A stretch of 64,000 bases of DNA from Salinisphaera shabanensis E1L3A (GTDB lineage Bacteria > Pseudomonadota > Gammaproteobacteria > Nevskiales > Salinisphaeraceae), in NCBI RefSeq assembly GCF_000215955.2, contig NZ_AFNV02000003.1, positions 1 to 64,000 of the forward strand, written 5' to 3'. The translations under genes and the position numbers were made by a program. Below the pieces are notes generated by a model. That model had not been told where the DNA came from and searched no databases. It was given only the letters and a program-made list of their open reading frames with translations. Position 1 is the stretch's first letter; each line of letters begins with the position of its first letter. Shown here piece by piece: positions 1-64,000 of the stretch.

Positions 1-810
1 ATCCGGCGCGCCGGCGCCCGTGCTGCGCAGCACATGGTCGAGATCGAACCACAGCTCCTGGGCGCGATGAATCGCGAAACAGGGCGCGACCACTGGCCCG
101 CCGCCGCGTGCGTCGCTGTCGGCGAACACCCCGGCCCAGGCGGCCTGGCGATCAGCGAACGATTTGTAGTGCTCCGGTCGGGCCGGTTCGGCGCCGCGGG
201 TGGATTCCACCACCAGATAATCGACCGGGCCCGGCGTCTGCTGGCCGGCGAGCAGGGACTGATAGGGATTGGCCGGCGTGTTGCCGCCGATATCGCCACT
301 GAAACAGATCGATCGCCGCGTGCTGGTACGGCTGCGCCAGGCAATGGTGACGGCGACCGCGCCCAGAATATGCGCGCTGCGATGCAAGGTCACCGCCACG
401 CCGTGCAGCCGCATCGGCCGCGCGAATGCGAAATCCGCACGGCGATCCAGCGGCTGGAAATCGATCATCTCGACGTCGTTCGCGTCGTACTCGCGCGAGA
501 ACTTCGCGGCATCGAACAGGGCGATCCGCGTCATCTCAGCTGTGGCCTGCGTGCAATACACCGGCCCACGAAAACCCGCGCGATGCAGCTGCGGCAGCCG
601 CCCACAGTGATCGCGGTGCGCGTGGGTAAGAAAGACACAGCTCAGATGCCGCGCATCGAAACCAAGCCGCGGCGCGCCGTCCGGGCGCTCCAGCTCGCGT
701 TCGGCATGGGCACCGCAATCCACAAGCGCACGCAGCCCGAGGCGTGTATCCGTAAGCAGGCTGGCAGAACCCGTGACGCCGTCGGCCCCGCCAATGAAGG
801 TCAATTCCAT
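1..810 (-). CDS. MBL-fold / beta-CASP RNA-processing nuclease-like protein (partial, 3' end beyond left edge)
   Basis: The minus-strand frame starts at ATG 810-808 and stays open to base 1, so 270 codons are seen and the C-terminus lies outside the window. The N-terminus (MELTFIGGADGVTGS) is typical of the metallo-beta-lactamase fold. The metal-binding HxHxDH motif is present as HAHRDH at residues 63-68, followed by CGRLPQL. Farther on come SGDIGGN and a stretch ending CFAIHRAQELWFDL that resembles the start of a beta-CASP domain (compare PAFAVGRTQEL in the CPSF73/YkfI-type family). Such proteins are Zn-dependent RNA exo/endonucleases; the substrate is unknown here. It is a lone gene facing left. 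Confidence 0.85.
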   Translation of the reverse strand, partial: MELTFIGGADGVTGSASLLTDTRLGLRALVDCGAHAERELERPDGAPRLGFDARHLSCVFLTHAHRDHCGRLPQLHRAGFRGPVYCTQATAEMTRIALFDAAKFSREYDANDVEMIDFQPLDRRADFAFARPMRLHGVAVTLHRSAHILGAVAVTIAWRSRTSTRRSICFSGDIGGNTPANPYQSLLAGQQTPGPVDYLVVESTRGAEPARPEHYKSFADRQAAWAGVFADSDARGGGPVVAPCFAIHRAQELWFDLDHVLRSTGAGAPD

Positions 811-1189
811 GACGTCATTATGCGGGGAGTGCGGTAGTCGGTTTCAGCGGCGCCGCTGCGTGCGTCATATCGGACTATGAGACGCCGAGAGCACTATGCC
901 CGTAATCGAGCGTTTCAGCTACGCATCGGCAATCATTTAACTAAATTTCTGCACGATGCACGACGCGACGCTCAGCTCGCTATGAAGTCTGGACAGCGTT
1001 TCGAGCAGAAATAGCGATAGCGGGGCTCGAAATTATCGAGGGTATCTGACCCTATTCTCCACTCACTGTGTAGTAGAAGAATACTTCATTCCGCTGACGA
1101 GAGCAGAAAGCAAGAGCCTGCTTAGACTATCCATATAAAGCCGAACAATATAAACACGAGATAAAGCGATTCTAAAAAACCAATAATAT
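811..1189. other. Intergenic stretch without a recognised gene
   Basis: About 380 bases separate the MBL gene start from the end of the SecB-like gene. I see no convincing reading frame, tRNA or terminator. Base composition shifts from GC-rich (left) to clearly AT-rich from about 1050 on, which marks the edge of the accessory islet. A 62-codon open frame at 1063-1251 overlaps the chaperone gene and resembles no protein I know. Confidence 0.6.
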
Positions 1190-1696
1190 TCACCCATCAT
1201 CAGTCTGGAGCCTTTCAATATGGCTTTTATCGATATCTCGATTTTGGGCAAATTGAACAGTTTCTAAAGTTACTCTTGGCAAATGCATCCTGCAAGTTTG
1301 GCTATTTAAGAGCTCCCTCCAGTATGGCCAAACATGAAAACTAGAATTTTTCAAGCAAAACTCGTCTATACTTTCCTGCTCTATAGGGGAAGTTATTTTG
1401 TATTCTGAGATAAACTGCGACTCAATGATAGATTTAATGCTTGCGTCGCCATCATCAGTTTCAGCATCTATCCAACGAGCGCCAAGCCGAGTATAAACGC
1501 GGAGTAAAAGTTCTCCGTTTCCAGTTTCAAGCACAGAAGATTTCTCCACAACATGCATATGCTGGAATTCAAGCTTATCTAAATCATCTGCATCTTTTGG
1601 GTTAAAGCTGTTTTTATGCTCTGATATCAATTCAATCAGATAAACATCTAGTATCTTTAACGACTCGATAGCATCCTGTAACGCTTTGGTAATCAT
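1190..1696 (-). CDS. SecB-like chaperone of a toxin-antitoxin-chaperone (TAC) operon
   Basis: 168 aa. The C-terminal half carries the SecB signature: residues 113-150 contain FCLKNSSFHVWPYWRELL and then CRMHLPRVTL, matching the FPYARE...R.GFPPL-type core of SecB. Solitary SecB-like proteins encoded behind an antitoxin act as dedicated chaperones that fold the antitoxin and so hold the toxin in check. The ATG (1696-1694) overlaps the antitoxin stop in an ATGA, implying translational coupling. Codon use is AT-rich compared with the flanking housekeeping genes, which fits horizontal acquisition. It is unlikely to be the housekeeping SecB, given its divergence and position. Confidence 0.82.
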   Translation of the reverse strand: MITKALQDAIESLKILDVYLIELISEHKNSFNPKDADDLDKLEFQHMHVVEKSSVLETGNGELLLRVYTRLGARWIDAETDDGDASIKSIIESQFISEYKITSPIEQESIDEFCLKNSSFHVWPYWRELLNSQTCRMHLPRVTLETVQFAQNRDIDKSHIERLQTDDG

Positions 1697-2223
1697 GCTG
1701 CATACCTAGGCGAATTCCCGTAATTATAAATATCCACTACCTTTGTAGTTTTTATTTTCTTTCCTACAGTGTGGGCCGATACGGTTTCCCATTTTCCTAC
1801 TAATTGTTCTTCTAGTCCCGCCTTCCTAGCTAAATATTCGAAAACGCCCGGAACTTCAACAGATAGTCGAAGAATTCTATCCATAGACGACGATTGAAAA
1901 ACATCGTCGTTCTCGTATTTTGAGAATGAAACCGGCCCGCCGCCAAACATCTCTGCAGCAATATCCTGAGTGATCTTTAGCTCGGCCCGTAGCGATCGAA
2001 TCTCGGCGCCGGTTAAATAGCCATTAGCCTTTTTCTTTGCCGCAATCATATTGCGTTTATTCTGTTTTAACTGAGAAGCATCAGCCTGTTCGCTTCCGCA
2101 TGTATCGCAGACAGAATGAAGATTCTCTATTCTATAAACTTCACCATTGAAATCGACTCGTCGATAAAACTTAAGAGACTTAAGCGTTCCTTCGCCACAT
2201 ATTGGACATATTTTGGTAGCCAT
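1693..2223 (-). CDS. MqsA-type antitoxin with C-terminal extension (middle gene of TAC operon)
   Basis: 176 aa from ATG 2223-2221, which is preceded by a GAG Shine-Dalgarno on the minus strand; an upstream in-frame ATG at 2253 would overlap the toxin and has a poorer context. The N-terminal zinc-binding part has C6PIC9 and C39DTC42. Residues 71-122 form an HTH_XRE-like domain (TGAEIRSLRAELKITQ...FSKYEND), the MqsA architecture. After the HTH there is an extra tail of about 54 residues containing W145, Y166, Y168 and Y174. In TAC systems such a tail is the chaperone-addiction segment that the SecB-like protein binds; that assignment is an inference here. The stop overlaps the chaperone start by 4 nt. 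Confidence 0.85.
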   Translation of the reverse strand: MATKICPICGEGTLKSLKFYRRVDFNGEVYRIENLHSVCDTCGSEQADASQLKQNKRNMIAAKKKANGYLTGAEIRSLRAELKITQDIAAEMFGGGPVSFSKYENDDVFQSSSMDRILRLSVEVPGVFEYLARKAGLEEQLVGKWETVSAHTVGKKIKTTKVVDIYNYGNSPRYAA

Positions 2224-2231
2224 ATTAATTC

Positions 2232-2657
2232 TCAGATATTTGACAGGTGGCAAGATATTAGAAGTATCACTCGTCCGGTTTTAGCGATTGAGATTTTTAA
2301 ATAATACTCAGTCTGTCTGAAGCTATTTATCGCCGGATACCACTCTCGGCGGCTCACGGAATATGCATCGCATGCCGCCCAACTATTGCTATTCCCTCGA
2401 CACCACTCGGAACCTATGTACCGGCCTTTTGTTGTAGCTAGTTGAACCAGCTCGCTGAGGTCGGACCCGTCCAAACAAAGCTCGCCAACATCGCCTATGC
2501 ATCTCTTGGTCCAAGGTATGGGAGCCCTTGCCTCGGACCCAACTGAAGCGGCAAGAATTTGGTCGGCTGTATAAATAGGACCATCGCGTATAGTGCGGTC
2601 GCCACCGTCGTCGGGTAGCGCTCCTTCTCCATAAAGGCTGACGACGGAAATTACCAT
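2232..2657 (-). CDS. Putative toxin of the TAC operon (MqsR-like C-terminus)
   Basis: 141 aa, first gene of the operon, ending 8 nt before the antitoxin ATG. The only similarity I can point to is the C-terminal TEYYLKISI...RVILLISCHLS, which resembles the last two strands of MqsR (VYLKITV..VLIVSFK); the middle part (CRGNSNSWAACDAYSVSRREW) I do not recognise. MqsR-type toxins are RelE-fold mRNA interferases. The role as toxin rests mainly on position: toxin-antitoxin-chaperone is the standard gene order. An ADP-ribosyltransferase or another toxin fold cannot be excluded. The ATG lies inside a perfect palindrome (2651-2665). AT-rich like its partners. Confidence 0.6.
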   Translation of the reverse strand: MVISVVSLYGEGALPDDGGDRTIRDGPIYTADQILAASVGSEARAPIPWTKRCIGDVGELCLDGSDLSELVQLATTKGRYIGSEWCRGNSNSWAACDAYSVSRREWYPAINSFRQTEYYLKISIAKTGRVILLISCHLSNI

Positions 2658-2665
2658 GATGGTAA
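2651..2665. promoter_or_regulatory. Palindrome over the toxin start: candidate autoregulatory operator of the TAC operon
   Basis: TTACCATGATGGTAA is a perfect 7+1+7 inverted repeat that covers the toxin start codon. MqsA-family antitoxins bind short palindromes at their own promoter, so this is a natural operator candidate. The sequence differs from the known MqsA site in E. coli, and no strong -35/-10 pair is obvious upstream, so the role is inferred. Confidence 0.45.
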
Positions 2666-2864
2666 CTTTGAGGCTTTATCGGCAGGTTTGCAACTTCGAA
2701 TAGGCGCCAATTTGCTACAAGGGAATCGTTAGCCGGCTCGACCGCGCTGGTTTTGGCAGCGCTTCGACCCAGAGTCCGAGGTTTAGGTGGGCGCTTCTGC
2801 GGCCGTCTAGGAAGCCTAGTCAGCCGGAGCTAGCCCTCTGAGTTCTTCCTTTGACCGCTCTTCG

Positions 2865-3163
2865 TTATACCCACGAACCAGTACTCGCTCCGGCCGCTGG
2901 CGTAGACGCGCCACACCCACTGACCGTAATCGAACCCTCGCCATGCTTGTTGATAAGCCCGTATGGGAAACGGTTTACAAGACAGCGGCGGGTACGGCGA
3001 CCCACCGGTGAATAGGCGTCCGGGAATTGCTGGATGCGTGCTAGCGTCTCGCGCACGGCTTGGCGGAACTGCTGGCCAAGGCCTGGAAGCTGCTGCTCGT
3101 AGTAATCGACAGGGTCATCAAACTCGGCTTCCGCAGCCTCGTAGAAATGGACTTGCGAGGCTA
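2865..3163 (-). pseudogene. Degenerate ParE/RelE-type toxin
   Basis: Directly behind the antitoxin stop the frame reads SQVHFYEAAEAEFDD...VDYYEQQLPGLGQQFR and later VNRFPYGLI, unmistakably ParE/RelE family. Both ends look broken. Where the start codon should overlap the antitoxin stop there is CTA in place of ATG, and no ATG, GTG or TTG follows nearby in frame. After FPYGLI the expected final strands (V.AVAH..R.PGYW) are missing; the frame runs on into an unrelated 25-residue tail, while a different frame reads WVWRVYASGRSEYWFVGITK. I read this as an inactivated toxin beside a still intact antitoxin. Confidence 0.6.
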
Positions 3164-3376
3164 GTCGTATTTGCCGAATACCTGTGACGCGGGAACGGAC
3201 TTCATCTCGCCCCGCTCGGCCGCGTCGATGCGCGCCTCCGCTTCCTCGGCCCACAGTCGGTCGAGTTCTGGATCAGGCTTGTCGAGGCTCGATAGCAGTT
3301 CTTCGACCAGGGCCGCACGCTCGGCGGGCGACAATGTCAGGGCGTCGTCCAGGATTTTATCGACAGTCGCGCTCAT
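3161..3376 (-). CDS. Addiction-module antitoxin component (CHP02574-like)
   Basis: 71 aa from ATG 3376-3374. The sequence has the typical form of 'putative addiction module component' proteins: an N-terminal helix with LSPAERAALVEELLSSL, then DPELDRLWAEEAEARI, and a C-terminal toxin-wrapping segment rich in E and R. Such proteins neutralise ParE/RelE-type toxins and repress their operon. The partner (downstream on the minus strand) is decayed, so this may be an orphan antitoxin, possibly retained because it can protect against related toxins such as the second module at 5511-6033. Confidence 0.8.
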   Translation of the reverse strand: MSATVDKILDDALTLSPAERAALVEELLSSLDKPDPELDRLWAEEAEARIDAAERGEMKSVPASQVFGKYD

Positions 3377-3470
3377 GGTTGCGGCTCGTTCGTTCCAAGA
3401 TCCAAGACTAGAACCTGCCGAGCGGCGAGTAAACGCATATCGGTTCGCCGGACTGCTTGGGCCGGATACG

Positions 3471-3500
3471 AAAAAGGCCGGCGCAATGGCCGGCCTTTCG
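3471..3500 (-). terminator. Rho-independent terminator of lpdA
   Basis: AAGGCCGGC and GGCCGGCCTT face each other around a short loop just past the lpdA stop (3522). Read on the minus strand the stem is followed by five T. Confidence 0.8.
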
Positions 3501-3521
3501 AAAGTTCCACAAGGAACTAGG

Positions 3522-5426
3522 CTACTTCTTCTTCGGAATATACAAATCCGTGAGCGTGCCCGCCGCGGCCTCGGCGGCCATGCCGACCGTCTCCGACAGG
3601 GTCGGATGCGGATGGATGGTGAGGCCGATGTCGTGCGCGTCGCAGCCCATTTCGATGGCCAGGCCCAGTTCGGCGATGAGTTCGCCGGCACCGGGGCCGA
3701 CGGCGCCGGCGCCGATGGCGCGGCCGGTTTCCTTGTCGAACAGGATCTTGGTGTTGCCTTCCGAGGTGCCCATGCCGAGGGCGCGGCCGCTAGCGGCCCA
3801 GGGGAAGGCGCCCTTCTCGTATTCGATACCGTCTTTCTTGGCCTGGGTTTCGGTGACGCCGGTCCAGGCGACTTCCGGGTCTGTATAGACCACGGAGGGA
3901 ATAACCTTGGCATCGAAGGCGGCTTTTTCGCCGGCACAGCATTCGGCCGCGACCTTGCCCTGATGGGTGGCACGGTGGGCGAGCTGCGGTTCGCCGGAGA
4001 CGTCACCGATGGCGAAGATGTTGTCCACGCTGGTGCGGCACTGCTTGTCGATGGTGATGAAGCCGCGCTCGTCCACCTTCACGCCGACGTTCTCGGCGCC
4101 GATCTTCTTGCCGTTGGGCTTGCGGCCGATGGCGGCGAGCACGCGGTCGTATTCCTTGCTCTCGGGGGCGTCCTTGCCTTCGAAGCTGGCTTTAAGGGAC
4201 TTCTTGCCGGCCTTGATGCCGGTGACCTTGGTGCCGGTCCAGATATTGCCGCAGCGGCTGCTCATGCGTTTTTGGAGCGGCTTGACCAGGTCGCGGTCGG
4301 CGCCGGGGATGAGCGTGTCGGTCATCTCGACGATGTCGACATCTGTGCCGTGGGCGGCATAGACGTTGGCCAGTTCCAGGCCGATGATGCCGCCGCCGAT
4401 CACGAGCAGCGATTTCGGGATTTCGTCCGGCGACAGGGCGGCTTCGGAATCCCAGATGCGGTCGTCTTCGGGCCAGTCGGGCAGGATGACCGGCTCGGAG
4501 CCGACGGCGATGATGCAGTTGTTGAAGCTGATCTCGCTGGTTTCGCCATCGCCATGACTATCGCCTTCGATGGAGAGCGTGTGTTCGTCCTTGAAGGTGC
4601 CCGTGCCGGTGACGACGTTTACCTTGCGCTTGGAGGCCATGGACTTGAGGCCGCCGGTGAGCTTGTCGATAACCGACTGCTTGAACTCCATGAGCTTGGG
4701 CAGCTCGATCTTGGGCTTGCCGAAGGACACGCCGTGGTTGGCCATGTCGGCGGCGTCCTCGATGACCTTGGCGGAATGCAGAAGGGCCTTGGAGGGAATG
4801 CAGCCGATGTTCAGGCAGACACCGCCGAGCACGCTGTGGCGTTCGACCAGGGTGACGTTCAGGCCCATGTCTGCAGCACGAAACGCTGCGGTATAGCCGC
4901 CGGGGCCGGAACCGAGCACCAGCACGTCGCAGTCGTAGCCGTGGTCTTTCTTCGGCGCGGACTTCGACTGGCTTTCTTTTTGACTCTTTTCGCCGCTCTT
5001 GGCGTCTTTTTCTTTGCCTTTCGACGACGATTTCTTCTTTTCACCGCCTTTCGATTGCTTCTTCTCGCGCTCTTCGGCGTCCTCGGCCTGCTTCTGGTTG
5101 GCGGCCTTTTCTTCCTTTTCGGCGTCGTCGGCCTTGGCGTCGGCCTTGGCGTCGGCCTTGTCGTCTTCGCCCTCGTCGTCGCTGCCGCTATCGGCGGCTT
5201 CGAGCAGGGCGATGACGTCGCCTTCGGAGACCTTGTCGCCTTCCTTGACCTTCATCTCCGTGATCTTGCCGGCCGCGGACGAGGGCACTTCCAGCGTGGC
5301 CTTATCCGATTCCAGCGTGATCAGCGCCTGTTCTTCCTCCACCTCGTCGCCCGCGGCGACCAGTACTTCGATGACCTCGACTTCGTCGAAGTCGCCAATG
5401 TCCGGAACCTTGATTTCCTGCGCCAT
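3522..5426 (-). CDS. lpdA: Dihydrolipoyl dehydrogenase (E3) with N-terminal lipoyl domain
   Basis: 634 aa, longer than plain E3 (about 475) because a lipoyl domain is fused in front (residues 1-78, lipoyl-lysine K42 in ESDKA). A charged linker follows (about 79-162), first acidic, then Lys/Ser-rich. The flavoprotein part starts with the FAD-binding GSGPGG, has the redox disulfide C204LNIGC209, a second nucleotide-binding GGGIIGLE and the C-terminal catalytic HPHPTLSE. It reoxidises dihydrolipoamide of the pyruvate dehydrogenase complex with NAD+. It lies downstream of aceE-aceF but is separated from aceF by a toxin-antitoxin pair. Confidence 0.96.
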   Translation of the reverse strand: MAQEIKVPDIGDFDEVEVIEVLVAAGDEVEEEQALITLESDKATLEVPSSAAGKITEMKVKEGDKVSEGDVIALLEAADSGSDDEGEDDKADAKADAKADDAEKEEKAANQKQAEDAEEREKKQSKGGEKKKSSSKGKEKDAKSGEKSQKESQSKSAPKKDHGYDCDVLVLGSGPGGYTAAFRAADMGLNVTLVERHSVLGGVCLNIGCIPSKALLHSAKVIEDAADMANHGVSFGKPKIELPKLMEFKQSVIDKLTGGLKSMASKRKVNVVTGTGTFKDEHTLSIEGDSHGDGETSEISFNNCIIAVGSEPVILPDWPEDDRIWDSEAALSPDEIPKSLLVIGGGIIGLELANVYAAHGTDVDIVEMTDTLIPGADRDLVKPLQKRMSSRCGNIWTGTKVTGIKAGKKSLKASFEGKDAPESKEYDRVLAAIGRKPNGKKIGAENVGVKVDERGFITIDKQCRTSVDNIFAIGDVSGEPQLAHRATHQGKVAAECCAGEKAAFDAKVIPSVVYTDPEVAWTGVTETQAKKDGIEYEKGAFPWAASGRALGMGTSEGNTKILFDKETGRAIGAGAVGPGAGELIAELGLAIEMGCDAHDIGLTIHPHPTLSETVGMAAEAAAGTLTDLYIPKKK

Positions 5427-5510
5427 GGTTTGTCCTGTCTCGATTCTCTATTCCAGACCGTCGGGCATTCGATCGACACTCTGGGTAATGTTTTCAGTTG
5501 CGCCTAACGA

Positions 5511-5804
5511 TCAAAAACGACGCTGCAGCCAATATCCGGGGAGACGGCGATCATGCGCGACAGCCACTACAAAAACCGTCTGATCATCAATGAAGTAGAA
5601 CAGCGATTGCGGGAATCGGCGCATGGCGAACCGTCGATAAACGTCGCGCCAGACAGGCGCTATCTCGGGCGATTCAGCGACAAGATTCAATGTGCTATCG
5701 AACGTCCGAAGATAGACGACGCCAAGGCCGGCTGCTTCGTACTCGTAATAGGCCGCCTGCTCGTTGAGTTCATACTCTGCTTCCGGATGAATTTCAACGT
5801 CCAT
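5511..5804 (-). CDS. ParE/RelE-type toxin
   Basis: 97 aa. It begins with MDVEIHPEAEYELNEQAAYYE, the usual ParE opening, and ends with RRFPQSLFYFI..QTVFVVAVAHDRRLPGYW, the conserved C-terminal strand block. ParE-type toxins act on DNA gyrase and RelE-type on ribosome-bound mRNA; sequence reading alone does not tell which applies. The start overlaps the end of the antitoxin gene by 11 nt, so the pair is translationally coupled. The module lies between aceF and lpdA on the same strand. Confidence 0.88.
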   Translation of the reverse strand: MDVEIHPEAEYELNEQAAYYEYEAAGLGVVYLRTFDSTLNLVAESPEIAPVWRDVYRRFAMRRFPQSLFYFIDDQTVFVVAVAHDRRLPGYWLQRRF

Positions 5805-6033
5805 CTTGCAAACGCGCGTAAGCGTCGGCCATCACCTCTGCGGCAGCGCGGGTTTTAACTTTCCCATCCCGTATTTCCTGCCGACGACGCTTGATTGTCT
5901 TCAACCAGGCGTCGTCCACGTCCGATTCATGGTCGCCGTCGGCATCGGCCAGCAAATTCCGAACTAGCCGATACTTGTCAGACGTTTCCAGTTGGCTGGC
6001 TTCACGCTGCAGATCTTCGACTGACTTGCCCAT
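5794..6033 (-). CDS. Antitoxin of the ParE-type module
   Basis: 79 aa: MGKSVEDLQREASQLETSDK, then ADGDHESDVDDAWLKTIKRR, ending KTRAAAEVMADAYARLQ. The central D-A-W-x(5)-RR pattern and size match addiction-module antitoxins of the CHP02574-like group. It starts only 29 nt after the aceF stop, so it can be read through from the aceEF transcript unless it has its own promoter. Confidence 0.82.
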   Translation of the reverse strand: MGKSVEDLQREASQLETSDKYRLVRNLLADADGDHESDVDDAWLKTIKRRRQEIRDGKVKTRAAAEVMADAYARLQDGR

Positions 6034-6062
6034 AGCGCCTCCAAGAGCTCGCGTTCTCTATC

Positions 6063-7880
6063 CTAGAGTAGCAACGTCCGAAGATCCGATAGCTTCTCAC
6101 TCAGGAAGCCCGTAATCCTCGCCGCCTTGGCCCCGTCGATCACGCGGTGATCGTAGGAGAACGACAACGGCAGAATCAGGCGCGGCTCGAACTCGGAGCC
6201 GTTCCAGACCGGCTGCATGCTGTGCTTGGATACACCCAGAATGCCGACCTCGGGGGAGTTCACGATGGGCGTGAATGCCGTACCGCCCACACCGCCGAGG
6301 CTGGAGATCGAGAAGCAGGCGCCTTTCATGTCGTCGCCCTTGATCTTGCCTTCGCGGGCCCGGGTGGATACGTCGTCCAGGTCGCGGGCGATCTCGTAGA
6401 TGCCTTTCTTGTCGACATCCTTGACCACCGGCATGAGCAGGCCGTTGGGCGTGTCGACCGCTACGGCGATATTCACGTATTTCTTGTGAACCAGATGCTC
6501 GCCGTCGGCGGTGAGCGAACTGTTCAAGTCCGGGAAGGCCTTCAATGCCGCCGCGGAGGCTTTCAGCAGGAACGCCAGCGGCGTGAGCTTGACGCCCTCG
6601 GCCTTGGCTTTTTCCTTGTTGGCCTGACGGAAGTCTTCCAGGTCGGTGATATCGGCATTGTCGAACTGGGTGACATGCGGAATGAGCAGCCAGTTCTTGT
6701 GTACGGCCTTGGCCGACATCTTGCGAATACGGGCCAGCTCCACGGTCTCGACTTCGCCGAACTGGCTGAAGTCGATATCCGGCTGGGCGGGTACGCTGCC
6801 ACCACCGCCGGCCGGGGCCGAAGCACCGCCGCCGCTCTGCGCCTGCGACAGGGCTTTCTTCACATAGGACTGGACGTCTTCGACAGTGATTCGGCCTTTG
6901 CGGCCCGAGCCGTCCACATGGCCGAGGTCGGCGCCGAGTTCGCGCGCGTACTTGCGCACGCTCGGCGAAGCATGGGCCTTGCCAAAGCGCTCTTCGTCGA
7001 CGTTTTCCAGCTTGGAGGAATCGCCGCTGTCGTCTTTCGCGGCCTGTTTCTTCGGCGCGTCGTCCTTCTTCGACGACTTGTCTTCGGACTTCTTCTTGCC
7101 CGCCTTGTCGTCTTTCTTGTCGGACTTGTTGTCCTTCTTGGCGCGGTCGCCGTCGCCGGATTTCTTGCTCGACGCCTTGTCCTGCTTGGACGACTTCTTC
7201 TTGTCGCCGCCGGAGGACTCGCCGCCGGCTTTTTCCAGCATGGCGATGACATCGCCTTCGGAGACGGTATCGCCTTCCGAGACCTTCATTTCCGTGATCT
7301 TGCCGGCCGCGGATGAGGGCACTTCCAGGGTGGCCTTGTCCGATTCCAGCGTGATGAGCGGCTGTTCTTCCTCGACCTCGTCGCCCTCGGCAACCAGCAC
7401 TTCGATGACTTCGACGGCGTCGAAATCGCCGATATCGGGGACTTTTACCTCGATGGTTTCGCCGCCAGCGTCTTCGTCGTCGGTATCGTCTTCTTGCGCG
7501 TCGGCCGATTCATCGGCATCGCTGTCGTCGTTCTGTTCTTCCGCGTCGTCTTCGGACTCATCGCCGTCGTCGGCGGCGTCGTCGCCGGCTTCGGCGTCAT
7601 CCGCTTCGCCGTCGTCGTCATCATCCGAATCGTCGTCTTCGTCGGCTGCTTCCACAAGCGCGATCACATCGCCCTCGGAGACGTTATCGCCTTCCGAGAC
7701 TTTCATTTCCGTGATCTTGCCGGCAATGGTGGAAGGCACCTCGAGGGTCGCCTTGTCCGATTCTAGGGTGATGAGCGGCTGTTCCTGCTCGATCGTGTCG
7801 CCTTTGGACACCAGTACTTCGATGACTTCGACCGAGTCGAAGTCGCCGATATCCGGGACCTTGATTTCCTGCGCCGCCAT
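6063..7880 (-). CDS. aceF: Dihydrolipoamide acetyltransferase, E2 of pyruvate dehydrogenase
   Basis: 605 aa. Domains in order: lipoyl 1 (residues 1-80, K43), an extremely acidic linker (81-140, almost only D, E, A, S), lipoyl 2 (143-218, K182), a Lys/Ser/Asp-rich linker (225-290), the peripheral-subunit-binding domain (303-340, ASPSVRKYARELG), a short Gly/Ala/Pro hinge and the catalytic acetyltransferase domain (370-605) with the active-site DHRVIDGA near residue 577. It transfers acetyl from E1 to CoA and forms the complex core. Many E2 linkers are Ala/Pro-rich; the acidic and basic linkers here are unusual. Confidence 0.96.
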   Translation of the reverse strand: MAAQEIKVPDIGDFDSVEVIEVLVSKGDTIEQEQPLITLESDKATLEVPSTIAGKITEMKVSEGDNVSEGDVIALVEAADEDDDSDDDDDGEADDAEAGDDAADDGDESEDDAEEQNDDSDADESADAQEDDTDDEDAGGETIEVKVPDIGDFDAVEVIEVLVAEGDEVEEEQPLITLESDKATLEVPSSAAGKITEMKVSEGDTVSEGDVIAMLEKAGGESSGGDKKKSSKQDKASSKKSGDGDRAKKDNKSDKKDDKAGKKKSEDKSSKKDDAPKKQAAKDDSGDSSKLENVDEERFGKAHASPSVRKYARELGADLGHVDGSGRKGRITVEDVQSYVKKALSQAQSGGGASAPAGGGGSVPAQPDIDFSQFGEVETVELARIRKMSAKAVHKNWLLIPHVTQFDNADITDLEDFRQANKEKAKAEGVKLTPLAFLLKASAAALKAFPDLNSSLTADGEHLVHKKYVNIAVAVDTPNGLLMPVVKDVDKKGIYEIARDLDDVSTRAREGKIKGDDMKGACFSISSLGGVGGTAFTPIVNSPEVGILGVSKHSMQPVWNGSEFEPRLILPLSFSYDHRVIDGAKAARITGFLSEKLSDLRTLLL

Positions 7881-7967
7881 AAAGCGTTTCCTTGGCTGCT
7901 GGCGTAACGGCTGACCGCCGTTACGCCGTGTCTATCGTTGCTGCCTGCCCGACAATCGCGAGCGCGA

Positions 7968-10658
7968 TCAGTGCGTGATCGGCTCCGGCTTGTCCGGGTC
8001 GATACCGTACTTGCGGATGGCTTCGCCCACGACCTTGCGTTCGATCTTGTCTTCGTCGGCGAGTGCCTTGAGAGCACAGACCGTGATCCAGCGGCGGTCG
8101 ACCTCGAAGAACTCGCGCAGCGCTTCGCGCGTGTCCGAACGACCATAACCGTCGGTACCGAGGGTATGGAACGCCACCGGGATATAGGGGCGAATCATCT
8201 CCGGCAGGCCACGCACATAATCGGTGGCGGCAATCGCCGGGCCCTTGGCATCGGCGAACTTCTTCGCCACGAAGCTTTGTTTGGGCTCTTCCTCCGGATG
8301 CAGCATGTTCCAGCGCTCGACCGACGCGCCATCGCGCTTGAGCTGGGTGAAGCTCGGCGCGCTCCAGACCGTGGTGCCCACGTCGAATTCGTTTTCGAGC
8401 ATGTCGGCGGCGGCGATCACTTCATGCAGGATCGTGCCCGAGCCGAGCAGGTTGACCTGCAGGTCCTTGTCCGCGCCGGACTGCGAGAACTGATACATGC
8501 CGGCGATGATGTCGTCTTCCACGCCTTCCGGCATCGCCGGATGGGCATAGTTCTCGTTCATCATCGTGAGGTAGTAGTAGACGTCGCGCTGTTCTTCGAA
8601 CATCTCGACCAGGCCACGGTGCATGATCACGGCCATCTCGTAGGAGAAGGTCGGGTCATAGGCACGGCAGTTGGGCACACAGTCGAACAGCACGTGCGAG
8701 TGGCCGTCCTGATGCTGGAGGCCTTCACCGTTGATGGTGGTTCGACCGGCGGTGCCGCCCAGCAAAAAGCCGCGAGCACGCATGTCGCCGGCAGCCCAGC
8801 AGAAGTCGCCCACGCGCTGGAAGCCGAACATCGAATAGAAGGCATAGAACGGAATCATCGTCTTGCCGTGATTCGAATAGGCCGTGGCCGCCGCGATGAA
8901 CGACGACATGGCGCCGGCTTCGGTAATGCCTTCCTCGAGAATCTGGCCCTTGACCGATTCCTTGTAGAAGGCGAGCTGGTCCGAATCCTCGGGGACGAAC
9001 AGCTGGCCGACCGGCGAGTAGATACCCAGGCTACGGAACATGCCTTCCATGCCGAAGGTACGTGCCTCGTCCGGAATGATCGGGACGATACGGTCCTTGA
9101 TGTTCTTGTCGCGGGTGAGGATCTGCAGGATGCGCGTGAACACCATGGTGGTGGCCATTTCGCGCTCGCCGGAGCCCTGCAGCAGCTTGTCGAAGGCGGA
9201 AAGCTCGGGAATCTGGAGCTTGTCGCCTTCGGTACGCCGCTGCGGCAGATAGCCGCCCAGTTCCTTGCGCCGGGCCTTGAGATACTGGATCTCTTCGGAG
9301 TCTTCATCCGGCTTGTAGAAGGGCGCGTCGGCGATCTTGTCGTCGTCGACCGGAATTTCGAAGCGATCGCGGAATTCCTTGAGCGCGTCTTCGCCCATCT
9401 TCTTCTGCTGATGGGTGATGTTCTGACCTTCGCCAGCCTCGCCCATGCCGTAACCCTTGACCGTCTTGGCCAGAATCACGGTCGGCCGCCCGTTCTTGTT
9501 GTTCACGGCGGCGTGATAGGCCGCGAACACCTTGTGCGGGTCGTGGCCGCCGCGGTTGAGGCGGCGGATGTCCTCGTCGGACATCGAGGCGACCATTTCC
9601 TTGAGCTCCGGATACTTGCCGAAGAAATTTTCGCGGGTATAGTCGCCACCGTTGGCCTTGAACGCCTGGTATTCGCCGTCGACGGTTTCGTTCATCAGCT
9701 CGACGAGCTTGCCGTCGTGGTCCTGGGCCAGCAGGCCATCCCAGAGCGCGCCCCAGATGACCTTAATGACGTTCCAGCCGGCACCACGGAACGAGCCTTC
9801 GAGCTCGTTGATGATCTTGGAGTCGCCGCGTACCGGCCCGTCCAGGCGCTGCAGGTTGCAGTTGACCACGAAGATGAGGTTATCCAGGCCTTCGCGGGCC
9901 GCGATATCGATCGCGCCCATGGATTCGGGCTCGTCCATCTCGCCGTCGCCACAGAAGCACCAGACGTGGCGGCCTTCGTTGTCTTCGATGCCGCGATCCT
10001 GCATGTAGCGCATGAAGCGCGCCTGGTAGATCGCGTTGATCGGGCCGATGCCCATCGACACCGTCGCGAACTGCCAGTAGTCCGGCATCAGCCAGGCGTG
10101 CGGATAGCTCGACAGGCCCTTGCCGGTGGATTCGGCGCGGAAGTTGTAGAGCTGGTCTTCGTTGATCCGTCCTTCAAGATAAGAGCGCGCATAGATACCC
10201 GGCGCAGAATGGCCCTGGATATACACCAGATCGCCGCCATGATCGTCGCTGGGCGCATGCCAGAAGTGGTTGAAGCCCACTTCATAGAGCGTGGCCGCCG
10301 AGGCATAGCTGGCGATATGCCCGCCGACGCCTTCGTGGTGACGGTTGGCCTGTACGACCATGGCCATCGCATTCCAGCGGATGATCGAACGAATACGCCA
10401 CTCGATGGCTGGATCGCCGGGCGAGCGTTCTTCCAGATGCGGCGGGATCGTATTGATATACGCCGTATTCGGCGAATACGGAATATAGGCACCCGAACGG
10501 CGGGAACGCTCGATGAGCATTTCCAGCAGATAGTGGGCCCGTTCCGGACCTTCGATCTCGATAACGGCATCGAGTGCGTCGCGCCATTCGGCGGATTCCT
10601 GCGGATCGACGTCTTCGACGTCGTCGGCGTGCTCGGGGTGCGGGCTCGCCTGGGCCAT
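7968..10658 (-). CDS. aceE: Pyruvate dehydrogenase E1, homodimeric type
   Basis: 896 aa, the usual length for the single-chain E1 of gammaproteobacteria. The thiamine-diphosphate motif GDGEMDEPES is at about residues 237-246 and is followed by NLIFVVNCNLQRLDG. It decarboxylates pyruvate and acetylates the E2 lipoyl groups. The start ATG (10658-10656) has a clear AAGGAG Shine-Dalgarno. First gene of aceE-aceF-(TA)-lpdA. Confidence 0.97.
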   Translation of the reverse strand: MAQASPHPEHADDVEDVDPQESAEWRDALDAVIEIEGPERAHYLLEMLIERSRRSGAYIPYSPNTAYINTIPPHLEERSPGDPAIEWRIRSIIRWNAMAMVVQANRHHEGVGGHIASYASAATLYEVGFNHFWHAPSDDHGGDLVYIQGHSAPGIYARSYLEGRINEDQLYNFRAESTGKGLSSYPHAWLMPDYWQFATVSMGIGPINAIYQARFMRYMQDRGIEDNEGRHVWCFCGDGEMDEPESMGAIDIAAREGLDNLIFVVNCNLQRLDGPVRGDSKIINELEGSFRGAGWNVIKVIWGALWDGLLAQDHDGKLVELMNETVDGEYQAFKANGGDYTRENFFGKYPELKEMVASMSDEDIRRLNRGGHDPHKVFAAYHAAVNNKNGRPTVILAKTVKGYGMGEAGEGQNITHQQKKMGEDALKEFRDRFEIPVDDDKIADAPFYKPDEDSEEIQYLKARRKELGGYLPQRRTEGDKLQIPELSAFDKLLQGSGEREMATTMVFTRILQILTRDKNIKDRIVPIIPDEARTFGMEGMFRSLGIYSPVGQLFVPEDSDQLAFYKESVKGQILEEGITEAGAMSSFIAAATAYSNHGKTMIPFYAFYSMFGFQRVGDFCWAAGDMRARGFLLGGTAGRTTINGEGLQHQDGHSHVLFDCVPNCRAYDPTFSYEMAVIMHRGLVEMFEEQRDVYYYLTMMNENYAHPAMPEGVEDDIIAGMYQFSQSGADKDLQVNLLGSGTILHEVIAAADMLENEFDVGTTVWSAPSFTQLKRDGASVERWNMLHPEEEPKQSFVAKKFADAKGPAIAATDYVRGLPEMIRPYIPVAFHTLGTDGYGRSDTREALREFFEVDRRWITVCALKALADEDKIERKVVGEAIRKYGIDPDKPEPITH

Positions 10659-10703
10659 AAGGCGCTCCTTGAAAATAGGTCGATTGAAGACAGTCTGAAA
10701 CCG

Positions 10704-10733
10704 ATACTACGCCCGCATTTCCAGGCGAGACAA
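10704..10733 (-). promoter_or_regulatory. Possible sigma-70 promoter of aceE
   Basis: On the minus strand TTGTCT and TAGTAT are separated by 18 bp and lie about 45-75 bp before the aceE start. The match to TTGACA/TATAAT is moderate, so this is a prediction only. Confidence 0.35.
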
Positions 10734-10800
10734 CTGGCCGTGCTCCGGTATGGATGGCATGCTTTCAGCCTTTCTCGATTATGCTGCGTTGCACTATAGA

Positions 10801-11808
10801 ATGACCACCCCCGACGCCGCCGCGGCAAAGCCCCCGTTGCGCCTGCCATCACGCCGCCATACGGTATCGAACGGTGAGCGTCGTGTCGGGGTGGAACTTG
10901 AATTTACCGGACTGTCGATCGAGCGTATCGGCGAGATCGTTCACCACGCGCTCGGCGGCGAAATCCGCCCGCACAGCGCATACGAATACACCGTGGCGAA
11001 TACGCCATTGGGCGATTTTGCCATCGAGCTCGACTATGCGTTCTTGAAAGAGCGCGGCCGGCGCGAAAGCCAGCCGGGCCTGCTCGATGAAATCGAACGC
11101 GTCTCTGAAGACGTGCTGGGGGCGGTCGCCAAACGGGTGGTGCCGTTCGAAATCGTCGGCCCGCCAATCGCCATCAGCGAACTACATGCCATAAACCCGC
11201 TGATCGCCGCATTGCGCGAAGCAGGCGCGCGCGGCACGAGCCAGTCGGCGATCTATGCCTTCGGGCTGCATCTCAACCCCGAGCTGCCGGATCTGGAAAC
11301 CGACACGCTGCTGGGTTATATCCGCGCCTTCGCGGTCGCCTTCGACTGGCTCAAACGGGTGAGCGAAATCGATATCAGCCGGCGCGTCTTCCCGTATATC
11401 CAGCCGTACACCAAGGCCTATGTACGCAAGGTGTGCGACCCGGCCTATGCGCCGACGCGCGATCAGCTCATCGACGATTACCTGGTCGAAAACGCCAGCC
11501 GAAACCGTGCGCTGGATATGCTGCCGGTGTTCGCCTATCTCGATGAAGCGCGTATTCGCGCCGCGGTTTCCGACGGACTGATCAAGGCGCGGCCGACGCT
11601 GCACTATCGTCTGCCCAATTGCGAAATCGAGCAGCCGGGCTGGGATTTGCATCCGGCCTGGAACCATTGGCTGGTAATCGAGGAACTGGCAGCCGACCCC
11701 GCGCGCCTGCGTGAGATATGTGTCGACTACTGCGAAACACTCGACCGGCCGTTCGGCGACTGGTTCGGCCGCTGGAGTCACGTGTTCGAACAGTACCTGC
11801 AGCGCTGA
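10801..11808 (+). CDS. Amidoligase family protein (Amidoligase_2-like)
   Basis: 335 aa from ATG 10801; in-frame ATGs at 10750 and 10759 would add 14-17 residues, and no start has a strong Shine-Dalgarno. The family mark is RRVGVELEFTGLSIERI near the N-terminus, the GxELEF strand of glutamine-synthetase/gamma-glutamylcysteine-ligase-fold amidoligases, followed by FAIELDYAFL. These enzymes make ATP-dependent amide bonds between a carboxylate and an amine, often for peptide or polyamine conjugates; the substrates here are unknown. A class I glutamine-amidotransferase-like gene follows 8 nt later, a recurring pairing for this family. Divergent from aceE. Confidence 0.8.
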   Translation: MTTPDAAAAKPPLRLPSRRHTVSNGERRVGVELEFTGLSIERIGEIVHHALGGEIRPHSAYEYTVANTPLGDFAIELDYAFLKERGRRESQPGLLDEIERVSEDVLGAVAKRVVPFEIVGPPIAISELHAINPLIAALREAGARGTSQSAIYAFGLHLNPELPDLETDTLLGYIRAFAVAFDWLKRVSEIDISRRVFPYIQPYTKAYVRKVCDPAYAPTRDQLIDDYLVENASRNRALDMLPVFAYLDEARIRAAVSDGLIKARPTLHYRLPNCEIEQPGWDLHPAWNHWLVIEELAADPARLREICVDYCETLDRPFGDWFGRWSHVFEQYLQR

Positions 11809-11816
11809 ACGCCGAT

Positions 11817-12488
11817 ATGGCGCGCGTTCGACCTACAATCGCCGTAACGGGCAAGGCCAGCCGTTGGGCGCCGGGCTGGTGGGCTGCATGGCTTGCTATC
11901 GCGCTTGCCGGCGGCCGGGCCGTGCGTGCCACACCGCGCCATCCCATGCCCAAGCCTATCGACGGCCTGTTGATCGGCGGCGGTGACGATATCGCCACCG
12001 ATCTCTACGGGGCGAGTGCGGCCTACGACAACACGGCCGATCGTGCCCGCGATGCGTTTGAACTGGCAGGCATCAAACAAGCCTTGGCCGAGCACAAGCC
12101 CGTGCTCGGCATTTGTCGCGGTGCGCAACTGATCAATGTTGCCGCAGGCGGCACGCTATACAGCGATATCAGCAATCTGCGCCGCTCGACATCGAACCGC
12201 GTGAATGTCTTGCCGTGCAAACCCGTCGCTATCAAGCGCCGGTCGCGGTTGGCCGCCGTCTTCGGTGACCGCCGCCTGCGCGTGAACAGTTTGCATCATC
12301 AGGCCGTGCATACACTCGGGCGCCAAGTCGTTGCCACCGCTCGCGATGCCGATGGCTTCGTGCAGGCGATTGAAGCGTGCGACGCGCGTTTCGTGATAGG
12401 CGTGCAATGGCACCCGGAATATCTGTGTTATCAGCGCGCCCAGCGCCGGCTGTTTCGAGCGCTGGTCGAGGCCTGCCGCGGCGGCTGA
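11817..12488 (+). CDS. Class I glutamine amidotransferase-like hydrolase (peptidase C26 / PuuD-like)
   Basis: 223 aa, starting at ATG 11817, 8 nt behind the amidoligase. It has the nucleophile elbow LGICRGAQLINV and the His-Glu pair in GVQWHPEYL, so the Cys-His-Glu triad of class I GATases and gamma-glutamyl hydrolases is intact. PuuD-like enzymes split gamma-glutamyl amide bonds of polyamine conjugates. Next to an amidoligase, a matching cleavage or editing role is plausible but inferred. The region before the first conserved block (DGLLIGGGDD) is shorter and more hydrophobic than in PuuD. Confidence 0.82.
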   Translation: MARVRPTIAVTGKASRWAPGWWAAWLAIALAGGRAVRATPRHPMPKPIDGLLIGGGDDIATDLYGASAAYDNTADRARDAFELAGIKQALAEHKPVLGICRGAQLINVAAGGTLYSDISNLRRSTSNRVNVLPCKPVAIKRRSRLAAVFGDRRLRVNSLHHQAVHTLGRQVVATARDADGFVQAIEACDARFVIGVQWHPEYLCYQRAQRRLFRALVEACRGG

Positions 12489-12519
12489 CCCGCCGTCGAG
12501 CGCATTATCGCCGCTCATA

Positions 12520-12551
12520 AAAAAGGCCGCCCCATGAGGACGGCCTTTTTC
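12520..12551. terminator. Bidirectional terminator between converging genes
   Basis: AAAAAAGGCCG ... CGGCCTTTTT forms a stem flanked by A and T runs, so it can stop the amidotransferase transcript (+) and the csbD transcript (-). Confidence 0.8.
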
Positions 12552-12563
12552 AGCGGCATGACG

Positions 12564-12770
12564 CTAGAGATATTTTCGCTCGAATTCCTTGAGCATCTCT
12601 TCCGCTTTTTCCTTGCTCTCGCCGTACTTCTCCTGGACCTTGCCCAGCATGTTCTGGCGTTTGCCCTGGGTTTCTTCAACTTCGTCGTCGGTCAGACGGC
12701 CGAAATGCTCGCGGGCCTTACCCTTGACGCGATCCCAGCGGCCTTCCCATTTGTCGTCGGATTCTGCCAT
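12564..12770 (-). CDS. CsbD family stress-response protein
   Basis: 68 aa, highly charged and helical. DKWEGRWDRVKGKAREHFGRL followed by LTDDEVEETQGKRQNMLGKVQEKYG (here split for reading) matches the CsbD-like family, whose members are often induced by general stress and whose biochemical function is unknown. Single gene, own terminator downstream, divergent from nothing nearby. Confidence 0.9.
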   Translation of the reverse strand: MAESDDKWEGRWDRVKGKAREHFGRLTDDEVEETQGKRQNMLGKVQEKYGESKEKAEEMLKEFERKYL

Positions 12771-12846
12771 GACAGATTTTCCGTTTGAGTGGTGATCCGA
12801 CTATACCGCATTGCAGCGACTTTGCCAGCCACCACTGAAAGCGTTA

Positions 12847-13707
12847 TCAATCGCCCTTGTCGACGTCGCTGTCGTCGCGTTCGGAATCGCTATAGGCCAC
12901 CTGGGCATAGTTGACCGCGGCCACCATGGCCACGCCACCGAGCACGTTGCCAAGAATGGTCGGCACGAAGAACACGCTGAAGAACTCCATCATGCCGTGG
13001 CCGCCGGTGAACACGCCATAGAGGGCGGCGACAGAGCCAGCAATGATGTGCGGGAAATGTGCCAGGCCTATCACATAGGTGACCAGGATGATTACGCCCA
13101 CGCGCGCGGTTTCGGCGAACGGCATCAGCCAGAGCATGAGCGCGACCAGCCAGCCGGCGAATATGGCGCGCACGAACATGGTGGCAAAGCCGTTTTCGTA
13201 TTCCTTGGCGGCGATCGATGCCAGGGCGCCATTGATCTTGGGGTCGAGTACGTCGAAGTACGACATCATGAACGCAAAGATCGCTGTGCCGACGATATTG
13301 GCGATGAGCACCACGACCCAGAGATTGGCCGTACGCAAGATCGTAGACAGCCGGCGTACACGCAAGACTTCAAGTACCGGCGTAAGCGTATTCTCGGTAA
13401 ACAGCTGCTGGCGCCCGAGAATGACGAACAGAAAGCCGATCGAGTAACCGAAGCTGGCAATGATCGGGCGCCAGGCCGATTCCGGCGTATAGCTATAGAG
13501 TAGGGCCTGGGCGATGAACGAAAACCCCATTGACAGACCGGCCGCCAGCGCGGAGAACGCCAGCCCGGTCAATGGGCGGGTCAGTTCAGATTCGGCTTCA
13601 CGCCGGATCGCTTCGTAGACTACCGCAGCGCTCGGCGCTTCGCGACGGCGTGCATCCCGCTTCTGACTGGAATCGAGATCGTGTTCTGTGTGTTGCTGTT
13701 CGGCCAT
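12847..13707 (-). CDS. Formate/nitrite transporter (FNT) family channel
   Basis: 286 aa with a charged cytosolic N-terminus (about 45 residues) and six membrane segments. Family features include LTGLAFSALAAGLSMGFSF, the ENTLTPV segment in the second re-entrant region, the PFAETARVGVIIL segment and AHFPHIIAGS near the second broken helix. FNT pentamers conduct small monovalent anions such as formate, nitrite or hydrosulfide. The long hydrophilic N-terminus and general pattern are closer to the YfdC-like subgroup than to FocA. No formate enzyme gene is adjacent, so the substrate is open. Confidence 0.87.
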   Translation of the reverse strand: MAEQQHTEHDLDSSQKRDARRREAPSAAVVYEAIRREAESELTRPLTGLAFSALAAGLSMGFSFIAQALLYSYTPESAWRPIIASFGYSIGFLFVILGRQQLFTENTLTPVLEVLRVRRLSTILRTANLWVVVLIANIVGTAIFAFMMSYFDVLDPKINGALASIAAKEYENGFATMFVRAIFAGWLVALMLWLMPFAETARVGVIILVTYVIGLAHFPHIIAGSVAALYGVFTGGHGMMEFFSVFFVPTILGNVLGGVAMVAAVNYAQVAYSDSERDDSDVDKGD

Positions 13708-13822
13708 GCTTGGCGTTTTCCGTAGCGGTGGTCAGTCATCAATGATATGCGCTTTTCATAGCTTGCAACGGCCTCGCCGACACAAACTCGCGCGATTTAA
13801 TTGTGCGTCATATCATCGAGTA

Positions 13823-14614
13823 ATGCCTCGTTTTTTTTTGCTGCTGGCGGTAATCCTCACGGCCCTGCTTTCGACCGCCTGTCCGGCCCAGACAGCGGCC
13901 ACGAATACGGCACGTATCGCTGCCCAGCTCCCGCATGATGCATCTGCCTTCACCCAGGGCCTGCTGTTTTATGACGGGGCGCTGTTCGAAAGCACGGGCA
14001 AGTATGGACACTCCCGGCTACGGCGTGTGAACCCCGATACCGGAGCGATTGACCGGCAAATCAGCCTGCCACGCCGCTATTTCGGAGAAGGGCTGGCACG
14101 CGTCGATGACCGGTTGTTCTGGCTGACCTGGCGCGCCGGTCGGGCATTCGTACTCGATGCGAACACATTCGAACAGCTGGGCACGCGCCGTTACGACGGC
14201 GAAGGCTGGGGCCTGACATACGACGGCCACCACCTGATCATGAGCGATGGCAGTGCCACGTTGCGGGTACTTGATCCGGCCGATTTCACCGTGGTCCGAC
14301 GTATCGATGTGCATGACCACGATCGCGCCGTCGACAAGCTCAACGAACTGGAATATATCGACGGCGAGATCTGGGCCAATATCTGGTATTCGGACCGTAT
14401 TGCGCGGATCGACCCGGACAGCGGCGACGTCGTGGCCTGGCTCGATGCCCGCGCGCTGCGCGACGCCGTGGCCGGCAGCGACGATATCAATGTGCTCAAC
14501 GGCATTGCCTGGGATGCCGAAGCAGAGCGCGTCTATCTCACCGGCAAGTACTGGCCGACGCTTTTCATAATCGAGCGGCCCGGCCGCGAAGCGTCGACCG
14601 GGGAGGCACGTTAG
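13823..14614 (+). CDS. Glutaminyl-peptide cyclotransferase (bacterial beta-propeller type), lipoprotein
   Basis: 263 aa from ATG 13823. The N-terminus has a signal with lipobox LLSTAC, so it is probably anchored in the envelope. The body is the five-bladed propeller of the plant/bacterial glutamine cyclotransferase family: FTQGLLFYDGALFESTGKYG, EGWGLTYDGHHLIMSDGS, LNELEYIDGEIWANIWYSD and LNGIAWDAEAERVYLTGKYW. The enzyme turns N-terminal Gln of peptides into pyroglutamate. Its stop overlaps the convergent ectC-like stop by 4 nt. Confidence 0.88.
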   Translation: MPRFFLLLAVILTALLSTACPAQTAATNTARIAAQLPHDASAFTQGLLFYDGALFESTGKYGHSRLRRVNPDTGAIDRQISLPRRYFGEGLARVDDRLFWLTWRAGRAFVLDANTFEQLGTRRYDGEGWGLTYDGHHLIMSDGSATLRVLDPADFTVVRRIDVHDHDRAVDKLNELEYIDGEIWANIWYSDRIARIDPDSGDVVAWLDARALRDAVAGSDDINVLNGIAWDAEAERVYLTGKYWPTLFIIERPGREASTGEAR

Positions 14615-15012
14615 CGCTGGAGCACGCTGCCGTCGTCGTCGAGCAACGCATAGCTGCCCTGTTCGTCGTGATCTTCGGGGCCGACCAGCGATGGCGAAAA
14701 GCAGCACAGCACGGTCATGCCTTTTTCGCTGGAGAGAATATGCTGCTGGTGCTTGTCCAGCGCGTAGAGCACGCCGGGCTTGAGATCCCACTTGCCGCCT
14801 TCGGTGAGGTCCTCGATCTGGCCTTCACCCTCAATACAGATCACGGTTTCCTTGTGGTTTTTGTACCACATGTGCAATGCACAGCCGGGTTTGACGTAGG
14901 TTTCGTGGAAGGAATGCCCCATGCCGTCGGCACGCAGCGTGTAGCGGCGGCTAATGAACTTTTCTTCGTCGACCGCCGTTTTTTCGGCGTCTTCGTGATC
15001 TCGTACGATCAT
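14611..15012 (-). CDS. ectC: Ectoine synthase-like cupin (solitary)
   Basis: 133 aa, the length of EctC. The start MIVRDHEDAEKT, the central MWYKNHKETVICIEGEGQIEDL, LKPGVLYALDKHQQHIL and CCFSPSLVGPEDHDEQGSY follow EctC closely. EctC cyclises N-gamma-acetyl-diaminobutyrate to ectoine in a cupin barrel. No ectA or ectB is adjacent: both neighbours are unrelated. Solitary EctC proteins are known and may use imported precursor or have another substrate, so the function is less certain than the family. Confidence 0.85.
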   Translation of the reverse strand: MIVRDHEDAEKTAVDEEKFISRRYTLRADGMGHSFHETYVKPGCALHMWYKNHKETVICIEGEGQIEDLTEGGKWDLKPGVLYALDKHQQHILSSEKGMTVLCCFSPSLVGPEDHDEQGSYALLDDDGSVLQR

Positions 15013-15461
15013 CGTTGTACTCCTGGTTTGAACCGATCGATCGCCCAGGCACCGCGAAGCGCCGGGCTTTTCAGAGGGCGCACACGGTAACGATGTCGAA
15101 ACGCACGAAGAATCCGGCCAAGTACGGACGCGCTCGTTCCCAAAGTGTCCGCACTGGCACGGGCTCAGACGCCCACATAAGGTTCAAGTAGATCGCGCTT
15201 CGCGAACGCGCCGCTTTTCACCGAGGGAGGTATATCAGCGAACGTACAGACCGGGCCATGTTCGGGTTGGTGTTGAATCAGCGCACGGTCGAGTGCATCC
15301 GTGCTGAAAAGCCCATGGCGCCAGTGATATCGAGAAAGGAACGGATCGTGGCGTGCCCCCAGCACATCAATAGGAGCCGAGTGACAAGGAAAATGGTCGC
15401 GCTATCTCTACCGGGCATGACGTATGCCCTGATGTTCGCACGGCTCAATCGGGGCGCGTAC
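15013..15461. other. 449-bp intergenic region without a recognised gene
   Basis: No tRNA, terminator or known gene is apparent. A 66-codon minus-strand frame (15165-15365) reads like ordinary protein (DPFLSRYHWRHGLF, FADIPPSVKSGAFAKRDLLE) but starts without a Shine-Dalgarno and matches nothing I know; it could be a gene remnant. Confidence 0.5.
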
Positions 15462-16820
15462 CTACTTGCCGATACAAAAGCTCGAGAAGATAGCGCCAAG
15501 CAGGTCGTCGCTAGTGAAGGCGCCCGTAATCTCGCCCAACGCGTTCTGCGCGGTTCGTAGTTCCTCCGCCAGCAACTCGCCGGCCGCGTCGACAACCAGC
15601 CGTTCATGGCCGATCTCCAGCGCGGCATCCGCCCGCGAGAGAGCATCCAGATGACGGCGCCGCGCCACAAACGCCGGCGTGGCGTCTTCGTTCATTCCCG
15701 CGGCCTGTTTCAAATGGGCAGCCAGCGCGTCGAAACCGGCGCCGGTAGTTGCCGACACGCCGATATGTTCGTAATCCTGGCCGCGACGCAGGCCAGCCGG
15801 TGCGCCGCTGAGATCAATCTTGTTGGCGACCACGGTTACCGGGCATCGATTGCCGATTTCGGCCAACAGGGCCTGCTCATCGCAACCTAATCCGGACGTA
15901 TCGTCGACGACCAGCAGCACGTGATCGGCATGTTCGATCTCGGCCTTGGCGCGACGTACGCCTTCCGCCTCGATCGGATCGGCCGTTTCGCGCAGGCCGG
16001 CGGTATCCACGAGCGTTAACGGCAGACCATCGATCGAGAGTTGTTCATGCAACACGTCCCGCGTGGTGCCCGCGATATCGGTGACAATCGCCGTATCGCG
16101 CCGCGCCAGGCGATTGAGCAGGCTCGACTTGCCAACGTTGGGCGCGCCGAGAATGACCAGACGTAGGCCTTCTCGCAGGCTGGCCCCCTGGGCTGCCTGG
16201 CCACGCAACGTCTCCAATCGCTGTCTTATCGCGTTCAGCCGGCGCTCGATCTCGCCGTCGCCGAGGAAATCGATATCGTCCTCGTCGGGAAAATCGATAG
16301 CGCCTTCGGTATACACCCGCAGCTCGATGAGCGCTTCGACCAGTGCGTTCACCTCGCGTGAAAACACACCTTCAAGCGAGCGCATGGCCGCGCGTGCCGC
16401 AGCGCTGCTGCCGGCATCGATGGTGTCGGCAATCGCTTCGGCCTGATCGAGGCTCAACTTGTCGTTGATAAAAGCCCGCCGCGAAAATTCGCCGGCTTCG
16501 GCCAGACGAACGCCGAGTTCGAGCAGGCGTGCGAGCAGCATGTCGACAAGCACCGGACTACCATGGCCTTGGAGCTCAAGCACGTGCTCGCCGGTAAACG
16601 AGGCCGGGGCAGCAAAATACAGGGCAACGCCACGATCGATGGCCACACCATCCGCATCGACAAACGCACACACACGCGCCTGGCGCGGCGATGGCAGCCC
16701 GCCGATCAGGGCAGCGGCGATCTCCGGTACTCGTGAGCCGGAGATACGGACAACCGCAACGCCCGCCCGGCCCGCGCCGCTGGCGAGCGCGGCGACGGTA
16801 TCGTCGGCCGAGCTCGTCAT
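15462..16820 (-). CDS. mnmE: tRNA uridine-5-carboxymethylaminomethyl modification GTPase MnmE
   Basis: 452 aa. The order is an N-terminal tetrahydrofolate-binding domain (GRAGVAVVRISG...), a helical domain and an inserted G domain with P-loop GAPNVGKSS, G3 DTAG and G4 NKID. It ends in the invariant FCIGK, whose Cys is characteristic. With MnmG it modifies the wobble uridine of several tRNAs. It is the last gene of rpmH-rnpA-yidC-mnmE, 10 nt behind yidC. Confidence 0.97.
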   Translation of the reverse strand: MTSSADDTVAALASGAGRAGVAVVRISGSRVPEIAAALIGGLPSPRQARVCAFVDADGVAIDRGVALYFAAPASFTGEHVLELQGHGSPVLVDMLLARLLELGVRLAEAGEFSRRAFINDKLSLDQAEAIADTIDAGSSAAARAAMRSLEGVFSREVNALVEALIELRVYTEGAIDFPDEDDIDFLGDGEIERRLNAIRQRLETLRGQAAQGASLREGLRLVILGAPNVGKSSLLNRLARRDTAIVTDIAGTTRDVLHEQLSIDGLPLTLVDTAGLRETADPIEAEGVRRAKAEIEHADHVLLVVDDTSGLGCDEQALLAEIGNRCPVTVVANKIDLSGAPAGLRRGQDYEHIGVSATTGAGFDALAAHLKQAAGMNEDATPAFVARRRHLDALSRADAALEIGHERLVVDAAGELLAEELRTAQNALGEITGAFTSDDLLGAIFSSFCIGK

Positions 16821-16830
16821 CGGCTATCGA

Positions 16831-18579
16831 TCAGCTGTGGGCCGCCTTGTGGCCCAGGCCTTCGGCGTCCAGCTTGCGGTAGATATACCACTGCTGACCG
16901 ATCGAGAGCAGGTTGTTGGTGCACCAGTAGAGCACCAGACCGGCCGGGAAAAAGGCAAAGAACACGGCCAGACCGACCGGCATGATCTGCATGATGCGCT
17001 GCTGCATCGGGTCCATGGTCACGTTCGCGGTGAGCTTTTGCTGCAGGAACATGGTTACACCGAAGACCACCGGCAGGATGTAATACGGATCGGGCGCGGA
17101 TAGATCCTGAATCCAGAGCATGAACGGCGCATGGCGCAGTTCGACCGATTCACGCAGCACCCAATACAACGAGATGAATACCGGCATCTGCACGAGCATC
17201 GGCCAACAGCCGGCCAGCGGGTTGAAGCCCTCTTTCTTGTAGAGCTCCATCATCTTGGCCTGGAGTTTCTGGCGATCGTCGCCGTATTGCTCCTTGAGCT
17301 GCTGCATACGCGGCGCGAACTTGCGCATACGCGCCATCGCTCGGTACTGCGTTTCCGACAGCTTGTAGAACACGAGCTTGATCAGGAACGTCAAAAGGAT
17401 GATCGCTACACCCCAGTTGCCGACCAGGGCATGCAGGTGTTCCAGAACCCAGAAAATGGGCTTGGCAAGCACGGTCAGCCAGCCATAGTCGACAGTCAGC
17501 CCAAGCCCCGGCGCAACCGCATCGAGTTGGTCCTGCAGCTTGGGGCCCACGAACAGCGTGGTCTCGAGATTGGTACGCGCGCCAGCCGCAATAGACTGCT
17601 GGGCCCCGATAAAGCCGGTAGCGAAACCGCCGGCAGCATTGGGGATATCCTTGGGCTGACCGAAGAAACGCACCTTGGCATCGGGTGGCGGAATGGCGGC
17701 GCCAATGAAATAGTGCTGGATCATCGCCACCCAGCCACCCTGCTGGGTCAGCTCGAGCGGGCTCTCGGCCAGGTCGTCGTGGCTTTCGGTCTTGTAGCTA
17801 TAGCTGTCGCCGCCGTCTTTACGGTTGTACCAACCCACGCCAAAGAAGGCCTGCGCAAAAGGCACGTCGCCCGTGATCTCGTAAGGCGCACGCCAGAAAC
17901 GGACATACTGCGAGACCTTCCAGTCGTCGCTGGCGTTGTTGACGACTTCATGGCGCAGCCCGATGCGATAGCTATCGCGGCTGAAGGTATATACCTTGGT
18001 GACCTGATGACCGGCATCGTTGGTCCAGGTCAGGGGCACTTCGATGGTGTCCTCACCGTCGGCAAGCTCGTATTCCTTGCGTTCGGCGCTGTAACGCGAC
18101 CGATGATCGGGCGCCTTCGCCCCCGCAGCCACCAGCCCGCTCTGTGCGATAAAGAAGTTGGGCGCGCTATCGTTGATCAGTCGCAGGTTGGTATCCGGCT
18201 GCTCGGAAGACACCGGCACGCCACGCAATTCAACCTTGCGCAGATCCCCACCACGCGTGTCGATGATCACATCGAGCTTGTCGGTGACGACATGGATCTG
18301 ATCCGCCTGGCTGACCACCGGCGCGTTATCGGCGCCGCGTTCACCAGCGCTGGCCTGCGGGCCGCGCTGCTCGGGCCCCCCATCGTTTTCGGCAGACGGA
18401 GCGGATTCCAGCGACGGCACGTCGTCTTCGCCAGCGGCGTAGTCCTGCTGGGCCGTGCTCTGATTATTAGCCGACGTCGCATCGGCTTGGGTAGGCGCGT
18501 AGTCGTGCTGCCACGCCTGATACAGGAAGAAGCAGATAACGGCGACAGCACAGAGCAGTCCGAAGCGAATATTTTCCAT
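16831..18579 (-). CDS. yidC: Membrane protein insertase YidC
   Basis: 582 aa. An N-terminal membrane anchor (ENIRFGLLCAVAVICFFLYQ) is followed by an acidic, Gln-rich segment, the large periplasmic beta domain and the conserved C-terminal insertase core with GCWPMLVQMPVFISLYW and FPAGLVLYWCTNNLLS. It inserts and folds inner-membrane proteins with and without SecYEG. It begins 20 nt after rnpA; yidD, often present between the two, is absent. Confidence 0.97.
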   Translation of the reverse strand: MENIRFGLLCAVAVICFFLYQAWQHDYAPTQADATSANNQSTAQQDYAAGEDDVPSLESAPSAENDGGPEQRGPQASAGERGADNAPVVSQADQIHVVTDKLDVIIDTRGGDLRKVELRGVPVSSEQPDTNLRLINDSAPNFFIAQSGLVAAGAKAPDHRSRYSAERKEYELADGEDTIEVPLTWTNDAGHQVTKVYTFSRDSYRIGLRHEVVNNASDDWKVSQYVRFWRAPYEITGDVPFAQAFFGVGWYNRKDGGDSYSYKTESHDDLAESPLELTQQGGWVAMIQHYFIGAAIPPPDAKVRFFGQPKDIPNAAGGFATGFIGAQQSIAAGARTNLETTLFVGPKLQDQLDAVAPGLGLTVDYGWLTVLAKPIFWVLEHLHALVGNWGVAIILLTFLIKLVFYKLSETQYRAMARMRKFAPRMQQLKEQYGDDRQKLQAKMMELYKKEGFNPLAGCWPMLVQMPVFISLYWVLRESVELRHAPFMLWIQDLSAPDPYYILPVVFGVTMFLQQKLTANVTMDPMQQRIMQIMPVGLAVFFAFFPAGLVLYWCTNNLLSIGQQWYIYRKLDAEGLGHKAAHS

Positions 18580-18599
18580 GCGCGGCTAATGTCCTTCGG

Positions 18600-18986
18600 T
18601 TAACGGCTGCCACTCGGCGGGCGCGCTTGCGACGGCGTCGCCACTCGATCGAGCTGGGGCCAAAGCGCTTCGAGTTGTTCGAATAGCGCCGCATTGCTCA
18701 TGGTGGCCGTGCGACTACGGGCAAGCACTACAACATCAACCGCAGCCAGACGATCACGATGCACACGAAATGACTCGCGCAACACCCGTTTGACTCGATT
18801 ACGCTCGACCGCGCGCGCAATGCGGCGCTTCGCCAGAGCCAGTCCCAGCCGAGCCTGGTCGGTTGGACCATCGGCGGCAATGACGACGAATCCCGAACTG
18901 ACAAACTTGCGACCGTGCGCGAACACGGCGCGAAATTCTGCCGATTGCCTCAGACGCGCAGTCGCGGGGAACGCTGCCTGCGGCAC
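18600..18986 (-). CDS. rnpA: Ribonuclease P protein component
   Basis: 128 aa. The start codon is GTG (18986-18984), preceded by AGGTG lying just at the rpmH stop. The RNR motif is seen in KRRIARAVERNRVKRVLRE. The protein binds the catalytic RNase P RNA for 5' maturation of tRNA. A Pro/Ser-rich tail of about 15 residues follows the conserved domain. Confidence 0.95.
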   Translation of the reverse strand: MPQAAFPATARLRQSAEFRAVFAHGRKFVSSGFVVIAADGPTDQARLGLALAKRRIARAVERNRVKRVLRESFRVHRDRLAAVDVVVLARSRTATMSNAALFEQLEALWPQLDRVATPSQARPPSGSR

Positions 18987-18996
18987 GACTTTTCAC

Positions 18997-19131
18997 CTAC
19001 GGCGTCAGGCGCTTACGGCCCTTGGCACGACGTGCCGACAACACAGCACGACCATTCTTGGTCGCCATGCGGGCGCGGAAACCGTGGGTACGCTTCCGGT
19101 GCAGATTACTCGGCTGATAAGTTCGTTTCAT
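18997..19131 (-). CDS. rpmH: 50S ribosomal protein L34
   Basis: 44 aa: [20 protein letters not shown] at the N-terminus and [12 protein letters not shown] at the end, the textbook L34 sequence. It starts at 19131-19129 and ends in TAG at 18999-18997, 10 nt before rnpA. It is divergent from dnaA, the usual origin-region arrangement. Confidence 0.98.
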
Positions 19132-19310
19132 GACGGTCTCGTTCTGGCGCCACGCAGGACGCGCTTCACGGTAAAGAGCGCGGATTCTAGTCGCCTGTTA
19201 CCCCTCTTGCAAGCATGGAAAATGCTGTGGATAACTTGTGGCCTGTGCGCTAGGGTAAGGCGCCAGCGCAGGCTGACGCCGCGCTTTTTTCGCTACGGAG
19301 TAACGGAATC
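19132..19310. promoter_or_regulatory. rpmH-dnaA intergenic region with a DnaA box
   Basis: This 179-bp region must carry the divergent promoters of rpmH and dnaA. It has one perfect DnaA box, TGTGGATAA at 19226-19234 (TTATCCACA on the minus strand). It may serve DnaA autoregulation or be part of a bipartite origin together with 20622-20874. Confidence 0.6.
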
Positions 19311-20621
19311 TTGGCTGACACGCTCTGGCAACGTTGTCTGACGCATATCGAGGCTCGACTGCCTGAAAAGGACATCAACCTCTGGCTTCGCCCGCTCGAG
19401 GCCGACTTTACCGACGAGGGCCTCGACCTGATGGCGCCGAACGAGGTCGTACGCGATCAGGTCGAACGAGAGCTGCGTACCCCCATTGCGAATGCGCTAA
19501 ACGACCTGGGTGCCGTGCCCAAGCGCATTCGGGTACTCGTGGGTGGCGGTCAGAAACCACGTGCGACAGAGAGTGAACCGGCCGCGGCGCCGCCGACGTC
19601 ACGCCACAATCTCGACAGCCGTTACACATTCGAAAGCTTCGTACAAGGCAAGTCGAACCAGATCGCACGGGCAGCGGCAGAACAGGCCGCAAACCCGGAC
19701 AACATGGCTTACAACCCGCTGTTGATTTATGGCGGTGTGGGTCTGGGCAAGACTCATCTGATGCAAAGTGTAGGCAACCGGCTACTCGATACGAATCCAC
19801 GTGCCAAGGTGGCTTACGTTCGTTCCGAACATTTCGTCAACGAAATGATCACGGCGATCCGTCATAACCGCATGGACCGCTTCAAAGCACACTACCGATC
19901 GCTGGACGCCCTGTTGATCGACGATATCCAGTTCTTCGCGAACAAGGATCGCTCCCAAGAAGAATTCTTCCATACGTTCAACTCGTTGCTGGAGTCGAAT
20001 CAACGGATCGTGATTACCTGCGATCGCTTTCCCAAGGAAGTGGAAGGGCTGGAGGACCGGCTCAAATCGCGGTTTTCCTGGGGCCTGTCGGTCGCGGTCG
20101 AGCCGCCAGAACTCGAGACCCGTGTCGCGATCATGCTTTCCAAAGCCGATTATCACGGCATTACGTTACCCCAGGAAGTGGCTTTCTTCATCGCCAAGCG
20201 CGTGCGTTCAAACGTGCGTGATCTGGAAGGGGCGCTGCACCGACTCAAGGCTTCGGCCCAGATTACCGGAACGCCGATCACCGTCGATTTCGCCAAGCAG
20301 GCGCTTCACGACATGCTCGCGGTCTACGACCGGCTGGTCACACTGGAGAACATCCAACGCACCGTGGCGGAATATTACAAGATGCGGCTCGCTGATCTGC
20401 TCGGTAAGAAACGGACCCGCTCGGTAGCACGCCCACGTCAGATCGCGATGGCCCTGGCCAAGGAACTGACCAATCACAGCCTGCCGGAAATCGGACAAGG
20501 CTTTGGCGGGCGCGACCATACAACGGTCCTTCATGCCTGCCGCAAGGTCAAAGAACTACGAGAGACCGACGCACGAATGGAAGAGGACTACGCCAACCTG
20601 AGCCGAATACTCACAAGCTAA
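19311..20621 (+). CDS. dnaA: Chromosomal replication initiator DnaA
   Basis: 436 aa, beginning at TTG 19311 with ACGGAG upstream; the sequence after it ([16 protein letters not shown]) is the normal DnaA start. Domain I is 1-80 and domain II is a short linker. The AAA+ domain has Walker [10 protein letters not shown] at about 141-149 and Walker [10 protein letters not shown]. Domain IV has the DNA-contacting [14 protein letters not shown]. It melts oriC and loads helicase. The TTG start probably limits its translation. Confidence 0.97.
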
Positions 20622-20874
20622 CTGTGGATAACCTGGGGGCGAGCACATAATTAGTCGATCATGACCGCTCAACCCCGAAAGAGAACACATTTTATCCACA
20701 CGCAAACAACAACATCCCAACCCTGTTCAAGACAGAGTTGTCATCAAAGTAAGTAGATGATTTAAAAGAAATTAAGCATAGTATCAACAGATTTAGCCAA
20801 CCGTTGTTACTACTACGACTAACTATTTTTAAAGCCTTTAAAGACAACAAGGCTGACTGTTTCGGGAGACCGCC
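20622..20874. other. Candidate oriC between dnaA and dnaN
   Basis: This 253-bp gap has two perfect DnaA boxes in opposite orientation: TGTGGATAA (20623-20631, immediately after the dnaA stop) and TTATCCACA (20692-20700). From about 20730 to 20850 the sequence is strongly AT-rich, unlike the GC-rich surroundings, and suits a DNA-unwinding element. Position next to dnaA supports the origin. Only perfect boxes were counted. The dnaN promoter must also lie here. Confidence 0.7.
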
Positions 20875-21975
20875 ATGCAATTCACCGTGCAGCGCAAGGA
20901 TTTGCTCACTGCTCTTCAGACCGTCATAGGCGTTGTAGAACGCCGTCAGACGATGCCTATCCTGTCGAATGTACTGATCAAGGCAGAAAACGACCGCATC
21001 GTAATTACGGCAACGGATCTCGAACTCGAGCTGATAACCGATACGCCAGCGGTTATCGGCCAGCCCGGCGCTGCTGCAATCCCTGCACGAAAACTGCTCG
21101 ATATTTGCCGTGGGTTACCCGACGATGCGGAAATAACACTAGAACACGATGGCCAGCAGACCCGCGTTCAATCAGGGCGATCACGATTCACGCTGTCAAC
21201 CATGGCAGCCCAGGACTGGCCTTATCTAGACGAAGTAGAATCGGGCCAGCAAATCGCATTGCCGGAACGCCTTCTGAAAGGTCTGCTCGATCGCACCCAC
21301 TTCGCGATGGCACATCAGGACGTACGGTATTACCTGAATGGCCTGTTGTTGGCACTGCGTAGCGATCGGGCACGTTGTGTCGCTACCGACGGTCATCGCC
21401 TGGCACTCAGCGACACCACGCTGAACATCGCAATCGATGAACCCATTCAAGCGATCGTGCCCCGAAAAGCAATCACCGAACTGGTACGCCTGCTCGACTC
21501 CAGCGAAGCAGAAATAACGCTTCAGCTTTCGACAAAGCATCTGCGTCTGCAACTACCCGGGTTGGTTTTTACAACCAAACTCATCGACGGGCGCTTTCCA
21601 GACTATGAGCGTGTCATCCCCGACCAAGCAGACAAGCAGATGCATGCTGACCGGGATACAATCCGCCAAGCCTTGTCACGCACAGCTATTCTGTCGAACG
21701 AAAAATTCGGCGGTGTTCGCCTGGCTCTGAGCGAACATAGCCTTCGACTCCAGGCACAAAATGTCGAACGCGAAGAAGCAGAAGACGAAATTCAGGTGAC
21801 ATACGATCACGAGCCGATCGAGATAGGCTTTAACGTCAACTATCTTCTTGAAGCACTGGGTGCGATGGATAGCGGAGAATTCACGCTTTCTCTGTCTGGC
21901 GCGGATAGCAGCGGGCTTTTACAAAGCGTCAATGACCCGGCAACCCGTTATGTCGTAATGCCGATGCGCCTCTAG
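20875..21975 (+). CDS. dnaN: DNA polymerase III sliding clamp (beta subunit)
   Basis: 366 aa, the standard length, with three clamp domains. The start MQFTVQRKDLLTALQTVIGVVE, the middle VATDGHRLAL and the C-terminal YVVMPMRL are diagnostic (each a short excerpt). It forms the dimeric ring that tethers polymerases to DNA. Shine-Dalgarno GGGAG precedes the ATG; recF follows after 11 nt. Confidence 0.97.
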   Translation: MQFTVQRKDLLTALQTVIGVVERRQTMPILSNVLIKAENDRIVITATDLELELITDTPAVIGQPGAAAIPARKLLDICRGLPDDAEITLEHDGQQTRVQSGRSRFTLSTMAAQDWPYLDEVESGQQIALPERLLKGLLDRTHFAMAHQDVRYYLNGLLLALRSDRARCVATDGHRLALSDTTLNIAIDEPIQAIVPRKAITELVRLLDSSEAEITLQLSTKHLRLQLPGLVFTTKLIDGRFPDYERVIPDQADKQMHADRDTIRQALSRTAILSNEKFGGVRLALSEHSLRLQAQNVEREEAEDEIQVTYDHEPIEIGFNVNYLLEALGAMDSGEFTLSLSGADSSGLLQSVNDPATRYVVMPMRL

Positions 21976-21986
21976 ATTCGGCGCAA

Positions 21987-23060
21987 ATGCATTTAAGCCA
22001 GCTACGGCTTCAGAATTTCCGATGCTTTGAAGCCGCGGATCTCCAACCTGATCCTGCGATAAACGTCATTACTGGCGACAACGCCTCGGGCAAAACCACC
22101 TTGCTCGAGGCGATCTATTTTCTTGGGCGGGGCCAGTCTTTTCGGCAGTCCGGCCCGAGGCCAGCCATTAGAGCTGGCGAAAACGCGTTTACGGTAACAG
22201 CGGAAATTGCAGTTCCCGACGGTCGATCACATCGGCTTGGCGTAAGTCGTGACAAACGCGGAATACGCTATCGTCGAGACGGCAATAGCGATACCAGCCG
22301 AATTGATCTCATCAACACACTGCCGCTCCAGATGGTAGGCCCCAACGTGCACCGGCTCCTCGAGCAAGGCCCACGTTATCGGCGCCACTTCCTGGACTGG
22401 GGTGTGTTTCACGTGGAACATGCGTTCTTCCCCGCGTGGCGGCGTTTTCGCAGAGCCCTAAAACAACGCAATAGAGCACTGAAAGCCCGTTTACCCAAAG
22501 CCGACATTGTGGTTTGGGACGCTGAGCTGGTCCGTGCCGCCGAGATTGTCGATGCATCGCGCCGCGCTTATATAGACCATCTTTATAACAACCTTCCCGC
22601 GCAAGCAGCCAAGCTGTTGGGGGATGAACCGATCGTGCTTGAGTACGACTGCGGTTGGCGCGGAGAAGACGGTTACGGCGCGGCACTCGCGGCCGGGCTC
22701 GATCAGGACACCCGCGCAGGTTTCACACAGCAAGGCCCCCACCGCGCGGACCTCCGTGTTTCGATAGCCAGCGCCGCCGCACGTGATTGGGTATCGCGTG
22801 GTCAGCAAAAAATTCTTACTACTGCAATGCTACTCACACAGGCACGGCTGCTACACGCTCGTCGCCATGTTCAACCCGTTTTGCTGATCGACGATATGGC
22901 TGCAGAACTGGGGGTGAGATATCGGCAGGTTCTTGCCGAAGAAATTGCTTCACTTGGCGGGCAATGCTTTCTAACCTTCCTCGAGCCGCAGCTTGTTCCG
23001 GACGTAATAAAACAAGGCGCCATGTTCCACGTGGAACGTGGGGCCGTTACCCGCGGCTGA
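21987..23060 (+). CDS. recF: DNA replication and repair protein RecF
   Basis: 357 aa. The Walker A motif GDNASGKTTLLEAIYFLGRG near residue 30 and the C-terminal LIDDMAAELG Walker B are present, with RGQQK in the signature region. RecF is an SMC-like ATPase that with RecOR loads RecA at gaps. Third gene of dnaA-dnaN-recF-gyrB. Confidence 0.96.
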   Translation: MHLSQLRLQNFRCFEAADLQPDPAINVITGDNASGKTTLLEAIYFLGRGQSFRQSGPRPAIRAGENAFTVTAEIAVPDGRSHRLGVSRDKRGIRYRRDGNSDTSRIDLINTLPLQMVGPNVHRLLEQGPRYRRHFLDWGVFHVEHAFFPAWRRFRRALKQRNRALKARLPKADIVVWDAELVRAAEIVDASRRAYIDHLYNNLPAQAAKLLGDEPIVLEYDCGWRGEDGYGAALAAGLDQDTRAGFTQQGPHRADLRVSIASAAARDWVSRGQQKILTTAMLLTQARLLHARRHVQPVLLIDDMAAELGVRYRQVLAEEIASLGGQCFLTFLEPQLVPDVIKQGAMFHVERGAVTRG

Positions 23061-23124
23061 TACGTCAGGGCGTGCTAGAATCCGCGGGTTGACTCGGACC
23101 CATCCAGCCTAGACGCGGTGATAA

Positions 23125-25545
<2,421 letters not shown>

Positions 25546-25590
25546 ACTGGTATCGGCCATTGGGGCGGCGCCTGTCGCCCCAACAATGCA

Positions 25591-25616
25591 AGGCGGCTGC
25601 TCAGCCGCCTTTTTTG
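25591..25616 (+). terminator. Terminator of gyrB, overlapping the end of gmhB
   Basis: AGGCGGCTG-CT-CAGCCGCCT is a perfect 9-bp stem followed by a T run in plus orientation. The downstream arm and T run also encode the last codons (KKGG) and stop of the convergent gmhB. A second inverted repeat, TTGGGGCG/CGCCCCAA at 25560-25583, lies between the gyrB stop and this hairpin. Confidence 0.85.
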
Positions 25617-26161
25617 TGTCGGCGGGATTTGTCCTGGGCGATGACGGCCCCTGCAGCCGCGGCCAAGTCGTCGTATACATCAACACCCTGGATATCCGGG
25701 TGGCCTGATTCCACCGGTTTACCGGTACGTACCAGAACCGGGGTGGCGCCTGCAGCGCGCGCGGCTTCGATATCGGTGACGCTATCGCCCACGAAGGGAA
25801 TATTGCGAAGCGAGCGGCCAAAACGCTTGCCGATGTCGTCAAGCAGCCCTGTGCCCGGCTTTCGGCACGCGCATCCCTCGTTTGGGCCATGCGGGCAGAA
25901 GAAGATGCCGTCGAGATGCGTGCCGATATCGGCAAGCATGCGGGTCATCTTGTCGTGGATGGCGAACAAGGTGTCGTAGTCGAACAATCCCCGCGCGAGG
26001 CCAGATTGATTGCTGGCGACGACGACGCGAAACCCGGCGTTTTTGAGTTTCAGAATGGCTTCAAGACTACCGGGTATCGCGCGCCATTCAGCAGGCGATT
26101 TGATGTAATCGTCGCTGTCTTCGTTAATGACGCCGTCGCGGTCCAGAATGATTAGCTTCAT
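25601..26161 (-). CDS. gmhB: D-glycero-beta-D-manno-heptose-1,7-bisphosphate 7-phosphatase
   Basis: 186 aa HAD phosphatase. Motif I is IILDRDGVIN. The zinc-binding loop CPHGPNEGCACRKP is typical of GmhB/HisB-N, and motif IV is PFVGDSVTDIEAA. It removes the 7-phosphate in ADP-heptose synthesis for the LPS inner core. It is the last gene of glyQ-glyS-gmhB, 33 nt behind glyS, the same neighbourhood as in many gammaproteobacteria. Confidence 0.93.
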   Translation of the reverse strand: MKLIILDRDGVINEDSDDYIKSPAEWRAIPGSLEAILKLKNAGFRVVVASNQSGLARGLFDYDTLFAIHDKMTRMLADIGTHLDGIFFCPHGPNEGCACRKPGTGLLDDIGKRFGRSLRNIPFVGDSVTDIEAARAAGATPVLVRTGKPVESGHPDIQGVDVYDDLAAAAGAVIAQDKSRRHKKGG

Positions 26162-26194
26162 AAGGCCTAGCCATACGATGGTTGCGCAGCCAGT

Positions 26195-28273
26195 CTAATC
26201 GCTCTGCTCAAGTGATAGACAGGAGATATCGGCGACTTCCCGGCACAGATCATCGAGTTCGCCTAATAAAGCGAGCCGATTCTGCCGTACTGACGCATCC
26301 TCGGCCATAACCATGACCTGATCGAAAAACGCGTCGAGCGGCTTGGCCAGTGCCGATAGCGCGGTCAGGGCTCGACCGGGGTCGTTGGCTTTCATCGCGT
26401 CCACGACGACCTCGCGCTGTGTCAAGTAAGCCTGGGCAAGGTCGCGTTCCGCGGATTCACTCAGTGCGTCGGCGTTGAAATCGGCTTGAGCGATCTCGTC
26501 GGCGTTGCGTCGCAGAATATTGCGAATGCGTTTGTGCGCGCCGCAAACCGTCTGAGCATCACTGTCCCGGCCGAAGGCGTCGAGCGCGTGGATGCGCCGG
26601 TCGAAATCGACCAGATCGACAAGATCCAAACCGATAATCGCTTCGAATCGATCCGAGCCAATGCCCTGATCTTGATAGTAGCCGCGCAAACGTTCCATGT
26701 GGAACATCCAGAGTGCGTCCAGGGTGTCGGCTTCGGCATCGACCGGTTGATTCGCCAGGGCCGCCGCCAATTCGGCGCGTAAATCCAGGACCAGCCCCGC
26801 TTCGATGACGGTGCGCAATACGCCGAGAGCCGCGCGGCGCAGGCCGAACGGATCCTTATCCCCGCTTGGACGGCGTCCTATTGCAAAGATACCGCTCAGC
26901 GTATCGAGCCGATCAGCAAGCGACAATGCCCGGCCCGCCGGCGTGGCGGCAATATCGGCGCCGGCGCGTGCCGGTGCGTATTGTTCCGCAATCGCATCGG
27001 CCACTTCAGCCGGTTCACCGTCTTCGCGAGCATAGTAGTAGCCCATGCGGCCCTGCAGATCCGGAAACTCACCGACCATTTCGGTCAGCAAATCGGCCTT
27101 GGCGAGCGTGGCCGCGCGTTGAACGATATCCAGCGAAGCGCCGGTGGGGTCGGCAAGTCGTTTACCGGCCGCCGCAATGCGGGCACTCTTGTCTGCCAGC
27201 GAGCCGAGCGACTGCTGGAACGTCACCCGCGCGAGCCCATCCACATTATGAGCCAGTCCCTGGCGACGATCCTGATCCCAGAAGAAAAGCGCATCCGATA
27301 AGCGCGGGCGTACCACGCGCTCGTTGCCCGCGATGACCTGCGCCACGTCACGACTTTCGATATTGGCGACCGTAATGAAACCGGCCAGCAAACCACCCGC
27401 GTCATTCTCGATAGGGAAATAGCGCTGATGTTCTTGCAACGTCGAGATCAGTACCTCGCGTGGCAGAACCAGAAAGCGTTCGTCAAAACGCCCGGCTATG
27501 CCGACCGGCCATTCCACAAGCGCGGTGACTTCCTCGACCAAGCCGTCGTCGATCACTGCCTCGCCGCCGAAGCTCGATGCGGCCTTTCCGACTTGTTCAA
27601 CGATGCGCTGCTTGCGGCTGTCGGGATCGACGACGACCCAGGCGTTATTCAACGCTTCGGCATAGTCATCGGCGTTGGCAAGATCAATTGCGTCCGGGTG
27701 ATGAAAGCGATGGCCGTATGTGCGACGCCCGGCGCTCTCGCCGAATACGCTCAGCGGTACGATCTCGTTGCCATGCAAGGCAACAACCCAATGCACCGGG
27801 CGTACGAAGGCCGCGTCGCTATCACCCCAGCGCATGAGCTTGGGTATGGGCAGGCGCTTGAGCGCCTGGTCGACGGCCGCCTGGACCAGTGTCGCGATCG
27901 GCTTGCCTGGTTCGGTCGCCCGGTAGACAAGGCGTTTGCCCTTGTCGCTGTCTTCTTGCTCAAGCGCGTCGACGCTCATACCGACCGAGCGTGCGAAACC
28001 TTCGGCGGCCTTGGTGGGCTTGCCGGCGTCATCGTAAGCAATCGCAAGCGTTGGGCCGGCTTTCTCGACCTCGATCGGTTGGGTCGTTTCATCCGTGTCG
28101 GCGATCGCGACTGCCAGACGGCGTGGCGTGGCGTAGCGCGTTGTCGCGCCAAGCGTCAGGCCGGCTTCCGACAGTGCGCCCGTGACACCGTCGGCGAACG
28201 CATCGGCAAGTGCGCGCATGGCTCTCGGCGGTAATTCTTCGACCCCGATTTCGATGAGTAGCGTAGCGGTCAT
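26195..28273 (-). CDS. glyS: Glycyl-tRNA synthetase beta subunit
   Basis: 692 aa. The start [20 protein letters not shown] is diagnostic, and the C-terminal region holds the anticodon-binding-like DALR-type helical part ending [20 protein letters not shown]. It forms the alpha2beta2 enzyme charging tRNA-Gly with GlyQ. Its ATG overlaps the glyQ stop in an ATGA. Confidence 0.96.
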
Positions 28274-29166
28274 GCAGCCTCGTTGTCGTTCTTGAGCAGC
28301 GGAAAGCCAAGCGCCTCACGCGAGGCGTAGTAGGCCTGCGCACAGGCGCGGGCCAGCGTGCGGACCCGCAGGATATAGCCCTGGCGTTCGGTCACGGATA
28401 TGGCGTGACGCGCGTCCAGCAGATTGAATGTGTGTGAACACTCGAGCATGCGCTCGTACGCCGGCAGCGCCAGTTCGGCTTCGACGAGTCGCTGGCATTC
28501 GGCTTCAAGCGCATCGAAATGGGTGAACAATGCGGCCACGTCCGCATGTTCGAAGTTGTAGCGTGATTGCTCGACCTCGTTCTGGTGAAAGACATCACCG
28601 TAATAAAGCGTGCCGTTGCTCGATTCCGACCAGACCAGGTCATAAACGCTCTCCACGTTCTGGATATACATCGCAATGCGCTCCAGCCCGTAGGTGATCT
28701 CGCCGGAAACCGGGCGGCAATCCAAGCCACCGGCCTGCTGGAAATACGTGAACTGGGTGATTTCCATGCCGTTGAGCCAGATTTCCCAGCCAAGACCCCA
28801 GGCGCCCAGTGTGGGTGACTCCCAGTTGTCTTCGACGAAGCGCACATCGTGAATCGACATATCGAGGCCGAGTGCTTCCAGCGATTGAAGATAGAGCGAC
28901 TGGATATTTTTCGGCGACGGCTTGAGCAGCACCTGGAACTGATAGTAATGCTGCAAGCGGTTCGGGTTGTCGCCGTAACGTCCGTCAGTCGGTCGGCGTG
29001 ACGGTTGCACGTACGCCGAGCGCCAAGGCTCGGGGCCGATCGAGCGCAGAAATGTCGCCGGATGAAACGTGCCGGCGCCGACGGGCATATCCAAGGGCTG
29101 CACGATGGCGCACCCCTGCTCGGCCCAGAACTGCTGAAGCCGGAAGATGAGCTGTTGGAAATCCAT
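28270..29166 (-). CDS. glyQ: Glycyl-tRNA synthetase alpha subunit
   Basis: 298 aa from ATG 29166; a longer frame to 29241 exists, but [19 protein letters not shown] is the conserved start. Class II motifs are visible: [39 protein letters not shown] and [19 protein letters not shown]. It catalyses glycine activation as the alpha subunit. First gene of glyQ-glyS-gmhB. Confidence 0.96.
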
Positions 29167-29263
29167 GCAAACTGTCCTGTGTTCGAGCGCGGAGTATAAC
29201 GAAACAGCGCTATTACAGGGCCCGGCGTTCTTTTGCACCAAAAACGCGCGCGATAAGTGTTAA

Positions 29264-29278
29264 GCACCAGTTTGGTGC
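29264..29278. promoter_or_regulatory. NtrC-binding site upstream of glnA
   Basis: GCACCAGTTTGGTGC is a perfect GCACC-N5-GGTGC dyad, the NtrC consensus. Half sites GCACC at about 29235 and GGTGC at 29296-29300 flank it, suggesting a cooperative enhancer. It lies about 65-75 bp before the -24 element, the normal enhancer distance. Confidence 0.85.
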
Positions 29279-29340
29279 GGTGATAAAACTATATTGGTGC
29301 GATAAGACGCGGAATGACCCGAAAACAGGCAAAGATGACG

Positions 29341-29355
29341 TGGCACGGATTCTGC
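29341..29355 (+). promoter_or_regulatory. Sigma-54 promoter of glnA
   Basis: TGGCACGGATTCTGC fits TGGCACG-N4-(T/C)TGC, the -24/-12 elements of RpoN promoters. Transcription would start at about 29367, giving a leader of about 60 nt before the glnA ATG. Confidence 0.85.
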
Positions 29356-29425
29356 CTTTATAGTGGCTATCCTCGTTGCTCTGCACCAGACAGTTCAACC
29401 GGGTTCTACATACAAGGAGTCATCA

Positions 29426-30835
29426 ATGGCGAGTAGCGAAGCGCTCAAGCTGATCAAGGAAACCGAGGCGAAGTTTGTCGACTTCCGCTTCTGCGATACG
29501 CGTGGCAAAGAACAGCACATGACTATGCCGGCGCACGTCGTCGACGAAGAGTTCATGGAAGAAGGCAAGATGTTCGACGGCTCGTCGATCGACGGCTGGA
29601 AAGGCATCAACGACTCTGACATGGTGATGATGCCCGACGACAGCACCGCCGTGCTCGACCCCTTCTTCGAAGAACCCACGGTCATCATTCGTTGCGACGT
29701 CCTCGAACCCAACACCATGATGGGTTACGAGCGCGATCCGCGTACGGTCGCCAAGCGCGCTGAAGCTTATCTGGCCTCCACCGGCATCGCCGATACCGCG
29801 TACTTCGGTCCGGAAGCCGAGTTCTTCGTGTTCGATTCGGTGTCCTGGCAGAACGAAATGAACGGGGCCGGCTTCTCGATCGATTCGGAAGAAGGTCACT
29901 GGAGCAGCAGTAAGCAATACCCCGAAGGCAACATGGGCCATCGCCCGGGTATCAAGGGCGGCTACGTGCCGGTCCCGCCGGTCGATTCCCATCACGACAT
30001 CCGTTCGGCCATGTGCCTGGCGATGGAAGAGATGGGTCTGACGGTTGAAGTGCACCACCACGAAGTGGGCACCGCCGGTCAGGGCGAAATCGGCATGCTG
30101 TTCAATACGCTGGTCAAGAAAGCCGACGAGCTGCTGGTCTACAAGTATTGCGTGGCCAACGTCGCCCACAGCTTCGGCAAGACCGCGACCTTCATGCCCA
30201 AGCCGCTGGTCGGCGACAACGGCAGCGGCATGCATGTGCATCAGTCGCTCTCGAAAGACGGCAAGAACATCTTCTCGGGCGAAGAGTACGGCGGTCTGTC
30301 CGAAGAGGCGCTGTTCTATATCGGCGGCATCATCAAGCACGCCAAGGCGATCAACGCGTTCGCCAACGCCTCGACCAACAGCTACAAGCGTCTGGTCAAG
30401 GGATTCGAAGCGCCGGTGCTGCTGGCCTATTCGGCGCGTAACCGGTCGGCCTCGATTCGTATTCCGTGGGTCTCCAGCCCGAAGGCGCGTCGTATCGAAG
30501 TGCGTTTCCCGGATGCCACCGCCAACCCGTATCTGGCGTTCGCGGTCATGATGATGGCCGGTCTCGACGGTATCCAGAACAAGATCCATCCGGGCGAAGC
30601 CATGGACAAGGATCTCTACGATCTGCCGCCGGAAGAAGAGAAAGCGATTCCGACTGTCGCCCAGTCGCTGGAAGAAGCGCTCAAGGCGCTCTCCGACGAT
30701 CGCGACTTCCTCAAAAAGGGCGATGTGTTCACCGACGACCTGATCGACGGCTATATCGAACTCAAGATGGAAGAAGTGCTGCGCTTGAAGATGAGCACGC
30801 ACCCAGCCGAGTTCGACATGTACTACTCCTGCTAA
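29426..30835 (+). CDS. glnA: Glutamine synthetase type I
   Basis: 469 aa from ATG 29426 with AAGGAGT before it; an in-frame ATG 63 nt upstream is not used by the family. Type I features: [27 protein letters not shown] and the adenylylation loop DLYDLPPEE with its tyrosine. It condenses glutamate and ammonia to glutamine. The sigma-54/NtrC promoter upstream and ntrB-ntrC downstream show nitrogen control; the tyrosine loop indicates GlnE-dependent adenylylation. Confidence 0.97.
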
Positions 30836-30902
30836 GGCGGGAGCCCCGCTTCAGGGGAGGCCGTGGCTTGCACGTGTAAGCGTGTGGCGCCGCTGGCCAG
30901 CA

Positions 30903-30936
30903 GGGCGCGCCCTTTTATCGGACGCGCCCTTTTTTA
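30903..30936 (+). terminator. Terminator behind glnA
   Basis: GGGCGCG (30903-30909) pairs with CGCGCCC (30923-30929), followed by six T. It separates glnA from the DUF4124 gene and ntrBC. Confidence 0.85.
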
Positions 30937-30965
30937 TGGCCGCGCTTCGCGCTAGATTGCGTGTT

Positions 30966-31646
30966 ATGAAAACGCTCTTCGTGCCGTTGTTCCTTATCCT
31001 GGTCGCCTCCGGCACCGCCCAGGCCGATATCTATACCTGGGTCGATGCGCAAGGCGTGCGTCACTACAGCGACAGCCCCATGGCTTCCGGCGCCAAGCGT
31101 GCCAATCTGCCGGGCTTGCAGACGGTGGACGGCAATCCCGACGCTTTGCAACAGCTGCAGGCCGCCGCGGATCGCGCGCGTTCGAAAACGAATAGCGTCG
31201 AATCGCGCATGCCGCGGCTTCTCAGCCCCGAGGCGGAGCAGACGTTTCGCGATGCACGCGGCATCGTGCCGGTGTCGGTCGCCATCAGCGGCTCTTCGGA
31301 ACTGCGCGACGGCGAGCAGATCACCTACTATCTGGACGGCAGCCCGATTCCGCAATCACCAACCGACGATACCCAGCTGTCGCTGGGCAACGTGCCGCGC
31401 GGCACCCACACACTCAGCGCCGCTTTGCTCTATCAAGGTGCGGAAATCCGCCGGACCGAACCGGTCACTTTTTATATGAAGCCACCTTCGGCGATATCGC
31501 CGTTGAACAGTAATCAGAACGCCAGCGATAACGACAGCGACTCGCCCGGTACGACAACCTCTGCTCCGCCTGCCGGCAATGTAGGCGGCGCGCCGAGCAC
31601 GCCGAAATTGAATACAAACACCAACGCGGCGCGCCCGCCCGGTTAG
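30966..31646 (+). CDS. Secreted DUF4124 domain protein
   Basis: 226 aa. A signal peptide (MKTLFVPLFLILVASGTAQA) is followed at once by the DUF4124 core DIYTWVDAQGVRHYSDSP. A second part (about residues 95-175) reads like a small beta-sandwich (VPVSVAISGSSELRDGEQI ... SLGNVPRGTHTLSAALL), and the Asn/Ser/Pro-rich tail is disordered. Probably periplasmic; the function of DUF4124 proteins is unknown. A gene of this type commonly sits between glnA and ntrB. Confidence 0.85.
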   Translation: MKTLFVPLFLILVASGTAQADIYTWVDAQGVRHYSDSPMASGAKRANLPGLQTVDGNPDALQQLQAAADRARSKTNSVESRMPRLLSPEAEQTFRDARGIVPVSVAISGSSELRDGEQITYYLDGSPIPQSPTDDTQLSLGNVPRGTHTLSAALLYQGAEIRRTEPVTFYMKPPSAISPLNSNQNASDNDSDSPGTTTSAPPAGNVGGAPSTPKLNTNTNAARPPG

Positions 31647-31918
31647 CGCGTTCGACAGGGTCGATGGCTGGCCACGCCTCGGGCTGGATCTCTCGAAGCA
31701 GCACAACAGAGTCTCGAAAGAACGGCTTTTCAGCTATGCCGCTACGCGACGACCCGCGGGGCCGTGGCTGAAAGGCCTAACGGGCCGATCCGAATCGTTC
31801 GTTAACGGACTCGCCGGCGCATTCAGACGCGTGTAGCACTATGATGGTGCAATCGCGTCGCGGGGGTTACGCTCCGAGCGCGCTTCGCACTGGCCCAAGT
31901 CTTGCTTTCAGCTGCCCC

Positions 31919-32995
31919 ATGAGTTCCCGCGACAGTATCGGCGTTCGCCCCGACACGATTCTCGACAATCTTAAGACAGCCGTGGTTTGTCTGGACTCGC
32001 GGCTGAGGGTGACATATCTGAATACGGCCAGCGAAATGCTGTTCGGCGTGTCAGCCCGTCATTGCGGCAGCGAGCCGTTCGACCGCGCGTTGCCTTATCT
32101 GGCCGATCATCGCGAGAAGCTCGAGTCCGCGCTCTACAAGGGCGCGGCATTCACCGAACGCGAGCTGTACCTGCGTGCTGGTGGCGGTGATCCTCTAACC
32201 GTCGACTGTACGGTCACGCCGTTTACCGATCGCAACGGGGCTTCCGCACTGCTTCTGGAATTCCTTTCGCTCGATCGGCAACTGCGCATTTCGCGCGACG
32301 ACCAGATGCGGGTTCAGAATCTGGCCAATCGAGAGATGATTCGCGGGCTCGCCCACGAAATCAAGAATCCGCTTGGCGGCCTGCGCGGTGCCGCGCAGCT
32401 GCTCGAGCGCGAGATCGACGACGACGAGCTCAAGGAATTCACCACCGTTATCATTCGCGAAGCCGACCGGCTGCAGAATCTTGTCGACGGGCTGCTGGGT
32501 CCGCGTCGCCCCCCCAACAAGCAGCCACTCAATATTCACGAACCGCTCGAGCACGTACGGGCTTTGATCAGCTCCGATCTGCCCGCTGATGTGACCTTGA
32601 AGCGCGATTTCGATCCCAGCATTCCCGAGATCAAGGCCGACCGTGAGCAGCTGATTCAAACGCTGTTCAATCTGGTCTGCAACGCAGTCACCGCTCTCGG
32701 TGGCAGCGGTGAAATCGTGCTGCGTACGCGTACCCAGCGCCTGTTCACGATTGGCGGGACCCAGCATCGGCTGGTCGCCCGGGTCGACGTAATCGACAAT
32801 GGGCCCGGTATCCCCCGCGAACTGCTGCCTCGCATCTTCCACCCCATGGTGAGCTCGCGCGCCGAAGGTACGGGCATGGGCTTGCCGATCGCCCAATACC
32901 TCATTCATCTGCACCACGGGCTCATCGAATGCGAAAGCCGGCCCGGGCAGACCATATTCAGCGTAATTCTGCCGTTGGAGACCAGCGATGATTAG
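31919..32995 (+). CDS. ntrB: Nitrogen regulation sensor histidine kinase NtrB (GlnL)
   Basis: 358 aa from ATG 31919 (MSSRDSIGVRPDTILDNLKT); an upstream in-frame ATG at 31841 gives a non-conserved leader. PAS domain about 14-120. H box GLAHEIKNPLGGLRGAAQLL with H146, N box LVCNAVTA, G boxes DNGPGIP and GTGMGLPIA. A cytosolic kinase/phosphatase controlled by PII that phosphorylates NtrC. No transmembrane segment, as expected. Confidence 0.95.
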   Translation: MSSRDSIGVRPDTILDNLKTAVVCLDSRLRVTYLNTASEMLFGVSARHCGSEPFDRALPYLADHREKLESALYKGAAFTERELYLRAGGGDPLTVDCTVTPFTDRNGASALLLEFLSLDRQLRISRDDQMRVQNLANREMIRGLAHEIKNPLGGLRGAAQLLEREIDDDELKEFTTVIIREADRLQNLVDGLLGPRRPPNKQPLNIHEPLEHVRALISSDLPADVTLKRDFDPSIPEIKADREQLIQTLFNLVCNAVTALGGSGEIVLRTRTQRLFTIGGTQHRLVARVDVIDNGPGIPRELLPRIFHPMVSSRAEGTGMGLPIAQYLIHLHHGLIECESRPGQTIFSVILPLETSDD

Positions 32996-33076
32996 GAGAA
33001 CGCCCAGGCCGTTATCGTGGCGCGTCGCGTACGTTGGCGCGCGGTCGACGATTGGCCACACCTTGGTGAGTCCGCG

Positions 33077-34600
33077 ATGAGCATAGTGAACACAGGCACG
33101 CTCTCTGCGTGGATCGTAGATGACGACGAGTCCATTCGGTGGGTGCTCGAACGCGCTCTCAAAAGCGCCGATATCGATGTAACCACGTTTCCCGGCGGTG
33201 CCGAACTGCTCGATGCCATCGAAGAAAACACCCCCGATGTGCTATTGACCGATATCCGTATGCCGGGTATTTCCGGGCTGGATCTGCTCGATCGCGTACG
33301 TGCGATCAAGCCCGATCTGCCCATCATCATCATGACGGCGCACTCCGATCTGGATAGCGCGGTGTCGGCCTATCGTGGCGGTGCGTTCGAATATCTGCCC
33401 AAGCCGTTCGATCTGGACGAAGCGGTCGAACTGGTCACGCGCGCTGCCCGCCTAGCGCGAGAAGAGGAACCGGAAAGCGAAGCCGCCAAGCCGCAGGCGT
33501 CGATCATCATTGGCGAAGCGCCGGCCATGCAGGAGGTCTTTCGTGCCATCGGGCGTCTGTCGGCTTCCAACATCACCGTGCTGATCACGGGCGAGTCCGG
33601 TACCGGCAAGGAGCTGGTTGCGCATGCGCTGCACGAGCATAGCCCGCGCGCGAGTCGGCCGTTCATCGCGGTGAATACGGCGGCCATTCCGAAGGATCTG
33701 ATGGAATCGGAATTCTTTGGCCATGAAAAAGGCGCGTTTACGGGCGCGGCTGCCCAGCGCCGCGGACGTTTCGAACAAGCCCACGGCGGCACCCTGTTTC
33801 TCGATGAAATCGGCGATATGCCGGCCGATCTGCAGACGCGCCTGCTACGCGTGTTGCAGGATGGCCAGTTCTATAGAGTCGGCGGCCATACGCCGGTGAG
33901 CGTGGATGTGCGCATTGTCGCGGCAACCAATCAGGAACTCGAAAAAGAGGTCCGCAAGGGCCGTTTTCGCGAGGATCTGTTTCATCGGTTGAACGTCATT
34001 CGCTTGCGCGTACCGCCGCTGCGCGAACGCCGCGAAGATATTCCGTTGTTGCTCGAATTCTTTCTCGGCCGGGCTGCACGCGAGCTCAATATGGAGCTCA
34101 AAACGCTGAGTAAACAGTCCAGCCAGTTCCTCAGCGCACTCGACTGGGCCGGCAATGTCCGCCAGCTGGAAAACCTGTGTCGCTGGCTTACGGTAATGGC
34201 CCCGGGCCGCGAAGTGGTACTCGAGGATCTGCCCCAGGAGCTGCGCGACGGCCGTGCCATGCCTGCTGCGAATGCGGCGACCTCGGTTGTGTCGGAAACT
34301 CGTGCCGAGCCAGAGTCTGCCCCTGCGAATAGCGCGCCCGTGCCGGCGCCCGTTTCATACGACAATGCAGGCGAACACCGCTGGGACGATCAGCTTGCGC
34401 ACTGGGCCGAAACACGTCTGGCCGAAGGCGCCGATCACCTGCTCGACGAAGCGATTCCGAGCCTCGAACGGGTCATGATTCGCGCCGCACTCGCACGTAC
34501 CGATGGCCATCGTCAGGAGGCTGCACGCCTGCTTGGGTGGGGCCGGAATACGCTGACGCGCAAGATAAAGGAGCTCGGTATGGAGTCCGAAACCGCGTGA
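33077..34600 (+). CDS. ntrC: Nitrogen regulation response regulator NtrC (GlnG)
   Basis: 507 aa from ATG 33077. Receiver domain 1-120 with the phospho-acceptor D59 (LLTDIRMPG). AAA+ sigma-54 activator domain with Walker A GESGTGKE, the sigma-54-contacting GAFTGA loop and FLDEIGDMP. A Pro/Ala-rich linker, then a Fis-type HTH at the end (RQEAARLLGWGRNTLTRKIK). It activates the glnA promoter at 29341. It lies 81 nt behind ntrB. Confidence 0.96.
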   Translation: MSIVNTGTLSAWIVDDDESIRWVLERALKSADIDVTTFPGGAELLDAIEENTPDVLLTDIRMPGISGLDLLDRVRAIKPDLPIIIMTAHSDLDSAVSAYRGGAFEYLPKPFDLDEAVELVTRAARLAREEEPESEAAKPQASIIIGEAPAMQEVFRAIGRLSASNITVLITGESGTGKELVAHALHEHSPRASRPFIAVNTAAIPKDLMESEFFGHEKGAFTGAAAQRRGRFEQAHGGTLFLDEIGDMPADLQTRLLRVLQDGQFYRVGGHTPVSVDVRIVAATNQELEKEVRKGRFREDLFHRLNVIRLRVPPLRERREDIPLLLEFFLGRAARELNMELKTLSKQSSQFLSALDWAGNVRQLENLCRWLTVMAPGREVVLEDLPQELRDGRAMPAANAATSVVSETRAEPESAPANSAPVPAPVSYDNAGEHRWDDQLAHWAETRLAEGADHLLDEAIPSLERVMIRAALARTDGHRQEAARLLGWGRNTLTRKIKELGMESETA

Positions 34601-35591
34601 TCGCCGCGCTGCCCCGGTCGTTGTACTTGAACCCCGCTGTCGCCTCCCCATTCGACGCCTGCGTACGCGCGCAACATATTCGCCCGGCTGAATAGCCGCC
34701 GGGTCCAGTCCGGGTACGGGTTGCCACGGAATCGATGACCGCGGCAAGGTCGCCGACCCAAAAAATGTCGGGGTACCCCGCCAGGGCCGAGTCCACTGTA
34801 AGCCGCCCTGAGCGTGCTCGGCCGGAATGTCACCAAACACCGAAGCTCGTAAGCCCCCTGCCCCGAGCACGGTACGCGTGTTTGCTCGCAGTTCGGCCCG
34901 TTGATCACCACGCCGTTGTCGCCGATTCGTGAGACGAGCGTGCCGGTTATGACCTGGACTCCGAGCTCATCCTGCATGGTCTCGGCCCTGTGCGAGAGCT
35001 TTTCCGGATAGGCCGGCAGCACCCGCTCGGCGCCTTCGACCAACAGAACGCGTGTTTCACGTGGATCGAAGCTGCGAACGTCTTCAACCGCGGTGATTCC
35101 GCCAGCTCGACGATAGCCCCACAAGTTCGACGCCGCTCGGGCCGGCGCCGACCACTCCGAAGTTCAGCCAGGGCTCGCGTTCGCTCGCGTCACTGGTAAG
35201 CTCGGCGGTCTCGAATGCATGAAAGATACGTCGATGCGTACGCAGCGCGTACTCGCTCCACTGTTTATTGCGGACACAGGCATGTTTTCCGCCGGTAGTC
35301 ACGACCTGCGTGTTAGGCCCGTTCGGCCGCTTTCGTGACGGATGATGCGCTTGTCGGGGTCGATATCGTAGGCCGTGCTCATCAACGAGCGAATATTTTT
35401 CTTGCGGCGCAAGGTCACGCGATGCGGCGTGCATACATCACCGGTAGTGAACATGCCGGCGGCGACCTGATAAGGCAGAGGCTGAAAGTATGGAAATTAC
35501 GCTTGTCGATAAGCGTCACGTCGTAGCCGCTGCCGCCCAGCTTGCGTGCGACGAACAGACCGCTAAAACTGCCATCGACGATTACGACATG
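34601..35591 (-). pseudogene. Type II NADH dehydrogenase-like (NDH-2) flavoprotein, multiple frameshifts
   Basis: Pieces of one NDH-2 protein are spread over all three minus frames in correct order. About 35590-35500 reads VVIVDGSFSGLFVARKLGG and VTLIDKRNFHTF. Then, after a 1-nt loss, PLPYQVAAGMFTTGDVCTPH. Then VVTTGGKHACVRNKQWSEYAL and FGVVGAGPSGVELVG (second Rossmann motif). After a small deletion VEDVRSFDPRETRVLLVEGAE, then PDIFWVGDLAAVID, VPGLDPAAIQPGEYVARV and FKYNDRGSAAI. The first GxGxxG has lost a Gly. It ends against ntrC. No intact product is possible. Confidence 0.85.
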
Positions 35592-35710
35592 ATGGCGTGT
35601 GCCGTGTTGTTGTGTGGGCGTTTTCTCGCCCCGAATCAGCGGCTGCGGCGCTTAGTGGCTTCGCCTGCCTGGGTGATGAGGCCCTACCGCCGCCCGCGTG
35701 AGAACGCCTT

Positions 35711-36475
35711 ATGTGCCTGATAGCCTTTGCTTGGCAAGCCCACCCTCGGCTCGACCTGATCGTGGCGGCCAATCGCGATGAATTTCATGCTCGGCCGACC
35801 GAGCCCGCCCACTGGTGGCATGAGCCGGCCGAAGCGTTTGGCGGCCGGGACCTGAAGGCGGACGGTGCCTGGTGTGCGGCGGATCGCCACGGACGATTTG
35901 CGGCCGTGACCAATGTACGTGAACCGGGCGCGCCCGAGCCCGTGCACTCGCGGGGCCTGCTGGTACGCGATTATTTCGCCGTAGAAATCGATGCCGAGGA
36001 TTGGGCGCGGCGCATGCATGCCGACGGCGCCGCATACGGGCCGTTCAATCTGCTGGTCGGCGATCGAACAAGTCTCTGGTTTGTGTCCAATCGGGGCCCG
36101 GTACGCCATCTCTGCTTACGCCCGGGTGTGCATGCGATTTCCAACGGCAGCTGGGGCGACCATTGGCCCAAGACCCAGGCCGCGCAATCGCGACTGCGTG
36201 CCCGCATAGAAAGCGACGACCTGGAGCCCGATTCGTTGTTTCGCCTGCTGTCCGATACCGACAATGCGCCGATGGCGGCGTTGCCCGACACCGGCATCGG
36301 CGCCGAGCGTGAACGCTTTCTGTCGCCGCTATTCATTCGCAGCGCCCAGTACGGCACGCGGGCATCGACGGTGCTCAAACGCAGCAAGAATGGCGCGACC
36401 GTGTTTCACGAACGCGGTTTCGATGCCGACGCACGGCCGACTCACGCAGTCGATGAACACTGGACCTGTCTTTAA
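35711..36475 (+). CDS. NRDE family protein (TANGO2-like)
   Basis: 254 aa. It starts MCLIAFAWQAHPRLDLIVAA followed by the signature NRDEFHARPT, with the N-terminal Cys directly after Met as in Ntn-hydrolase-like TANGO2/NRDE proteins. GRDLKADGAWCAADRHGRFA and HAISNGSWGDHWPKT are further family blocks. Members are linked to lipid or heme handling; the activity is not settled. The S9 peptidase gene follows after 28 nt, so the two are probably co-transcribed. Confidence 0.92.
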   Translation: MCLIAFAWQAHPRLDLIVAANRDEFHARPTEPAHWWHEPAEAFGGRDLKADGAWCAADRHGRFAAVTNVREPGAPEPVHSRGLLVRDYFAVEIDAEDWARRMHADGAAYGPFNLLVGDRTSLWFVSNRGPVRHLCLRPGVHAISNGSWGDHWPKTQAAQSRLRARIESDDLEPDSLFRLLSDTDNAPMAALPDTGIGAERERFLSPLFIRSAQYGTRASTVLKRSKNGATVFHERGFDADARPTHAVDEHWTCL

Positions 36476-36503
36476 GCCCGCCCTTTGGAGGGATAGAGTT
36501 GTC

Positions 36504-38468
36504 ATGACGAGTACGTCTGAAACCGACCCGCGCGAACAACGGCCCTACGGTAGTTGGCCGTCGGACATCACCGCCGATCATGTGGCTGCTGCCGGGCGCA
36601 AGCTCAGCGATGTGCGAATCGATACGGCCGCCGGTAGGCCTACGCTGTGCTGGATCGAAAGCCGTCCGGATGAGGCCGGGCGCAACACGGTCATGCGTCT
36701 GGATGACAACGGTGATGCAATCTCGCTACTCGATGCGCCGCTGAGCGCACGCAGCGCCGTGCATGAGTATGGGGGCGGCGCCTTTGAAGTACACGCGGGG
36801 ATCGTCTGGTTTGTGAACGCCGCCGATCAGGCAATCTACCGACGCAATACCGACGGCAAGATCGAGGCCGTCACGTCTGTCGAAGACGACGTTCGGTTCG
36901 CGGATCTGCAATATGATGCGCGCCATGATCGGCTATTCGTGGTCGCCGAAACCCCGTTAGAGGGTGGGGAACCCAAAGCCTCCATCGAAATCGTGGCCGC
37001 CGATGGCACACGCGGTGTCGTCGCCGAAGGCCACGACTTCTATGCCAGCCTGCGTCTTTGCGCTGACAGCGAACGCCTGGTGTGGCTGGCTTGGAATCAT
37101 CCCGATATGCCCTGGGATGCGACCGAGCTCTGGCAGACCGAGATCGATGCGGATGGCATCCCCGGCACGCCGCAATGCCTGTGGGCGCCGACCGATGTTT
37201 CGTTGTTCGGCCCGCGTTTCGACCCGACGGGCCGGCTGCATATCGTCTGCGACGAGAATGAATGGTGGAATCTCTACCGCGAACAAGAGACGGGTACCTT
37301 TGAGCCGCTGACCCGCGAATGCGCCGAATTCGGCGTGCCGCAATGGGTGTTCGGTCAAAGCACCTATAGCTTCACCGACGATGGACGGCTTATCGCCATG
37401 GCCACGAAGGATGGCACCTGGCGGCTCGGTGAAGTCGATCAACACTCCGGCGAATTCATGCCCTGGCCGCTGGCATGGGATTTCTACGAACAGCTACAGG
37501 CGATGGGCGACGAGGTGGTGGTTGTCGCCGCCGATGCGCGTACGCCCAAACAGCTTGTCGCCATCGATCGAGACAGGACGCCACGCGTGCTGCGCGCCAC
37601 AGACGGCCTACCGGCTGATACGGCGCTGGCCACCCCCGAACCGATGAACTGGCCGACCGCCGATGGCGATACCGCGCACGGGCTGTTCTATGCGCCGACG
37701 AGCCATGTGTATCGCGGCTTGGAAAATGAACGGCCGCCGCTGATCCTTAAATGTCACGGCGGGCCGACCGGCGCGACCAGCACCGCGCTCGATGCGCGTA
37801 TTCAATACTGGACTTCGCGCGGCTACGCACTGCTGGACGTGAATTATCGCGGCAGCACGGGTTACGGGCGTACCTATCGCCAGAAGCTCACCGATGCCTG
37901 GGGCGTGGCCGATGTCGCCGACTGTGAATACGGCGCGCGGTATCTCACCGAGCGGGGCCTGGTCGACGGGGAACGCGTACTTATTTCCGGTAGCAGTGCG
38001 GGGGGCTATACCGTGTTGTGCGTGCTTACCTTTACCGACGTAGCGGCGGCGGGCGCCAGTTATTACGGCATCGGCGATCTGCGCCGTCTGATGGCATCGA
38101 CGCACAAGTTCGAGTCGCGTTATCTGCATCGGCTGATCGGCGCGGATGATGCGTTGCTGACCGAGCGCTCGCCGTTGGCCCATGCCGAGCGGCTGTCCTG
38201 CCCGGTACTGTTCCTGCAGGGGCTCAAGGACAAGGTTGTCCCCCCTGATCAGGCCGAGACCATGGCCGAGGCCTTGCGCGAGCGCGGCGTGCCTGTGGCT
38301 TATGTCGTGTTCGCCGACGAGCGGCACGGTTTTCGCGACGCCGCCAATATCCGTACCGCGATCGAGTCCGAGCGCGCGTTCTATACCCGTGTGCTCGGTA
38401 TCGAAGGCGTGGACGATTGCACGGCGCTGGCGATCGACAATTTTGATGGCCCGGCACGTGCCGATTGA
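36504..38468 (+). CDS. S9 family prolyl oligopeptidase-like serine peptidase
   Basis: 654 aa from ATG 36504 (GGAGGG upstream). An N-terminal beta-propeller (about 30-390) is followed by an alpha/beta-hydrolase domain with nucleophile elbow GSSAGGYTVL, the Asp in GLKDKVVPPDQ and the His in DERHGFRDA. LKCHGGPTGATS and NYRGSTGYGRTYRQ are typical of acylaminoacyl-peptidase/S9C-like enzymes. No signal peptide, so probably a cytosolic peptidase cleaving short peptides. Confidence 0.93.
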   Translation: MTSTSETDPREQRPYGSWPSDITADHVAAAGRKLSDVRIDTAAGRPTLCWIESRPDEAGRNTVMRLDDNGDAISLLDAPLSARSAVHEYGGGAFEVHAGIVWFVNAADQAIYRRNTDGKIEAVTSVEDDVRFADLQYDARHDRLFVVAETPLEGGEPKASIEIVAADGTRGVVAEGHDFYASLRLCADSERLVWLAWNHPDMPWDATELWQTEIDADGIPGTPQCLWAPTDVSLFGPRFDPTGRLHIVCDENEWWNLYREQETGTFEPLTRECAEFGVPQWVFGQSTYSFTDDGRLIAMATKDGTWRLGEVDQHSGEFMPWPLAWDFYEQLQAMGDEVVVVAADARTPKQLVAIDRDRTPRVLRATDGLPADTALATPEPMNWPTADGDTAHGLFYAPTSHVYRGLENERPPLILKCHGGPTGATSTALDARIQYWTSRGYALLDVNYRGSTGYGRTYRQKLTDAWGVADVADCEYGARYLTERGLVDGERVLISGSSAGGYTVLCVLTFTDVAAAGASYYGIGDLRRLMASTHKFESRYLHRLIGADDALLTERSPLAHAERLSCPVLFLQGLKDKVVPPDQAETMAEALRERGVPVAYVVFADERHGFRDAANIRTAIESERAFYTRVLGIEGVDDCTALAIDNFDGPARAD

Positions 38469-38653
38469 ATCGATACGATCGCGCGGGCGCGTAGAGTAAT
38501 TCAAGCGCCAAGTGGCTGGCCGTTTGCATATCGCGCGGTGCGTTTACGGTAACCTACGTACGACGTATCTACGTGCTTGGGCCGGCGACCGTGGTTGCCT
38601 TGGGGGCTTTGTCGCGGCGACATGCGAATCACTGGGGGGGAAATTCAAGCAAC

Positions 38654-40501
38654 GTGATCGAGCGCTATCGCAGATTCTTCAAGCGGCGGCATCTGCCGCT
38701 GGTCGTGGTGATCGTGCTCGCCGGCGTACTCGTGCGCCCGGCCGTGGCGGATACGGTCAACGTCAATATCGACGGCATCAATGATCCGTTGCTTGCCAAT
38801 GTACGCAACTCGCTATCGGTGGCCGCCAAGCACGAGGCGCCTTGGTCGGCCGGTAAGATTCGCCGCTTGTATCGTCTGGCGCCCAACGAAATAAAGGCAG
38901 CGCTCGCGCCTTACGGCTATTACAACCCGGGCATCGAGCAAACGCTTAACGAGCCGGCCGGCGATGACGATACCTGGCAGGTCACCTTTCGTATTGATCG
39001 CGGGCCGCAGACGAAGGTCACCGCGCTCAACCTCGGCGTACGCGGGCCGGGCGATGAATTGGCCGAGATCAGGGAAGCGCTTCGCGCCAGTAAGCTCGCG
39101 ACCGGCAAGCGCTTGATCCATTCGCAATACACGGCGACCAAGAACGCGCTCTATACCGCAGCCTATGAAGCCGGCTATCTCGATGCACGTTTCAGCCAGG
39201 CCGCGATTCGCGTGCGCCCTGACAACAATACGGCGGCCATCGATCTGGTACTCGATACCGGCGAGCGCTACTACTTCGGTGATGTGACGTTCGATCAGGA
39301 CGTACTCAATGACGATTTCGTACGTCGTTTCGTGCCGTTCAAGGCGGGCGAACCGTTCGATGCGGAGCGTCTGGTCGATCTGCAACTGATCCTGTCCGAT
39401 ACCGATTATTTCAACAAGATCGCGATCCAGGCCGAGCGGGGTCAGGCCGAACGCGAAGCCCCAATCGGCGATTGGTTGTTCGATATCCTCTACCCGCCGG
39501 ATGATCCGCTCATCAGTATCGGCCGGCTCCAAGTGCCGGTGGCTGTGACCGCCGAACCGAGCAAACCCCAGAGCTACCAGATTTCGGGCGGCTATGGCAC
39601 GGACACCGGCCCGCGGGTGGGCTTGGGTGTGAAGTTCCGCCACCTCAACAAGCGCGGCCATCAGTTTCGTAGCGATCTGCGTCTGTCTGCGGTCCAGCAG
39701 GCATTGCAGGCTTCCTACGATATCCCGATTGCCAACGTCGCCGAGGACAAGCTCAGCTTTACCGCGAACGTCGCCAACGAGGATTTCGGCGATATCACCT
39801 CGATCAACTACGGTATCGGCGCAGTACGCGATACGGGTTGGTCGCTTGGACGCAAGCGTGCCTATATCAATCTCGAGCGCGAAACCTACGATCTGGGCGA
39901 CGACGTGGGCGATCGCACGGCCACGCTGCTCTATCCGGGCTACACCATCACGCTGCAGAAAGCCGACGACCTGCTCAATACGCGCAAGGGCGTGAGCGCG
40001 TCACTGGACGTGCATGGCGGCAGCGAATCGCTGGCCTCGAGCGTGGATTTTGTCCAGGCCAAGCTCACCGGGAACGCGGTGCTGCCGCTCACGTCGAAAT
40101 CACGCCTGTTGCTACGCAGCCAGTTCGGGGCAATCGAGGTCGACGATTTCGACGAACTGCCACCCTCGCAGCGTTTTTTCACCGGCGGCGACCGCACCGT
40201 GCGTGGCTACGGTTATCAGCAGATCAGCCCGGAAAATCAGGACGGCGATAATATCGGCGGCCGTTACCTTGCCGTCGGCAGCGTTGAAGCCGATTACAAG
40301 GTCTACAAGGACTATGGCGTTGCCGCGTTCTTCGACGTGGGCGATGTCGCCAACACCACAAGCTTCGATCTCAAGCGCGGTGTGGGCATTGGCTTTCGTT
40401 GGGCGTCGCCGGTTGGCCAGATCCGCCTCGATCTGGCTCATCCGCTGGATGACGAGGACAGCGATTTCCGTATTCACTTCAGCCTTGGCCCCGACCTTTG
40501 A
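38654..40501 (+). CDS. tamA: Translocation and assembly module protein TamA (BamA/Omp85 family)
   Basis: About 615 aa if started at GTG 38654, which gives a normal signal peptide (RRHLPLVVVIVLAGVLVRPAVA); an upstream ATG at 38573 would bury it. POTRA domains cover roughly residues 25-260, followed by a 16-strand barrel with the Omp85 motif FFTGGDRTVRGYGYQ and the terminal RIHFSLGPDL. TamA is an outer-membrane protein that works with TamB in envelope assembly and phospholipid transport. It overlaps tamB. Confidence 0.92.
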   Translation: MIERYRRFFKRRHLPLVVVIVLAGVLVRPAVADTVNVNIDGINDPLLANVRNSLSVAAKHEAPWSAGKIRRLYRLAPNEIKAALAPYGYYNPGIEQTLNEPAGDDDTWQVTFRIDRGPQTKVTALNLGVRGPGDELAEIREALRASKLATGKRLIHSQYTATKNALYTAAYEAGYLDARFSQAAIRVRPDNNTAAIDLVLDTGERYYFGDVTFDQDVLNDDFVRRFVPFKAGEPFDAERLVDLQLILSDTDYFNKIAIQAERGQAEREAPIGDWLFDILYPPDDPLISIGRLQVPVAVTAEPSKPQSYQISGGYGTDTGPRVGLGVKFRHLNKRGHQFRSDLRLSAVQQALQASYDIPIANVAEDKLSFTANVANEDFGDITSINYGIGAVRDTGWSLGRKRAYINLERETYDLGDDVGDRTATLLYPGYTITLQKADDLLNTRKGVSASLDVHGGSESLASSVDFVQAKLTGNAVLPLTSKSRLLLRSQFGAIEVDDFDELPPSQRFFTGGDRTVRGYGYQQISPENQDGDNIGGRYLAVGSVEADYKVYKDYGVAAFFDVGDVANTTSFDLKRGVGIGFRWASPVGQIRLDLAHPLDDEDSDFRIHFSLGPDL

Positions 40502-43500
40502 GCGAACACGACGACAACGCCCAGCCCGAGCAAGGTAAAGCGAACGGCGACGACAAAGGCGCGGCCCCGAAGAAACGCTCGCGGGTCCGGCGTATCGTCA
40601 AATGGACGCTGCTCGTTCTGTTGGTGCTTGTCATTGTGCTCGTGGGCCTGATCGCCTGGGTGGCAACGACGCGCAGCGGCTTGAATTTCGCCTGGGGTCA
40701 GATCGGCCCGCGCTTGCCCGACGGCATCGAAGTAGCCAGCGTCGAGGGGCGGCTGATCGGCCCGCTGGAAGTACGCGGCGTGCGAGTCGAAGCCGAAACC
40801 ATGAATCTGTCGGTCAATGCGGCGGATCTGGATTGGACGGCCAGTGAGCTGCTGTCGGCGACCGTGCATGTGCGCAATCTCGCCGTGCGCGGCGTGAACT
40901 ACGAAGTCACGAAGGTCGTCGATACGCCGGAACCCGAACCGGAAGAACCCGCCGAACCGTTCAGCCTGCCGGACGCGATCGATCTGCCGGTGACGGTTCA
41001 GATCGATAACGTAGCGCTAGACGATATTGCTGCCACAACGGCACCGGACGCCGAGCCGTTCGTTGTCGATACCGCGCGCCTGGCCAATGCCCGCCTGGAC
41101 GACGAAAGCTGGCGTATCGAATCGCTCACCGGTCATGGCCCGATGTTTGATGTGGATGCACAGGCACGGCTCAACCCCCGTGGTGGCTATGCCACGAATC
41201 TGTCGCTCAACGCCGCGCTGCGCCTGCCCGATCTCGCGCCGGTCGAGGTCGACGGTGAAATCGAGGGCGACCTGACCGACCTTGGTGTACGCGTACAAGT
41301 CGCCGCCCCTTACAACGTCACGCTCGACGGCCGTGTGACCGACGCACTGGACAATCTGGCTCTCGATGCCACGCTCAGGCTCGACAACACGCGCCTGCCG
41401 GCCATACGCGAGGATCTTCCCCAGGCTGGTGTCACCGCCACCATCGGCGCCAAAGGCCCAATCGAAGCGCTCGATGTGAACCTCGATGTCGATGCCGATA
41501 GCGCCGACTATGGCCGCGCGGCATTGACCAGCGCCTTACGTTATACCGGCGATACCGTGGTCATCGATCGTCTGAACCTGTCCAGCCCGGATATAGCCGG
41601 TACGCTGGAAGCAAAGGGGCAGGTCGCGCTGGCCGAAGGTAACGCGATGGATCTGTCGGTCGACTGGGCCGATCTCCAGTGGCCGCTGTCCGGCACACCC
41701 GACTATCGTTCCGGGTCCGGTACCGTGCGCCTGACCGGCGAGATGACCGACTACGAACTGGCCACGAATCTGGCCTGGCAGGTGGTGGGCCAGACCGAGG
41801 GCAAGCTCAGCCTCGACGGGCGCGGCAGTATGGAAGCCTTCGAGTTGACCAGGCTCGATATCAGCGGCGGCCCGGGCGATATCAGCGGCAATGCCGCGAT
41901 TCGCTGGGCGCCGGCGCTGGATGTCACGGCTCATCTGGACGGTGAACATATCAATCCGGGTGCCGTGGTGGCGGATGTACCGGGCGATTTCAATCTTGTC
42001 GCCGATGTCCGCGCGAAGCAGGACGGCGAACAGGTTGTTGCCCATATCGATAAGCTCACCGCACGCGGCAGTTTGCGCCGTCAGCCGTTGCGCCTGGATG
42101 CCAAGGCCCAGTATCTGGGTGACCACGTGCTCGTGGATCGCTTCGATCTCGTCTCCGGTGCCACCGATGCCAAGATCAGCGGCCGTTTCGGCTGGACGCC
42201 GGATGCGGTGCTCGATGGACGCTGGACGATCGATTCCAGCGATCTGTCCACCGCGTGGCCGACATTGGCAGGCTCGTTGCAGAGCCGCGGTACCGTCAAG
42301 GGCCGGGTCGCGGCACCGAATGTCGATGCCACGCTCGCAGCCCGCAATATTGCAGTCGACGATAATCGTGTTGCGCGTGCCGATCTGACTGCCAGGGTCG
42401 ACTGGTCCGGCAACAGCCGGTCCAATGTGGTGCTCGATATCGCCGGCGTGAATGCCGGCGGCCAGGCGATCGATAGCGTCGACTTGCGCATGAACGGCAC
42501 GCCCGCTGCCCACTCGATTACCGCGAACGTGGATTCCGACATCGCGACTGCGGATATCGGCCTCGACGGCGCGCTCAACAAGAAAACGATGAGTTGGCGG
42601 TACTCGCTAAAGCAACTCAAGGCAGCGTATGGCGAACTCGCGCCCTGGACACTGGCCACGACAGCGAGCGGTGCGGTATCTGCGAATAGTCAGTCGATCG
42701 AAAATGCCTGTCTGACATCGGGCGATGCGCGAGTCTGCTTGCGCGGTCGGCACAATGATCGCGTCAGCACGGCCCATATCGACCTGTCGGATTTTGCCTA
42801 CGACTATGCGCGGATCTATTTTCCCGAAGGTCTGGATATCGATGGTTCGGTGTCCGGCACCATCGATGCGAGCATGCCGGCCGGCGGCGATCCCGACGTC
42901 GATGCCCGCCTGAACACCAGCGCCGGCAGCGTATCCATGACTCAGCCCGACGAAAGCGTGGTGCGTATCGTGGATATGGAGCCGGGTACCCTCACGCTGC
43001 GTATGCAGCGCTCGGCGCTAGACGCTGCCGTCGACCTGCCACTGGGGCGTACCGGTGGCATAAAGGCCGATGTCGCGGTCGCACCCGGCGCTGCGCCGTT
43101 GACCGAGCGCGCGCTCAACGGGTCGGTGAATCTGGATATCCAGCGCTTGTCGGTCATCGAGAAACTTTCGCCCGAAGTTGACCAGTTCGACGGCAGGATC
43201 ACCGGTGAACTCGATCTGGGCGGCACGATCGCGCGCCCGACCGTGCTTGGCGATATCGCCTTGAATGCCTCGCGTGTCGTACTGGTCACGCCCGGTCTGG
43301 TACTAACCGACCTGCGCCTGGGGGCGACCGGGCGTGGCGATGCGATCGATATCGACGCAACCGCCAAATCGGGCGGCGGAACGCTCACGGCCAACGGTGC
43401 GATCGCGCTTAACGACGACGGCCAGGACGTCGATCTGGCGATTCGTGGCGAACGTTTCCAGGTTGTGAATATTCCCGACGCCACGGCTTATATCAGCCCG

Positions 43501-44391
43501 GATCTAAAAGTCTCGGTGACGCCTACACGTGTCGATGTCGAAGGCAGCGTCACTGTGCCGCAGGCCTCGATAACGCCGCGCGATCTGCCGGCATCCGGCG
43601 TGACGACCGTATCCGGCGATCAGGTGATCGTCACAGACGAGCAGCCCGACGCGGCGACCGAGGCCATAACCCGGGCAATCCATGCCGATGTGCAGGTGAT
43701 TCTCGGCGACAAGGTCAGCATCGAAGGCTTCGGCCTGAGTGCGAACCTCACCGGCGACCTGCGTGTGGTCCAACAACCGGGTGATGTGACCACCGGCACC
43801 GGCGAAATCCAGATTGTCGACGGGGCGTACCGCGCCTATGGCCAGAATCTCGATATTCAGGAAGGCCGGATTCTGTTTGCCGGTGGCCCGGTAAGCGAGC
43901 CCGGTCTGGATATCCGCGCGGCGCGTTATCCGGCCGAGGATGTCACCGTGGGCGTGGAAGTGCGTGGCAGTGTGGAAACTCCGCGCCTGACTCTGTTTTC
44001 CGAGCCGGCGATGGGCCAGTCCGAACAGTTATCTTGGTTATTGTTGGGCCGGCCGCTCGATGGCGCCAATAGCCAGCAGTCCAGCCTGGTGGCACGTGCT
44101 GCGCTCGCGCTCGGCAACAATCGGGCTAACCAGACGCTGGAAAACGTGGGCGATCGTCTCGGCGTTGACGATATCGGCATCGGCGCCGGTGCGGGCGAGT
44201 CCAGTGATAACGCGGCGTTCAAGGTGGGCAAGTATCTCTCGCCCAAGCTGTACGTCAGCTATGGCATCGGCCTGTTCAACCCGGTGTCGACGCTGTCGCT
44301 ACGCTATACGCTCAGTTCACGCTGGCGGCTGGAAACCCAGTCGAGCAGCGTATCCACCGGCGGTGATCTGATCTATTCGATCGATCGTTGA
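40498..44391 (+). CDS. tamB: Translocation and assembly module protein TamB (AsmA-like, DUF490)
   Basis: 1297 aa. The start is TTG 40498, overlapping the tamA stop (TTGA). A positively charged cytosolic N-terminus precedes one membrane anchor (VKWTLLVLLVLVIVLVGLIA). Then come over 1100 residues of repetitive beta-strand sequence, the long hydrophobic groove of AsmA-like proteins, ending in the DUF490 domain (EQLSWLLLGRPLDG, YLSPKLYVSYGIGLFNP). It bridges inner and outer membranes, probably moving phospholipid. Confidence 0.94.
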   Translation: MSEHDDNAQPEQGKANGDDKGAAPKKRSRVRRIVKWTLLVLLVLVIVLVGLIAWVATTRSGLNFAWGQIGPRLPDGIEVASVEGRLIGPLEVRGVRVEAETMNLSVNAADLDWTASELLSATVHVRNLAVRGVNYEVTKVVDTPEPEPEEPAEPFSLPDAIDLPVTVQIDNVALDDIAATTAPDAEPFVVDTARLANARLDDESWRIESLTGHGPMFDVDAQARLNPRGGYATNLSLNAALRLPDLAPVEVDGEIEGDLTDLGVRVQVAAPYNVTLDGRVTDALDNLALDATLRLDNTRLPAIREDLPQAGVTATIGAKGPIEALDVNLDVDADSADYGRAALTSALRYTGDTVVIDRLNLSSPDIAGTLEAKGQVALAEGNAMDLSVDWADLQWPLSGTPDYRSGSGTVRLTGEMTDYELATNLAWQVVGQTEGKLSLDGRGSMEAFELTRLDISGGPGDISGNAAIRWAPALDVTAHLDGEHINPGAVVADVPGDFNLVADVRAKQDGEQVVAHIDKLTARGSLRRQPLRLDAKAQYLGDHVLVDRFDLVSGATDAKISGRFGWTPDAVLDGRWTIDSSDLSTAWPTLAGSLQSRGTVKGRVAAPNVDATLAARNIAVDDNRVARADLTARVDWSGNSRSNVVLDIAGVNAGGQAIDSVDLRMNGTPAAHSITANVDSDIATADIGLDGALNKKTMSWRYSLKQLKAAYGELAPWTLATTASGAVSANSQSIENACLTSGDARVCLRGRHNDRVSTAHIDLSDFAYDYARIYFPEGLDIDGSVSGTIDASMPAGGDPDVDARLNTSAGSVSMTQPDESVVRIVDMEPGTLTLRMQRSALDAAVDLPLGRTGGIKADVAVAPGAAPLTERALNGSVNLDIQRLSVIEKLSPEVDQFDGRITGELDLGGTIARPTVLGDIALNASRVVLVTPGLVLTDLRLGATGRGDAIDIDATAKSGGGTLTANGAIALNDDGQDVDLAIRGERFQVVNIPDATAYISPDLKVSVTPTRVDVEGSVTVPQASITPRDLPASGVTTVSGDQVIVTDEQPDAATEAITRAIHADVQVILGDKVSIEGFGLSANLTGDLRVVQQPGDVTTGTGEIQIVDGAYRAYGQNLDIQEGRILFAGGPVSEPGLDIRAARYPAEDVTVGVEVRGSVETPRLTLFSEPAMGQSEQLSWLLLGRPLDGANSQQSSLVARAALALGNNRANQTLENVGDRLGVDDIGIGAGAGESSDNAAFKVGKYLSPKLYVSYGIGLFNPVSTLSLRYTLSSRWRLETQSSSVSTGGDLIYSIDR

Positions 44392-44426
44392 TAAGCGGCG
44401 TACCGGCAGGCTAACCGCCGGCGCAT

Positions 44427-44999
44427 TCAGCGCTGGGCGGTCAGGCTACGGCGCATCCAGTAAATGGCAACGCCAAGACCGGCGCCGACGAGCACGATAG
44501 CGACCAGAATCTTTTCTACATCCTGGATATGCGCAAGCGCGTGCTCGATTGCGCCGGCGAGATGGACGCCGACGAAGGTGACAGTGCCGACCCACAGCAC
44601 GGTGCCCAGGCTTGCCAGCAGAAAGAACCGGAGCGGCGAAACGCCAAGCGAGCCCAGCAGAAACGGGGTCACATAACGCAGCCCGTAGAGAAAGCGGAAA
44701 CCGATCATCACCGGTGCGCCGTAGCGTTCGAGCAGACGTTCGACGCGCGCGATCTTGGGCTGCCAGCCAGGGCGTCGATCCAGTGCCGGTCGGCCCATGC
44801 GCCGGCCGATATGAAAGCACAGGTTGTCGCCGAGAATGGTGGCAAGCGTTGCAGCGATCACCACGCTTTCCAGCGAGAACCAGCCCCGATGGGCACCGAA
44901 CACACCCAGAAGAATCGCGGTTTCGCCTTCGAACAGGCAGCCGATGGCGACCGCGAATGCGCCAAAATCGGCAATAAAGCCCTGCAGCGTTTCGATCAT
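44427..44999 (-). CDS. DedA/SNARE-associated family membrane protein
   Basis: 190 aa from ATG 44999. FEGETAILLGVFGAHRG, GDNLCFHIGRRMG, the RYGAPVMIGFRFLYGLRYVTPF block with conserved Arg residues and GTVLWVGTV are the DedA pattern, with about five hydrophobic segments. DedA proteins are proposed lipid scramblases/flippases needed for membrane homeostasis. Its start overlaps the esterase stop by one base, so the two form an operon. The frame stays open far upstream, but the family start is clear. Confidence 0.9.
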   Translation of the reverse strand: MIETLQGFIADFGAFAVAIGCLFEGETAILLGVFGAHRGWFSLESVVIAATLATILGDNLCFHIGRRMGRPALDRRPGWQPKIARVERLLERYGAPVMIGFRFLYGLRYVTPFLLGSLGVSPLRFFLLASLGTVLWVGTVTFVGVHLAGAIEHALAHIQDVEKILVAIVLVGAGLGVAIYWMRRSLTAQR

Positions 45000-45658
45000 T
45001 ACAACAAACGCTCGCCCAACCAGCGGCCAATGGTCGCGATCTGGGGCATACAAACCTGATGCTGCATCGGATATTCGTGCCAGGCGACATCGTAGCCGGC
45101 ATCGAGCAGTTGATCGCGGCTGGCCTGGCCAAGTTGCGCCGGCACCACCGGGTCCTGGCTGCCGTGGGCCATCAGTACCGGCGTGGCGCGATTGGCGTCG
45201 CTGGCCTCTGTCGCCAGGCTGTCCGCCAGCGGGAGATAGGTCGATAGCCCCATAATGCCGGCCAGCCGATCGGCGTGGCGCACGCCGGTATGCAGCGCGA
45301 TCGCGCCGCCCTGGGAAAAGCCGGCGATCACGATGGATTCGGGCGCGACACCGCGTTCGGCCTCGCGTGCGATGAGCTGTTCGATTTCGGCTGCGCTGTC
45401 GCGAATGCCCTCGGCATCCTGCTTGTCGGCGATCGCCATGCCCTTGATGTCGTACCAGGCACGCATGGTCATGCCATTGTTGATGGTCACCGGGCGTGGC
45501 TTGGCGTTGGGAAACACGAAACGGATGCCGTGGTCGGCGCCAAGCCCCAGTTCGTCGACGATCGGCACAAAGTCGTTGCCGTCGGCGCCCAGTCCATGCA
45601 GCCAGATCACGCTGGCGCGGGCGGTGGTTTTCGGTTCGATCTCGATACAGTCGAGCAT
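44999..45658 (-). CDS. Carboxylesterase / phospholipase (EstB-like alpha/beta hydrolase)
   Basis: 219 aa. HGLGADGNDFVPIV (oxyanion hole), nucleophile elbow GFSQGGA, Asp in HGSQDPVVP and His in YPMQHQVC give a complete triad in the order of the small bacterial carboxylesterase/acyl-protein thioesterase family. It hydrolyses short-chain esters or lysophospholipids. It is upstream of and touching the DedA gene. Confidence 0.93.
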   Translation of the reverse strand: MLDCIEIEPKTTARASVIWLHGLGADGNDFVPIVDELGLGADHGIRFVFPNAKPRPVTINNGMTMRAWYDIKGMAIADKQDAEGIRDSAAEIEQLIAREAERGVAPESIVIAGFSQGGAIALHTGVRHADRLAGIMGLSTYLPLADSLATEASDANRATPVLMAHGSQDPVVPAQLGQASRDQLLDAGYDVAWHEYPMQHQVCMPQIATIGRWLGERLL

Positions 45659-45788
45659 GCTTTATCGCGCAGATGAGCAAACGAGAACGCGAAGTCTGGC
45701 CAGCCGCGGCTTCGGGCGCAAGGAATTCTTTGCTTGCGTATAAGCCAGATCAATGCGCTAGACTCCGATATCTGTGTTTTATACAAGA

Positions 45789-45806
45789 ATGAATCTGCGG
45801 ATTCAT
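45789..45806. promoter_or_regulatory. Inverted repeat in the frmA leader
   Basis: ATGAATC-TGCG-GATTCAT is a perfect 7-bp inverted repeat with a 4-bp spacer, 20 bp before the frmA ATG. It could be a regulator operator or an mRNA hairpin close to the Shine-Dalgarno. No FrmR-type gene is in the window. Confidence 0.45.
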
Positions 45807-45813
45807 CACATAG

Positions 45814-46935
<1,122 letters not shown>

Positions 46936-46957
46936 AATCGCGTGTATGGACCGATGT

Positions 46958-46995
46958 CGCCGGGGTGCCGATCACGACACCCCGGCGATGTCGTT
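46958..46995 (+). terminator. Hairpin between frmA and fghA
   Basis: CGCCGGGGTG (46958-46967) pairs perfectly with CACCCCGGCG (46978-46987), followed by ATGTCGTTTT. The T run is short and interrupted, so partial termination or mRNA stabilisation is as likely as full termination. Confidence 0.5.
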
Positions 46996-47036
46996 TTGGA
47001 TTGGCACGACTTTCTCGACTTTCCGTGGAGTCCACG

Positions 47037-47891
47037 ATGGAAAAAATTGACGAACATCGCTCGTTTGGCGGCGTGCAGCGCCGCTATACCCATGCCTCGA
47101 AGGTCTGCAATTGCGATATGACCTTCGCGCTGTATCTGCCGCCGCTGGCCGATACCCGGCGTGTTCCGGTGGTCTACTGGCTGTCGGGCCTGACCTGTAC
47201 CGACGAAAATTTCGTCAACAAGGCGGGTGCGCAGCGAGTCGCCGCTGAATTGGGCATTGCCATCGTCGCCCCGGATACCAGCCCGCGCGGCGATGACGTC
47301 GCCGACGAAGACAGCTACGACATGGGTAAGGGCGCCGGCTTTTATGTGAATGCCACCGAAGAGCCCTGGGCAACGCACTATCAGATGTACGACTATGTCG
47401 TGAAAGAACTGCCGAGCCTGTTGGCCGACGAGTTCGGCACGACCTTGGATCTGTCGCGCGAAGCGATCTTCGGCCATTCGATGGGCGGTCACGGCGCGCT
47501 GGTGATCGGCTTGCGCAATATCGATCGATTTGCGGCTATCTCGGCGTTCTCGCCGATTTGTGCGCCGACCGAGGTGCCTTGGGGCCACAAGGCGTTCCCG
47601 AAGTATATCGGCGACGACAAACAGGACTGGTATGCCTATGACGCCAGTTATCTGCTCGCCAACGCGGACAACCCGGAGGCGCTGCCGCCGATACGTGTGG
47701 AACAGGGCCTGGCCGATAATTTCCTCGACGAACAGCTGCACCCGCACCGGCTCGAAGAAGCGGCCGACAAAGTCGGCGCCAACGTTACCGTGCATCGGCG
47801 CGAGGGCTACGACCACAGCTACTTCTTCATCGCCAGCTTCATGGAAGACCACCTGCGCTTTCTGGCCGAACATATGGGCGGGGAAAGCTAA
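47037..47891 (+). CDS. fghA: S-formylglutathione hydrolase
   Basis: 284 aa from ATG 47037; an earlier in-frame ATG lies in the hairpin region. The esterase D family signature is complete: PVVYWLSGLTCTDENF, nucleophile GHSMGGHGAL and the His in YDHSYFFI. GDDVADEDSYDMGKGAGFYV is typical. It hydrolyses S-formylglutathione to formate and glutathione, completing the step after frmA. Confidence 0.96.
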   Translation: MEKIDEHRSFGGVQRRYTHASKVCNCDMTFALYLPPLADTRRVPVVYWLSGLTCTDENFVNKAGAQRVAAELGIAIVAPDTSPRGDDVADEDSYDMGKGAGFYVNATEEPWATHYQMYDYVVKELPSLLADEFGTTLDLSREAIFGHSMGGHGALVIGLRNIDRFAAISAFSPICAPTEVPWGHKAFPKYIGDDKQDWYAYDASYLLANADNPEALPPIRVEQGLADNFLDEQLHPHRLEEAADKVGANVTVHRREGYDHSYFFIASFMEDHLRFLAEHMGGES

Positions 47892-48045
47892 AACGACGGG
47901 CACGCGGCGCAGCCTGCTTGTACGGGCGCGCCGCTGCTTACGTGAGACTGCGATCAGGCCGCGACTCGTGGATGGCATGCGCACGCGATGTCGCACGAAA
48001 CCACAACAGGCCCTAGACTAAGCGCTCAATTCACGGTGGCGAGCG

Positions 48046-48261
48046 ATGATGAAGGCGCTTTCGAGTGCACTGCTGTTGGCGGTGTTGACGGTCGTGCTGG
48101 GCGGTTGCGGTCAGACCGGCCCCTTGTATCTGCCGGGCGACGCGCCCGAGTCGCAGACCGATGGCCCGTTCGGTATGGATGATGACGCGGCCCAAGACAG
48201 CAGCAAGCCGTCGTCTGCCGACAGCTCCGAAGCTACCGACAACCGCGTCGATACGCCCTAG
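48046..48261 (+). CDS. lptM: LPS translocon maturation chaperone LptM (YifL-like lipoprotein)
   Basis: 71 aa lipoprotein. A signal with VLGGCGQTGPLYLPGD matches the conserved LptM/YifL core just after the lipidated Cys, and an acidic Ser/Asp-rich tail follows. LptM assists oxidative maturation of the LptD/E outer-membrane LPS translocon. Two adjacent ATGs (48046, 48049) are possible starts. It lies 2 nt before lysA, the usual partner. Confidence 0.9.
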   Translation: MMKALSSALLLAVLTVVLGGCGQTGPLYLPGDAPESQTDGPFGMDDDAAQDSSKPSSADSSEATDNRVDTP

Positions 48262-48263
48262 TC

Positions 48264-49526
48264 ATGGACTATTTCGAATATCGCGACGGCGTGCTCTGCG
48301 CCGAGGGCGTCGCGCTGCCCGAGATCGCTGAACGCTTCGGCACGCCTTGCTATGTCTATAGTGCGGCGACCATTGCGCGTCATTATCGCGTTTTTGATGA
48401 AGCGCTTGCCGGCATCGATCACGAAATCTGTTTTGCCGTTAAAGCGAACGGCAACATCGGGGTGCTGGGGCTGTTGGCTGATTTGGGCAGCGGTTTCGAT
48501 ATCGTTTCGGTTGGCGAACTCGAACGCGTCATCACCGCGGGCGGCGACCCGGCCAAAATCGTCTTTTCCGGCGTCGGCAAGCGGGTCGATGAGATCGAGC
48601 GCGCGTTGGAAGTCGGCATCGCCTGCTTTAATGTCGAGTCCGAGGCCGAGTTGGAGCGACTCGATGCTATTGCCCAACGCGTGGGCAAGACCGCACCCGT
48701 GTCGTTGCGGGTGAATCCCGATGTGGATGCGCAAACCCATCCCTATATCGCCACGGGCCTGAAAGAGAACAAGTTCGGGGTGGATATTGCGCGGGCCGAA
48801 GCCCTCTACGCGCGTGCAGCCGAGATGCCCGGACTCATGATTCGCGGTGTGGATTGCCATATCGGCTCGCAGCTGACCCAGCTGGCGCCGTTTCGCGATG
48901 CCGTCAAGCGAGTCCTGGCGCTGATCGACCGCCTCGCCGAGCGCGATATCGTGATCGATCATCTCGATGTCGGCGGTGGTCTGGGTATTCGCTATCGCGA
49001 TGAAACGCCGCCCTCGCCGGCGGCCTATGCCGAAAATATCCGCGACCTAGTGGCCGATCGCGATCTCAAACTTGTGTTCGAGCCAGGCCGTGTGTTGGTC
49101 GGCAATGCCGGGGTGCTTCTCACACGCGTGGAATTGCTCAAGCCTGGCCAGTCCGAGGACGACAAGCACTTTGCCGTTGTCGATGCGGCCATGAACGACC
49201 TGCTGCGGCCCGCGCTCTACGATGGCTGGCACGAGATTGTAGCCGTCGCGCCTCGCGGCGATACGCAAGCGCGTGCCTGGGAGATCGTCGGCCCGATCTG
49301 TGAAACCGGCGACTTTCTCGGCCACGGCCGCGAACTGGCGCTCGCGGCGAACGATCTGCTCGCTGTGCGCAGTGCTGGCGCCTACGGTTTCACCATGGCC
49401 TCGAGTTACAACGCACGTCCGCGCGTGGCGGAGATCATGGTCGACGGCGATATTCCCCACGAAGTCCGCGCCCGCGAGACCGTGGCTGATCTCATGCGCG
49501 GTGAAAAACGGTTGCCGTTTGTGTGA
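48264..49526 (+). CDS. lysA: Diaminopimelate decarboxylase
   Basis: 420 aa. PLP-dependent alanine-racemase-fold decarboxylase: the PLP lysine is in CFAVKANGNIGVL. Other blocks are VDCHIGSQLTQLAPF, DVGGGLGIRY, FEPGRVLVGNAG and the active-site Cys in GPICETGDFL. It converts meso-diaminopimelate to L-lysine. Downstream of lptM in one operon. Confidence 0.97.
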   Translation: MDYFEYRDGVLCAEGVALPEIAERFGTPCYVYSAATIARHYRVFDEALAGIDHEICFAVKANGNIGVLGLLADLGSGFDIVSVGELERVITAGGDPAKIVFSGVGKRVDEIERALEVGIACFNVESEAELERLDAIAQRVGKTAPVSLRVNPDVDAQTHPYIATGLKENKFGVDIARAEALYARAAEMPGLMIRGVDCHIGSQLTQLAPFRDAVKRVLALIDRLAERDIVIDHLDVGGGLGIRYRDETPPSPAAYAENIRDLVADRDLKLVFEPGRVLVGNAGVLLTRVELLKPGQSEDDKHFAVVDAAMNDLLRPALYDGWHEIVAVAPRGDTQARAWEIVGPICETGDFLGHGRELALAANDLLAVRSAGAYGFTMASSYNARPRVAEIMVDGDIPHEVRARETVADLMRGEKRLPFV

Positions 49527-49636
49527 TTGCGAATGGGCCAGTCGCATCGGGTCGGTTTCAAGTCAGTTATCCACCGAATCGAGTTTGCCCGGCGCCGACG
49601 ACCCCTCGTAAAGCGTTGCGTTAATCGGCGTCATCG

Positions 49637-49666
49637 GTGATGCCTTTATCCGTGATGGCTTTATCC
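49637..49666 (+). repeat. 15-bp tandem direct repeat before polA
   Basis: GTGATGCCTTTATCC is followed immediately by GTGATGGCTTTATCC, one mismatch. It lies in the 260-bp gap between lysA and polA, which otherwise shows no gene. Confidence 0.6.
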
Positions 49667-49786
49667 TAGGCGCGCCGGCGTGCATGGGTCTTAATTCGTT
49701 GCTATCTGCGTTAATCTGCGGATCGATTGTCATTTACGGTTGGCGCGAAACATTGGCGCCGGCCAATCTATTGCCCGGTTGCTGCC

Positions 49787-52522
49787 ATGTCCGATCCTGT
49801 CGACTCTTCTGCCACGAACGATGCTTCGACTACGCCGCGCGGCCCGTTGATTCTCATCGATGGGTCGTCTTGGCTGTATCGTGCGTATCACGTGCTGCCG
49901 CCGCTCACCAACGCGGCCGGCGAGCCTACCGGCGCGATCTACGGCATGACCAACATGCTGCGCAAGTTCCTGCGCGAATACGAGGCCGACCGAATCGTCG
50001 TGGTCTTTGACCCGCGCGGCCCGACCTTCCGTAATGACCTGTTTGCCGACTACAAGGCCAATCGCCCGCCGGTGCCCGAGGAACTGTCGGCTCAGTTCGC
50101 GGGCATTCGCGATGTGGTGACGGCACTCGGGCTGCCGCTGTTGCAGGTCGACGGCGTCGAGGCCGACGACGTGATCGGAACGCTCGCCACCCGCGACGCC
50201 GGTGAGGTTCTGATCGTGACCGGCGACAAGGATATGGCCCAGCTGGTCAACGAGCGCGTGAACCTGCTCGATACCATGCAGGACAGACGCACCGACGTCG
50301 CCCGCGTGCATGAAAAATTTGGCGTCGGCCCCGAACTGATCACCGATTATCTCGCGCTGGTGGGCGATAGTTCCGACAACATCCCGGGCGTGGCCAAGGT
50401 CGGGCCCAAGACGGCCGCGAAGTGGTTGTTGCAGTACGATGGCCTCGATGGCGTGATCGCGCATGCTGGCGAAATCGGCGGCAAGGTTGCGGATAACCTG
50501 CGTGCCGCGCTCGACGATTTGCCGCTGTACAAAGATCTGGCCACGATCCGTTGCGATCTCGACCTGGGCTCGGTCGGCGAAGCGTTGACGCGCCGCGAGG
50601 CCGATATTCGCGCGCTCAGCGATCTCTATCGCGGCTACGAATTCCACCAGTTTCTGGAAGACCTGGACGCACCGGCCGAACAACCCGATGCTGATGTGCC
50701 GGCCGCCCCGGCCGAAACGCATTACCACGAAGTGCGCGACGAAGACGCCCTTGAGGCCATGATGGCCAAACTCGAGGCCGCCGAGCTGATTTGCGTGGAT
50801 ACCGAAACCGATGCTCTCTCGGCGATGCAGTCGAACCTCGTCGGTTTGTCGTTTGCGGTAGAGCCCGGCGAGGCCTGGTATGTCCCGGTCGGACACGACT
50901 ACATGGGCGCGCCGCAACAGCTGCCGATGGCCACGGTTATCGAGCGTGTGCGCGGTGCGCTGGAAAACCCCGACATCGCCAAGCTCGGGCAGCACATCAA
51001 GTACGACATCAACGTATTGCGCCGTCACGGCATTGATGTGCGCGGTGCCGATCACGACACCATGCTCGAATCCTATGTGCTCAACAGCACGGCCACGCGC
51101 CACGATATGGATTCGCTGGCCCAGAAGTATCTCGAACGCAGCACTACCAAGTTTGAAGAGGTAGCCGGCAAAGGGGCCAAGCAGATCACCTTCAACCAGG
51201 TATCGCTGGAAGAAGCCACGCCCTATGCCGCTGAAGATGCCGATATCACCCTGCAGCTGCATCATCGCCTTTACGGCGAACTGGCGGAGAGCCCGCGCCT
51301 GAAAGCACTCTATGAAGAGATCGAGATGCCACTCATGCCGGTGCTTGCACGCGTGGAAGCCAACGGCGTGCTGGTTGATCGCGCCATGCTCGGCCGGGTG
51401 AGCCAGGAAATGGCCGAGCGCATGGCTGAAATTCAGACCCAGGCGTTCGACGCGGCAGGCGGGGAATTCAATCTCGGCTCGCCGACCCAGCTCAAGGATA
51501 TTCTCTTTGATCGGCTGGAACTGCCGGTCATTCGCAAGACACCCAAGGGCGCGCCGTCGACCGCGGAAGACGTGCTGCGTGAACTGGCCGATCAGCACGA
51601 ACTGCCGGCGCTGATCGTTTCGTGGCGCGAACTCTCCAAGCTGCGCTCGACCTATGCCGAGAAGCTGCCTACGCAGATCAACCCGAAGACAGGGCGTATT
51701 CATACCTCCTATCACCAGGCTGTGGCGGCGACGGGGCGACTGTCCTCGTCGGACCCGAACCTGCAGAACATTCCGATCCGTACAGAGTCCGGCCGGCGTA
51801 TCCGCGAAGCCTTTATCGCGCCGGAAGGCCACCAGATTCTGGCTGTCGACTATTCGCAGATCGAGCTGCGCATCATGGCGCATCTCTCCGGCGACCCCGG
51901 GCTGTTGGCTGCCTTCAACGAAGAGCGCGATATTCACTCGGCGACCGCATCAGAAGTGTTCGATACGCCGCTGGACGAGGTCAGTACCGACCAGCGTCGC
52001 GCGGCCAAGGCGATCAACTTCGGCCTCATGTACGGCATGTCGGCGTTCGGCCTGGCCAAGCAGCTGGAAACCTCGCGCGAAGAGGCGGGCGCCTATATCG
52101 ACCGTTTCTTCGAGCGCTTTGCGGGCGTGCGCCGATACATGGATGAAACGCGTAAGCTCGCCAAGGCCGAGGGCTATGTCGAAACGCTGTACGGGCGCCG
52201 CCTGTATCTGCCCGACATCAATGCGCGCAACGGTGCGCGCCGGCAGGGCGCTGAACGTGCGGCGATCAACGCGCCGCTACAAGGCACCGCAGCGGATTTG
52301 ATCAAGAAGGCGATGATCGAGGTCGATGCCTGGCTGCGCGACACGGGCGAACCGGCGCGCATGATCATGCAGGTGCATGACGAGTTGGTCTTCGAAGTAC
52401 CCGATGCCGAAGCCGAGCGCCTCGGCAAGGCGATAAGTCAGCGCATGGGCGCGGTCGCAAAACTTGATGTGCCCTTGCTTGCAGAGGCCGGCATTGCGGC
52501 CAACTGGCAGCAGGCGCACTGA
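49787..52522 (+). CDS. polA: DNA polymerase I
   Basis: 911 aa from ATG 49787 (an in-frame ATG at 49727 gives a non-conserved leader). 5'-3' exonuclease domain with LILIDGSSWLYRAYH and VGDSSDNIPGV. Proofreading domain with intact ICVDTETDALS. Polymerase domain with LAVDYSQIELRIMAHLSG, KAINFGLMYGMSAFGLA and QVHDELVFEV. It fills gaps and removes RNA primers. Followed by the small-RNA array. Confidence 0.97.
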   Translation: MSDPVDSSATNDASTTPRGPLILIDGSSWLYRAYHVLPPLTNAAGEPTGAIYGMTNMLRKFLREYEADRIVVVFDPRGPTFRNDLFADYKANRPPVPEELSAQFAGIRDVVTALGLPLLQVDGVEADDVIGTLATRDAGEVLIVTGDKDMAQLVNERVNLLDTMQDRRTDVARVHEKFGVGPELITDYLALVGDSSDNIPGVAKVGPKTAAKWLLQYDGLDGVIAHAGEIGGKVADNLRAALDDLPLYKDLATIRCDLDLGSVGEALTRREADIRALSDLYRGYEFHQFLEDLDAPAEQPDADVPAAPAETHYHEVRDEDALEAMMAKLEAAELICVDTETDALSAMQSNLVGLSFAVEPGEAWYVPVGHDYMGAPQQLPMATVIERVRGALENPDIAKLGQHIKYDINVLRRHGIDVRGADHDTMLESYVLNSTATRHDMDSLAQKYLERSTTKFEEVAGKGAKQITFNQVSLEEATPYAAEDADITLQLHHRLYGELAESPRLKALYEEIEMPLMPVLARVEANGVLVDRAMLGRVSQEMAERMAEIQTQAFDAAGGEFNLGSPTQLKDILFDRLELPVIRKTPKGAPSTAEDVLRELADQHELPALIVSWRELSKLRSTYAEKLPTQINPKTGRIHTSYHQAVAATGRLSSSDPNLQNIPIRTESGRRIREAFIAPEGHQILAVDYSQIELRIMAHLSGDPGLLAAFNEERDIHSATASEVFDTPLDEVSTDQRRAAKAINFGLMYGMSAFGLAKQLETSREEAGAYIDRFFERFAGVRRYMDETRKLAKAEGYVETLYGRRLYLPDINARNGARRQGAERAAINAPLQGTAADLIKKAMIEVDAWLRDTGEPARMIMQVHDELVFEVPDAEAERLGKAISQRMGAVAKLDVPLLAEAGIAANWQQAH

Positions 52523-52558
52523 GCTCGGAATGCGGTTTAAATTTTTTTTCGAATATCG

Positions 52559-52586
52559 GGAACTCGGCGGTAAACGCCGGGTCTGA
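52559..52586 (+). promoter_or_regulatory. Sigma-E-type promoter of sRNA copy 1
   Basis: GGAACT (52559-52564), 16 bp, GTCTGA (52581-52586). This is the GGAACTT-N16-TCTGA form of RpoE/AlgU promoters. Start of transcription expected at about 52592. Confidence 0.75.
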
Positions 52587-52591
52587 CCTTC

Positions 52592-52710
52592 CATGAGCGT
52601 TACGATGCTCAACCGCTTTTCTCCCTGAGCGGTAATCAATATCCGGTTTCCCCCCAAGAACCGGAGTACTTGCCCCGACGGCGTTCCCCCGCGCCGTCGG
52701 GGTTTTTCTT
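52592..52710 (+). ncRNA. Small RNA, copy 1 of 3 (ErsA/Spot 42 locus)
   Basis: About 118 nt; the 5' end is estimated from the promoter. Four hairpins: (1) TGAGC/GCTCA at 52594-52611; (2) CCGCT/AGCGG at 52613-52632 with loop TTTCTCCCTG; (3) CCGGTT/AACCGG at 52643-52664 with loop TCCCCCCAAG; (4) an 11-bp terminator stem 52673-52702 with loop TTCCCCCG, then a T run. Three of the four loops are C-rich, which suits pairing to Shine-Dalgarno sequences. Located between polA and engB, as ErsA of Pseudomonas and Spot 42 of enterics are. Not a protein gene: no start codon with a usable frame. Confidence 0.82.
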
Positions 52711-52781
52711 GTCCAGCGGTTCTAATGGCGTCAGCTTAAGAGTGGCTTGAGCGGACCGTCGAAAATAAATCGCCGAGATCG

Positions 52782-52810
52782 GGAACTCGCCAGCCAGGGT
52801 CGTGGTCTGA
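52782..52810 (+). promoter_or_regulatory. Sigma-E-type promoter of sRNA copy 2
   Basis: GGAACT (52782-52787), 17 bp, GTCTGA (52805-52810), matching the promoters of copies 1 and 3. Confidence 0.75.
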
Positions 52811-52815
52811 CCTTA

Positions 52816-52928
52816 TACAAGCGCGGAGCTTGACCGCTTTTCTCCCTGAGCGGTAACCGAATCCGGTTCCCCCCAAGAACCGGTAAATTACCCCGATCGG
52901 CTCTCCCCCAGCCATCGGGGTTTTTTTT
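52816..52928 (+). ncRNA. Small RNA, copy 2 of 3
   Basis: About 113 nt. Hairpins: (1) CAAGC/GCTTG at 52818-52832, different bases from copy 1 but still paired; (2) CCGCT/AGCGG at 52834-52853 with the same TTTCTCCCTG loop; (3) CCGGTT/AACCGG at 52863-52883 with loop CCCCCCAAG; (4) terminator CCCCGAT.GGCT/AGCC.ATCGGGG at 52891-52920 with loop CTCCCCC and eight T. The loop sequences are kept while stems 1 and 4 have changed on both sides, evidence for a selected RNA structure. Confidence 0.82.
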
Positions 52929-52997
52929 GCCAATTCAGCTGGTTGGTTCTCCCAGAACCATCCGCTGCAAGCAAGCAAAATTTTTTTTTTATTTCTT

Positions 52998-53025
52998 GGA
53001 ACAAACCGATTCAGTGCCGGTCTGA
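52998..53025 (+). promoter_or_regulatory. Sigma-E-type promoter of sRNA copy 3
   Basis: GGAACA (52998-53003), 16 bp, GTCTGA (53020-53025). Preceded by a run of ten T followed by ATTTCTT. Confidence 0.7.
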
Positions 53026-53030
53026 TCTTA

Positions 53031-53140
53031 TGCAAGCGCAATACTTGCCCGCTTTTCTCCCTGAGCGGTAATTCGATCCGGTTCCCCCCAAGGCTGGATC
53101 GTGTGCCCTGGCGGTATTCCCCCTACCGCCGGGGCTTTTT
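53031..53140 (+). ncRNA. Small RNA, copy 3 of 3
   Basis: About 110 nt. Hairpins: (1) GCAAG/CTTGC at 53032-53048; (2) CCGCT/AGCGG at 53049-53068, loop TTTCTCCCTG unchanged; (3) CGATCC/GGATCG at 53074-53101, a stem quite unlike copies 1-2 but again self-complementary, enclosing GGTTCCCCCCAAGG; (4) terminator stem 53106-53134 (11 bp including a G-T pair), loop TTCCCCC, then five T. The most diverged copy, but it keeps every C-rich loop, the promoter and the terminator. Confidence 0.8.
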
Positions 53141-53187
53141 ATTCCCTGAGCAATCAAACTGTTGTTGTGGCTACTTTATGCCATAGA

Positions 53188-53223
53188 AAAACCGGCGCGT
53201 CGATTAAAACGGCCGGTTTTCCG
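53188..53223. terminator. Bidirectional terminator between the sRNA array and the minus-strand genes
   Basis: AAAACCGGC (53188-53196) and GCCGGTTTT (53212-53220) form a perfect 9-bp inverted repeat with A and T flanks, able to end transcripts from both sides. Confidence 0.65.
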
Positions 53224-53267
53224 ATGAGCGGTCGACGTTTGCGGTATGGCGTGTAAACAACGCTTGG

Positions 53268-53468
53268 TCAATTGGGTTTTGCCGGCATGCGCCGGTTGAG
53301 ATCCTCGCGCACGCTCAGCAGAAGCAGTTCGTGAAACAAGGACTTGATAGCGGGCGAGCGTTCGCCGCCACCGTCCCAGGCCACCTGCACATGGCCGGAA
53401 TCGATATCGATGATCTCTAGCTGGGGGCGGCCCTGTCGGTCGAGCCAGGCCCGAATGTCATATCCCAT
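53268..53468 (-). CDS. Small hypothetical protein
   Basis: 66 aa from ATG 53468, chosen because AGGAGGG stands just upstream. MGYDIRAWLDRQGRPQLEI is followed by DIDSGHVQVAWDGG and a helical C-terminus (FHELLLLSVREDLNRRM). No signal or membrane segment. I do not recognise the family. It lies 70 nt downstream of engB on the same strand and may be co-transcribed. Confidence 0.65.
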   Translation of the reverse strand: MGYDIRAWLDRQGRPQLEIIDIDSGHVQVAWDGGGERSPAIKSLFHELLLLSVREDLNRRMPAKPN

Positions 53469-53538
53469 GTATAGGCCCTCCTGAAGGATGCCGTTCGAGC
53501 ATACATGAGAATGATTCGCATTTGCACCTATCGGCGCG

Positions 53539-54153
53539 CTATTGCACCACCTGCTCGTTAACGCCGGTGGCAAAGGCCGCGATCGCAGCGCGTGCTTCGT
53601 CGATACCCTGGCGTTTGGTGGCGGAAAACAACTGCACGCTCGCGTCCGGCATCTCGCGTTCGACCTTGCGCAGGATATTGAGCTGCTGATTGCGCGACAG
53701 CTTGTCGGCTTTGGTCAGTAACAGGTGAAAACCCAGGCCTTGTTCTTCACCCCAGCCAATGAGCTGACGGTCGAACTCCATGAGGGGGCGGCGTGCATCC
53801 ATGATGAGTACAACGCCGGCCAGCGTGGTGCGCGTTGCCAGATAGCCTTCGATGAGCGCCTGCCAGGCGGCCTTGACTGCGGGCGGAACCTTGGCGAAAC
53901 CGTAGCCCGGCAGGTCAGCGAAGCGAAGTTGGTCGCTGGTAAAGAAATTGATGGCCTGTGTACGGCCTGGCGTCTTACTGGTGCGCGCGAGCCCGGTGCG
54001 CTCGCAAAGGGCGTTGAGTGCGCTGGATTTACCCGCGTTGGAACGTCCTGCGAAAGCGATTTCCGCGCCCGCCGGTTCGGGGAATGCGCGCGGATTGGGT
54101 GCTGAGCATATGAAGCGCATTGCTTTAAAATCGGCAGGCGTAATGCTTGTCAT
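53539..54153 (-). CDS. engB: Ribosome biogenesis GTP-binding protein YihA/YsxC (EngB)
   Basis: 204 aa from ATG 54153. G1 is FAGRSNAGKSSALNALC, then RTSKTPGRTQAINFF (G2) and DLPGYGFAKV (G3), and LLTKADKL (G4). It is an essential GTPase for late 50S assembly. Its pairing with polA across an sRNA locus is the classic gammaproteobacterial arrangement. Divergent from the cytochrome c4 gene. Confidence 0.96.
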   Translation of the reverse strand: MTSITPADFKAMRFICSAPNPRAFPEPAGAEIAFAGRSNAGKSSALNALCERTGLARTSKTPGRTQAINFFTSDQLRFADLPGYGFAKVPPAVKAAWQALIEGYLATRTTLAGVVLIMDARRPLMEFDRQLIGWGEEQGLGFHLLLTKADKLSRNQQLNILRKVEREMPDASVQLFSATKRQGIDEARAAIAAFATGVNEQVVQ

Positions 54154-54325
54154 GTCGAACGAACCGGCAGAAACAGAGTGAAAGAGAACAGGGCGGACAT
54201 GTGCGAGACTGTGGCGTACGTGACGGGTGGTATACAATAAAGACTATATCCAGTGGGCAGCCAAGATCCGATAGGCATCGGATAGCGCCATTGTGCTGCC
54301 GTTTTGCGTCGGAGACGACTACGAC

Positions 54326-55222
54326 ATGACCAAGCGCTTTTTTGTGTTGTTCGGCTTGATGATCTGTGCCGGGGCGGTCGCTGCCGAGCCGTTGGTGGAC
54401 GGCGACGTCGAGGCCGGCAAGACCCGATCCGCCCAGTGTGCGGCCTGTCACGGCCCGCAGGGCAACATGGAATCCGGCCAGTTTCCAAAGCTCGCCGGTC
54501 AGGGCGCGCCGTATATTTACGAGCAGCTCAAGCTGTTCAAGTCCGGCGAACGCCAGAACGCGATCATGGCCGGGCAGGCAGCGGGTCTGAGCGACGAGGA
54601 CATGAAAAACCTGGCGGCTTATTTCGCGGCCCAGCAAACGCGCCCCGGCGCTGCTGATGTCGCAGTCGCGCCTGCCGGCGCCGTGCTGTACCACGGCGGT
54701 AATTCGGAAAAGGGCGTGCCGGCCTGTTCCGGGTGCCATGGCCCGAGCGGCCTGGGTAACGCGGCCGCCAAGTTCCCGCGGTTATCGGGTCAGTCGTCCC
54801 AGTATATTGCCGCCCAGCTCAAGGCTTATCGCAGCGGTGACCGCGCGGGCTATCGCAATGCCACGATCATGAACGGCGTCGCTGAAAACCTCAGCGATGA
54901 CGATATCCAGGCGCTATCGTCCTATGTCGCCGGGCTGGCGCCCGCCACCGGCGATAAGAAAGGCAACGATTACGGTGCCTTGATGCAGAATGCCGGTGGC
55001 CCGGCGGGCGCTGCTGCCGGCCAGAATGCGGCGACAGGCGGCGACGGTGAGCAAGCTTCGCCGCAGGATGCCAACGCCAGCGAGCAGCAGTCGCAGGATG
55101 CAGATGCCGCTGCCAAGCAAGAAACCGGCGCGGCGGCTGGCGATGATGCGGCCGATACGGCGGACGAGAACGCCGAGGAAGATGACGCGGCTGATAACGA
55201 AGAAAATGCCAACGCGCAGTAG
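54326..55222 (+). CDS. Diheme cytochrome c4 with long acidic C-terminal tail
   Basis: 298 aa from ATG 54326. A signal peptide (FFVLFGLMICAGAVAA) is followed by two homologous cytochrome c domains with heme motifs CAACH (38-42) and CSGCH (134-138), each with a downstream Met region (AIMAGQA, TIMNGVA). This is cytochrome c4, a periplasmic electron donor to terminal oxidases. Normal c4 ends near residue 210; here about 80 extra residues made mostly of A, D, E, Q, N and S follow, probably disordered and strongly negative. Confidence 0.93.
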   Translation: MTKRFFVLFGLMICAGAVAAEPLVDGDVEAGKTRSAQCAACHGPQGNMESGQFPKLAGQGAPYIYEQLKLFKSGERQNAIMAGQAAGLSDEDMKNLAAYFAAQQTRPGAADVAVAPAGAVLYHGGNSEKGVPACSGCHGPSGLGNAAAKFPRLSGQSSQYIAAQLKAYRSGDRAGYRNATIMNGVAENLSDDDIQALSSYVAGLAPATGDKKGNDYGALMQNAGGPAGAAAGQNAATGGDGEQASPQDANASEQQSQDADAAAKQETGAAAGDDAADTADENAEEDDAADNEENANAQ

Positions 55223-55261
55223 CTGACCGGTCGGGCTGCGCTTCAACAAGGTCGAGCGAAG

Positions 55262-55906
55262 ATGAAGACGTGGCGCATTGGAACGGGCTTGATTCTGCTG
55301 TTGATCGTGGGCGTAGTCCACGCTCAGGGGCTTATGATTTCGCGCTATGTGGAAGGCGAGCACTATCTGCCGGCCAAGCAGCCGATCGATCAGCCCGACG
55401 ACGGCAAGATTCACGTCACGGAGTTCTTTCTCTATAGCTGCCCGCATTGCTATCACCTGGAGTCCGATCTCAACGCCTGGCGTGATGCGTTGGGCGACGA
55501 TGTCGAATTCGCACGGATACCGGTATTGTTCAGCGCCGGCGGCGAGCCCTATGCACGGCTTTATTACACTGCCGAAACGCTAGGCGTGCTCGAGCAGGTT
55601 CACGACAAGATCTTCGCCGCTATCCACGAACAAGGCCGGCGCCTGCTCAGCGAATCGGCAATGCGCGATTTCATGGTGTCGCAGGGCGTAGACGGCGAGC
55701 GTTTCGTCGAAGTTTATGAAAGCGACGAAATCACCGCCAAATTACGCCAGGCCGCACAGGCAATGCAGGCGTATCCGGTAACGGCCACACCGAGCCTTAC
55801 CGTAGCGGGTCGTTACTATGTCACCGGGCGTACCGCCGGCAGCAACGATCGCATGCTCAAAGTGGCCGATTATCTGATCGCCCAGCAGCGCACCGCCGGC
55901 AAGTAA
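55262..55906 (+). CDS. dsbA: Thiol:disulfide interchange protein DsbA
   Basis: 214 aa. Signal peptide (LILLLIVGVVHAQG), active site C60PHC63 in FFLYSCPHCYHLE and cis-Pro loop VTATPSLTV. Thioredoxin fold with the helical insertion of DsbA. It oxidises periplasmic proteins. It follows cytochrome c4 by 39 nt, a common gene order (cc4-dsbA behind engB) in Pseudomonas-like bacteria. Confidence 0.95.
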   Translation: MKTWRIGTGLILLLIVGVVHAQGLMISRYVEGEHYLPAKQPIDQPDDGKIHVTEFFLYSCPHCYHLESDLNAWRDALGDDVEFARIPVLFSAGGEPYARLYYTAETLGVLEQVHDKIFAAIHEQGRRLLSESAMRDFMVSQGVDGERFVEVYESDEITAKLRQAAQAMQAYPVTATPSLTVAGRYYVTGRTAGSNDRMLKVADYLIAQQRTAGK

Positions 55907-55930
55907 TCTTTAATCTATCAGCCAGACCTA

Positions 55931-55955
55931 GCCCACAACGCTTATATGTGTGGGC
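55931..55955. repeat. Inverted repeat after dsbA
   Basis: GCCCACA and TGTGGGC pair across 11 nt in the 220-bp gap behind dsbA. There is no T run, so a terminator role is doubtful. The rest of the gap (to 56126) shows nothing I recognise. Confidence 0.4.
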
Positions 55956-56126
55956 GCCGGTGTGCGGCGGCTGGACGCCTGGCCGCTACCCGGCGACGAC
56001 GATGCCAATACCCGACCGCCTGCGCGCGTGGCGTACGAGGCCTCGTCGATCGCGTAGAGGTGTTCGAGCCGAGCTGTTGTCTAGTCGCAGATAGGCCGCG
56101 CGTGGCTTAGCCGCTGGTGTTGCTGC

Positions 56127-57344
56127 TCAGTCCTGTTCGGTTTCCAGAACGATCTGCCAATCACCGTCGTCGCTCTGTCGCCAGTACTGAACCTTGCGAT
56201 CTTCGGCGTGATAATTGTTGCTGGTGTAGGCCTGGTTGAACATCACCTTCATCATTCGGTCCTCGCCGGGATAACGCATGATGCTGATATCGCTCAGGTC
56301 GACTTCGATCTTGGTTTTGGTTGCGTTGATACGCTTCTTCTCGATCGCGAAGTCTTCCTTGTCGAGACCCTTATCGCTGATGAAGCTGGGCGCGTAGTAG
56401 GCGAGATAGGATTTCGTGTCGATCGCCTGCCAGCTGTGGCGCCAGGATTCGATCGCCGCAAGCATGTCGCTTCGCTGCTGCTCCACCTCGGCGGCAGAGA
56501 CCCAGTTCAGGCCGGTGGTCATGATCACCGGCGTCTTGCCAATTGTGACCTGTTCACGAATGGACTCGAAGTCGTCGTTGGCGATGACGACACAGCCTTC
56601 GCTGGCACGCGGCGTGCGCGAATAGGTCGTACGTGGCACGCCGTGTAGCCAGATACCGTAACCGGTACGCCCGTGCAGCCGATCGAGAGCGTTGGGGTAG
56701 TTCACCGGCAGCGCACCGACGCCGTAGATTTCGGGCAGGCGGTTGTCGTCGATATAGCGGGTGATGTGATAAATGCCGATCGGCGTGCGCATGTCGCCTT
56801 CAACCTGCTTCCCGGCGCCACCACGGCCGATGGTGGTATAGAAATCGGATAGCAGCCGCGGCACGCCCTGCTCGTTTTCAAACAGGTACAGGCGATTGTT
56901 CGACAGATCGACCACGACGACGTGATCGTATTCCGGCGAGAGTTGCAGAATCACGTCCGGCACCTTGCCGTCGGTGGCCGCGGACACACGATGCGCCCAG
57001 CGGCTTTTTGCCTCGTCGAGCAAGGCGTCGCGCTGATCGCGCATTTTTTCGCTGATCGCAGGGTCGATGCTGCGCCCGGTGCGCGCGACCATCAGTTCGC
57101 CGTAGACGAGCTGCGCCAGGCGGAAATTCGGGCGCGCTTCGATCAGATCGGATAGATCGTTGATCGCGCTATCGTAATCGCCCTTCTGAGCGAGATTGAG
57201 CACCGCCAATAGCTGGGCTTCGGCACTGGAGTGAACCTTGCCGGCGGCCGCGGCCTGGGTTTCAGTCCCTGCGGCGAGCGCGGCTGTCCATGCCACGCAG
57301 CACGCGAGCAGCAGAAAACCGTAGATGGCCTGACGGGCACGCAT
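56127..57344 (-). CDS. L,D-transpeptidase (YkuD domain) with C-terminal NTF2-like domain
   Basis: 405 aa. Signal peptide, a short helical part (about 40-120), then the YkuD domain (about 135-280) with the catalytic motif H234G ... S248EGC251VVI. The last 120 residues (from ESWRHSWQAIDTKSYLAYYA) look like a SnoaL/NTF2-like fold. Such periplasmic enzymes make 3-3 peptidoglycan cross-links or attach lipoproteins; YafK/YbiS-like members match best. It lies 5 nt behind a TPR protein gene on the same strand. Confidence 0.9.
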   Translation of the reverse strand: MRARQAIYGFLLLACCVAWTAALAAGTETQAAAAGKVHSSAEAQLLAVLNLAQKGDYDSAINDLSDLIEARPNFRLAQLVYGELMVARTGRSIDPAISEKMRDQRDALLDEAKSRWAHRVSAATDGKVPDVILQLSPEYDHVVVVDLSNNRLYLFENEQGVPRLLSDFYTTIGRGGAGKQVEGDMRTPIGIYHITRYIDDNRLPEIYGVGALPVNYPNALDRLHGRTGYGIWLHGVPRTTYSRTPRASEGCVVIANDDFESIREQVTIGKTPVIMTTGLNWVSAAEVEQQRSDMLAAIESWRHSWQAIDTKSYLAYYAPSFISDKGLDKEDFAIEKKRINATKTKIEVDLSDISIMRYPGEDRMMKVMFNQAYTSNNYHAEDRKVQYWRQSDDGDWQIVLETEQD

Positions 57345-57349
57345 AGAAA

Positions 57350-58294
57350 CTAGTTGGCTCCCGTGGTTTCGCGCAGAATGCGCCAGCCCGCCGGGGTACG
57401 GGTCAGAACCAGCTGCTTGTCGACACGGTCACTATAGCGCGGCGATTCGTATTCCTGGGTGAAGTCCACCTGCACGGCACCGTTGGCCAACCGTGTAATT
57501 GTCGGATCCTCGACCCGGATATGAATATCCTCGGGCTTGCCCAACCGTGCCCGGCGCAAGTCCAGCCATTCGGCGCGGCTCATGCCATCCCCCGGATCGT
57601 AGTCGTCGGCGTAGAAGTCGGTGTACGCATCGAAGTCCTGAGCAGACCAGGCCTGCGCCCAGGCACGGATGCTCTGGATAATGCTGCGGCTGGCCTGATC
57701 GCTGATCGTATTGTTGTTTGAATCCGGCGTGGCAGGCCGTTTCGCCGGCGCCGGCGTCGGCGCGCTCCCGGGCGCGACCGATTCCTGCGCATAATATAGA
57801 CGATCAAGCATCGTCAAAGGTAGTTGGGTGTCGTTGTCGTCGCTGCCCAGGGCCTTGCGATAGGCCAGCTCCGCAAGCGCGGTATACACATCACCCAGGT
57901 TGCGATGGGCGGTGGCATAGGCCGGCTGGGTCGCCAATGCTTTTTCCAGCCATTTGCGGGCTTTGTCGTATTCGCCCTGGTCGGCGTACAGCACGGCCAG
58001 ATTGTTCGCCGGCTCGACGCGTAGCGGGTAGTCTGCGGCGAGTTTCTCGTACTCGGCGATCGCCTTGTCCACATGGCCCTGGCCGGCCAGCGCGCGCGCA
58101 TGGATAAAGCGCGCATCGCGATTGCCCGGCCGCGCTTCCAGATACGTCTGCGACAAGCGCGCGGCGGCATCGAACTTGCCGGTATCGATTTCGTGCTGCA
58201 ACTCGTCAAGGGTCACCGCCGTGGCCACCGACGATACGAAAAGCAGCGCACCCAGCAGGGCTGCGAACGGCTTTGTCGCTATGCGTGGTGTCAC
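57350..58294 (-). CDS. TPR-repeat periplasmic protein with C-terminal NTF2-like domain
   Basis: 314 aa if started at GTG 58294 (AGGACGA upstream); an ATG at 58339 would place 15 residues before the signal peptide (FAALLGALLFVSSVATA). TPR units are visible in RPGNRDARFIHARALAGQG, VEPANNLAVLYADQGEYDKA and YATAHRNLGDVYTALAE. A Pro/Ala linker leads to an NTF2-like domain (WAQAWSAQDFDAYTDFYAD) resembling the tail of the neighbouring L,D-transpeptidase. Probably works with that enzyme; the function is not established. Confidence 0.82.
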   Translation of the reverse strand: MTPRIATKPFAALLGALLFVSSVATAVTLDELQHEIDTGKFDAAARLSQTYLEARPGNRDARFIHARALAGQGHVDKAIAEYEKLAADYPLRVEPANNLAVLYADQGEYDKARKWLEKALATQPAYATAHRNLGDVYTALAELAYRKALGSDDNDTQLPLTMLDRLYYAQESVAPGSAPTPAPAKRPATPDSNNNTISDQASRSIIQSIRAWAQAWSAQDFDAYTDFYADDYDPGDGMSRAEWLDLRRARLGKPEDIHIRVEDPTITRLANGAVQVDFTQEYESPRYSDRVDKQLVLTRTPAGWRILRETTGAN

Positions 58295-58337
58295 GGGTAC
58301 ATCGTCCTGTCCTGCTATAAAGCGTGAGAGCGCACAC

Positions 58338-58363
58338 ACCGTCGCGTATCGATACGCGACGGT
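58338..58363. promoter_or_regulatory. 26-bp perfect palindrome in the divergent TPR/manC promoter region
   Basis: Centre CGCGTATCGATACGCG, extended on each side by ACCGT/ACGGT, without mismatch or spacer. It sits about 45 bp before the TPR-gene start and 145 bp before manC, so it is well placed as an operator for a dimeric regulator of one or both genes. Confidence 0.6.
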
Positions 58364-58508
58364 CGTGGTCCTGAACTACAAAGAAATTATACTAGACGCC
58401 GGGCCTCGCCTCGTATCGGGCGCGGATAAGGCATCATTTTTGTTATAAAACCCGCGGCATGATGTCGCAGTATCTCATTCCTTATTACGGCGGACGTGGA
58501 GAAACTTG

Positions 58509-59999
58509 ATGCTGATACCGGTTTTGCTCGCAGGCGGCGTCGGTACGCGCCTGTGGCCGTTGTCGCGAGAAAGCCGGCCCAAACAGTTTCTGGCGCTTAA
58601 CGGAGAGTCCAGCCTACTGGAACAGACACTGGCGCGCGTGAGCCGGCTGGACGATGTCGGCCCGGCTCTGCTGATCGGTAACGTCGAACATCGCTTCGTC
58701 ATGGCCGAACAGCTGCGGGCAAGCGCAATGCCGGGTCGGGTACTCATCGAGCCCGCCCGCCGCGACACCGCGCCTGCCGTAGCCGCCGCTGCGTTCGAAG
58801 CGCTGGCCGAGCACGGCGAAGACGCCGAACTGCTCGTATTGCCCACCGATCACGCGATTGCCGACGCCGTGGCCTTCGAACAGGCCATCCAACGCGCCCG
58901 AGCGCGTGCCGCGCGCGGTGGACTTACGCTTTTCGGCGTACGTCCCGGCCGGGCCGAGCCGGGTTTCGGTTATATCCAAGCAGGCGAAACCGTTGATGAA
59001 GGCGTACGCCGCGTACAGACGTTTGTCGAAAAGCCGGACAAGGCGCGTGCAGCCGTTTATCTCGAAGACCCCGACTATTACTGGAATAGCGGTATGTTCC
59101 TGTTCCGGGCGCGCGACTATCTGGCCTCTTTAGAGCGTCAGGCGCCTGCGATTCATGCAGCCGCCCGGGCCGCGCACGCCCACGCCCATATCGATATCGA
59201 TTTTTTGCGGCTCGAAGAAAACGCGTTCGAACAGAGCCCGGCGAAATCGATTGACTATGCGGTGATGGAAGGCGCGGACGATGCCGTCATGGTCGAGCTC
59301 GATGCCGGCTGGACGGATCTGGGCAGCTGGTCGGCGGTGGCCGACGCCAAAGGTGCCGACGCGCACGGCAACAGCGTGCAAGGCGACGTCGTGATCGAAG
59401 ACAGCCACGGTTGTATCGTGCACAGTCAGGATCGGCTGGTCGCCACGATCGGTCTGCGCGATACCATCGTCATTGAAACCGGCGATGCCGTACTCGTCGC
59501 CGACCGGGGCAGCGAACAGCAGATTCGTCAGCTCGTCGCGCGACTTATCGCCAGCGGTCGAGAAGAGGCCACGGCTTATCGCAAGGCGTACCGGCCGTGG
59601 GGCAGCTACGAGCAGATCGCGGTCGGCGAGCGCTTTCAGGTCAAGCATATCCGCGTGATACCGGGCGGGCGCCTGTCGCTGCAGAAACATCATCATCGTG
59701 CAGAACACTGGATCGTGGTGCACGGCACGGCCAGGATTACCTGTGACGGGCGTGAAAGCCTGCTCACCGAGAACGAATCCACTTTCATCCCGCTGGGCGC
59801 GGTGCACCGGCTGGAAAATCCCGGCAAGGTCGATCTCGACCTGATCGAAGTGCAATCGGGTAGCTATCTTGGCGAAGACGATATCGTGCGTTTTGACGAC
59901 GTCTACGGCCGCAGCGACAGTGAACCTGGTGCCGAAGACAAGGTTCCAGGCGCGCCCGCCTCACAGTCGACCTCGACCCCGGACATAACCAAGGAGTGA
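58509..59999 (+). CDS. manC: Mannose-1-phosphate guanylyltransferase / mannose-6-phosphate isomerase
   Basis: 496 aa from ATG 58509 (the preceding TTG is also in frame), with GGAG 7 nt upstream. N-terminal nucleotidyltransferase: PVLLAGGVGTRLWPLSRE and SRPKQFLAL, then VEKPDKA. The C-terminal cupin (type II phosphomannose isomerase) has PGGRLSLQKHHHRAEHW and NESTFIPLGAVHRLENPG. It makes GDP-mannose for exopolysaccharide or LPS. manB follows after 4 nt. The Shine-Dalgarno region GGAGAAA (58498-58504) is complementary to the loop of the sRNAs at 52.6-53.1 kb. Confidence 0.95.
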   Translation: MLIPVLLAGGVGTRLWPLSRESRPKQFLALNGESSLLEQTLARVSRLDDVGPALLIGNVEHRFVMAEQLRASAMPGRVLIEPARRDTAPAVAAAAFEALAEHGEDAELLVLPTDHAIADAVAFEQAIQRARARAARGGLTLFGVRPGRAEPGFGYIQAGETVDEGVRRVQTFVEKPDKARAAVYLEDPDYYWNSGMFLFRARDYLASLERQAPAIHAAARAAHAHAHIDIDFLRLEENAFEQSPAKSIDYAVMEGADDAVMVELDAGWTDLGSWSAVADAKGADAHGNSVQGDVVIEDSHGCIVHSQDRLVATIGLRDTIVIETGDAVLVADRGSEQQIRQLVARLIASGREEATAYRKAYRPWGSYEQIAVGERFQVKHIRVIPGGRLSLQKHHHRAEHWIVVHGTARITCDGRESLLTENESTFIPLGAVHRLENPGKVDLDLIEVQSGSYLGEDDIVRFDDVYGRSDSEPGAEDKVPGAPASQSTSTPDITKE

Positions 60000-60003
60000 C
60001 CCG

Positions 60004-61359
60004 ATGGGCCAGTATTATCCGTTCTTCAAGGCCTACGACGTACGCGCAAAGGTCCCGGATGAACTCGACGCGGCGCTCGCCAAGCGTATCGGCCGGGCGT
60101 TCGTGGCCGAACTGGGCGCGAAAACGGTCGTCGTCGGTCGCGACATGCGACTGTCCAGCGAAGAACTCGCCGATGCGCTCATCGACGGGCTGACCGAGGG
60201 CGGCGCCGATGTGCTCGACATCGGCCTGTGCGGCACCGAAGAAGTCTATTACGGCACGTTCTCGCAGAATGCGGACGGCGGAATCATGGTCACCGCCAGC
60301 CATAATCCGAAGGATTACAACGGCTTGAAGTTCGTGCGCGAACAGGCTAAGCCGATCTCGAGCGATACCGGCCTGTTCGATATCGAAAAGATGGCCTACG
60401 ACAACGAGTTTCCCGAGCCGACGCGTACCGGCGAGCGCCAACCGCTGGACCAGCGTGCCGACTACGTGCGTTTTCTACTCGATCAGATCAAACCCGAGCA
60501 GATGAAGCCGCTCAAGATCGTGGCCAACCCCGGCAATGGTTGTGCCGGCCTGGTCGCATCGGCGCTCGAAGGGCATCTGGCGTTCGATATCGTGCGCGTA
60601 CATTTCGAGCCCGACGGCAATCTGCCTAATGGTATTCCCAACCCGTTGCTGCCGGAGAATCGCGACGCCACGGCGGCAGCGGTACGCGAAAACAACGCCG
60701 ACTTCGGCGTGGCCTGGGACGGTGATTTCGATCGCTGTTTCTTCTTCGATGAGCGCGGCGAGTTCATCGAGGGCTATTACATCGTTGGCCTGATCGCCGA
60801 AATGTTGCTCAAGATGAACCCGGGCGCGGCGATCGTGCATGACCCGCGCCTGACCTGGAACACGCTCGCCCAGGTCGAGGAAAACGGCGGCAAGCCGGTG
60901 CAATCCAAGTCTGGTCATTCGTTCATGAAGCAGACCATGCGCGAGGTCGACGCCATCTATGGCGGTGAGATGAGCGCCCATCACTACTTCCGCGACTTTT
61001 CCTATGCCGACAACGGCCACCTGCCCTGGCTGGTGCTGGCGCAACTGATTTCGGAAACGGGCAAGCCGTTGTCGACGCTGGTCGAAGAACGTATCGCCGC
61101 GTTTCCGGCCTCGGGCGAGATCAATCGCGAGATCGGCGATCCCGATGCGGCACTCGCCGATCTGGAATCGCATTACGGCGCCTCGGCCGAAGCGGTCGAA
61201 CATGTCGATGGGCTGTCGATGGATTTCGGCGATTGGCGCTTCAACCTGCGTAAATCCAATACGGAGCCGGTCGTGCGTTTGAACGTGGAAGCACGCGGCG
61301 ATATTCAGCTCATGCGCGACAAGACCGACGAACTGCTCGAGCGGCTAAGCCAGCACTGA
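60004..61359 (+). CDS. manB: Phosphomannomutase / phosphoglucomutase
   Basis: 451 aa. The phosphoserine loop is TASHNPKDYNG, the Mg loop DGDFDRCFFFDE, the sugar-binding region GGEMSAHHYFRDF and the phosphate-binding loop RKSNTEPVVRLN, all complete. It interconverts mannose-6-P and mannose-1-P (and likely the glucose analogues), feeding manC. AAGGAGTG stands before the ATG. It is the counterpart of Pseudomonas algC. Confidence 0.95.
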   Translation: MGQYYPFFKAYDVRAKVPDELDAALAKRIGRAFVAELGAKTVVVGRDMRLSSEELADALIDGLTEGGADVLDIGLCGTEEVYYGTFSQNADGGIMVTASHNPKDYNGLKFVREQAKPISSDTGLFDIEKMAYDNEFPEPTRTGERQPLDQRADYVRFLLDQIKPEQMKPLKIVANPGNGCAGLVASALEGHLAFDIVRVHFEPDGNLPNGIPNPLLPENRDATAAAVRENNADFGVAWDGDFDRCFFFDERGEFIEGYYIVGLIAEMLLKMNPGAAIVHDPRLTWNTLAQVEENGGKPVQSKSGHSFMKQTMREVDAIYGGEMSAHHYFRDFSYADNGHLPWLVLAQLISETGKPLSTLVEERIAAFPASGEINREIGDPDAALADLESHYGASAEAVEHVDGLSMDFGDWRFNLRKSNTEPVVRLNVEARGDIQLMRDKTDELLERLSQH

Positions 61360-61437
61360 ACCACAAGGTCTATCTGCGCAAATTGGGCTTTATTCGGTGA
61401 TATGGCCATCTGACCCGTTCTCGATGGGAAACAAGCG

Positions 61438-61713
61438 ATGGTGACCTGCTATCTCCGTTACGAGATCGATCCGTACAAAAAGCGCGAGTTCGAGCACTAC
61501 GCGCGCCTGTGGATACCGTTGGTCGAGCGCTTCGGTGGTACCCACCACGGCTATTTTCTACCGCACGAAGGAGCCAGCGATATCGCGCTGGCTCTGTTCG
61601 CCTTCGATAGCCTCGCCGACTATGAAACCTATCGAAAGCGCGTGGCTGAAGATGTCGATTGCAAAGCCGCATTTGCCTACGCCGAACGCACGCGTTTGTA
61701 TCCGGCGCTATGA
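61438..61713 (+). CDS. NIPSNAP family protein, apparently frameshifted near the 3' end
   Basis: 91 aa as read. MVTCYLRYEIDPYKKREFEH, GGTHHGYFLPHEGASDIA and AFDSLADYETYRKRVAED mark a bacterial NIPSNAP protein (dimeric alpha/beta-barrel). The expected tail RYERSFMRPVFEG appears in another frame right after the stop region. Deleting one T from TTT at 61695-61697 would restore AERTRCIRRYERSFMRPVFEG and carry the gene to 61774, where its stop would overlap the mtnA ATG. The function of the family is unknown. Confidence 0.75.
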   Translation: MVTCYLRYEIDPYKKREFEHYARLWIPLVERFGGTHHGYFLPHEGASDIALALFAFDSLADYETYRKRVAEDVDCKAAFAYAERTRLYPAL

Positions 61714-61770
61714 ACGCAGCTTCATGCGGCCCGTATTCGAAGGTTTACAGAACAAGGACTCATTCGTTGT

Positions 61771-62811
61771 ATGAAAGATCGTGATTGTCTTGCCCTGCGC
61801 GTGCGCAGCGGCCGATTGACGCTGTTGGATCAGTCGCGTCTGCCGCATGTTCAGGCGTGGTTCGCCGTCGACGACGTGGACACACTCGTCGAAGCGATTC
61901 ATGCCCTGCGTACCCGCGGCGCACCGATGATCGCCATTGCAGCCGCGCTGCTGGTTGCCGTGCGGGTCGAAGCGGGCGACGATCGCGAAACGGTGGGCCG
62001 TGCGATAGCGCGTCTGCGCGAGGCGCGACCGACGGCGGTGAATCTGATGCATGCCATGGACGCCCTCGCCCGCGCGCTCGAACAGGAGGACTGGCGTACA
62101 GCGGTCGTGCACAACGCTGAAGCCCTGTTCGACAACGACCGCGCGCTTTGCGACGCGATGGCTGAACACGGCGCTGCGTTGATCGGTGCCGGCGAGCGTA
62201 TTCTCACCCACTGCAATACGGGCGGGCTGGCCACGGCCGGCATCGGCACGGCACTGGGCGTGATTCGGCGCGCGCACGAGCGCGACAACAGCATCAGTGT
62301 TTGGGTGGATGAAACACGGCCACTGTTGCAGGGTGGCCGGTTGACTGCCTGGGAGCTCGGCGAGCTGGGTATCGATTATCGACTCATCACCGACAGCATG
62401 GCCGCGAGCTTCATGGCAGCCGGCGAAGTTGATCGCGTGCTGGTTGGCGCGGATCGAATTGCCGCCAATGGCGATTTCGCCAACAAGATTGGAACCTATG
62501 GATTGGCCGTACTGGCGCATCATCACGGGATACCGTTTGGTGTGGTCGCGCCGCATACGACCGTCGACGCCGGTTGTGCGACGGGTGCGGCCATACCGAT
62601 CGAACAACGGCTGGCCGCGGAGGTACGGGGCGTGACCGGCGCCGCCGGTGAACTGTCCTGGGCGCCAGCCAATGCCACGGTCGCGAACCCCGCGTTCGAT
62701 GTGACGCCTGCAGAACTGATCGACCACTGGATCCTGGATACTGGCGTGTTCGACCGGATGGAGGTCGAGGCCGGTGTGTTCCAGTTCGGCGGCGCAGCGG
62801 TTGGGTTCTAG
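61771..62811 (+). CDS. mtnA: S-methyl-5-thioribose-1-phosphate isomerase
   Basis: 346 aa. Catalytic Cys in [14 protein letters not shown], catalytic Asp in [20 protein letters not shown], and [14 protein letters not shown] near the N-terminus. It converts methylthioribose-1-P to methylthioribulose-1-P in methionine salvage. mtnD of the same pathway is 0.9 kb away on the other strand. Its stop overlaps the convergent CMD gene by 4 nt. Confidence 0.95.
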
Positions 62812-63194
62812 GTCTCGATCAGCCGGCGCTCGCTGAAGACTTCCTTCGCTGCCGTCATACCGTTGAGCGCGGCCGGAAACCCGGCATAGACCGCCATCTG
62901 GATGATGACCTCGACAATCTGCTCCGGTGTGACGCCCACGTTCAAGGCGCCGTGGATATGCACCTTGAGCTGCGGTGCGCAGTGCCCGAGGGCGGTGAGT
63001 GCGGATACCGTCGCCAGTTCGCGGCTTTTCAGATCCAGACCCGGCCGTTGATAGATATCGCCGAAGGGAAATTCGATGGTGTAGCGGGCCAGATCGGGCG
63101 CAATCGTACGCAGGCTGTCGATGACCGCTTCGCCTGCGGCGCCATCGATTTCCTTGAGTTTGGCCAGACCGGCTTCGTAACGCGTAGCTGCCAT
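62808..63194 (-). CDS. Carboxymuconolactone decarboxylase (CMD) family protein
   Basis: 128 aa from ATG 63194 with AGGAGAG before it. [39 protein letters not shown] and [24 protein letters not shown] match the CMD family. Only one Cys stands in the active-site helix (no CxxC), so an AhpD-like peroxidase role is unlikely and a lactone decarboxylase-like or unknown role fits better. It is under an apparent MerR-type promoter and next to a merR-family gene. Confidence 0.9.
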
Positions 63195-63233
63195 GACACT
63201 CTCTCCTGAATATAAAACAGAAAACGAGTGGGT

Positions 63234-63264
63234 AACCTACGGCTTGGAGTGAACTCCAGGTCAA
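63234..63264 (-). promoter_or_regulatory. MerR-type promoter/operator of the CMD gene
   Basis: On the minus strand -35 TTGACC (63264-63259) and -10 TAGGTT (63239-63234) are separated by 19 bp, the over-long spacer of MerR-family promoters. The spacer holds the perfect dyad TGGAGT-TC-ACTCCA (63258-63245). Confidence 0.85.
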
Positions 63265-63272
63265 GCGTTTCG

Positions 63273-63629
63273 TCAGGCCGGGTCGTTCTGGGCGTAAAAC
63301 GCGATCTTGGCGTGAAGATTCCTCAGATGGTCGCGATCACGCGCGATCCTTTCTTCCAAATACCGGACATGAGTTTCCAGCATCTGTCGGCGCTCGCCGA
63401 ATGTGGATTCGCCTTGGGCGCGAAGCTCGGCATAGCGGCGGATATCCGCCAGCGGCATGGCCGTGGCCTTGAGCCGGAGGACAAAGGCGATCCAGTCCAG
63501 ATCGCGCGAATCGAACACCCGATGACCGCTGGCGTTACGCGCGGTCTGGCGCAATACGCCGATCTTTTCGTAGTAGCGCAGGGTGTCGGCTGAAACACCG
63601 CTGCGCGTCGCGAATTCGCTGATATTCAC
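63273..63629 (-). CDS. MerR family transcriptional regulator
   Basis: 118 aa; start GTG 63629 without an obvious Shine-Dalgarno. N-terminal winged HTH (NISEFATRSGVSADTLRYYE, IGVLRQTARN..GHRVFD) and a C-terminal coiled-coil (ETHVRYLEERIARDRDHLRN). There is no Cys, so metal-thiol or SoxR-type sensing is excluded; it resembles the YyaN/AdhR-like group. It is upstream of the CMD gene on the same strand, with the operator in between. Confidence 0.92.
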   Translation of the reverse strand: MNISEFATRSGVSADTLRYYEKIGVLRQTARNASGHRVFDSRDLDWIAFVLRLKATAMPLADIRRYAELRAQGESTFGERRQMLETHVRYLEERIARDRDHLRNLHAKIAFYAQNDPA

Positions 63630-63669
63630 ACCGGCAAAGGGCGCCGACGACTACGACGCCCGAGCGCGA

Positions 63670-64000
63670 TCAGCCCTGGCCGAGCATCTGTTCGCCGGCA
63701 GGGCGGAAGTCCTTGGCGATATCGGTACCGGTGAAGTTGGCCACCCAGCCTTCCTGGTTGTTGAACAGGCGAATCACCTTGAAATGCGGTTTGTCGCCCA
63801 TGTCGAACCAGTGCGGCGTGCCGGCGGGTACGCTGATCAGATCGTCGGCTTCACAAAGCGTGGCATAGACGCGGTCGCCGATATGCAGGGTGAAAAGCCC
63901 GGCGCCATCGACAAAGAAACGCACCTCGTCTTCGCTATGCGTGTGCTCGTCGAGGAACTTGGCCCGCATGGCGTCTTTCTGTGGATGCTCGGGATGCAGG
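63670..64000 (-). CDS. mtnD: Acireductone dioxygenase (partial, 5' end beyond right edge)
   Basis: 110 residues of the C-terminal part are seen, frame open to base 64000. Upstream of an internal Met the frame reads [10 protein letters not shown], so the true start lies outside. Metal ligands are in [15 protein letters not shown] (His, His, Glu) and GTPHWFD (His). It is the Fe/Ni cupin oxidising acireductone to the 2-keto precursor of methionine. Together with mtnA it points to a methionine-salvage cluster continuing to the right. Confidence 0.93.

Follow-up and report, generated by a model that had tools for sequence, protein, structure and literature searches.

Three tandem small RNA genes predicted between polA and engB of Salinisphaera shabanensis, and their probable relatives across Gammaproteobacteria

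Several described sRNAs resemble the locus considered here in position or in design, and our account of them draws on parts of the cited papers. The sRNA sX13 lies downstream of polA, carries three C-rich loops and has been detected by Northern blot; it represses its targets through its own C-rich loops and G-rich motifs of the target mRNAs, independently of Hfq (PMC3771888). In 2013 its authors raised the question of whether comparable sRNAs are encoded at polA in other bacteria; by their account, homologues of the sRNAs in their study occur predominantly in Xanthomonadaceae and not in other bacteria (PMC3771888). The RNA called anti-hemB is a sequenced short transcript (a table row of PMC5688073), and the table rows of PMC5688073 and PMC3521395 name it without a function. 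ErsA is dependent on sigma-22 (AlgU) in P. aeruginosa (PMC7565897), and Spot 42 is dependent on Hfq (PMC3771888). In Listeria monocytogenes, the sRNAs LhrC1-5 are present in five copies of 111-114 nt, four of them at one locus; they are induced by envelope stress, are controlled by LisRK and have three CU-rich sites with UCCC per RNA (PMC4132741). The NmsR siblings of Neisseria form a tandem pair with anti-SD sequences (PMC5362039), and other tandem sibling sRNAs are tabulated in a review (PMC4211561). Thus, multicopy sRNAs with several C-rich sites each are already known in kind. The first-pass annotation of our locus had supposed that a tandem triplet with multiple C-rich loops per RNA was undescribed, a view that LhrC (PMC4132741) and the three C-rich loops of sX13 (PMC3771888) contradict.

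Our window is a 64,000-nt stretch of the Salinisphaera shabanensis E1L3A genome, in which the gap between polA and engB holds three tandem sRNA units of about 113-120 nt each (Table 1). We consider it quite probable that three paralogous genes for trans-acting sRNAs stand here in tandem, that the RNAs are induced by sigma-E and block ribosome-binding sites with their loops, and that the genes were amplified for dosage and partial specialisation, the amplification being a local one of an sRNA found across the class. The units, their structure and covariation, the promoter motifs, the terminators, the conserved locus and the covariance-model kinship can all be read from sequence. Two further elements lie between the array and engB. 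One is an inverted repeat (53182-53226) with 15-nt arms, CATAGAAAAACCGGC/GCCGGTTTTCCGATG, perhaps a bidirectional terminator 3' of the array; the other is a 101-aa ORF on the minus strand (53268-53573) with no Pfam match, a homologue of which is detectable by tblastn in the same gap in seven of the 12 other Salinisphaera genomes examined.

Table 1. Features of the polA-engB region in the window
Feature	Position	Strand	Basis and remarks
polA	49727..52522	+	Pfam DNA_pol_A, E 3e-160; upstream neighbour on the same strand as the units; start codon taken from the ORF list
sigma-E-type promoter, unit 1 (GGAACT ... GTCTGA)	52559..52586	+	pattern match
sRNA unit 1 (predicted)	52592..52711	+	5' end inferred from the promoter
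unit 1, hairpin 1	52594-52611	+	fold
unit 1, hairpin 2	52612-52633	+	fold
unit 1, hairpin 3	52642-52665	+	fold
unit 1, terminator	52672-52703 + U tract	+	fold; terminator scan
sigma-E-type promoter, unit 2	52782..52810	+	pattern match
sRNA unit 2 (predicted)	52816..52929	+	
unit 2, hairpin 1	52818-52832	+	fold
unit 2, hairpin 2	52833-52854	+	fold
unit 2, hairpin 3	52863-52883	+	fold
unit 2, terminator	52890-52921 + U tract	+	fold; absent from the terminator-scan list
sigma-E-type promoter, unit 3 (-35 variant GGAACAA)	52998..53025	+	read from the sequence
sRNA unit 3 (predicted)	53031..53143	+	
unit 3, hairpin 1	53032-53048	+	fold
unit 3, hairpin 2	53049-53068	+	fold
unit 3, hairpin 3	53074-53101	+	fold
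unit 3, terminator	53105-53135 + U tract	+	fold; terminator scan
engB/ysxC (yihA)	53539..54237	-	Pfam MMR_HSR1, E 7e-16; convergent gene on the downstream side; start codon taken from the ORF list; gene name engB presumed from context

The three tandem small RNA units proposed by the first-pass annotation are indeed present, and each folds alone into four hairpins, three of which have C-rich loops. In order, these are hairpin 1, the CCGCT hairpin, one whose loop holds a run of C, and the terminator, which has a C5 loop and leads into a series of U's. The predicted energies are -57.2 kcal/mol for unit 1 (z -8.7, computed on 52588-52709), -47.3 kcal/mol for unit 2 (z -5.9, on 52812-52929) and -52.3 kcal/mol for unit 3 (z -6.1, on 53027-53143), and for each unit none of 200 shuffles folded as well as the real sequence. 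The CCGCTTTTCTCCCTGAGCGG hairpin is identical in all three (52613-52632, 52834-52853 and 53049-53068), and the pattern CCGCTTN{0,3}CTCCCTGAGCGG is without further match in the genome beyond these units. The loops C6 and (T/C)TCCCCC are as claimed, and stem 1 and the terminator stems differ on both sides among the three units. The compensation claimed for stem 3 was overstated: two registers of one longer helix had been compared, unit 3 keeps the CCGG core (CGATCCGGTT/GGCTGGATCG), and most differences among the copies inside this core are G-U changes on one side only.

The array recurs across the genus. Gaps with three to six units occur in 12 of the 13 other Salinisphaera genomes (13 of 14 counting this one): six units in Salinisphaera sp. 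Q1T1-3, five in S. hydrothermalis, four in S. japonica and three in both S. orenii and S. halophila. In one Salinisphaera genome, which is 81% complete (G010), no unit was matched. Three genomes from two sister genera have one unit each, and Panacagrimonas perspica, of another family in the same order, has three; all 17 unit-holding gaps examined lie between polA and engB. A covariance model built from 53 units, hereafter R1, recovers the 56 known units across 18 sources and nothing else at E<=0.01; units 1, 2 and 3 of the window, all in its training set, score 98.8, 99.0 and 114.6 bits. In a tree of the units (short sequences, midpoint root, branch supports not considered), the first copies of the window species and of three congeners (G003, G006 and G008) cluster together, and so do their last copies, which the last copies of two more genomes (G011 and G012) adjoin. 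The outer copies of the triplet therefore seem older than these species, while near-identical neighbouring units in two other genomes (G001 and G007) point to recent duplications. In S. hydrothermalis (G005, locus L148, about 2880-4180) the array is interrupted, with about 1.3-1.4 kb separating copy 2 from copy 3. A record labelled Endozoicomonas sp. G2_2 (L063) carries a Salinisphaera-type array together with an 88%-identical polA, and its label looks wrong.

Beyond the genus, R1 matches 129 of 370 genomes of Gammaproteobacteria (in the GTDB sense, Betaproteobacteria included) at E<=0.001, with Thioalkalivibrio, Thiobacillus, Propionivibrio, Azonexus, Undibacterium and Gallionellaceae among the named holders. 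Of 87 loci given to R1, three were dropped: one of L213 and L237, which are the same place in one genome (G353), L232 (E 0.004) and L234 (no match). The remaining 84, all outside Salinisphaera, yield 97 matches at E<=0.001. They are a non-random sample, comprising 26 loci among the best hits, 18 from genomes with several listed matches and 40 from further down the listing; two come from one genome (G194), and L227, L230 and L233 entered via a search with the anti-hemB model of Rfam (RF02837). At 73 of the 84 loci polA and/or engB lies within 1.5 kb, or at 69 when the usual orientation is also required; two more adjoin other genes from the polA-engB neighbourhood, those for cytochrome c4 and dsbA, and nine have none of these four genes near. 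The matches at L256, L233 and L268 stand beside polA and/or engB in inverted orientation, on the strand of engB. An internal control comes from the named collection, in which the hairpin 2 pattern was the sole criterion for choosing 72 loci outside the genus. R1 matches 50 of them (two of these being Salinisphaeraceae units used to build it). The stretch contains polA or engB at 46 of the 50 loci matching R1, versus none of the 22 non-matching pattern-only loci, which serve as the control for the model.

The same places are found by models of named families. RF02837 matches 169 of the 370 genomes, 22 of them above its cut-off, and the larger count may include false matches because a control matched three of 14 well-known genomes below the cut-off. 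Of the 21 top-scoring R1 loci from outside Salinisphaera, 20 were scanned, and every one has an RF02837 match at the same place and on the same strand. Of 12 further R1 loci, eight match RF02837, two are sX13 at 116.7 and 103.2 bits by RF02232 (gathering score 50), one has a weak match to CcsR1 (29.7 bits, cut-off 65.3) and one has no match at E<=0.01; CcsR sRNAs belong to Rhodobacter. A search with a covariance model, which the first-pass annotation had proposed, thus connects the genus units with sX13, anti-hemB and, weakly, ErsA. That annotation had also taken a single gene to be the norm at this position. The three to six copies of Salinisphaera and the three of Panacagrimonas perspica depart from this, as do 13 of the 84 outside loci, which carry two or more units (five at one locus), a proportion that is not an unbiased frequency because the sample was enriched for multi-copy cases. 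The Salinisphaera array is best explained if an sRNA that is found across the class, usually in one copy at the polA-engB position, was amplified in this lineage. To judge from the model matches, this sRNA has separate Rfam entries under the names sX13 and anti-hemB, and probably a third under Pseudomon-1/ErsA.

Covariation among the three window copies alone would be thin evidence for selection on RNA structure, as the first-pass annotation had inferred it; the homologues support the stems. In a structure-blind MAFFT alignment of 53 of the 56 units, with the three Panacagrimonas units left out, 17 of 29 pairs have changed on both sides, and there are 95 doubly changed cells versus 23.7 (sd 4.6) after shuffling and at most 15 in slid controls. 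The six pairs of hairpin 2 are invariant in this alignment because the units were selected by the hairpin 2 pattern. Among the 97 matches outside the genus, which were not selected in this way, these six pairs do covary. Double changes there affect 28 of the 29 pairs and 712 cells, compared with 192 after shuffling and at most 108 in slid controls, in an alignment that was fitted to the model and so favours structure. Of the 97 matches, 43 contain the string CTCCCTGAG, compared with 0.16% of shuffles, although the model itself favours this string. As for the other loops, the longest C run in hairpin 3 is 4-9 nt in 51 of 53 units, and the terminator loop has a run of five or six C in 50 of 53.

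Each unit in the window is preceded by a motif that we take, by its likeness to the sigma-E consensus, to be a sigma-E-type promoter. GGAACTN{16,18}GTCTNA has three matches in the 3.76-Mb genome, two of them inside the array, and the reversed control pattern has one. The GGAACAA variant before unit 3 also precedes the last copy in G003, G006 and G008. Across the genus and its neighbours, the best match to GGAACTT-N15/16-GTCTGA reaches at least 10 of 13 positions before 54 of 56 units versus 1.6% of shuffles, a figure to be read as description because the consensus was drawn from the units themselves; the A, A and C of the -35 element and the T and C of the -10 element are invariant in all 56. 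The matches outside the genus offer an independent test with the same consensus: upstream of 56 of the 97 the score is at least 10 (1.05% of shuffles), upstream of 73 it is at least 9 (7.5% of shuffles), and for 41 it is below 10. Control by sigma-E would accordingly seem widespread among these RNAs and no peculiarity of ErsA, for which it has been demonstrated (PMC7565897). The genome has an rpoE gene (TIGR02939, 285 bits) with CGAACTT-N15-GTCTAC about 118 nt upstream of it, and the ORF 3' of rpoE is presumably an anti-sigma gene. A scan of 52300-53600 for sigma-70 promoters found none. Many genus units also have an A/T-rich run, often AAAATTTTTT-like, before the -35 element (for example 52541-52551 and 52980-52992), possibly an UP element.

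On this basis we infer how the array may work, as regards transcription, sigma-E dependence, translational repression, targets and the reason for its copy number. Each unit would be transcribed alone, starting at its sigma-E (RpoE/AlgU)-type promoter and stopping at an intrinsic terminator of its own, so that three RNAs of about 113-120 nt would result. These would be rigid four-hairpin scaffolds, whose stems are free to change while pairing holds. The loops CUCCCU, C4-9 and UUCCCCC would be kept because their pairing with G-rich or purine-rich ribosome-binding sites of mRNAs blocks translation; by analogy with sX13, the loops may be the working parts and the stems the scaffold. Under envelope stress, sigma-E would raise all copies together and thereby damp the synthesis of selected envelope proteins and perhaps respiratory ones. 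The copy number (3-6 in the genus) would multiply the dosage, and old copies with a distinct hairpin 1 may be partly specialised.

The best target candidate that we found is the mRNA of an OmpA-family porin. The CUCCCU loop is exactly complementary to AGGGAG, and AGGGAG precedes the start of the porin gene (PF00691) in all 12 genomes in which the gene was found (14 searched). Sigma-E sRNAs usually lower porin synthesis, a role that this candidate fits. It is to be regarded as a candidate only, because conservation extends over the entire leader, the duplex spans 6 bp and, in 5-26 of 300 trials, a shuffled hairpin 2 loop binds the leader equally well or better; the loops of hairpin 3 and of the terminator have no preference for this leader (163-212 and 67-100 of 300 shuffles, respectively). 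In about 464 kb of the genome, GGGAG lies upstream of 13 of 333 gene starts, defined crudely as the first ATG or GTG of the longest ORF of at least 150 codons, versus none of 333 control positions. Other SD-like 5-mers are enriched too (GGAGA 13 versus 1, AAGGA 15 versus 2), so the match between loop and SD sequence is partly generic, and GGGGG is not enriched before the 333 starts (3 versus 2). A lead only is CAGGGAGA, found before the start of what we take to be nirK (multicopper oxidase by Pfam) in the three genomes with a full-length match (G000, G003 and G006) among the 14 searched; the match in G007 is partial (45%). The best-known target of sX13, hfq, is an unlikely one here: in all 14 Salinisphaera genomes its start region lacks four consecutive G.

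The array could instead work by titration of a protein or of ribosomes, its C-rich loops binding a protein or mimicking an anti-SD sequence and each further copy adding sites, as in sRNAs of the CsrB/RsmZ type. With several similar loops on each RNA and several RNAs in each genome, the array is laid out as such decoys are, Hfq is present in all 14 genus genomes, and the invariant CUCCCU loop contains CUCC, the core of the 16S anti-SD sequence. Against this, the loops are C-rich and, inspected by eye on the folds, contain no GGA-type CsrA sites, and sX13, the best-studied relative, needs both its loop motifs and G-rich motifs in its targets and works without Hfq (PMC3771888). We regard titration as improbable, and still as the strongest competitor of mRNA repression by the loops.

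Descent from Spot 42 has less in its favour. The units would then be diverged spf copies, acting with Hfq on mRNAs of carbon metabolism and perhaps encoding a peptide like SpfP. The shared position noted in the first pass is real: E. coli K-12 has the order polA - spf - yihA, and spf contains spfP, a gene for a small protein. An ORF of at least eight codons is present in 28 of the 56 units, and about 20 of these ORFs have a common frame that ends ...AFLPER and mostly starts at a TTG within hairpin 1. That frame, however, reads through the invariant hairpin 2 and so follows from the conservation of this hairpin, and the other 28 units have no such ORF; a conserved SpfP-like peptide is therefore not supported. 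Nor is kinship, as distinct from position, supported: R1 has no match in the polA-spf-yihA stretch of E. coli at E<=10, and Spot 42 (RF00021) is absent among the Rfam matches of the array up to E 5. We consider this descent very unlikely. Equally hard to credit is the idea that the hairpins are only a convergent terminator or a REP/BIME-like repeat and not independent RNAs, since, for all that convergent genes flank the region, terminators are expected there and the units are tandemly repeated, promoter-like elements precede nearly all units, no off-array match was listed by R1 in three whole genus genomes (only the best first-look candidates were scored), which sets the units apart from a REP element, and the relatives sX13 (PMC3771888) and anti-hemB (PMC5688073) are expressed sRNAs.

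Returning to trans-acting sRNAs amplified from a class-wide ancestor, we lean towards a broader history. A single ancestral polA-engB sRNA under sigma-E control may have existed in Gammaproteobacteria, Betaproteobacteria included, with ErsA, sX13 and anti-hemB as its branches and with the CUCCCU hairpin and the C-run loops as its working parts. Repeated tandem amplification, strongest in Salinisphaera (3-6 copies), would have turned it into a genus-wide dosage series of an envelope-stress regulator, and Spot 42 would occupy the same slot as an unrelated RNA or one diverged beyond recognition. The larger value of the array lies in this joining of separately named sRNA families. R1 offers an answer to the question asked in 2013, in that one model bridges sX13, anti-hemB and (weakly) ErsA with the locus kept, and it exposes a common sigma-E-type promoter motif at more than half of the matches tested outside the genus. 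A joined family would make the results on ErsA and sX13 comparable across a bacterial class, and the natural series of one to six copies offers a ready-made test of what sibling sRNAs are kept for. In a search of freely accessible literature, we found no paper naming any two of sX13, ErsA, anti-hemB and Pseudomon-1 together, and their union in one family may therefore be new; a search for Salinisphaera with sRNA found no paper mentioning the genus.

How, then, do the units compare with the named families? At Rfam gathering thresholds there is no match in the window, so only a relaxed scan is informative. Its best matches, all below the cut-offs, are sX13, anti-hemB, ar14 (30.2 and 25.0 bits) and Pseudomon-1/ErsA. 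The first-pass annotation is supported as regards structured sRNA genes, their position and their three copies, and it missed both the closest relatives, sX13 and anti-hemB, and the promoters. By the sX13 model (RF02232, Xanthomonadaceae), unit 3 scores 39.3 and unit 1 28.8 bits against a gathering score of 50, unit 2 being unlisted. Conversely, R1 finds the two sX13 loci, unseen in its training, at 49.9 and 44.5 bits. Like the Salinisphaera units, sX13 lies directly downstream of polA on the same strand and consists of several stem-loops, C-rich loops and an intrinsic terminator; unlike them, it is treated as a single gene in the part of PMC3771888 consulted, where we found no statement on sigma-E control. 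The anti-hemB model, also known as Burkholderia RNA 7, gives units 2, 1 and 3 scores of 39.1, 37.8 and 31.9 bits (E 1.9e-7 to 2.1e-5 with the whole own genome searched; gathering score 49.5). The anti-hemB RNA shares a near-identical hairpin 2 (CCGCUU..CUCCCUGAGCGG), followed by hairpin 3 and a CCCCG terminator, where unit 3 of the window has CCCUG. Its Rfam model begins at hairpin 2 and so leaves hairpin 1 out, and loci of the anti-hemB type adjoin engB in many genomes.

The ErsA/Pseudomon-1 model (RF01719) gives the units scores of 26.9, 23.2 and 17.3 bits (gathering score 50). At the one ErsA locus tested (L282), the gene lies directly after polA, as the first pass had indicated and as the Salinisphaera units do. 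This locus has 121 bits by RF01719, and R1 reaches it at only 24.5 bits (E 5.5e-5 in 14 kb), a weak match; the four-hairpin alignment and the C-rich terminator loop are shared, whereas hairpin 2 has diverged and is without CUCCCUGAG. RF01719 has one match per genome, in contrast to the multicopy Salinisphaera units, and its seven weaker matches all fall at places matched by R1 too. With Spot 42 only the slot is shared. LhrC differs in being a Gram-positive system controlled by LisRK, not sigma-E, at another locus, and its likeness is one of described function; by that description it works like the Salinisphaera array, being multicopy, with several CU-rich sites and induction by envelope stress, which for the array is predicted. 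Since the units miss the formal Rfam cut-offs, they are filed as members of no single family; by their model scores, they sit between the known Rfam families and help to join them.
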